IMG/VR virus record: IMGVR_UViG_3300043774_000929
Location: 1 to 26,969 of that record
Strand: one strand, 5' to 3'
DNA from: a virus
DNA length: 26,969 nucleotides
This document shows, in pieces, positions 1 through 26,969 of this stretch. Under the pieces are notes generated by a model, which searched no databases, was not told the origin of the DNA, and saw only the letters and a program-made list of their open reading frames with translations. The position numbers and the translations under genes were made by a program. Each line of letters starts with the position of its first letter. Position 1 is the first letter of the stretch.

Positions 1-136
1 CCGAGCCCAGGGGCTGGCCGGTGGCGTCCGATACGGCGTTCATCGCCAGGGGCCACGCGGCATTGGCGTGTTCCTCCATCGTGCCCCAAAAACCCCAGGC
101 TTCGTTCTGGCTGGCGAGGATCGTGGTGTTGGTCAT
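1..136 (-). CDS. Conserved hypothetical protein, 5' part only
   Basis: The first 45 codons of a minus-strand gene that runs off the left edge. The protein begins MTNTTILASQNEAWGFWGT and continues into an acidic, Ala-rich stretch. The start ATG (136-134) is preceded by a good AAGGAG ribosome site. Proteins with this N-terminus are, from memory, conserved hypotheticals on proteobacterial mobile islands; no function is known to me. It is the last visible gene of the minus cassette and has its own copy of the 28-nt leader repeat (176-203), 39 nt upstream of the start. Confidence 0.75.
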   Translation of the reverse strand, partial: MTNTTILASQNEAWGFWGTMEEHANAAWPLAMNAVSDATGQPLGS

Positions 137-175
137 GTAGTGCTCCTTCGGGTTGATCGTTGCGACGCACGTAGT

Positions 176-203
176 AACGCGCTGTTCGATTGAGAAGCCA
201 AGC
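176..203 (-). repeat. 28-nt leader repeat, copy 1
   Basis: Reading the minus strand: GCTTGGCTT, then six variable bases (CTCAAT), then CGAACAGCGCGTT. It lies in the 98-nt spacer upstream of the partial gene at 1-136, 39 nt before its start codon. Both ends match the copies at 1168-1195 and 1460-1487, while the middle differs. The placement suggests a shared promoter, operator or leader element. Confidence 0.85.
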
Positions 204-234
204 TGTTCGAGCCGGCTTTCTCGGCCAATTTCGA

Positions 235-594
235 TCACCCGAGACGGGCCACGTACCGGGCGTAATCGCCGCCCGAGGGATCAACGTAGAGATAGGGCCG
301 TCCTGGAGCGCAGACCTCGACGCATAGTCGCCCCTGACCGTAGTAGCCGCCCTTGCCGCGCAGCCAGTCGCGCGAGGCAAGCAGGGTCGCAGCGAAGCCA
401 TCGAAGGCTTCAGGCGTCAGGGTGATGGTCTCCGTGACGTAGACCGCGTAGTCACCCGTGGCGGCCATCTCACGCAGGTTGGCGGGCTTACGGGCGAAAG
501 GCAGGCGCAGGCTGAGTTCCTCGACCTGCACCGTGCCGCCGTCCCATGTGATCGCGGTGGGCTTGCGCTCCACCGTGAGAACGAAAATCTTCAT
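235..594 (-). CDS. Hypothetical protein (119 aa)
   Basis: I do not recognise this protein. It begins MKIFVLTVERKPTAITWDGG, has alternating beta-like hydrophobic segments and ends with a Gly/Tyr-rich part (YVDPSGGDYARYVARLG). There is no signal peptide or membrane segment. The ATG at 594 has a GGAG motif about 7 nt upstream. Its start lies 14 nt after the stop of the DUF3489-like gene, so the two are probably co-transcribed and translationally coupled. It is the only gene of the minus cassette without its own leader repeat, consistent with sharing the upstream gene's leader. Confidence 0.7.
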   Translation of the reverse strand: MKIFVLTVERKPTAITWDGGTVQVEELSLRLPFARKPANLREMAATGDYAVYVTETITLTPEAFDGFAATLLASRDWLRGKGGYYGQGRLCVEVCAPGRPYLYVDPSGGDYARYVARLG

Positions 595-608
595 GCGGTG
601 GCTCCGAT

Positions 609-1127
609 TCAGGCGACGCGGTAGATGCGATCGCCGCCTTGGACTTTGTCAGAGGTGATGGTCAGACCAAGTTTTTTCTTCAGGGCGCCCGCAAAGGTGC
701 CGCGCACCGTGTGAGCTTGCCAGCCGGTGGCCTCGCAGATCTGTGCGATGGTGGCGCCCTCGGGGCGCTGGAGCATCCGGATGACTTCGGCCTGCTTGCT
801 GCTCTCGCGGGTCCGGGACTTTGAATCCTTGGCCCGTTCCGTGGCCCACGTGGCCTCTGCGGCCGCGACGGCGGCCTCCGTCTCGGGGTCGGGAACCAGG
901 GGCGCCGGTGCGGGACGCTCGCGCCCCATGGCGTCGTAGCCCTCGGCCGCAACGCACCAGTCGGTGCCGTCCGTGGTGATCAGGGCGCGATTGAATAGGC
1001 CGTCGAGCACTTTCTTGCGTGCGCCGCCTTTGATGTTGTCCGGGAACCAGCTGATCTTGCCGGCGTTGTGTTCGAGGGCGTAGGCCAGGATGGCGTGCTG
1101 GGCTGGGGTGAGTTGCATCGTGCTCAT
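609..1127 (-). CDS. DUF3489-like protein with C-terminal winged-helix-like domain
   Basis: A 172-aa protein starting MSTMQLTPAQHAILAYALEH. The N-terminal 60-70 residues look like a small helical domain with the motif ISWFPDNIKGGARKKVLDGL. A charged, Ala-rich linker follows, then a C-terminal helix-turn-helix-like region (QAEVIRMLQRPEGATIAQI, then TGWQAHTVRGTFAGALKKKL). This layout matches DUF3489 proteins as I remember them, common on proteobacterial phages and integrative elements. The HTH suggests DNA binding, but no target is known. I chose the ATG at 1127 over an upstream ATG at 1193 because AAGGAG lies 6-7 nt before it and the longer form would run through the leader repeat. Confidence 0.8.
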   Translation of the reverse strand: MSTMQLTPAQHAILAYALEHNAGKISWFPDNIKGGARKKVLDGLFNRALITTDGTDWCVAAEGYDAMGRERPAPAPLVPDPETEAAVAAAEATWATERAKDSKSRTRESSKQAEVIRMLQRPEGATIAQICEATGWQAHTVRGTFAGALKKKLGLTITSDKVQGGDRIYRVA

Positions 1128-1167
1128 TTGCTGCTCCTTGCAGGGTGGTTGATGGGGTGACGTGATG

Positions 1168-1195
1168 AACGCGCTGTTCGCGAGTGAAGCCAAGC
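1168..1195 (-). repeat. 28-nt leader repeat, copy 2
   Basis: Minus strand: GCTTGGCTT, CACTCG, CGAACAGCGCGTT. It sits in the 97-nt spacer upstream of the DUF3489-like gene, 40 nt before its start. It is identical to copy 1 in the first 9 and last 13 bases. Confidence 0.85.
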
Positions 1196-1224
1196 GCTTT
1201 CTGCTTGCCTTCGAAGGTTCTTGA

Positions 1225-1422
1225 TCAGCCGTCGGTCGGGGCCGACTTCTTGGCCCTCTTGGCGTGTTCGACGCCGGCGTTGAAGGCTGCCTCCAGGGCG
1301 TCCCGCACGCACCAGACCGCCACGTCGTGGAAATCGAGGCTGTCCGAGCGGCGCGTCTCCAGCGTTTCGATGGAGAGGTGCTCGTGGGCGATCTGGGTCA
1401 GGAGTTGCTCGATCGGGGTCAT
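1225..1422 (-). CDS. DUF6900-like small protein (65 aa)
   Basis: The protein begins MTPIEQLLTQIAHEHLSIET and ends in a Lys-rich tail. It contains LETRRSDSLDFHDVAVWCVR, a pattern I associate with the DUF6900 family of small helical proteins on proteobacterial mobile elements; the function is unknown. The ATG at 1422 follows an AAGGA site. A longer in-frame minus-strand reading frame extends upstream to 2037, but it overlaps the small terminase gene and the leader repeat, so I reject that start. This is the promoter-proximal gene of the minus cassette and diverges from the terminase operon. Confidence 0.75.
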   Translation of the reverse strand: MTPIEQLLTQIAHEHLSIETLETRRSDSLDFHDVAVWCVRDALEAAFNAGVEHAKRAKKSAPTDG

Positions 1423-1459
1423 GTCTGTGTCCTTGGATGGGGTTGCTGATGAACGAATG

Positions 1460-1487
1460 AACGCGCTGCTTCGGCGTAAAGCCAAGC
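1460..1487 (-). repeat. 28-nt leader repeat, copy 3
   Basis: Minus strand: GCTTGGCTT, TACGC, CGAAGCAGCGCGTT. It lies in the 117-nt divergent intergenic region (1423-1539), 37 nt upstream of the DUF6900-like start. Compared with copies 1 and 2 the variable middle is one base shorter and the right arm one base longer, so the total stays 28. Confidence 0.85.
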
Positions 1488-1539
1488 GGAATGCGGAGGA
1501 ATGACGAACAAATGATTGAAGGGACCAGAGGTCATCCCG

Positions 1540-2076
1540 ATGGGCATCTCGATACGCGCATACGCCCGACATCGGGGCGTGACCGACACCGCCGTCCATA
1601 AGGCGATTCGGGCCGGTCGCATCACGCCGGAGCCCGACGGAACGATCGACATCGGTCGGGCCGACAGCGAATGGGTGCGCAACTCCGAGCCAGCGCAAGC
1701 AGGCACGCGCGCCAAGGCGGTCAAGGTCGCCGTGCCGGATGCCGTCGATGCGAACAGTGGTGCTGCCCCCGCGCTGCCCGCTGGCGGTACATCGCTGCTT
1801 CAGGCGCGCACCGTCAACGAGGTCGTGAAGGCGCAGACCAACAAGGTGCGACTGGCACGCTTGAAAGGGGAACTGGTGGATCGCCCGCAAGCGATCGCCC
1901 ATGTGTTCAAGCTCGCCCGGGCCGAGCGCGACGCGTGGCTCAACTGGCCGGCGCGAATCTCTGCCCAGATGGCCGGCAGGCTGGGCGTGGAGCCGCACAC
2001 GATGCACGTCGCGCTGGAGGCTGCCGTGCGCGAGCACCTGCAGGAACTTGGCGACATGCGCCCGCGGGTCGATTGA
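1540..2076 (+). CDS. Phage terminase small subunit, Nu1-like
   Basis: This 178-aa protein probably recognises the packaging site and recruits the large terminase. Residues 1-45 form a MerR/Nu1-like helix-turn-helix (SIRAYARHRGVTDTAVHKAI, then a short wing ending in DSEW). A low-complexity linker leads to a C-terminal helical region (LARLKGELVDRPQAIAHVF, then RAERDAWLNWPARI) typical of Nu1-type subunits that contact the large subunit. The gene ends in a TGATG overlap with the large terminase gene. I chose ATG 1540, which has GAGG about 8 nt upstream, over an in-frame TTG at 1516, whose nearest GGAGGA is too far away. Lambda gpNu1 is 181 aa, a close size match. Confidence 0.85.
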   Translation: MGISIRAYARHRGVTDTAVHKAIRAGRITPEPDGTIDIGRADSEWVRNSEPAQAGTRAKAVKVAVPDAVDANSGAAPALPAGGTSLLQARTVNEVVKAQTNKVRLARLKGELVDRPQAIAHVFKLARAERDAWLNWPARISAQMAGRLGVEPHTMHVALEAAVREHLQELGDMRPRVD

Positions 2077-4043
2077 TGATGGATCTCGACTACGAAGGCG
2101 CCGACGAGGTTGAACGGGCCTGGCGGGAGGGGCTCACGCCCGATCCGCTGCTGACCGTATCCGAGTGGTCCGATCGCCACCGCATGCTGTCAAGCAAGGC
2201 GTCCGCTGAACCCGGACGCTGGCGCACCAGTCGCACGCCCTACCTCAAGGCGATCATGGACTGTCTGTCGCCGACCTCGCCGGTCGAGCGCGTGGTGTTC
2301 ATGAAGGCCGCGCAGCTCGGTGCCACCGAGATGGGCTCGAACTGGATCGGCTACGTGATTCACCATGCGCCCGGTCCGATGATGGCGGTGTGGCCCACGG
2401 TGGAGATGGCCAAGCGCAACTCCAAGCAGCGGATCGACCCGCTGATTGAAGAGTCCGGTGTCCTGGCCGAACTAATTGCCCCGGCGCGCAGCCGCGACTC
2501 GGGCAACACCATCCTGGCCAAGGAGTTCCGGGGCGGCGTGCTGGTGATGACCGGCGCCAACAGCGCGGTGGGCTTGCGCTCGATGCCGGTTCGCTACCTG
2601 TTCCTGGACGAGGTGGACGGATACCCGCTGGACGTCGAGGGCGAAGGCGACGCGATTTCGCTGGCCGAGGCGCGGACGCGCACCTTCGCGCGCCGCAAGA
2701 TCTTCATCGTCTCCACCCCGACCATCTCGGGGGCGAGCGCCATCGAGCGGGAGTACGACGCAAGTGACCAGCGGCGCTACTTCGTGCCGTGCCCGCACTG
2801 CAGTCATCGGCAATGGCTGCGGTTCGAGCAACTGCGCTGGGACAAGGGCGTGCCCGAGACGGCGGCCTACGTGTGCGAGTCATGCGACACGGCGATCGCC
2901 GAGCACCACAAGTCCTGGATGTTGGAGCACGGCGAGTGGCGAGCCATGTTCCCCGATGGGAACGGGAAGACTGCCGGTTTCCATCTGTCGTCTCTCTACA
3001 GCCCGGTCGGATGGCGCGGTTGGCGTGACATCGCCACCGCGTGGGAGGCGGCCGTCAGCAAGGAGTCGGGATCGGCCTCGGCCATCAAGACGTTCAAGAA
3101 CACCGAGCTTGGGGAGACATGGGTCGAGGAAGGCGAAGCACCGGATTGGCAGCGCCTGATCGAGCGACGGGAGGACTATTCCGTCGGCACGGTGCCTCGA
3201 GGCGGACTGCTGCTGGTGGGCGGAGCGGACGTCCAGAAGGACCGGATCGAGGCCTCCGTCTGGGCCTTCGGTCGGGGCAAGGAGTCCTGGTTGGTCGAGC
3301 ACCGGGTGCTGATGGGTGACACCTCGCGCGATGCGGTCTGGAGCCGCCTGGGCGACATGCTGGGCGAGACCTGGACCCATGCCTCCGGCGCTGCCATGCC
3401 CTTGGCCCGGTTCGCACTCGATACCGGCTTTGCCACACAGGAGGCCTATGCCTTTGTGCGGTCCCGCCGGGATGCCCGCTTGATGGCGGTCAAGGGTGTG
3501 GCCCGAAGGGCCGCGTTGATCGGCACGCCAACGGCCGTGGACGTCAGCCAGGGCGGCAAGAAGCTGCGCCGAGGCGTGAAGGTCTACTCGGTGGCGGTCG
3601 GCATCGCCAAGCTGGAGTTCTACAACAACCTGCGCAAGAGCGCGGGCGTGGGCGAGGACGGTATCCAGACGACCTATCCGGTCGGCTTCGTCCACCTGCC
3701 CAAGATCGACGCGGAGTTCATTCAGCAACTGTGCGCTGAGCAACTGATCACGCGGCGCGACCGTAACGGCTTTCCCATCCGGGAGTGGCAAAAGATGCGG
3801 GAGCGCAACGAAGCGCTCGACTGCTACGTCTACGCCCGAGCCGCAGCGTCGAGTGCCGGGCTGGATCGCTTCGAGGACCGCCACTGGCGGGAACTGGAGC
3901 GGCAACTCGGGCTTGACCCGCCCGAAGAGGATCACGACTTGATCGCGGATGAGGCCACCGAGAACGGTGGCCTTGTCGCATCTGGAGCCAACAAAACGAA
4001 CAGACCTGTGCGCCGCGTGATCCGCAGCCGCTGGATTTCATAG
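2076..4043 (+). CDS. Phage terminase large subunit, lambda gpA (GpA) family
   Basis: A 655-aa packaging motor ATPase and endonuclease (lambda gpA is 641 aa). A deviant Walker A-like segment, KAAQLGATE, lies at residues 77-85, and the Walker B strand YLFLDE at 174-179. Zinc-binding-like cysteine pairs follow: CPHC at 239-242 and CESC at 267-270. The C-terminal half carries the nuclease core, visible as GGADVQKDRIEASVWAFG and then DTGFATQEAYAF. Translation starts in the TGATG overlap with the small subunit stop; a second ATG follows directly at 2079. Unlike lambda, the next gene is not W but a fibre-like gene, 12 nt downstream. Confidence 0.97.
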   Translation: MMDLDYEGADEVERAWREGLTPDPLLTVSEWSDRHRMLSSKASAEPGRWRTSRTPYLKAIMDCLSPTSPVERVVFMKAAQLGATEMGSNWIGYVIHHAPGPMMAVWPTVEMAKRNSKQRIDPLIEESGVLAELIAPARSRDSGNTILAKEFRGGVLVMTGANSAVGLRSMPVRYLFLDEVDGYPLDVEGEGDAISLAEARTRTFARRKIFIVSTPTISGASAIEREYDASDQRRYFVPCPHCSHRQWLRFEQLRWDKGVPETAAYVCESCDTAIAEHHKSWMLEHGEWRAMFPDGNGKTAGFHLSSLYSPVGWRGWRDIATAWEAAVSKESGSASAIKTFKNTELGETWVEEGEAPDWQRLIERREDYSVGTVPRGGLLLVGGADVQKDRIEASVWAFGRGKESWLVEHRVLMGDTSRDAVWSRLGDMLGETWTHASGAAMPLARFALDTGFATQEAYAFVRSRRDARLMAVKGVARRAALIGTPTAVDVSQGGKKLRRGVKVYSVAVGIAKLEFYNNLRKSAGVGEDGIQTTYPVGFVHLPKIDAEFIQQLCAEQLITRRDRNGFPIREWQKMRERNEALDCYVYARAAASSAGLDRFEDRHWRELERQLGLDPPEEDHDLIADEATENGGLVASGANKTNRPVRRVIRSRWIS

Positions 4044-4055
4044 ACCGAGCGCGCC

Positions 4056-4421
4056 ATGAGCCTGCAGTCACAACTCAACAGCTTCGTGGTGCGTGTGGCC
4101 GAGCGCTTCGGCGGCGTGGAAGCGCGCACCGGAGCCCTCGATCGCTTGAAGACCGATGCCAAGACAGACCTGGTCGCCGCGATCAACGAACTGGCAGAGC
4201 GCCCGACCAACGGCGGCGGTGCTGGTAGCCAGACGTACGAGTTCGTACAGGTCTCGCCCGCCAGGGTCTGGACCGTGAACCACAACCTGGGCCTTCGGCC
4301 TTCGGTGTCGATCGTCGACAGCGGCGGCGCCGAAGTTGAAGCCGATGTCCGCCACACGAGCCCGAACCAGCTCGTCATCTATTTCGCCATTCCGATTGCC
4401 GGGCTGGCCCGATTGACTTGA
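4056..4421 (+). CDS. Small fibre-like virion protein (121 aa)
   Basis: Residues 1-50 are helical and include KTDLVAAINELAER, a motif often seen in coiled-coil or trimerisation parts of tail and head fibres. After a Gly-rich hinge (PTNGGGAGSQ), the last 65 residues form a beta-rich domain (VNHNLGLRPSVSIVDSGG) that resembles small receptor-contact domains of phage fibre proteins. The same type of domain ends the next gene downstream. The position between large terminase and gpW is unusual for a fibre. A head-surface fibre or decoration is one reading; a tail fibre translocated here is another. Confidence 0.65.
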   Translation: MSLQSQLNSFVVRVAERFGGVEARTGALDRLKTDAKTDLVAAINELAERPTNGGGAGSQTYEFVQVSPARVWTVNHNLGLRPSVSIVDSGGAEVEADVRHTSPNQLVIYFAIPIAGLARLT

Positions 4422-4433
4422 TAGGAGAACTGA

Positions 4434-5225
4434 ATGTCCCGTAAGCAACTCTCTGACCTCGACTTTGGCGGGGTCGCCCGTGTCCGCAACCTGCCGTCGC
4501 CGGTCAACCCGGATGAGCCGGCACGGCTGGCTGACCTGAACTCTGCCGTCGAAGGCCTGGCATGGAAGGACTCCTGCCGCGTCGCGTCGCAGACCAACCT
4601 CAATCTGTCCTCGCCTGGCGCATCGATCGACGGCGTGACGGTGGCCGTTGGGGATCGGGTTCTGGTGAAGGCTCAGACCCTTGGCGCCGAGAACGGCATC
4701 TACATCTGGAACGGCGCTGCGATCGCCATGACTCGCGCGCTGGACGCCAACACCGCGTCGGAACTGGAGCAGGCCGTCGCCACGGTGGAGGAAGGAACGT
4801 CGGCCGGCACCAGCTGGCGCCAGTCGGTCGTGAATTTCGTGCTCGACACCACGACCGTCACGTGGCTGCAGTTCGGTGCGACGGTGGGCGCGGCATCGGA
4901 GACCAGCTCCGGCATTGCGGAGATCGCCACGCAGGCGGAGACAGATGGCGGCACGGACGACCTGCGAATCGTCACGCCGCTCAAGCTCAACAACTGGACG
5001 AACAAGCCGCGCCGCGCACAAGCCACCATCGGGGACGGCAGCAGCACGCAGTTCGACGTCAATCACAACTTCGCCACCCGCGATGTGATCGTCCAGGTGT
5101 TCCAGGCATCGGGCAGCTACGAGCAGGTCAACTGCGACGTGAGCCTGCCCACCGTCAACACCGCGCGGCTGAACTTCGCCAGTGCACCGGCCAGCAACGC
5201 GTACCGCGTCGTGGTGATGGGTTAA
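4434..5225 (+). CDS. Fibre-like virion protein (263 aa)
   Basis: The N-terminus (about residues 1-40, DFGGVARVRNLPSPVNPDEP) looks like a virion-anchoring segment of phage fibres. Residues about 42-155 form a beta domain (DGVTVAVGDRVLVKAQTLGA, then ENGIYIWNG) that I know from many phage tail and baseplate fibres. A short linker typical of fibre stalks (SSGIAEIATQAETDGGTDD) follows, then a C-terminal beta domain with FDVNHNFATRDVIVQVF that parallels the end of the preceding gene. An AGGAG ribosome site lies 6-7 nt before the ATG. No catalytic motifs are visible. Whether it decorates head or tail cannot be told from sequence. Confidence 0.7.
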   Translation: MSRKQLSDLDFGGVARVRNLPSPVNPDEPARLADLNSAVEGLAWKDSCRVASQTNLNLSSPGASIDGVTVAVGDRVLVKAQTLGAENGIYIWNGAAIAMTRALDANTASELEQAVATVEEGTSAGTSWRQSVVNFVLDTTTVTWLQFGATVGAASETSSGIAEIATQAETDGGTDDLRIVTPLKLNNWTNKPRRAQATIGDGSSTQFDVNHNFATRDVIVQVFQASGSYEQVNCDVSLPTVNTARLNFASAPASNAYRVVVMG

Positions 5226-5228
5226 GCG

Positions 5229-5813
5229 GTGAAGGATCTGGCTTACCGGGTCGTGCCGGTTGTCTCTGCCCTGCCGGCACCTTCAGCGATCTTGGCGGGC
5301 GCGATCGCTCGGCTATCGAGCGATGGCCATCTGTATTGGTGCGACGGGGCGACCTGGGTCGACGTCAATTCCGACGCTCGTCTCGCGACGGTGAAGCTGA
5401 CGGCAGACGTCACCAACAACTCCGCGACGCTGGCAAACGTAACCGGGCTGGCCATAAGCCTAGCTGCCTTTGAGACATACGCCATCAGCGCGCAGGTTCT
5501 CTTTCAGTCGGCCGCTACCAACAACGGGATCCGCCTCACCCAGACCGTGCCAACGGGTGCGACGGTGGTGGCTCAGTGGAACACACCGACAAGCCTTACT
5601 GCGACGACCAACGCCAATCAGCGCGGCAGTGACGCTGGTGCCGCGACGTCGGGTATCGATCTCGCAAATTCGAGCACTCTGGCTTTAGGCAACTTGCTGG
5701 TCGTGATGGGGGCAACCGCAGGGCTGCTTCAGATCCGCTTCGGCAGTCGCAACGCCAACGTGGTCGTGGCGGTCAAGGCCGGCAGCAATCTCGTCGCGAT
5801 CAAGGTGGGATGA
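5229..5813 (+). CDS. Fibre or head-surface protein with jelly-roll-like C-terminus (194 aa)
   Basis: It starts with GTG 3 nt after the stop of the previous gene, so translation is probably coupled. The first 45 residues (RVVPVVSALPAPSAILAGAI, then LYWCDGATWVDV) match the small adaptor domain seen at the start of many phage fibre proteins. Residues about 50-194 are Ala/Thr/Asn-rich beta strands (TADVTNNSATLANVTGLAI, then a final VVVAVKAGSNLVAIKVG), consistent with a TNF/C1q-like trimeric jelly roll; that fold is inferred. Base composition looks less GC-rich than its neighbours, with rare codons such as ATA, CTA and GTA, which suggests separate acquisition. Confidence 0.65.
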   Translation: MKDLAYRVVPVVSALPAPSAILAGAIARLSSDGHLYWCDGATWVDVNSDARLATVKLTADVTNNSATLANVTGLAISLAAFETYAISAQVLFQSAATNNGIRLTQTVPTGATVVAQWNTPTSLTATTNANQRGSDAGAATSGIDLANSSTLALGNLLVVMGATAGLLQIRFGSRNANVVVAVKAGSNLVAIKVG

Positions 5814-5815
5814 CC

Positions 5816-6037
5816 ATGGCCTACACGCTCGAACAACTCGAAGCGCTCGAAGGCGCTGTGGCCCGCGGGGAACGACGCGTGACCTTCGCGGACAAGACCG
5901 TCGAGTACCGGACGATCGAGGAACTGAAGGAAGCCATGCGACTGGTTCGCTCGGGGCTCGCCGAGCAATCGGCCGCCACCGGTCTGGTCCCACCCATCGC
6001 GCGGCAGATCCGCGTGACGACCACCAAGGGCTTCTGA
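5816..6037 (+). CDS. Head-tail joining protein, gpW-like (73 aa)
   Basis: A small helical protein (YTLEQLEALEGAVARGERRV, then EYRTIEELKEAMRLV) matching the gpW pattern of two helices around a short beta hairpin. gpW closes the portal after packaging and provides the site for gpFII and tail attachment. Lambda gpW is 68 aa. The ATG at 5816 has AAGGTGG about 8 nt upstream; an alternative ATG at 5810 overlaps the previous stop but sits too close to that site. It ends in a TGATG overlap with the portal gene, the same order (W then B) as in lambda. Confidence 0.88.
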   Translation: MAYTLEQLEALEGAVARGERRVTFADKTVEYRTIEELKEAMRLVRSGLAEQSAATGLVPPIARQIRVTTTKGF

Positions 6038-7554
6038 TGGGATTCATTCAGTCCATTCGCCGCCGGCTCTTCGGTGGCATGCCGACCTATGACGGCGTGG
6101 GTGGCGGCCGTCGCGCTCTGGCGTGGATGGTCGGCAATCCGGGCGCCGTCGGCGCCTTGCTGCAGACCCAGAACGAACTGCGCGCCAAGAGCCGTGATCT
6201 GGTTCGGCGCAACGCGTGGGCCAATGCGGCGCTGGAAGCCTACGTGGCCAACGCCATCGGCACTGGCATCAAGCCGCAGTCCATGGTGGGTGATGCCGCA
6301 GCCCGTGAGTCCATTCAATCGCTGTGGAGGGAATGGACCCAGGATGCGGATGCGGCGGGCCTGACCGACTTCTACGGACTGCAGGCCATGGCCTGCCGCG
6401 CCATGCTCGAAGGCGGCGAGGTGTTGGTGCGCTTGCGCTATCGCCGCCCGGAGGATGGTCTGCCCGTTGCCTTGCAGATCCAGGTGATCGAACCCGAACA
6501 CCTGCCGGTGACGCTCAACACCACGGCCGAGAACGGAAACCTGGTGCGCGCGGGCATCGAGTTCGATCGGCTGGGTCGCAGGGTCGCGTACCACCTGTAT
6601 CGATCCCACCCGCAGGACGGGATGCTCGCGCCGATGTCCGGTGATGGTGGCATGAGCACGGTGCGCGTCGATGCGTCCGAGATCATCCACATGTTCCGGC
6701 CGTTGCGCCCGGGCCAGATCCGAGGCGAGCCCTGGTTGGCACGGGCGCTGGTGAAGCTCCACGAGCTGGACCAGTACGATGACGCTGAACTGGTGCGCAA
6801 GAAGACGGCGGCCATGTTCGCCGGCTTCATCACCCGCCTGTCCCCGGAGGACAGCCTGCTCGGTGAAGGCTCCGCCGATGCCAGCGGCGTGGCCCTCTCG
6901 GGCCTGGAGCCGGGGACGATGCAGATCCTGGAGCCCGGCGAGGACATCAAGTTCTCACAGCCGGCCGATGTCGGTGGCTCGTACTCAGAATTCCTGCGCA
7001 TGCAGTTCCGGGCGGTGGCCGCTGCCATGGGCGTGACCTATGAGCAGCTGACCGGGGATCTCACCCAGGTCAACTACTCGTCCATTCGTGCGGGCCTGCT
7101 GGAGTTTCGGCGTCGCGTGGAGCACCTCCAGCACGGCGTGATCGTGCATCAGCTCTGCCGCCCGATCTGGGAGGCATGGATGGCGCAGGCCGTCCTCGAA
7201 GGCGCGCTGGTTCTACCAGGCTATCTGCGTGGTGGATCGGCGCGTCGTCGGGAGTGGCTGGCCGTGAAGTGGATCCCGCAGGGCTGGCAGTGGGTGGATC
7301 CGCTGAAGGAAACCGAGGCGATGAAGTCAGCCATCCGATCCGGACTGATGAGCCGTTCGGAGGCGATTTCTGCCAACGGCTACGACGCTGAAGACGTCGA
7401 TCGCGAGATCGCCGCCGACAACGCTCGGGCCGACGCATGGGGGCTGGTGCTCGACACCGACCCTCGCCATGACCAGGGACCCGCATCTGGCGCGAACCCC
7501 GGGTCTTCGAATCTCGCGTCCGCCAACGCGGACGCCCTAACCCAAGGCACCTGA
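6037..7554 (+). CDS. Phage portal protein, lambda gpB family
   Basis: A 505-aa dodecamer-forming portal (lambda gpB is 533 aa) through which DNA enters the capsid. Typical features are the basic N-terminus, RNAWANAALEAYVANAIGTG near residues 60-80, a central PGTMQILEPGEDIKF, the conserved VTYEQLTGDLTQVNYSSIRA and, near the C-terminus, KWIPQGWQWVDPLKETEAM. These match the GpB-type portal family. The start ATG overlaps the gpW stop, and the stop lies one base before the start of the S49 protease gene, so the three genes are translationally linked. Confidence 0.96.
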   Translation: MGFIQSIRRRLFGGMPTYDGVGGGRRALAWMVGNPGAVGALLQTQNELRAKSRDLVRRNAWANAALEAYVANAIGTGIKPQSMVGDAAARESIQSLWREWTQDADAAGLTDFYGLQAMACRAMLEGGEVLVRLRYRRPEDGLPVALQIQVIEPEHLPVTLNTTAENGNLVRAGIEFDRLGRRVAYHLYRSHPQDGMLAPMSGDGGMSTVRVDASEIIHMFRPLRPGQIRGEPWLARALVKLHELDQYDDAELVRKKTAAMFAGFITRLSPEDSLLGEGSADASGVALSGLEPGTMQILEPGEDIKFSQPADVGGSYSEFLRMQFRAVAAAMGVTYEQLTGDLTQVNYSSIRAGLLEFRRRVEHLQHGVIVHQLCRPIWEAWMAQAVLEGALVLPGYLRGGSARRREWLAVKWIPQGWQWVDPLKETEAMKSAIRSGLMSRSEAISANGYDAEDVDREIAADNARADAWGLVLDTDPRHDQGPASGANPGSSNLASANADALTQGT

Positions 7555-7555
7555 C

Positions 7556-8893
7556 ATGTTGTTGCCCCACTTGGCGTCCCGTCTGTACGGGACGCCGCTT
7601 CTGCTCGTCCGCTCGAAGCTCGACGTCATCCTTTCGGTCCTCGGTGAGCGCGTCCAATGGCCCACCGCCAAGGAAGCCCTCGCCGTCCCTGCGCCCAGGG
7701 CGAACGTCGGCGCCGCCCCGGGCATCGCGCTGATTCCGGTCTACGGCACGCTGGTGCGCCGGTCCCTCGGCCTCGACGCTGCGTCGGGCCTCACGTCGTA
7801 CGGCCAAGTGGCGGCCATGCTGGATGCGGCGCTGGTCGACGCTTCGATCACCGGCATCTTGCTGGACATTGACTCGCCCGGTGGCGAGGCCGGTGGCGTC
7901 TTCGAACTCGCGCAGCGGGTCCGCGCTGCCAATGCGGTCAAGCCCGTGTGGGCTGTGGCCAGCGACTCCGCCTTCTCGGCCGCCTACGCGATCGCCAGCG
8001 CGGCCTCGCGCATCTACGTGAGCCAGACCGGCGGCGTCGGATCGATTGGCGTGATCGCGATGCACGTCGATCAGACGGCTCGCGACGCCCAGGACGGCTA
8101 CCGCTTCACGGCGGTGACGGCGGGTGCGCACAAGAACGACTTCTCGCCGCACGAGCCGCTCGACCCCGATGCCTACGCGCTGCTGCAGGCCGAGGTGGAT
8201 CGCCTGTACGGACTCTTCGTCGATCACGTGGCCACGATGCGCGGCCTCGATGCGGCGGCCGTGCGTGCCACCGAAGCCGGTCTGTACTTCGGCCCCAGCG
8301 CTATCAGCGTGGGTCTGGCCGATCGGCTTGGCACCACCGAGTCAGCGTTGGTCGACTTCGCGTCCTACCTCGCCACGAACGCTGCGACGTCCGGCCTGAA
8401 GTTCCTCGCTGCCAACAGTTCCCCTCTCGCGCCCACCTCCAAAGGGGCGCTCTTTTCAACCAACCCCATGGAGAAAACCGCGATGCATGAGAACGCCATC
8501 GACCGACTCCCTCCGGAGTCAACAAACGCGCCGGAAGACCCGGCACTCGTCCCCGATAACCCGGACCGCACTGACGCCGACCCCGCAGTCCAGCCGCAAG
8601 AGCGCGGCGTCGGCAACAACGTCACTTCTGCGGTGGACGCAGCCGTCACCCTGGTGCGCGCCGATGCCGTGGCGATCGCCGAGCTGTGCCAGTTGGCTGG
8701 TCAGCCCGGGCTCACGCTGTCCTTCCTCAGCGAAGGCGCCAGCGTCGCACAGGTGCGCAAGACGCTCCTGGCCGGTCGGGCACAGGGCACGGAGATCAGT
8801 TCCCTGATCCACCCGGACGCTGCTTCCACTGCCGCATCGCCGGAGCAGAACCCCCTCATGAAGGCCGTCAAGAAACTCACTGGAAAGGACTGA
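7556..8893 (+). CDS. Prohead protease, S49 family (lambda gpC-like), with C-terminal scaffold-like region
   Basis: A 445-aa protein. Residues about 1-280 are an S49/SppA-type serine peptidase: DSPGGEAGG near 100-108, the nucleophile in DSAFSAAY (Ser141) and the candidate base Lys193 in GAHKND. The 52-residue Ser-Lys spacing equals that of Bacillus SppA (Ser147/Lys199). It should process scaffold and portal in the prohead. The last 140 residues are Pro/Ala-rich and helical, with no protease signature, and resemble a scaffold such as lambda Nu3, which in lambda is made from an internal start in C. An in-frame ATG at 8483 has a good GGAGA site 8 nt upstream. The ATG at 7556 lies one base after the portal stop. 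Confidence 0.93.
   Translation: MLLPHLASRLYGTPLLLVRSKLDVILSVLGERVQWPTAKEALAVPAPRANVGAAPGIALIPVYGTLVRRSLGLDAASGLTSYGQVAAMLDAALVDASITGILLDIDSPGGEAGGVFELAQRVRAANAVKPVWAVASDSAFSAAYAIASAASRIYVSQTGGVGSIGVIAMHVDQTARDAQDGYRFTAVTAGAHKNDFSPHEPLDPDAYALLQAEVDRLYGLFVDHVATMRGLDAAAVRATEAGLYFGPSAISVGLADRLGTTESALVDFASYLATNAATSGLKFLAANSSPLAPTSKGALFSTNPMEKTAMHENAIDRLPPESTNAPEDPALVPDNPDRTDADPAVQPQERGVGNNVTSAVDAAVTLVRADAVAIAELCQLAGQPGLTLSFLSEGASVAQVRKTLLAGRAQGTEISSLIHPDAASTAASPEQNPLMKAVKKLTGKD
8429..8450 (+). other. GC-rich hairpin with T-tract inside the protease/scaffold gene
   Basis: GCGCCC (8429-8434) and GGGCGC (8445-8450) form a perfect 6-bp stem with a 10-nt loop, directly followed by TCTTTTC. It looks like a weak intrinsic terminator or an RNA structure. 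It lies inside the open frame at the junction of the protease and scaffold-like parts, about 33 nt before the internal ATG at 8483. It may only attenuate transcription or space the internal start. Confidence 0.5.
8483..8893 (+). CDS. Candidate internal-start scaffold protein (Nu3-like)
   Basis: A possible second product of the protease gene, in the same frame, beginning MHENAIDRLPPEST and ending in the basic tail MKAVKKLTGKD (136 aa). GGAGA at 8470-8474 is well spaced from this ATG. Another in-frame ATG at 8468 lacks a good site. Residues towards the C-terminus (LVRADAVAIAELCQLAG) are helical, as expected for a scaffold. In lambda, Nu3 arises in exactly this way from gene C. The separate product here is inferred. 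Confidence 0.5.
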   Translation: MHENAIDRLPPESTNAPEDPALVPDNPDRTDADPAVQPQERGVGNNVTSAVDAAVTLVRADAVAIAELCQLAGQPGLTLSFLSEGASVAQVRKTLLAGRAQGTEISSLIHPDAASTAASPEQNPLMKAVKKLTGKD

Positions 8894-8897
8894 AGCC

Positions 8898-9278
8898 ATG
8901 TCTGCACTCAACGAACCTCTCAACCTCGGCGATCTCCTCAAGTACGAGGAGGACTGCCTCAACTACTCGCGTGACGTCGTCACCGTGGCCGCAGGCCAGC
9001 GTCTCGAACTCGGCGCCGTCGTGGGCCGCGTCGCCGCGACTTCCAAGATCAAGCGCTACGAGCCGGACGCGACCGACGGCACCGAATCGCCCGTGGGGAT
9101 CCTGCTGGGCGACTGCGACGCCAGCCTGATCGAGCGCGACAACGTCCTGCTGCTCGCACGCCACGCCGTCGTCGCATCACACGCCGTCGTCTGGCCTTCG
9201 GGCATCACGCCCGAGCACAAGGTCGCCGCCATCGCCGCATTGGAAGCACGCGGCATCCTCATTCGTCAGTCCGCCTGA
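8898..9278 (+). CDS. Head decoration protein, gpD-like
   Basis: A 126-aa capsid-stabilising protein of the HDPD/gpD type that binds as trimers on the expanded shell. Visible hallmarks are the short flexible N-terminus, VVTVAAGQRLELGAVVGRVA, then SPVGILLGDCDASLIERDN, and the C-terminal VAAIAALEARGILIRQ. Lambda gpD is 110 aa. It lies directly between protease/scaffold and major capsid genes, 4 nt after the former, in the canonical C-D-E order. Confidence 0.93.
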   Translation: MSALNEPLNLGDLLKYEEDCLNYSRDVVTVAAGQRLELGAVVGRVAATSKIKRYEPDATDGTESPVGILLGDCDASLIERDNVLLLARHAVVASHAVVWPSGITPEHKVAAIAALEARGILIRQSA

Positions 9279-9292
9279 AAGGAATCCTGAAC

Positions 9293-10297
9293 ATGAACAA
9301 CCCGTTCAACACCCCGGCGTTTTCGATGGCGGCGCTGACCTCCGCCATCAACGTCATCCCCAACCGCTATGGGCGCCTCGAGTCGCTCGATCTGTTCCCG
9401 GCCAAGCCGGTGCGCACGCGCCAGGTCATCGTCGAGGAGCAGAACGGCGTGCTCAATCTGCTGCCGACGCTGCCCCCGGGTGCCCCGGGTACGGTCGGCG
9501 CACGCGGCAAGCGCAAGGTGCGCTCCTTCGTGATCCCGCACATCCCGCACGACGACGTGGTCCTGCCCGAAGAGGTCCAGGGCATTCGTGCTTTCGGCTC
9601 GGAGACCGAGATGGAGTCGGTGGCCGGCGTGATGGCTCGGCACCTGGAGACCATGCGCAACAAGCACGCCATCACGCTGGAGCACCTGCGCATGGGCGCG
9701 CTCAAGGGCGTGATCCTCGACGCCGACGGCTCGGTGATCTACGACCTGTATGACGAGTTCGGCATCTCGCCGGCGGTCGTGAGCTTCGATCTGGGCAATG
9801 CCTCGTCGAACGTGAAGAAGAAGTGCGCCGACGTGCTGCGTCATCTGGAGGACAACCTCAAGGGTGAGTTCATGACCGGCATCCGGGTGCTGTGCTCGCC
9901 GGAGTTCTTCGATGCGCTGACCGACCACCCCAAGGTCAAGGACGCCTTCACCTACTGGCAGCAGGGCGCGGTGCTCATCAACGACATGCGCGCCGGATTC
10001 ACCTTCGGCGGCGTGACCTTCGAGGAGTACCGTGGCCAAGCGACTGATGTCAACGGCACCAGCCGTCGCTTCATCGCCGCCGGTGAGGCCCATGCCTTCC
10101 CGATGGGTACGGTGGACACCTTCGGCACGTACTTCGCGCCGGCCGACTTCAACGAGACGGCCAACACCCTGGGGCAGGCGATCTACGCCAAGCAGGAGCC
10201 GCGCAAGTTCGACCGGGGGACCGACTTGCACACGCAGTCCAACCCGCTGCCGATGTGCCATCGCCCCGGCGTGCTGGTCAAGCTCACGGCGGCCTGA
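9293..10297 (+). CDS. Major capsid protein, lambda gpE family
   Basis: A 334-aa shell protein (lambda gpE is 341 aa). The N-terminal part (NPFNTPAFSMAALTSAINVI) and the strongly conserved block with FVIPHIPHDDVVLPEEVQGI match the Phage_cap_E family, as does the C-terminal YAKQEPRKFDRGTDLHTQSN, followed by NPLPMCHRPGVLVKL. An AAGGAA ribosome site precedes the ATG. It is expected to assemble with an HK97-like fold on the scaffold and then bind the decoration protein. Confidence 0.97.
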   Translation: MNNPFNTPAFSMAALTSAINVIPNRYGRLESLDLFPAKPVRTRQVIVEEQNGVLNLLPTLPPGAPGTVGARGKRKVRSFVIPHIPHDDVVLPEEVQGIRAFGSETEMESVAGVMARHLETMRNKHAITLEHLRMGALKGVILDADGSVIYDLYDEFGISPAVVSFDLGNASSNVKKKCADVLRHLEDNLKGEFMTGIRVLCSPEFFDALTDHPKVKDAFTYWQQGAVLINDMRAGFTFGGVTFEEYRGQATDVNGTSRRFIAAGEAHAFPMGTVDTFGTYFAPADFNETANTLGQAIYAKQEPRKFDRGTDLHTQSNPLPMCHRPGVLVKLTAA

Positions 10298-10300
10298 TCC

Positions 10301-10603
10301 ATGGGCTTGGTCGAAACCGTCTACGCGGCGGCTGCCGGCGCTGGCCTGCTACAGGCGTGTGTCTGGCACCCGTCGGACGGGTCGGCGGCGCAGTCGCATT
10401 CAGTGGGATTTTCCTGTCCGGACGAGTCCCTTCTGGATGGTCTGACCGTCAGCACCGAGTACGCCATGACATTCCCGGCATCGGTGTTCACGGGCCTGGC
10501 AGCCCAGGAGCAGGTCCAGATCGGGTCGGCGACCTACTTGGTGCGTGAAGTTCGGTCCGTGGGCGACGGCACCGAGCGACGCGCCCGTCTCACTCGCGTC
10601 TGA
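10301..10603 (+). CDS. Head-tail joining protein, gpFII-like (100 aa)
   Basis: A small protein directly after the major capsid gene. The C-terminal half (AMTFPASVFTGLAAQEQVQI, then YLVREVRSVGDGTERRARLT) has the beta-rich pattern of gpFII-type connectors, which bind under gpW and form the tail attachment surface. Lambda gpFII is 117 aa and occupies a similar map position. Assignment rests on position, length and this pattern. I see no separate FI-like gene. It starts 3 nt after the capsid stop. Confidence 0.7.
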   Translation: MGLVETVYAAAAGAGLLQACVWHPSDGSAAQSHSVGFSCPDESLLDGLTVSTEYAMTFPASVFTGLAAQEQVQIGSATYLVREVRSVGDGTERRARLTRV

Positions 10604-10607
10604 AGCC

Positions 10608-11054
10608 ATGGCTGGCAATTCGATCCGCGAGCAGATCCTGCTGGCGATGATGGCGGCTGTGCGTCCCGCAGCACAGGCTGTGGGCGCCACAGTCCACCGA
10701 TCACCGTCGGTGGCAGTCACGCGCGAGCAATGCCCGGCGCTGGTGGTGTTCCCCGAGACGGATGCCATTGCCGAGCGTGCCAACGACCGCGTCACCCGAG
10801 AACTGACAGTTCGCATCGTTGCCTTGGCCCGTGCGGTGCCTCCCGTCGTTCCGGAGACGGAGGCAGACCGACTGCTGACTGCCGCCCACGCAGCCCTGAT
10901 GTCCGACCTGAATCTGGGCGGACTCGCCCTCGGGATCCGTGAGCAGGAATGCGAGTGGGAGGTGGAGGACGCCGATGCCGTCGCCGCATCCATTCCCGCG
11001 CGCTACCGCATCACCTACCGAACGCTGGCCCAAGACCTGGCAACCCAAGGATGA
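10608..11054 (+). CDS. Probable neck or tail-terminator protein (148 aa)
   Basis: The protein (MAGNSIREQILLAMMAAVRP) has an N-terminal helix, a beta segment (ALVVFPETDAIAERA, then LTVRIVALARAV), a helix with ADRLLTAAHAALM and a final strand (ARYRITYRTLAQDL). This alpha/beta layout fits tail terminators of the lambda gpU type or related completion proteins that cap the tail tube. The family is not certain. I chose the ATG at 10608, 5 nt after the upstream stop, over a longer in-frame start at 10545 that would overlap the FII-like gene by about 60 nt. Confidence 0.6.
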   Translation: MAGNSIREQILLAMMAAVRPAAQAVGATVHRSPSVAVTREQCPALVVFPETDAIAERANDRVTRELTVRIVALARAVPPVVPETEADRLLTAAHAALMSDLNLGGLALGIREQECEWEVEDADAVAASIPARYRITYRTLAQDLATQG

Positions 11055-11059
11055 CACCC

Positions 11060-11260
11060 ATGACCCGACTCGTTTTGACGCGTCCGCACACGCACGCGGG
11101 CAAGTCCTACGGACCCGGTGACCGCATCGAGGTCGACGCCGACGCCGCCGAATGGCTGCTGGCGAACGACATCGCCGCGCGGGAGCCGAAGCCCGTCCGG
11201 ACTCCCACCGACCCATCCGTCGACCTTTCTCCCATTCAACGTAAGGAACCCAAGCAATGA
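11060..11260 (+). CDS. Small conserved phage protein, DUF7210-like (66 aa)
   Basis: The start MTRLVLTRPHTHAGKSYGPG, followed by DRIEVDADAAEWLLANDIA, matches a small family often found among phage neck and tail genes that I recall as DUF7210. The domain is a short beta hairpin plus a helix; the last 20 residues are a Pro/Lys-rich tail. The function is unknown. AAGGA lies about 8 nt before ATG 11060; an alternative ATG at 11051 overlaps the previous stop but has the site abutting it. It overlaps the tail tube gene by ATGA at 11257-11260. Confidence 0.7.
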   Translation: MTRLVLTRPHTHAGKSYGPGDRIEVDADAAEWLLANDIAAREPKPVRTPTDPSVDLSPIQRKEPKQ

Positions 11261-12009
11261 GCACCTATGCAAGTTTTCAAGGCCGAGTGTTTCTCGGCAA
11301 GCGCGACATCGCCGGTCTGCCGATCGAGGTGCGCTCACCCGGCAACGTGGCCGAGCTGAAGTTGTCGCTGAAGACCGACGTTCTGGAGCACTACGAGAGC
11401 CAGACTGGTCAGCGCTCGCTGGATCACCGGATGGTCAAGCAGAAGTCGGCGACCGTGAAGCTGACCATCGAAGAGTTCACCAAGGAGAACCTGGCGCTCG
11501 CCCTGTATGGCAACCACGTCGTCGGCACGGCTGGGTCGGTGACGGCCGAGCCCTTTGGCGGTGACACGCCGGTCGTCGGCGACCGCTACTTCCTCGCCCA
11601 CCCCAGGGTGTCGAGCCTGGTGGTGACCGATTCCGCCGGAACACCGGCGACGCTCACGGCCGGCACGCACTACACCGCCGACCTGGACTTCGGTGCCGTC
11701 CAATTCCTGGACACCACCGGCTTCACCGCGCCCTTCAAGGCGGCCTATGCCTACGGCGTGGTCACCGACATCGGCATCTTCACCCAGGCGCTGCCGGAGC
11801 GCTTCTTGCGCCTGGAGGGGATCAACACCGCCCAGGGCAACGCCAAGGTCCTGGTCGAGCTGTACCGCGTGGCCTTCGATCCGCTCAAGGAGATTTCCTT
11901 CATCTCGGACGACTACAACAAGTTCGAGTTGGAAGGCTCGCTGTTGGCCGACACGACCAAGGGCTACGACGCGGTGCTCGGCCAGTTCGGCCGCATCGTT
12001 CAGCTGTAA
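11257..12009 (+). CDS. Phage tail tube protein
   Basis: A 250-aa protein beginning MSTYASFQGRVFLGKRDIAG. It is mostly beta, with SATVKLTIEEFTKENLALAL near residues 65-85, an inserted Ig-like or beta-sandwich part around 100-170 (GTPATLTAGTHYTADLDFGA) and a return strand segment ending in FGRIVQL. This architecture and the position directly before the frameshifted chaperones identify it as the major tail tube subunit, which polymerises round the tape measure. Lambda gpV is 246 aa, but direct homology is not obvious by eye. ATG overlaps the upstream stop. Confidence 0.78.
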   Translation: MSTYASFQGRVFLGKRDIAGLPIEVRSPGNVAELKLSLKTDVLEHYESQTGQRSLDHRMVKQKSATVKLTIEEFTKENLALALYGNHVVGTAGSVTAEPFGGDTPVVGDRYFLAHPRVSSLVVTDSAGTPATLTAGTHYTADLDFGAVQFLDTTGFTAPFKAAYAYGVVTDIGIFTQALPERFLRLEGINTAQGNAKVLVELYRVAFDPLKEISFISDDYNKFELEGSLLADTTKGYDAVLGQFGRIVQL

Positions 12010-12019
12010 GGGGAGATCC

Positions 12020-12412
12020 ATGGGCGATTTGGACACCCTGATCCCGACCGCGTTGACCGTGTCGGTGGCTGGCGAGATGCTGGCCATCAAGCCGCTGAAG
12101 GTCGGACAGATGCCGGCCTTCCTGCGCGCGATCTCGCCGGTCATGCAACAGATCACGGCCACCGACATCGACTGGCTGGCCCTGTTCGGCGAGCGCGGCG
12201 AGGACTTGCTGTCGGCGATCTCGATTGCGGTCGGCAAGCCCCGCAGTTGGGTCGACGATCTGGCTGCGGACGAGGCCATCTTGCTGGCGGCCAAGGTGAT
12301 CGAGGTCAACGCTGATTTTTTTACCCGGCAGGTGATCCCCAAGCTCGACGTTCTGCTCGCAACCACGAAGCTGCCGCAGGTGGCGGCTGGTTCGACGCCG
12401 TCCAGCACCTGA
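12020..12412 (+). CDS. Tail assembly chaperone, short form (gpG-like)
   Basis: A 130-aa protein (MGDLDTLIPTALTVSVAGEM, then ISIAVGKPRSWVDDLAADEA) located between tube and tape measure genes, with a GGGGAG ribosome site. It is the zero-frame product of a gpG/gpGT-type pair that keeps the tape measure soluble and recruits tube protein. The C-terminal 29 residues after the slippery site at 12316-12322 are Thr/Ser-rich and low in complexity, as expected for a dispensable zero-frame tail. Confidence 0.85.
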   Translation: MGDLDTLIPTALTVSVAGEMLAIKPLKVGQMPAFLRAISPVMQQITATDIDWLALFGERGEDLLSAISIAVGKPRSWVDDLAADEAILLAAKVIEVNADFFTRQVIPKLDVLLATTKLPQVAAGSTPSST

Positions 12413-12609
12413 TCGAGCACGGTCACCGGATGCCCGACATCCTCGACTACACGCTGGCGCAGGTGCGGGGATTCGTGGCGGCGTGCGAGCGCTCCGATGC
12501 GGCGCGCGATGCCCGTGCGCTCTCGCTCATCGCGATCGGCGCGCGAGGAGACGCCCGCCAGCTGGACCAGACGCTCGACCGCCTGGTCGACCGGGCCCAG
12601 TCATCATGA
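12020..12609 (+). CDS. Tail assembly chaperone, -1 frameshift fusion (gpGT-like)
   Basis: Zero-frame codons 12020-12322 joined by -1 slippage to 12322-12609 give a 196-aa fusion. After the slip the frame reads YPAGDPQARRSARNHEAAAG, then GGWFDAVQHLIEHGHRMPDI and LDYTLAQVRGFVAACERSD, ending AQSS. This -1 frame has no stop from 12316 to 12607 but has a TGA at 12313-12315, directly before the slippery run, so it opens exactly at the slip site. GWFDAVQHLIEHG and TLAQVRGFV look like T-domain sequences of other phages. Its stop overlaps the next ATG (ATGA at 12606-12609). The fusion form should bind the tape measure, as in lambda. Confidence 0.88.
12316..12322 (+). promoter_or_regulatory. Slippery heptamer T TTT TTT for -1 programmed frameshift
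   Basis: Seven T's stand as GAT TTT TTT ACC in the zero frame, an exact X XXY YYZ heptamer. It is the only such T-run noticed in the GC-rich late region. I did not find a convincing downstream pseudoknot by eye, though GC-rich pairing downstream is possible. Confidence 0.88.
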
Positions 12610-13250
12610 AGGTCTCCATCCGGATCGACAGCGCTGTAGGCCTTGCCCAGTTGCGTCGCTGGGGCGGGGAGATTCGGGCCAAGGTCCAGCAGGCGGTCGC
12701 TCGCGCCATGGCGACAGAGGCAGCAGAGTTGCGCCAGGACGTGCGCGCCGAAGTCGCCGGTCAGATGGCCGTGGTCAAGAAGTCCTTCATCAAAGGCTTC
12801 ACGGCGAAGGTTCTGGACCGGGATCCGAACCGCTATCCGGCGCTCTACGTTGGCTCACGCATCCCCTGGTCTCGGATCCACGAGACCGGCGGCGTCATCG
12901 CCGGGCGGCTTCTGATCCCGCTGCATGGTCGCGTGGGGCGCAAGCGCTTCAAGGCGCAGATCGCGGAGCTTATGCGTGGCGGCAATGCCTATTTCATCAA
13001 GAACTCGAAGGGGAACATCGTCTTGATGGCGGAGAACCTGCAGGAATACGACCGCACGCTTTCGGGGTTCAAGCGCCGCTACCGCAAGGCCGAAGGCGTC
13101 AAACGTCTGAAGCGCGGTGCCGACATTCCGATCGCCGTGCTCGTGCCCAAGGTCGTGTTGCGCAAGCGCCTGGACATCGAGCGCATGGTCGCCACGCGCG
13201 TGCCGCGCCTGTCTGCAGCGATCGAAAAGCAACTGCGCGCGGTCGACTGA
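12606..13250 (+). CDS. Minor tail protein, gpZ/DUF6441-like (214 aa)
   Basis: The protein begins MKVSIRIDSAVGLAQLRRWG with a long helical N-terminus (VQQAVARAMATEAAELRQDV). A mixed domain follows (NRYPALYVGSRIPWSRIHET, then GGVIAGRLLIPL), then a basic part and a final helix (RLSAAIEKQLRAVD). This resembles tail-completion or neck proteins of the gpZ/HK97 gp10 or DUF6441 type, which fit tail to head. Its place between chaperone and tape measure, rather than before the tube gene, differs from lambda. Start ATG overlaps the TGA of the frameshifted chaperone, which argues that the -1 frame really is translated. Confidence 0.65.
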   Translation: MKVSIRIDSAVGLAQLRRWGGEIRAKVQQAVARAMATEAAELRQDVRAEVAGQMAVVKKSFIKGFTAKVLDRDPNRYPALYVGSRIPWSRIHETGGVIAGRLLIPLHGRVGRKRFKAQIAELMRGGNAYFIKNSKGNIVLMAENLQEYDRTLSGFKRRYRKAEGVKRLKRGADIPIAVLVPKVVLRKRLDIERMVATRVPRLSAAIEKQLRAVD

Positions 13251-13253
13251 TCC

Positions 13254-16200
13254 ATGGCCAATCGCATTTCCATCCTTGTCGCCCTCGAAGGAGCGGACGA
13301 CGGGCTCAAGCGCGCCGTCGCCTCGGCCGAACGCAGTCTGGGCGAACTCTCCACCACCGCCAAGACCGTCGGCGAGAAGACCACCAATGGTCTGGCGGAG
13401 GTGAAGGCCGGTGTCTCGGCGTTCTCCGAGCAGTTCGGCCGCGCCAAGACGCAGTTGGTGGCCTTCCTGGCGGCCTTCGAATTTGCGGGCCGACTGCGCG
13501 AGGTCATCGAACTGGCCGACGCGTGGAACCAGATGGGCGCTCGCATGAAGCTGGCCACGGCCGGGACGAATGAATACAAGGTCGCCCAGGCAGCGCTCTT
13601 CGAGATCGCCCAGCGCATGGGTGTCCCGCTGCAGGAAACCACCGCGCTGTACGGCAAGCTGCAGCAGTCGGTGCGGATGCTGGGTGGCGAGCAGAAGGAC
13701 GCCCTCACCATCACCGAGAGCATCTCGCAGGCCTTGCGCATCTCCGGAGCGAGTGCCACCGAGGCGCAGGCGTCTCTCCTGCAGTTCGGCCAGGCGCTAG
13801 CCGCTGGCGTGCTGCGCGGTGAAGAATTCAACTCGGTCGTCGAGAACTCACCTCGTCTGGCGCAGGCTCTGGCCGACGGCCTGAACGTGCCCATTGGGCG
13901 GCTGCGCAAGCTCGCCGAAGAGGGGCGCCTCACGGCCGACGTCGTAGTTCAGGCGCTGCTGTCGCAGAAGGACAAGCTGGCGGCGGAATACGCCAGCATG
14001 CCCGCCACGGTGTCGCAGTCCATCGAGCGTGTACGCAACGCCTTCGGGCAGTGGGTGCAGAAGATGGACGAGTCCACCGGCATGACCAAGAAGCTGTCCG
14101 AGGCGCTGACCTGGCTCGCGCAGAACATGGACACGGTGATGAAGTGGCTCACCGTGATCAAGGATGTGGGCCTGGCCGTCCTGATCTACCGCTTCCTGCC
14201 CGCCCTGGTGACCGCTTGGCAAACCGCTGGGGCCGCCGCTGTGCTCGCGGCCAATGCCACGGTATCCGCGTGGGCGACCGCCAATCTGACGATTTCGGCG
14301 GCTGTGGCGACGGTGGGTGTGCTCAAGACTGCCTTCGTCGTTCTGGGCGCATTCCTGGTCGGCTGGGAAATCGGCACCTGGCTGTCCGAGAAGTTCGAGA
14401 TCGTGCGCAAGGCCGGCATCTTCATGGTGGAGGTGCTCGTCAAGGCGGTCGAGCAGCTTCAGTACCGGTGGGAAGCGTTCGCGGCCATCTTCACTTCCGA
14501 CACCATTGCCGAAGCCACCAAGCGGCATGAGGCCCGTCTGGCCGAGATGAACCGCATCTTTGGCGAGATGTACGCCGATGCGGCCAAGGGATCCGATGCT
14601 GCAAAGGCCGCGATGAACACCGCTGGCACCACCGCCGAGGAAATCGCCAAGCGGCTGGAAGCCGTGCGCCAGGGCACGCAGGAAGCCGTGGGACGTGGTG
14701 TCGAGGCTGTCCACACCGCACTGGAGAAGCTCAAGTCCCGTCTGGGTGAGGTCGAGCAGGCGGTCGGCAAGGCAACGCAGGTGGTCAACGATTCGACCGC
14801 CAAAATGGCCGAGGCCTACAAGGGGCTGACCTCGATCGTCGAAGCCAATCTGCAGCGGCAGATTGAGGCGGTGAAGGCGCGCTACCAGCAGGAGCAGGCA
14901 GCGCTCGACCTCAAGACCCAGTCGGAAACGGCGCTGATCACCAAGTCGACGCAGTTGCTTGGGGATGCATTGACCCAGCAGACCACGCTGCGCCGGCAAG
15001 CGACGACCGACACGCTCAAGCTCATCGATGATGAGTCCAAGGCGCGGATCGACGCAGCCCGTCGAGATGGGCAGACAGAGCAGGAGCGCTCGGCCAACGT
15101 CACCCGCGTCGAGAACGAGATCCTGGCGACCAAGCGCCAGACCATGGTCCAGGCGGCGGCCGAGTACCGTCAGCACATCGACCAGCTCAACGCCGAGGCG
15201 AACCGCCACCTGGCGGAGATCAAGCGTATCGAGGAGGAGAAGCGCCTGCTGTCGATGACGACGGAGGAGCGCATCCGCGAAATCCTGCGGCAAGGCATGT
15301 CCGAGGTCGAAGCGACCGAGGACCGCAAGCGTCAGATCTACGAGTACCAGTCCAAGGCGCGAGATGCCCTCGCTGCGGGCGAGTTGGAGCAGGCCCGCCA
15401 GTACGCGCAGAAGGCGATGGACCTGGCGGCGCAGGTTGCCAGCAGCCAGACCAACGAGGCCAAGCGAGCCGAGGAAGCCCGCAAGCAGTCGGAGCAGAGT
15501 GTCTCGCAGGTCACTCAGCTTGAGGCGCAGTCGCGGGAGGCTTACCGCCGGCAGGAGTACGAAAAGGCCGATGCGTTGATGCGTCAGGCCGATCAACTGC
15601 GAGCGGAACTGGCCCAGCGCACCAAGGACGCCGACACGGCGATCGCGCAGGGCAAGGACGGCGTCTACCAGGCCATCCAGCGCATTCGGGACTCGGAGGA
15701 GATCCTGAACAAAGCGTTGGACGCCGAGGCCAAAGCGCACCAGACGGCCGCGCAATCGGCGCTGACCGCCCGGGACCAGATCCGAGAGACGCTGACCCAG
15801 ACCGAGACCCAGATCGACCAGATCACGGCCAAGCTCAAGGATGGGCTCAAGGTCACGATCGACGCCGACACGGCGCGCTTCGATAAAGCGCTCGCCGACC
15901 TGGACAAGGCGGTGGCTGAGAAGCAGTTGCTGCTGTCGATCCAGGCCGACCTACAGGAGGCTGAGAAGAAGCTGCAGCAGTACGAGCAGCTGCTCAAAGA
16001 GGGCAAGACACTCCCGGTCGATGCCGACGTCTCCAAGGCGAAGGACGCACTGGCGCGGCTGAAGACCTACGCCGACCAGAACTCCCAACTGGAACTCAAG
16101 GTCGCCACCGAAAAGGCGCAGGCATCGATCACCAATGTCGAGGGCATGATCCGCGCGCTCGACCGCATTCAGACCGAGTCACGGCACCAGATCAGTACGA

Positions 16201-17315
16201 ACGCCGATGCGGCCCGCGCCGAGGTGATGAGCCTCAACGGCGCCAACACCTCCAGCACGCACACGATCTACGTGCAGCGCGTCGAGGTGAACGCCACCGG
16301 CGGTCTGGTCGGCAGTGGCATCCGTCGATTCGCCGAAGGTGGGGCCGTGGGCCCTGCGTTTGCGCGCATGAGCGGCGGCACCGTTCCCGGGTCCGGCAAC
16401 CAGGACACCGTGCCGCGCACGCTGGACGCCGGCGCATTCGTGATCCGCAAAGCGGCAGTCCAGAAGTACGGCGGTACGGCGTTGTCGCGCCTGGCCAATA
16501 TGGCGCGCACCTCTGCCGCTGCGATTGGCGTGGCCCGATTCGCAACCGGCGGCCCTGTGTTGGGCCGACTTGGCACGTCGGGGAACAGCGACGGCGGACC
16601 CAAGCGCAATCGCGAGGCCGCCGAGGCGTTGAAGATGATCGACCTCGGCCTGGACGGCATGAACCAGTACACCAACTGGCTCCAGTGGAACTACGGTGCG
16701 TCGGTCAGCCTGGACATGCGCTGGAAGACGATTGAGAGCTACGGCAAGCAGGCCCAGCAGGACCGGCGCGCCATCGAAGACTTCATCGGACGCAAGACGC
16801 TTACCTCCAACGAGCGGGGCCAGCTCGAACGCATCAAGCAGACCTGGCGTCAGGCGATGGCACAGCCGCTGCTCTGGGGCAAGGACCTGGAGCGCGACCT
16901 GATCGACTACATGGAGCAGAACCAGGGGCAGTTCTTCCGGCGCGGTGGTGTCGCGAAATCCGACACCATCCCCGCGATGCTCACCCCGGGTGAGTACGTG
17001 GTCAACAAGGATGCGGTGTCGCGTTTTGGCGCCGGGTTCTTCGAAGCCATCAACAACCTGACGGCTCCTGCGCAAGCTCTGGCGGGGCGTGCGATGGCGG
17101 GCATCCAGGGGTTCGCTACGGGCGGACTGGTGCAAGCGTCGTCGGGCTGGGTCAGCGGCGCGTCGCGCCCGGTGCTGCCGGCCGACAGTGGCTCGACGCG
17201 CACGGTGCGGGTCGAGTTGTCTGCGGGCGACCGGAAGGTCAACGCCGCAATCGACGCACGAGACGAGTCGCGCCTGCTGCAAATCCTCGATACGGCCCGC
17301 GCCAGGGCCGTCTGA
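13254..17315 (+). CDS. Tape measure protein
   Basis: A 1353-aa protein that sets tail length; at roughly 0.15 nm per residue it would allow a tail of about 200 nm or less. Residues about 50-265 are the tape-measure N-terminal domain (MGVPLQETTALYGKLQQSVR, then GEEFNSVVENSPRLAQALAD). Hydrophobic segments follow at about 297-376 (VGVLKTAFVVLGAFLVGWEI). A long Ala/Gln/Glu-rich coiled coil spans about 470-960, with three DAD-type repeats near its end. The C-terminus has two copies of a GG-DT-P-L-PGE/GAF-V-K motif, near 1025 and 1226 (DTVPRTLDAGAFVIRKAAV; DTIPAMLTPGEYVVNKDAV). It starts 3 nt after the upstream stop. Confidence 0.96.
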   Translation: MANRISILVALEGADDGLKRAVASAERSLGELSTTAKTVGEKTTNGLAEVKAGVSAFSEQFGRAKTQLVAFLAAFEFAGRLREVIELADAWNQMGARMKLATAGTNEYKVAQAALFEIAQRMGVPLQETTALYGKLQQSVRMLGGEQKDALTITESISQALRISGASATEAQASLLQFGQALAAGVLRGEEFNSVVENSPRLAQALADGLNVPIGRLRKLAEEGRLTADVVVQALLSQKDKLAAEYASMPATVSQSIERVRNAFGQWVQKMDESTGMTKKLSEALTWLAQNMDTVMKWLTVIKDVGLAVLIYRFLPALVTAWQTAGAAAVLAANATVSAWATANLTISAAVATVGVLKTAFVVLGAFLVGWEIGTWLSEKFEIVRKAGIFMVEVLVKAVEQLQYRWEAFAAIFTSDTIAEATKRHEARLAEMNRIFGEMYADAAKGSDAAKAAMNTAGTTAEEIAKRLEAVRQGTQEAVGRGVEAVHTALEKLKSRLGEVEQAVGKATQVVNDSTAKMAEAYKGLTSIVEANLQRQIEAVKARYQQEQAALDLKTQSETALITKSTQLLGDALTQQTTLRRQATTDTLKLIDDESKARIDAARRDGQTEQERSANVTRVENEILATKRQTMVQAAAEYRQHIDQLNAEANRHLAEIKRIEEEKRLLSMTTEERIREILRQGMSEVEATEDRKRQIYEYQSKARDALAAGELEQARQYAQKAMDLAAQVASSQTNEAKRAEEARKQSEQSVSQVTQLEAQSREAYRRQEYEKADALMRQADQLRAELAQRTKDADTAIAQGKDGVYQAIQRIRDSEEILNKALDAEAKAHQTAAQSALTARDQIRETLTQTETQIDQITAKLKDGLKVTIDADTARFDKALADLDKAVAEKQLLLSIQADLQEAEKKLQQYEQLLKEGKTLPVDADVSKAKDALARLKTYADQNSQLELKVATEKAQASITNVEGMIRALDRIQTESRHQISTNADAARAEVMSLNGANTSSTHTIYVQRVEVNATGGLVGSGIRRFAEGGAVGPAFARMSGGTVPGSGNQDTVPRTLDAGAFVIRKAAVQKYGGTALSRLANMARTSAAAIGVARFATGGPVLGRLGTSGNSDGGPKRNREAAEALKMIDLGLDGMNQYTNWLQWNYGASVSLDMRWKTIESYGKQAQQDRRAIEDFIGRKTLTSNERGQLERIKQTWRQAMAQPLLWGKDLERDLIDYMEQNQGQFFRRGGVAKSDTIPAMLTPGEYVVNKDAVSRFGAGFFEAINNLTAPAQALAGRAMAGIQGFATGGLVQASSGWVSGASRPVLPADSGSTRTVRVELSAGDRKVNAAIDARDESRLLQILDTARARAV

Positions 17316-17325
17316 AAAGCAAACC

Positions 17326-17733
17326 ATGCAACTGAAGAACCTCTCCGACGAGGTGGCCTTGCTGCTGCCCGACGATTTGCTGTGGACCGATGAACACGCC
17401 TGGACACCGGCGGTGGCATCCACGTCCTACCTGATCACGGGCGCGCTGCTGATCCAGTCGGCAACCCGGCAGGCAGGCCGTCCGATCACCTTGGTGGGCG
17501 CTGCCGACATGGCGTGGGTCACCCGCGCGACGGTCGAGCAACTGCTTGCATGGGCGTCCATCCCGGTCGGCGCCGCCACAGGGCGCTTCGCGCTGACCCT
17601 GGCGGACGGACGCTCCTTCACGGTGGCCTTCCGCCACGCCGAGACGCCGATCGAGTCGGAGCCCGTGCTGGGTTTCCCGGCGCGGGCCGACACCGACTTC
17701 TATCGACTGACGCTGAAATTCCTGGAGCTTTGA
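17326..17733 (+). CDS. Minor tail protein in the gpM position (135 aa)
   Basis: Directly after the tape measure gene. Beta-rich sequence with YLITGALLIQSATRQAGRPI, then RFALTLADGRSFTVAFRHAE and a final FYRLTLKFLEL. The repeated strand pattern is like N-terminal domains of distal tail proteins or gpM-type minor tail proteins that start tail-tip assembly. I cannot name a family. It sits 10 nt after the tape measure stop and 1 nt before the next ATG. The ATG at 17326 is preferred to an in-frame start at 17089 that would lie inside the tape measure gene. Confidence 0.7.
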   Translation: MQLKNLSDEVALLLPDDLLWTDEHAWTPAVASTSYLITGALLIQSATRQAGRPITLVGAADMAWVTRATVEQLLAWASIPVGAATGRFALTLADGRSFTVAFRHAETPIESEPVLGFPARADTDFYRLTLKFLEL

Positions 17734-17734
17734 G

Positions 17735-20700
17735 ATGCCGATTCATTCCGGCGACGTGAAACTGCTGAAGTCCGCCGTCATGGCCGACGTCCCCGAGGGA
17801 GGTGGTGCGCCCACGGGCATCACCATTGCCGACGGCGTGTCCAACGCCATCTTCCCGGACATCTCGGAACTCGATCGCGCGGGCGGACGGGTCAATCTGC
17901 GCAAGTCCTTCGTCTCGGTCCAGACCGATGACACCGACACCTACTTCGGCGCCAACGTCATCGTGGCCGAACCGCCGAAGGATCCGCGCGTCAGCGTGAC
18001 GCTGTTCTCCACCGAGCGCACCTTCGACACCCGCGAGCAGGCCCAGACCCGCATCGAGGCCTATCTCAACAAGGGGCCGGAATGGGCCGGCTACTTATTC
18101 GAGAACCACATCGCCGGCCAGCGCGTGATCCAGTTCTTCCAGCGCACGACCGACGCGATCCCCAACGTCGGACAGACGCTCGTCCTTATCGAAAACGAGG
18201 GACTGTCCACCCAGAAGGAGCAGTACGTCCGGGCCACTGCCGTGTCGTCGGTGGAGCGCACCTTCACCTACAACAGCGACCAGGACTACAAAGCCGCCGT
18301 CGTCACCGTCGATATCAGCGACGCGCTGCGCTACGACTTCACGGGCTCGCCGGCCACACGAACTTTCACGCGCGCCACGAACAGCACCAAGGTCCGCGAC
18401 ACGGTAGTCGCCGATGCGGGCACCTACGTGGGCGTGGTGCCGCTGACGCAAGCCGCTGCCGTGGGTGCATTCACCATCAAGGGCGCGTCGATCTACACCC
18501 AGTTGGTCCCCAGCGCCCAGACCGAGACGCCCATCTCCTTTGTGCCGCCCTACGCGGCGGCCGGCCTTCCGGTGCCTGGTGCGAGTCCGGTCAGCTACAC
18601 GGCAACCCACGCGTGGAACACGACGATCAAGTTCAACCTTCCCGGTGGCTGTCTGCCGGGCTCACTTGCCATCCAGACCGATGGCATCACCATCTTCGAT
18701 GACGCTGGCCTGCTCAAGACCGCCAGCGGCACCATCGGCACGATCGACTACGCCAACGGCATCCTGACCCTCAACTCGGGGTCGATGTCGAGCTCGAAGG
18801 CGATCACCTACACGCCAGCGGCGCAGATCCTTCGCGCCCCGCAAAGCTCCGAGGTGGCGGTCACGCCCGAATCGCGCAGCCAGTCCTATGTCGGCACCGT
18901 GATGCCGATCGCCCAGCCCGGCACCCTCTCGATCAGCTACATGGCGCAAGGACGCTGGTACGTCCTGTCCGATGGCGGCAATGGCTCGCTGAAGGGACTG
19001 GACGCGAGCTATGGCGCCGGCACCTTCAATCGCAACACCGGGGCATATGTCGTCACCCTGGGCGCGCTGCCGGACGTCGGCAGTTCGCTGATCCTCACAT
19101 GGAACGTACCGACGCAGGAGACCCAGCAACCCGCGACCACGCTCAAGGCTTCGCAGAGCCTCGTGCTCAATCCGTCCACTGGCCTCGCCGTGCAGCCAGG
19201 TTCGCTGTCGGTCACCTGGGAGTTCAACGGCACCAAGACGGCGACGGCCGCGACCTCGGGCGAGTTGTCCGGCGCGGCCAGTGGGTCGCTGTCGGTCGCG
19301 CAGCACCGTGTCGACTTCGCACCCACGGTTCTGCCGTCGGTGGGCACCCAGCTCACGGTCAACTACGTGGCGGGTCCGAAGCAGGAGGACTCCTTCGCCC
19401 ACCCGTCACGCAACGGCTCCGGTTCGGTTCCGGTCACCGCATCGCTAGCGTCGATCGAGCCCGGCTCGCTCGAAGTCGAGTGGAACACCCTGACCCAGAC
19501 CGCGGGCCTGGGCGTCTACACGCTCAAGCAGATCCAGGAGATGGGCATCGGGCTCAACAACTGGGTCGATCCGACGCAGATCGCCCGTGACGATGGTGCC
19601 GGGAACGTGCTGCTCAACGGCACAACCATCGGCTCGGTCGACTACGCCACGGGCGCAGTCGTCTTCAATCCCGACGTCACGGTCCGAATCCCGAGCCCGC
19701 GCTACAGCGCGCAGAGCATCGGCTGGGCCAGGGGCGTGGGGATGATGTACCGGCTGAACTACGCCGGCATCCAGTACATCTCCGCCCCGTCCCTGTACCC
19801 CAACGACGAATCGGGCTACGTCAAGCTGCGCTACAACAGCGCGGGCTCGACGAGCAATCACACCGAGACCTTCCAGTTCCAGCCGGCGTTCAAGCTGGTG
19901 CCAGGCGTGAATGCCCAGGTCGTGACGGGCACGGTTCTGTTGTCGATCACCGGCTCGCAGCCTTGGGGCGACAACGGCCAAGGCACGCTGCGTGAGTTCA
20001 CGACCAGTGGCTGGGTGACGCGCGGGACCATCAACTACCTGTCCGGCAATGTGGCGCTCACGTCCTGGACGGCCGGCGCGACCAACGCCATCACGCGCGC
20101 CAGTTGCGTGACCACCGTCGGCGAGAACATCTCCAGCGAGTTCGTGTTCCGCACCGGAGCGGCGCCGCTGCGTCCCGGGTCACTCTCGATCCAGTACGCC
20201 CGCGCCGTGGGTGGGACCCAGAGCGTCACGGCCGGCATCGACGGAGCAATCTCGACGACCGGGATCACCGGCAACGTCGACTACCAGACGGGCCTGGTGC
20301 GGGTTCGCTTCGGCTCCCGGGTCACGGCCGCCGGCAACGAGACCGAGCCTTGGTACGCCGCCGAGGCGGTTGGGAGCGACGGGAAGATCTTCAAGCCCGA
20401 GCCCGTGGCCGCATCCAGCCTGCGCTACAGCGCGGTCGCCTACAGCTACCTGCCACTGGATGCCGATCTGCTCGGCATCGATCCGGTGCGCCTGCCCAGC
20501 GACGGCCGCGTGCCGATCTTCCGACCGGGCGGCTTCGCTGTCGTTGGCCACACCGGGAAGATCACCACGTCGGTGAGCAACGGCCAGACGGTCGACTGCG
20601 GTCGGGTTCGACTGTCCCGCGTTCGCGTGGTCGGGCACGACGGAGCGGTGATCAACACCGGCTACACCACGGACCTCGACGCCGGCACCGTCACGTTCAC

Positions 20701-21334
20701 GAGCGTGTCGGGCTACAGCCAGCCGCTGACGATCGAGCACCGGATCGAGGACATGGCGGTCGTGCGCGATGTCCAGATCAGCGGCGAAGTCAGCTTCACC
20801 CGCGCACTCACCCACGAGTACCCGCTGGCCACCGGCGGTGATCCGTCGTCGGGGAGCTTCGTGGCCAGTGCACTGGTGGCCGGAGACCTCTTCGCGCGAG
20901 TGAGTCTGGTGTTCGATCAGGCGTCCTGGAGCGGAGCCTGGTCGGACTCGATCTCGGGCTCGGCCGCCACCGCAACCTTCAACAACACGCAGTACCCGAT
21001 TCGTGTCACGAACCGAGGTGCGCTGACCGAACGCTGGATCGTGCGCTTCACCAACAGCACCTCGTTCGAGGTGATCGGCGAGAACGTTGGCGTGATCGCC
21101 ACCGGCAACACCAGCACGGACTGCGCCCCGAACAACCCGGCCACGGGCGTTCCGTACTTCTACCTGCCAGCACTGGGCTGGGGCAACGGCTGGGCAACCG
21201 GAAACGTGCTGCGCTTCAACACCATCGGCGCGCAGTTCCCGGTCTGGGTGGTGCGCACCGTCCAGCAGGGCCCCGAGTCCGTGCCTGACGACAACTTCAC
21301 GCTGCTCATCCGTGGGGATGTGGACACCCCGTGA
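17735..21334 (+). CDS. Large repetitive virion structural protein (1199 aa)
   Basis: I do not recognise a named family. Residues 1-200 (MPIHSGDVKLLKSAVMADVP, then VNLRKSFVSVQTDDTDTYFG) look like a globular base domain. From about 300 to 900 there are tandem beta units, each opening with PG(S/T)L-x-(I/V) at residues 308, 395, 488, 576 and 814, with a diverged opening near 732. Most close with a G-(T/S)-(I/V)-DY-(A/Q)-(N/T)-G-(I/A/L)-(L/V) pattern. The C-terminal 300 residues include LTIEHRIEDMAVVRDVQI and end in DDNFTLLIRGDVDTP. No membrane segment or catalytic motif is visible. Position in the distal tail cluster suggests a tail-tip or side-fibre component. Confidence 0.85.
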   Translation: MPIHSGDVKLLKSAVMADVPEGGGAPTGITIADGVSNAIFPDISELDRAGGRVNLRKSFVSVQTDDTDTYFGANVIVAEPPKDPRVSVTLFSTERTFDTREQAQTRIEAYLNKGPEWAGYLFENHIAGQRVIQFFQRTTDAIPNVGQTLVLIENEGLSTQKEQYVRATAVSSVERTFTYNSDQDYKAAVVTVDISDALRYDFTGSPATRTFTRATNSTKVRDTVVADAGTYVGVVPLTQAAAVGAFTIKGASIYTQLVPSAQTETPISFVPPYAAAGLPVPGASPVSYTATHAWNTTIKFNLPGGCLPGSLAIQTDGITIFDDAGLLKTASGTIGTIDYANGILTLNSGSMSSSKAITYTPAAQILRAPQSSEVAVTPESRSQSYVGTVMPIAQPGTLSISYMAQGRWYVLSDGGNGSLKGLDASYGAGTFNRNTGAYVVTLGALPDVGSSLILTWNVPTQETQQPATTLKASQSLVLNPSTGLAVQPGSLSVTWEFNGTKTATAATSGELSGAASGSLSVAQHRVDFAPTVLPSVGTQLTVNYVAGPKQEDSFAHPSRNGSGSVPVTASLASIEPGSLEVEWNTLTQTAGLGVYTLKQIQEMGIGLNNWVDPTQIARDDGAGNVLLNGTTIGSVDYATGAVVFNPDVTVRIPSPRYSAQSIGWARGVGMMYRLNYAGIQYISAPSLYPNDESGYVKLRYNSAGSTSNHTETFQFQPAFKLVPGVNAQVVTGTVLLSITGSQPWGDNGQGTLREFTTSGWVTRGTINYLSGNVALTSWTAGATNAITRASCVTTVGENISSEFVFRTGAAPLRPGSLSIQYARAVGGTQSVTAGIDGAISTTGITGNVDYQTGLVRVRFGSRVTAAGNETEPWYAAEAVGSDGKIFKPEPVAASSLRYSAVAYSYLPLDADLLGIDPVRLPSDGRVPIFRPGGFAVVGHTGKITTSVSNGQTVDCGRVRLSRVRVVGHDGAVINTGYTTDLDAGTVTFTSVSGYSQPLTIEHRIEDMAVVRDVQISGEVSFTRALTHEYPLATGGDPSSGSFVASALVAGDLFARVSLVFDQASWSGAWSDSISGSAATATFNNTQYPIRVTNRGALTERWIVRFTNSTSFEVIGENVGVIATGNTSTDCAPNNPATGVPYFYLPALGWGNGWATGNVLRFNTIGAQFPVWVVRTVQQGPESVPDDNFTLLIRGDVDTP

Positions 21335-21398
21335 GGGGTGGGTCGACACGCCCTGATGGCGCAGCTTCCTCCTCAGTTCGACCAAGGAAACGACCGAC

Positions 21399-22664
21399 AT
21401 GACCGATCTCACCGTCAAATACTTCAACAGCGGGATGACGGGCGCTCCGCAGATCTCCAACAACTGGGGCGATCTGGTGACGATGCTCGACGCCTGCCTC
21501 ATCAACGGCTTCGCACTGAAGGCCATCGACACGCTGACCTGCACGGGTGGCATCGCGACGGCCACGATCAGCACCGGCCACGCCTACCAGCGCGAGCAAG
21601 TCGTGCAGATCACGGGTGCCGATCAGGCCGACTACAACGGCCAGTTCCGCGTGATCTCGACCACGACCACGACCTTCACCTTCGCCGTCAGTGGCACGCC
21701 GGTGTCGCCTGCGACCACCAGCACCAGCCTCACGGCCAAGGTTGCACCACTCGGATGGGAAAGGCCGTTCTCAGGAACCAACAAGGCGGCCTATCGGAGC
21801 AAGAATCCGCAGTCGCCGCAGAACTTGCTGCTGATCGACAACAGCCTGAAGACCCCGAACTACACGACGACCTGGGCCAAGTGGGCCAACGTCGGCATCG
21901 TGGAGGACCTGTCCGACATCGACACGATCGTCGGGGCTCAGGCGCCCTATGACCCGAACAACCCGACGCAGAACTGGAAGCAAGTCACGGGCAGCCAGTG
22001 GGGTTGGTACAAGTGGTATCACGCCCGAAACGCGCAGTACGAAAGCAATGGCGACAGTGGAGCGGGCGCTCGTAACTGGGTCCTCGTCGGTGACGACCGC
22101 CTGTTCTTTCTCTTCTGCACCAACGCCGCCGGCTATGGCTGGTACGGACGCAACTCGTACTGCTTTGGCGACATCATCAGCTTCAAGGCCGGCGACAACT
22201 ACGCAACGGTTCTGGGCGCTGATGACGCCTACTCGGGCATGAGCAATTACTGGAGCTATCCCGGACAGTACAACGGGTACGGGCTGTGCATGTCGCTGGA
22301 CTTCACCGGCAAGACGCTACTGCGCAACCACACGCAGTTGGGCAACCCGGTGCGATTCGGGCTGACGTCTCTGAACACCAACAACGGCCAGCAGGTGTGC
22401 GGTCGCGGCCCGACGCCGTTTCCCAATGGCGCGGACTACAGCCTGTGGTTGCTGCCGACCTATGTGCGCCAGGAGGACGGTCACATGCGCGGGATCATGC
22501 CCGGCATGCTCTGGATGCCCCAGGACCGCCCCTACAGCGATCAGACCATCGTCGACAACGTGGTGGGCCAGGCCGGGAAGAAGTTCTTGCTGGTGCGCAC
22601 GCAGTACAGCTCGGAGACCGAAGGCGCACAGATCGCCTTCGACATCACGGGGCCGTGGAGGTGA
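21399..22664 (+). CDS. Virion structural protein, aromatic-rich (421 aa)
   Basis: The protein starts MTDLTVKYFNSGMTGAPQIS. Residues about 45-105 form a small beta domain (YNGQFRVISTTTTTFTFAVS). The central part (about 200-310) is unusually rich in Trp, Tyr and Gly (QWGWYKWYHARNAQY, then GYGWYGRNSYCFGD), and the end reads GAQIAFDITGPWR. I recognise the general type as a conserved phage tail structural protein but know no function; the aromatic surface could bind sugar, which is speculation. An AAGGAAA site lies upstream of the ATG. The 64-nt gap before it contains nothing notable. Its stop lies inside the ribosome site of the next gene. Confidence 0.75.
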   Translation: MTDLTVKYFNSGMTGAPQISNNWGDLVTMLDACLINGFALKAIDTLTCTGGIATATISTGHAYQREQVVQITGADQADYNGQFRVISTTTTTFTFAVSGTPVSPATTSTSLTAKVAPLGWERPFSGTNKAAYRSKNPQSPQNLLLIDNSLKTPNYTTTWAKWANVGIVEDLSDIDTIVGAQAPYDPNNPTQNWKQVTGSQWGWYKWYHARNAQYESNGDSGAGARNWVLVGDDRLFFLFCTNAAGYGWYGRNSYCFGDIISFKAGDNYATVLGADDAYSGMSNYWSYPGQYNGYGLCMSLDFTGKTLLRNHTQLGNPVRFGLTSLNTNNGQQVCGRGPTPFPNGADYSLWLLPTYVRQEDGHMRGIMPGMLWMPQDRPYSDQTIVDNVVGQAGKKFLLVRTQYSSETEGAQIAFDITGPWR

Positions 22665-22666
22665 TC
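22657..22666 (+). promoter_or_regulatory. Unusually long Shine-Dalgarno sequence
   Basis: GGAGGTGATC matches ten bases of the complement of the conserved 3' end of bacterial 16S rRNA, one base before the GTG start at 22668. It also contains the TGA stop of the upstream gene (22662-22664). This extended match supports the non-ATG start. Confidence 0.7.
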
Positions 22667-22667
22667 C

Positions 22668-23753
22668 GTGACGTATCCGCTGAGTGACACCTTCGCCACG
22701 GCGCCGGGTGGTGGGTACACCACGCCGCTCGGGAGCATGACGGCGACCTACAACAGCACCCAGCAGGCGATCGACATCTCCGCGCCCAATGCGCAGTCGA
22801 TCCTGCGCTTCAACGAAACAGCCAGCGGGGACTTCTGGTTCGAAGCGGACCTCGAGTTTCTGACCGACCCGAGCGCTCGAAAGCATCTGGGTCTGTGGAT
22901 GACCACGGGCAATGGCTCTGAAGGCTATCGCTTCGCCCATATCGACGGCGCGTGGAGTGTGACGCGTTGGAACAGCGGCTTCGGTGACGGTGCTGCGGTT
23001 ACTGGCGGTCTGAACGACGGCGCCACACCCATCGCTGGCATCGTCGGCGTCGCCCCGACCTTCAACGTCGGCCAGCGAATGATCCTGCGTTGCGAGGTCA
23101 TCGTCGGCGCCTTCGATGCCGGTGGGGTGCCCTGGGCGCGGCTGATCCAGTTCAAGGCCGCTGGCGTGCTGATGTTCCAAGTGCTGGACGCCACCTACCG
23201 GGGCAAGCTCATACCCGGTGTGTTCCTCTATGGCGCGACGGCTCGCGTGCATGCCATCGCGGGCGCGACCCCGTCAGGATTGCCAGCCTTCCCGGCCAGT
23301 GTGTCGATCAACTCCGACAGCACGTTGGTTCACCTGTCGGGCGGGTCCACATCGGTCCTGCCCAGCCCGGAAGCCAACATCGGTGTGACCGCAACCACGG
23401 ACCTTGCGCGCCGCAACAGCCCGGCGTCCGAGCTGTGGAATCGCCTGGGTGGCTACGACTGCGACTTCCATGCCATCGGCGCGGGGCGCAAGAACATCCA
23501 CTTCAGCGGCCACGGTCGGATCGTCGGGACTGTCAAGGAAAAGGGCATTCCGAACCAGCCGCTCGTTCGCCGCGTGCTGCTGTTGAGCGAGAACGCCAAC
23601 ACGCTCGTTGCCGAGACCTGGAGCAACACGAGCGGCGACTACCAATTCGACTATCTCGATCGCGACCAGCGCTACACGGTCGTCAGCTATGACTACAAGC
23701 AGATGTACTGCGCGGTGATCGCCGACAACCTTCGTCCGGACGTCATGCCATGA
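22668..23753 (+). CDS. Tail structural protein with lectin-like and Ig/CarboxypepD-like parts (361 aa)
   Basis: GTG start. Residues about 1-190 (TFATAPGGGYTTPLGSM, then FWFEADLEFLTDPSARKHLG and VGQRMILRCEVIVGAF) have the strand pattern of a concanavalin/LamG-like beta sandwich. The C-terminal 80 residues (GRIVGTVKEKGIPNQPLVRR, then SNTSGDYQFDYLDRDQRYTV) match the carboxypeptidase-regulatory-like fold common in phage tail proteins. Together they suggest an exposed adhesion protein of the tail tip. Fold calls are by eye. It overlaps the next gene by ATGA at 23750-23753. Confidence 0.75.
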   Translation: MTYPLSDTFATAPGGGYTTPLGSMTATYNSTQQAIDISAPNAQSILRFNETASGDFWFEADLEFLTDPSARKHLGLWMTTGNGSEGYRFAHIDGAWSVTRWNSGFGDGAAVTGGLNDGATPIAGIVGVAPTFNVGQRMILRCEVIVGAFDAGGVPWARLIQFKAAGVLMFQVLDATYRGKLIPGVFLYGATARVHAIAGATPSGLPAFPASVSINSDSTLVHLSGGSTSVLPSPEANIGVTATTDLARRNSPASELWNRLGGYDCDFHAIGAGRKNIHFSGHGRIVGTVKEKGIPNQPLVRRVLLLSENANTLVAETWSNTSGDYQFDYLDRDQRYTVVSYDYKQMYCAVIADNLRPDVMP

Positions 23754-24145
23754 CCGTTGCCATCACTGTCGAACACAACGAGGCACGGCTGGCAGGCACG
23801 TTAGCCTTCCTTGACGCGGGTAGCAACCCGGCGCGGCTGCGGATCTACGGTGGTACGCGGCCGGCAACGCCCGCGACGCTGCCCAGCAGCGTGATGCTGG
23901 TCGAGATCAGGCTGACCAAGCCCGCGGGCACGGTCGCAGCGGGACTGCTGACGTTGACGCAACAGGAGGATGGACTCATCTCTGCCACCGGAATTGCCAC
24001 CTGGGCGCGCCTAGTGAATGGCAACGACGTGACCGCGCTCGATCTGGATTGCACGGGCACGGACGGGACCGGCGACGTGAAGCTCGCCAGCACCAGCCTG
24101 TACCTCGGCGGAGACGCGCGACTGGTATCGGCCATCCTGGGGTAA
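23750..24145 (+). CDS. Small conserved tail protein (131 aa)
   Basis: It begins MTVAITVEHNEARLAGTLAF and continues LDAGSNPARLRIYGGTRPAT, a pattern of small beta-rich proteins conserved in proteobacterial prophage tail clusters. The remainder is strand-rich (GLISATGIATWARLVNGNDV), with a final LYLGGDARLVSAILG. No enzymatic motif is visible. ATGA overlap with the upstream gene and a 3-nt gap to the next place it firmly in the operon. It probably binds near the hub protein encoded next. Confidence 0.75.
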   Translation: MTVAITVEHNEARLAGTLAFLDAGSNPARLRIYGGTRPATPATLPSSVMLVEIRLTKPAGTVAAGLLTLTQQEDGLISATGIATWARLVNGNDVTALDLDCTGTDGTGDVKLASTSLYLGGDARLVSAILG

Positions 24146-24148
24146 GCC

Positions 24149-26176
24149 GTGTCCGCCGATCCGATTGCGGCGACGCTGCAAGCAGCGCTTCCTGGTGTGC
24201 AAGCGAATGCGGAGATCGGACCACCGCTGGTCGATCTGGTCTTCGATCAGCCGGCAGCGACTGACGCTCACCTCATCTTCGGTGCCACCTATGTGGCGCC
24301 CCGAGACGACATCCGGCTGTCGGCCATGCTGCCGCTGCCGAGAGTCACCATCAAGTTCCTGCCCCCGGCGCGGGCAGAGCTGCTGGCCAGCCTTCCGCAG
24401 CTGACGGTTCGATCCCTGGTGCTGCGGCCGAGCGTGCCGCTGAACCTGGGAACTGGCGAGGGTGCGAGCCTGCCCGGCGTCGTGTTCTCCGGGGCGGTGG
24501 ACTACCTTTCCCGCACCCAGCGGCCGACGGTCGGACAGTCGCGGCAAGGGTGGCAAGTCGCCGACCGGACCGAGGGTGGTGCCGCCCAGAGCCAGCAGGA
24601 CGCGCTGGCCTCACGCGATGGCTGGCAGAACCGATGGGAGCGCGCGTCGGGTGCGCAGCAGGGCATCGAGCACCGGTTGCCTGCCGTGCTGGTGCCGACG
24701 GCACAGCGTAGCTGGACGCTGTTTCAGTCGGCGCAGCCGTTGGTCGACCGGACTTGGTTCGGCTACCAGGATGGCACCGCGATGGCGATGCGTCAGTGGG
24801 CCGCGTTTCAGGGGGCGGGACCGGTGCGCGACAGCACCTATTTCCGCCACCAGGACGGAGATCGCACCAAGCGTGCCTCTCGCATGGGGCCATGGCAGAA
24901 CGCGCGGCTGCGCACGGCCCGGCAGGGATCGAATTTCCAGAGCGCCACGCCAGACCGCCGGGGCTGGCGCGGCAGGTTTGAGGATGCCGTTCCGCCGCCG
25001 CCGGGGATTTCCATCTGGGTGGTCCGGCAGCCGCCGACGCCCGAGCCCTGCTATTTGCCCAGCGCCCACCTGCTGTTCGCCGCCACGGTGGCTACGGACG
25101 GGGCGCTGTTGTTCGTTTGCGAAAGGGGCACCGACCCGACGCCGCCGCCTGGCGAGTCGATCGTGGTGCCCGTCCGGAGGGTGTATTTCGTGATCAATGA
25201 CGTGACCCTGTACCGGGTGTCCGATGGGGCACCGGTGCCGGTCTACAGCCTGTCGCTCTCGCTGGACGCAGCATCCTGGGCGTGGGGCCTCGAGGCTTCG
25301 CTGCCCGCCAAGGCAGAAGGCCTGGTCGCGCCCGGCAATCCGGCCGGACCGGTCGAACTGCTCGCCCGGGTCAACGGGACCGAATTCCGGGTGTTCGCCG
25401 AAGGCATCAGCCGCGAGCGGGCATTCGGGGACGCCAGCATCCGGGTGTCGGGGCGGGGGCGAAACGCGGTCCTGGCGGCTCCCTATGCGCCCGTATTGCC
25501 GTTCACGAATACCGAGGGTCGCACGGCTCGCCAGCTGATGGACGATGTCCTGACGGTCAATGGCATCCCGCTGGGCTGGACCGTGGATTGGGGCCTCACG
25601 GACTGGAACGTTCCGGCTGGTGCTTTCGCCCACCAGGGCACTTGGATCGAGGCCCTGACCACGATCGCCAGCGCCGCCGGGGGCTACCTCATTCCCCATC
25701 CGTCGAACCAGACCTTCAAGGTGCGGCATCGCTACCCAGTGGCGCCCTGGGAGTGGGGTACGGTCACGCCCGACTTTTTGCTCCCGGTGGACGCCGTATC
25801 CCGCGAGTCGCTGCGGTGGATCGACAAACCCGCCTACAACCGGGTCTTCGTGTCGGGCCAGGACGCCGGGGTACTCGGCCAGGTGACCCGTGCGGGCACT
25901 GCCGGCAACGTGCTCGCGCCAATGGTGGTCGACCGCCTGATCACGGAGGTCGCAGCAGCCCGCCAGCGCGGCTTGGACGTGCTGGCGGATACCGGACACC
26001 AAATCGAGGTCAGCCTGCGCATGCCCGTGCTGGCAGAGACCGGGATCATCCAGCCGGGCGCCTTTGTCGAGTACCAGGATGGCACCGTGACGCGGCTAGG
26101 CATCGTTCGCGCCACGCACATCGAGGCTGGCATGCCCGAGGTTTGGCAGACGCTGGGAGTCCAGGGCTATGCATAA
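24149..26176 (+). CDS. Baseplate/tail hub-like protein with N-terminal Trp/Gln repeats (675 aa)
   Basis: GTG start 3 nt after the previous stop. Residues about 120-285 are a repeat region: S-R-x-G-(P)-W-Q occurs several times, and two exact 28-residue units begin at 187 and 215 (SWTLFQSAQPLVDRTWFGYQ; QWAAFQGAGPVRDSTYFRHQ). Residues about 350-675 look like a tail hub: SLSLSLDAASWAWGLEASLP, then GTWIEALTTIASAAGGYLIP, KVRHRYPVAPWEW, YNRVFVSGQD and a final EVWQTLGVQGYA. This is the pattern of gp27/gpD-like hub proteins at the tube end. The following OB-fold-like gene fits a hub-spike pair. The repeat region is unusual. Confidence 0.78.
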   Translation: MSADPIAATLQAALPGVQANAEIGPPLVDLVFDQPAATDAHLIFGATYVAPRDDIRLSAMLPLPRVTIKFLPPARAELLASLPQLTVRSLVLRPSVPLNLGTGEGASLPGVVFSGAVDYLSRTQRPTVGQSRQGWQVADRTEGGAAQSQQDALASRDGWQNRWERASGAQQGIEHRLPAVLVPTAQRSWTLFQSAQPLVDRTWFGYQDGTAMAMRQWAAFQGAGPVRDSTYFRHQDGDRTKRASRMGPWQNARLRTARQGSNFQSATPDRRGWRGRFEDAVPPPPGISIWVVRQPPTPEPCYLPSAHLLFAATVATDGALLFVCERGTDPTPPPGESIVVPVRRVYFVINDVTLYRVSDGAPVPVYSLSLSLDAASWAWGLEASLPAKAEGLVAPGNPAGPVELLARVNGTEFRVFAEGISRERAFGDASIRVSGRGRNAVLAAPYAPVLPFTNTEGRTARQLMDDVLTVNGIPLGWTVDWGLTDWNVPAGAFAHQGTWIEALTTIASAAGGYLIPHPSNQTFKVRHRYPVAPWEWGTVTPDFLLPVDAVSRESLRWIDKPAYNRVFVSGQDAGVLGQVTRAGTAGNVLAPMVVDRLITEVAAARQRGLDVLADTGHQIEVSLRMPVLAETGIIQPGAFVEYQDGTVTRLGIVRATHIEAGMPEVWQTLGVQGYA

Positions 26177-26390
26177 CCTCTACGAGCAGTTCCGGCAGTT
26201 GATGCCGGAGCCCCCCTTGCAGGCCGGGTCAGTGATCGACGTCGCCACGGGCGTGGTCACCGTCCAGTTGCCCGGCGGCGGCCTCGTCAAGGCGCGCGGC
26301 ACTTCGACCGGTGGGGCACGCGTCTTCGTCCGCGACGACGTCCTCGAGGGCACGGCGCCCAGCCTGCCCATGGAGATCATCGAGATCTGA
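26169..26390 (+). CDS. Small OB-fold-like tail spike/hub accessory protein (73 aa)
   Basis: It overlaps the hub gene by 8 nt. A single small beta barrel is suggested by SVIDVATGVVTVQLPGGGLV, then KARGTSTGGARVFVRDDVLE and a final LPMEIIEI. This is the pattern of OB-fold domains of gp5/gpV-type spike proteins, here without spike helix or lysozyme. It probably closes the hub. The OB-fold call is by pattern only. Confidence 0.7.
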   Translation: MHNLYEQFRQLMPEPPLQAGSVIDVATGVVTVQLPGGGLVKARGTSTGGARVFVRDDVLEGTAPSLPMEIIEI

Positions 26391-26418
26391 AACCGACCTG
26401 ATTCACTGATTCAACCCT

Positions 26419-26454
26419 GAGACCCGCCTGGTGCATGCGCATCCGGCGGGTTTC
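26419..26454 (+). terminator. Hairpin, candidate terminator between tail and lysis genes
   Basis: GAGACCCGCC (26419-26428) pairs with GGCGGGTTTC (26445-26454), ten pairs with one G-U. The 16-nt loop can itself pair further (GGTGC with GCATCC, one bulge). Weak T content follows (GCATTT), so termination may be partial; read-through into the lysis genes is likely. It is the only clear structured gap in the late operon (26391-26473). Confidence 0.6.
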
Positions 26455-26473
26455 GCATTTCTGGAGAAAGCAA

Positions 26474-26773
26474 ATGACCGAAGCCGAAAAGCCCGCCCTC
26501 GTGGAAAACATGCTCCTGCTGCGCAAGGAGGATTTCGAAGAACTGCTCGGCCGTGCTGCAGAGCGCGGCGCCGAGCGCTGCCTGGCCCAGCTCGGGCTCG
26601 AAAACGGGAGTGCCGCGAAGGACATCCGCGATCTGCGCGATCTCCTGGATGCGCTGCGCGATGCCCGCCGCACGGCCTGGCGGACTGTGATCAAGCTCGT
26701 GACCACGGGCATCCTGGCCGCACTGATGGTCGGAGTCGCCATCAAGCTCAAACTGATGGGAGGCACCCAATGA
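26474..26773 (+). CDS. Single-membrane-segment lysis-region protein, DUF6127-like (99 aa)
   Basis: The N-terminal 65 residues are charged helices (LLLRKEDFEELLGRAAERGA, then DIRDLRDLLDALRDA). One hydrophobic segment follows (VIKLVTTGILAALMVGVAIK, about residues 71-90) and a short basic tail. This matches small proteobacterial prophage proteins I recall as DUF6127, found next to holin and endolysin genes. A holin-like or accessory membrane role is inferred. GGAGAAAG precedes the ATG at 26474; an upstream in-frame ATG at 26435 would begin inside the hairpin and is unlikely. Confidence 0.75.
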   Translation: MTEAEKPALVENMLLLRKEDFEELLGRAAERGAERCLAQLGLENGSAAKDIRDLRDLLDALRDARRTAWRTVIKLVTTGILAALMVGVAIKLKLMGGTQ

Positions 26774-26969
26774 TCGAGACCTTGCTCGGGGGACTCCTGG
26801 GCGGCGTCTTCCGACTCGCGCCGGAGATCCTAAAGTGGCTCGACCGTCAGGGCGAGCGCGGCCATGAACTGGCGATGCAGGACAAGGCACTGGAGTTCGA
26901 GAAGCTGCGTGGCGCCCAGCGGATGGCCGAGATCGGCGCAAGCGCGGATGCCGCGTGGAACGTCGGTGC
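26770..26969 (+). CDS. Conserved phage lysis-region protein, 5' part only
   Basis: Starts in an ATGA overlap with the previous gene and runs off the right edge after 66 codons. The protein begins MIETLLGGLLGGVFRLAPEI, a Gly/Leu-rich amphipathic segment, then a charged helix (LAMQDKALEFEKLRGAQ). The type is familiar from proteobacterial prophage lysis cassettes, where such proteins are often suggested to be holin-related. The visible part is not enough to decide. Confidence 0.75.
   Translation, partial: MIETLLGGLLGGVFRLAPEILKWLDRQGERGHELAMQDKALEFEKLRGAQRMAEIGASADAAWNVG

Follow-up and report, generated by a model that had tools for sequence, protein, structure and literature searches.

Among the closest described systems are the tail tips of phages JBD30 and Chi, whose distal tail proteins share with the protein studied here the tail-tip gene order, a closely similar OB domain and a large multi-domain build. 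According to the part of its description available to us, JBD30 gp49 contains a pair of tube-like domains, each of which bears an OB domain as decoration (OB domain V spans residues 252-320), and a six-unit array does not appear in that part. Tube proteins such as JBD30 gp44 and the YSD1 major tail protein (MTP) are a second point of reference, with one Ig-like decoration domain per tube subunit. Finally, the accessible portion of the report on Salmonella phage Jersey compares a domain inserted into the tail-tip core (HDII-ins3) with Ig-like tube decoration; this is a single insertion within a gpJ-type hub (PMC13243795). The 1199-aa protein investigated here, P0001, differs from all of these, i.e., it shows by sequence no pair of decorated tube-like domains as in JBD30 gp49, and it carries a series of six units rather than a single decoration domain or insertion.

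P0001 is encoded at 17735..21334 (+ strand, ATG start) of the window, i.e., the whole 26,969-nt stretch of viral DNA that was analysed; a megablast of window positions 1-24000 against phages gave no match. All features named in the following lie on the same strand. Upstream we find the major tail (tube) protein (11257..12009; NCBIfam tail_tube_6XGR with E 8e-61, above the cut-off, and phrog_807), the tape measure protein (13254..17315; Pfam TMP_3, E 9.4e-64) and, in the position of lambda gpM, a 135-aa protein of phrog_4408 (17326..17733). The latter is a steady upstream partner, since its homologue ends less than 150 bp upstream in 263 of the 276 (redundant) loci having at least 700 bp of upstream sequence. 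Downstream, a variable set of 421-, 361- and 131-aa genes (21399..24145) is followed by a 675-aa protein (24149..26176; phrog_6079 tail protein), which is a candidate hub given its profile match to the Mu hub gpP (gp44; 63.7%, E 6.7e-5, 166 columns). Its comparison with lambda gpJ and with JBD30 gp53 yielded 0.3% each, where each target is a single sequence. A hub profile match is located downstream of the P0001 homologue in 261/282 loci (again redundant, with distances counted up to where the profile match begins rather than up to the gene start). Among the 216 long-class loci with such a hub match, 69 lack all three genes of the variable set anywhere in the locus (BLAST, E 1e-5). That is, the P0001 gene sits between tape measure and hub candidate, as that of a distal tail protein would, with the 135-aa gene coming first. 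The proposal of the initial annotation that P0001 replaces the lambda L-K-I-J set is not supported in that form, given that the Mu gpP-like hub candidate is present as well.

P0001 belongs over its full length to PHROG 6128 (its residues 1-1197 match positions 1-1199 of the 1200 of the phrog_6128 profile, E=0), which carries no function in PHROGs; residues 711-1197 also match phrog_9261. Neither Pfam nor NCBIfam holds a model matching P0001. Many phages and prophages carry a member of the family, and their hosts are mainly Beta- and Gammaproteobacteria. Related proteins from PHROG 6128 / phrog_9261 include those of Stenotrophomonas phage S1 (gp19, 35% identity), Pseudomonas phage Turba (34%) and Pseudoalteromonas phage HS6 (gp11, 27%; all from alignment A1), while p45 of the Shewanella siphovirus MuM16-1 (824 aa) shows 31.6% identity to P0001 across the C-terminal part. 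In all four phages, the respective gene follows the tape measure gene and a small gene, as it does for P0001. Mass spectrometry found p45 in virions, as stated in the accessible part of the respective report (PMC8541194).

The sequence of P0001 shows PGSL or PGTL openings at residues 308, 395, 488, 576 and 814 and closing motifs at 335 (GTIDYANG), 633 (GSVDYATG) and 846 (GNVDYQTG) as well as a GTINY at 764. The openings and closings listed in the initial annotation are thus present, and none of 20,000 protein shuffles reached either count, i.e., five PG[ST]L (mean 0.09) or three G.[IV]DY.[TN]G (mean 0.0005). The tandem internal repeats it expected are also reflected in the self-alignment, where the best off-diagonal Smith-Waterman score is 92 compared to a mean of 48.7 for 100 shuffles (sd 6.2, maximum 71). 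Default BLASTP of P0001 against itself reported the full-length match only, without internal repeats, and Tandem Repeats Finder no array in its gene. The units are therefore well diverged. We also compared ten blocks, cut from 40 homologues, by profile-profile alignment. All 15 pairs among the six array blocks score 70-98.7%, while the other 30 pairs, i.e., those with an end block, score at most 15.1%.

The whole array covers residues 303-868. Units 1 (residues 303-362, 18641..18820), 2 (393-457, 18911..19105) and 3 (485-545, 19187..19369) are supported by both the unit HMM and the block comparison, and unit 2 is the best conserved of all. Unit 4 (572-659, 19448..19711) contains an internal insertion and was delimited by a position-specific HMM and the block comparison, with the general unit HMM matching at 616-649 only. 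Unit 5 (726-784, 19910..20086), which corresponds to the diverged opening seen earlier near residue 732, and unit 6 (809-868, 20159..20338) again follow from unit HMM and block comparison. The resulting start-to-start spacings are 90, 92, 87, 154 and 83, such that a unit length of about 90 residues is a good description except for the step of 154 from unit 4 to unit 5.

Since the unit HMM was trained on 204 units from the same 40 proteins, matches within these proteins are expected. Independent support comes from the block test and from matches in the non-training proteins of ACPWH, AS1, PCA1 (L086), Y8A (L087) and Variovorax 110B (L301). In control runs, the HMM matched 0/75 shuffled and 2/75 reversed sequences. 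With regard to the tube, the units together show a weak likeness to the middle part of the tube protein (47.4%, E 1.9e-4, 30 columns), and single unit positions range from 0.3% to 57.9% against the tube decoration domain. For the full MTP family, 0/200 column shuffles reach the real score of the units. The six tandem beta units are probably Ig-like.

The array is preceded by three segments, namely N1 (residues 1-95, 17735..18019), which domain HMMs and conservation place in long and short classes of the family, N2 (96-226, 18020..18412) and N3 (227-300, 18413..18634), a connector defined by an HMM for 216-275 and the block limits. According to the structure model, P0001 is a large all-beta protein; the pTM of 0.57 for the long-class model leaves the domain placement unsure, and beyond about residues 90-550 the short-class model is of low quality (mean pLDDT 62). 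Within the models, N2 forms an OB-type domain as seen in distal tail proteins of solved structure. Residues 108-226 of the long model superimpose on 8rk3_D with Z 8.6 (rmsd 2.3, 85 residues), and residues 110-225 on T5 pb9 with Z 7.2, a value below 8 that, as the tool warns, can reflect merely a common arrangement. The matched part of pb9 is presumably its OB domain. For the OB domain of the short-class model, we observe Z 10.3 with the Chi distal tail protein 8vjh_B (rmsd 1.5, 73 residues) and Z 9.8 with JBD30 8rk3_D residues 250-326 (rmsd 1.7, 74 residues). We identify 8rk3_D with gp49 based on its length (554 vs. 567 for gp49) and on the matched range, which coincides with OB domain V. The search of solved structures gave chain U.

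P0001 thus has an OB domain of the kind found in the distal tail proteins of JBD30, Chi and T5, which is not exclusive to them. The top structural match of the long model's OB domain is a capsule lyase (Z 9.9), and the OB region of the short-class model also matches the lambda gpJ hub 8xcg_J (Z 7.0) and a V-ATPase subunit (Z 6.9). Since OB-type domains occur in hubs, a V-ATPase subunit and a capsule lyase, this domain does not fix the role of P0001. At the profile level, the N and C2 blocks reach at most 2.6% against the JBD30 gp49 family, at most 1.9% against lambda gpM and at most 1.7% against the tube-protein family profile. N2 scores 15.4% against a single tube protein and 0.2% against the tube family.

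Behind the array follow C1 (residues 880-1015, 20372..20779) and C2 (1016-1199, 20780..21331), the latter being a conserved C-terminal domain in long and short classes according to domain HMMs and conservation. Within C1, the stretch 947-1001 is similar to the Ig-like domain that decorates the major tail protein. Using hhalign, the block 870-1040 scores 80.3% against the phage's own MTP family profile and 90.2% (E 1.5e-6) against the MTP middle part; the value drops to 66% for a longer C block and to 36.6% for the whole protein. The MTP stretch matched corresponds to the decoration domain, i.e., residues 88-175 in JBD30. A first control with 100 column shuffles peaked at 133, above the real score of 40.4. 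We suspected gap-rich columns and repeated the control without them, whereupon 0/200 shuffles reached the real score (best 22.5). C1 of the short-class model matches residues 102-199 of the YSD1 MTP 6xgr_A with Z 6.7, which is under the tool's safe level and can likewise stem from a common arrangement. The tube protein encoded in the window falls into the NCBIfam family that takes its name from 6XGR, the entry of this structural match. The score of 95.4% between blocks 870-1040 and 1016-1199 results from the overlap of the two only. For C2, the best structural match is flagellar FlgL (Z 7.9, long model), which we leave without interpretation.

To our preferred reading we give an even chance: P0001 acts in the siphophage tail tip as a structural scaffold of the distal-tail/baseplate type, with the array as an Ig-like arm or collar between anchored ends. 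P0001 would be placed in the tail tip, anchored by its N-terminal part with the OB-type domain and by its C-terminal part, i.e., the tube-decoration-like stretch followed by C2, and the six beta units would project from the tip as a looped-out arm or collar. As for the variable 421-, 361- and 131-aa proteins, they are candidates for components located on or near this scaffold, where adhesins may attach, and the 675-aa Mu gpP-like protein would be the hub. In favour of this reading are the family membership, the virion-borne p45, the gene position, the OB and tube-decoration similarities, the conservation of N1, C1 and C2, and natural two-gene forms that break in or beside the array. Against it stand, besides the occurrence of OB-type domains elsewhere and the limited quality of the models, the lack of any sequence-level similarity of N1 or C2 to domains that build distal-tail or tube rings and the separate 135-aa gene that already occupies the gpM position. 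The domain map, the virion-supported homologue and the links to distal-tail OB and tube-decoration domains provide a testable place in the tail for a family to which no function has been assigned. A more specific version, which we regard as doubtful, considers P0001 a ring protein of the tail tip that arose when a tube-decoration-type module was multiplied to six and inserted between two anchor halves that fold together. The insertion site may lie within the OB domain, and the product would be an Ig-like arm in the shape of a loop, held at its two ends. The notion of a discontinuous OB domain derives solely from the first and last aligned residues (115..557) of the short-class model. If this version were true, the split two-gene forms described below would imply that the halves associate without a peptide bond.

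The initial annotation had instead suggested an extended tail-tip or side-fibre shaft whose length varies by unit number. P0001 relatives fall into three length classes, i.e., the long class, 809-824 aa and 690-712 aa, where, out of 314 frames, 18 whose start could not be aligned and 14 that were incomplete do not enter the counts; the loci are redundant (e.g., 50 frames of 1183 aa), such that locus counts do not equal independent lineages. For the 43 long-class representatives, we find six units in 37 and five in 6 at the threshold used, and in those sequences that were tested the units correspond to each other position by position in a colinear order, which speaks against a freely varying unit number. 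Changes in unit count occur between distant classes and in Acidovorax phage ACPWH, for which unit 1 was not found. The short classes (690-824 aa), including HS6 (690-712 aa) and MuM16-1 (809-824 aa), show one or two weak units compared to the six of P0001, keep both ends, and have N1, C1 and C2 still recognised by HMMs. Natural two-gene forms split within or beside the array are found in ACPWH, Marinobacter AS1 and Variovorax 110B. Length classes and two-gene forms provide natural variants for probing the role of the array.

A side-tail-fibre or tip-fibre shaft, i.e., a rod that holds a receptor-binding end at a distance from the tip, would account for the tandem beta units in a large all-beta protein, for the form of ACPWH without unit 1 and for the record annotation 'tail fiber' of the Marinobacter AS1 homologues. 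We nevertheless consider it unlikely. The unit count is stable within the long class, the ends are recognised even with fewer units, and the C-terminus is not hypervariable but a conserved domain (C2 0.53 across the family). Mean family identity is highest in N1, C1 and C2 (0.52-0.53; N1 0.53) and lowest (0.19) in the linker from unit 4 to unit 5. Furthermore, Pfam, PHROGs and NCBIfam yielded for P0001 neither a named fibre or adhesin family at the limits used nor a receptor-binding or trimerising C-terminal family. Because N1 and C1-C2 are the best conserved parts and a distal-tail-like OB domain is present, a side-fibre shaft is not favoured, while a place in the tail agrees with the detection of p45 in virions (PMC8541194, accessible part). 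The array looks like an arm inserted in a tail-tip building block and not like a freely length-varying fibre shaft.

It is quite unlikely that P0001 itself is the central hub, of lambda gpJ or LSH1 gp25 type with Ig-like insertions, behind a small distal-tail protein. Its gene directly follows a gpM-sized gene, as gp25 follows gp24 in the accessible description of LSH1, lambda gpJ aligns with the OB region of the short model (Z 7.0), and the Jersey hub insertion has been compared with tube decoration in the portion of PMC13243795 at hand. However, it is the downstream 675-aa protein that has the Mu gpP similarity (63.7%), and the P0001 profile reaches at most 0.7% against lambda L, J and JBD30 gp53, a weak test given single-sequence targets. 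The whole of P0001, like its array, N, C and C2 blocks, scores at most 1.0% against the L, I and J proteins of lambda and against Mu gp43-45, and at most 0.5% against JBD30 gp53 (again a weak, single-sequence test). A primary receptor-binding protein that recognises the host via a variable middle (about residues 650-675) would fit the place where conservation over 20-residue windows is lowest in 77 close sequences, namely residues 648-677. It is nevertheless very improbable, since even there the mean column conservation is about 0.57, i.e., not hypervariable, and the genes downstream of P0001 vary in presence between loci.

Searching sequences of solved structures gave two insignificant matches for P0001 and none for the 40-sequence profile. 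Profiles of the 135-aa and 675-aa partners found chance-like matches only among PDB sequences (best E 0.054 and 0.25, respectively), and the single 675-aa protein none. With the whole P0001 model, Foldseek returned nothing from the PDB at E <=0.001 and 29 matches at E 0.001 or better among viral models, where most of the 50 matches listed are long, high-rmsd alignments with TM-scores <0.15. Two unnamed proteins of 324 and 331 aa also appear in the viral-model search, with a Foldseek probability of 1.00 and TMt values of 0.35 and 0.29.

The open reading frame at 17735-21334 (+), encoding the 1199-aa candidate tail-tip protein, is present as initially annotated, and its repeat motifs lie at the positions given there with counts that shuffling does not explain by chance. 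Self-alignment of the protein agrees with the proposed repeats, i.e., the best score is 92 compared with a maximum of 71 in 100 shuffles. Default BLASTP of the protein against itself returned the self match only and no internal repeats, and no tandem array was found at the DNA level in its gene. We consider a profile comparison the strongest sequence-based test of the array. Here, ten blocks were taken from the aligned sequences of 40 homologues and their profiles compared pairwise. Since all 15 pairs among the six blocks within residues 285-880 reach 70-98.7%, while the 30 pairs with an end block reach at most 15.1%, the protein contains six related units (U1 to U6, within 303-868), flanked by ends that show no relation to them in this comparison.

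The family phrog_6128 matches along the whole protein and phrog_9261 matches residues 711-1197. Pfam and NCBIfam give no match at E 0.1, and searching Pfam with the 40 aligned homologues yielded nothing besides two unrelated models, each for one member. A tblastn search returned 35 phage records (20 at ≥80% coverage), and further loci were taken from scans of viral and genome contigs. Among the resulting 282 frames with start and stop (redundant loci), 235 form a long class of 1139-1221 aa, 30 measure 690-712 aa, 11 measure 809-824 aa, and the other 6, at 496-997 aa, are split or shortened forms. Three loci come closest, with 97-98% in their best segment: one on a viral contig (L067), one in an uncultured betaproteobacterium (L240) and one from a Burkholderiales genome (L248). 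On a Rhodoferax contig (L283:9001-10674) the homologue frame ends after 558 residues and the similarity runs on beyond it.

The suggestion that length varies by unit number is not supported in the form proposed. Using a unit HMM trained on the same family as the sequences it was run on, we counted six units for 37 of the 43 long-class representatives, five for the other 6, and one or two weak units for the short classes. The order U1 to U6 is kept in the long sequences tested with position-specific HMMs; in Psychrobacter phage Y8A the U1 model is the best match at the fifth unit place. Because mean identity across phages is 31-50% for same-position units compared with 23-29% for different positions, the unit duplications look old and the unit number stable. 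N1 (1-95), C1 (880-1015) and C2 (1016-1199) were recognised by domain HMMs in all short-class members tested. Some homologues occur as two adjacent genes (L084:10001-13915, L088:8995-12613, L301:8998-12687) with three different break points, all inside or adjoining the unit array: near U4 in Acidovorax phage ACPWH, where position-specific HMMs did not find U1, between U2 and U3 in Marinobacter AS1, and after U4, where the first gene ends, in Variovorax paradoxus 110B (L301).

AlphaFold2 on the 40-homologue alignment gives an all-beta model (mean pLDDT 84.6, pTM 0.57); the short-class model from 12 sequences has a mean of 62.0 and is good only at about residues 90-550. With VIA-align, the top row for the OB region of the long model (108-226) is a capsule lyase (Z 9.9); this region also aligns over 85 residues with 8rk3_D, a chain of the JBD30 baseplate, at Z 8.6 and rmsd 2.3, and with T5 pb9 at Z 7.2. 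For the short model, the distal tail protein of Chi ranks first, at Z 10.3 and rmsd 1.5 over 73 residues, ahead of residues 250-326 of 8rk3_D (Z 9.8); OB domain V of JBD30 gp49 spans residues 252-320 (PMC11445458). Since the next matches are lambda gpJ, at Z 7.0, and a chain of a V-ATPase, at Z 6.9, OB domains are not exclusive to distal tail proteins. For residues 471-779 of the long model, many antibody and T-cell-receptor domain rows (Z 5-6) agree with an Ig-like fold, too weakly to serve as proof. C2 (1054-1164) matches flagellar FlgL (Z 7.9).

The C-terminal block also resembles the tail tube protein. It matches the window's own major tail protein at 90.5% as a single sequence and, when only the tube protein's middle part is taken, at 90.2%. 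Against the tube family profile, block 870-1199 reaches 66.3%, block 870-1040 80.3% and the whole protein 36.6%. None of 200 column shuffles attained the real score. The window's tube protein is clearly homologous to JBD30 gp44 (99.9%, residues 8-250 to 3-255), and its aligned stretch (about 104-161) maps to the Ig-like decoration domain of gp44, residues 88-175 (PMC11445458). Independently of the profile match, C1 of the short model (451-522) aligns structurally, over 70 residues at Z 6.7 and rmsd 2.2, with residues 102-199 of 6xgr_A, the tube protein of YSD1, after which the NCBIfam family of the window's tube protein is named. All units together match the tube-protein middle part at 47.4% across 30 columns, and individual unit positions at 0.3-57.9%; a likeness of the units to the decoration domain is thus suggestive only.

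A relative, the 824-aa protein p45 of MuM16-1, was identified in virions by mass spectrometry; its authors call p45, p46 and p48 possible tail parts and hypothesize receptor recognition for the five-gene set p45-p49 (PMC8541194). Among the listings and selected passages surveyed, a part of the literature, no earlier proposal on function comes closer than this one, and no account of a six-unit array was found. The conservation of both ends, the variability of the middle and the breaks that the two-gene forms have there are consistent with an arm inserted into an anchored scaffold. Since side fibres, receptor-binding proteins or spikes dock on the distal tail protein in other siphophages (PMC12724387), we propose that the protein may be a scaffold of distal-tail/baseplate type that bears an Ig-like arm; its position and copy number, as well as the attachment of downstream gene products, we infer.

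A homologue of the 135-aa gene (17326-17733, phrog_4408) ends within 150 bp upstream in 263/276 loci. It is the steadiest upstream partner and lies in the lambda gpM position; comparing the profile of its product with gpM gives no similarity (0.3%). Downstream, a hub profile match is found in 261/282 loci. Its distance spans 1148-6778 bp among 216 long-class loci, 69 of which gave no BLAST match to any of the window's three intervening genes (421, 361 and 131 aa; 21399-24145). Because both neighbours are steady while distance and intervening genes vary, tape measure, 135-aa protein, 1199-aa protein and hub candidate form a constant set around a variable one.

The profile of the 675-aa hub candidate (24149-26176) matches Mu gp44, which is gpP and carries the annotation of baseplate hub, at 63.7% (E 6.7e-5) over profile columns 295-466, and neither lambda gpJ nor JBD30 gp53 (0.3% each). 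The annotation of a relative in phage Y8A reads 'Mu-like prophage tail protein gpP'. By eye, about residues 120-285, preceding the gpP-like part, show recurring W and Q-rich segments and appear internally repetitive. The 361-aa protein (22668-23753), between the 1199-aa gene and the hub, is a candidate adhesin; its C-terminal stretch is weakly CarboxypepD_reg-like (E 0.0027, below cut-off). Elsewhere in the window, the gene at 4434-5225 matches the head decoration family phrog_2647, and parts of it also match several tail-fibre and virion structural families.
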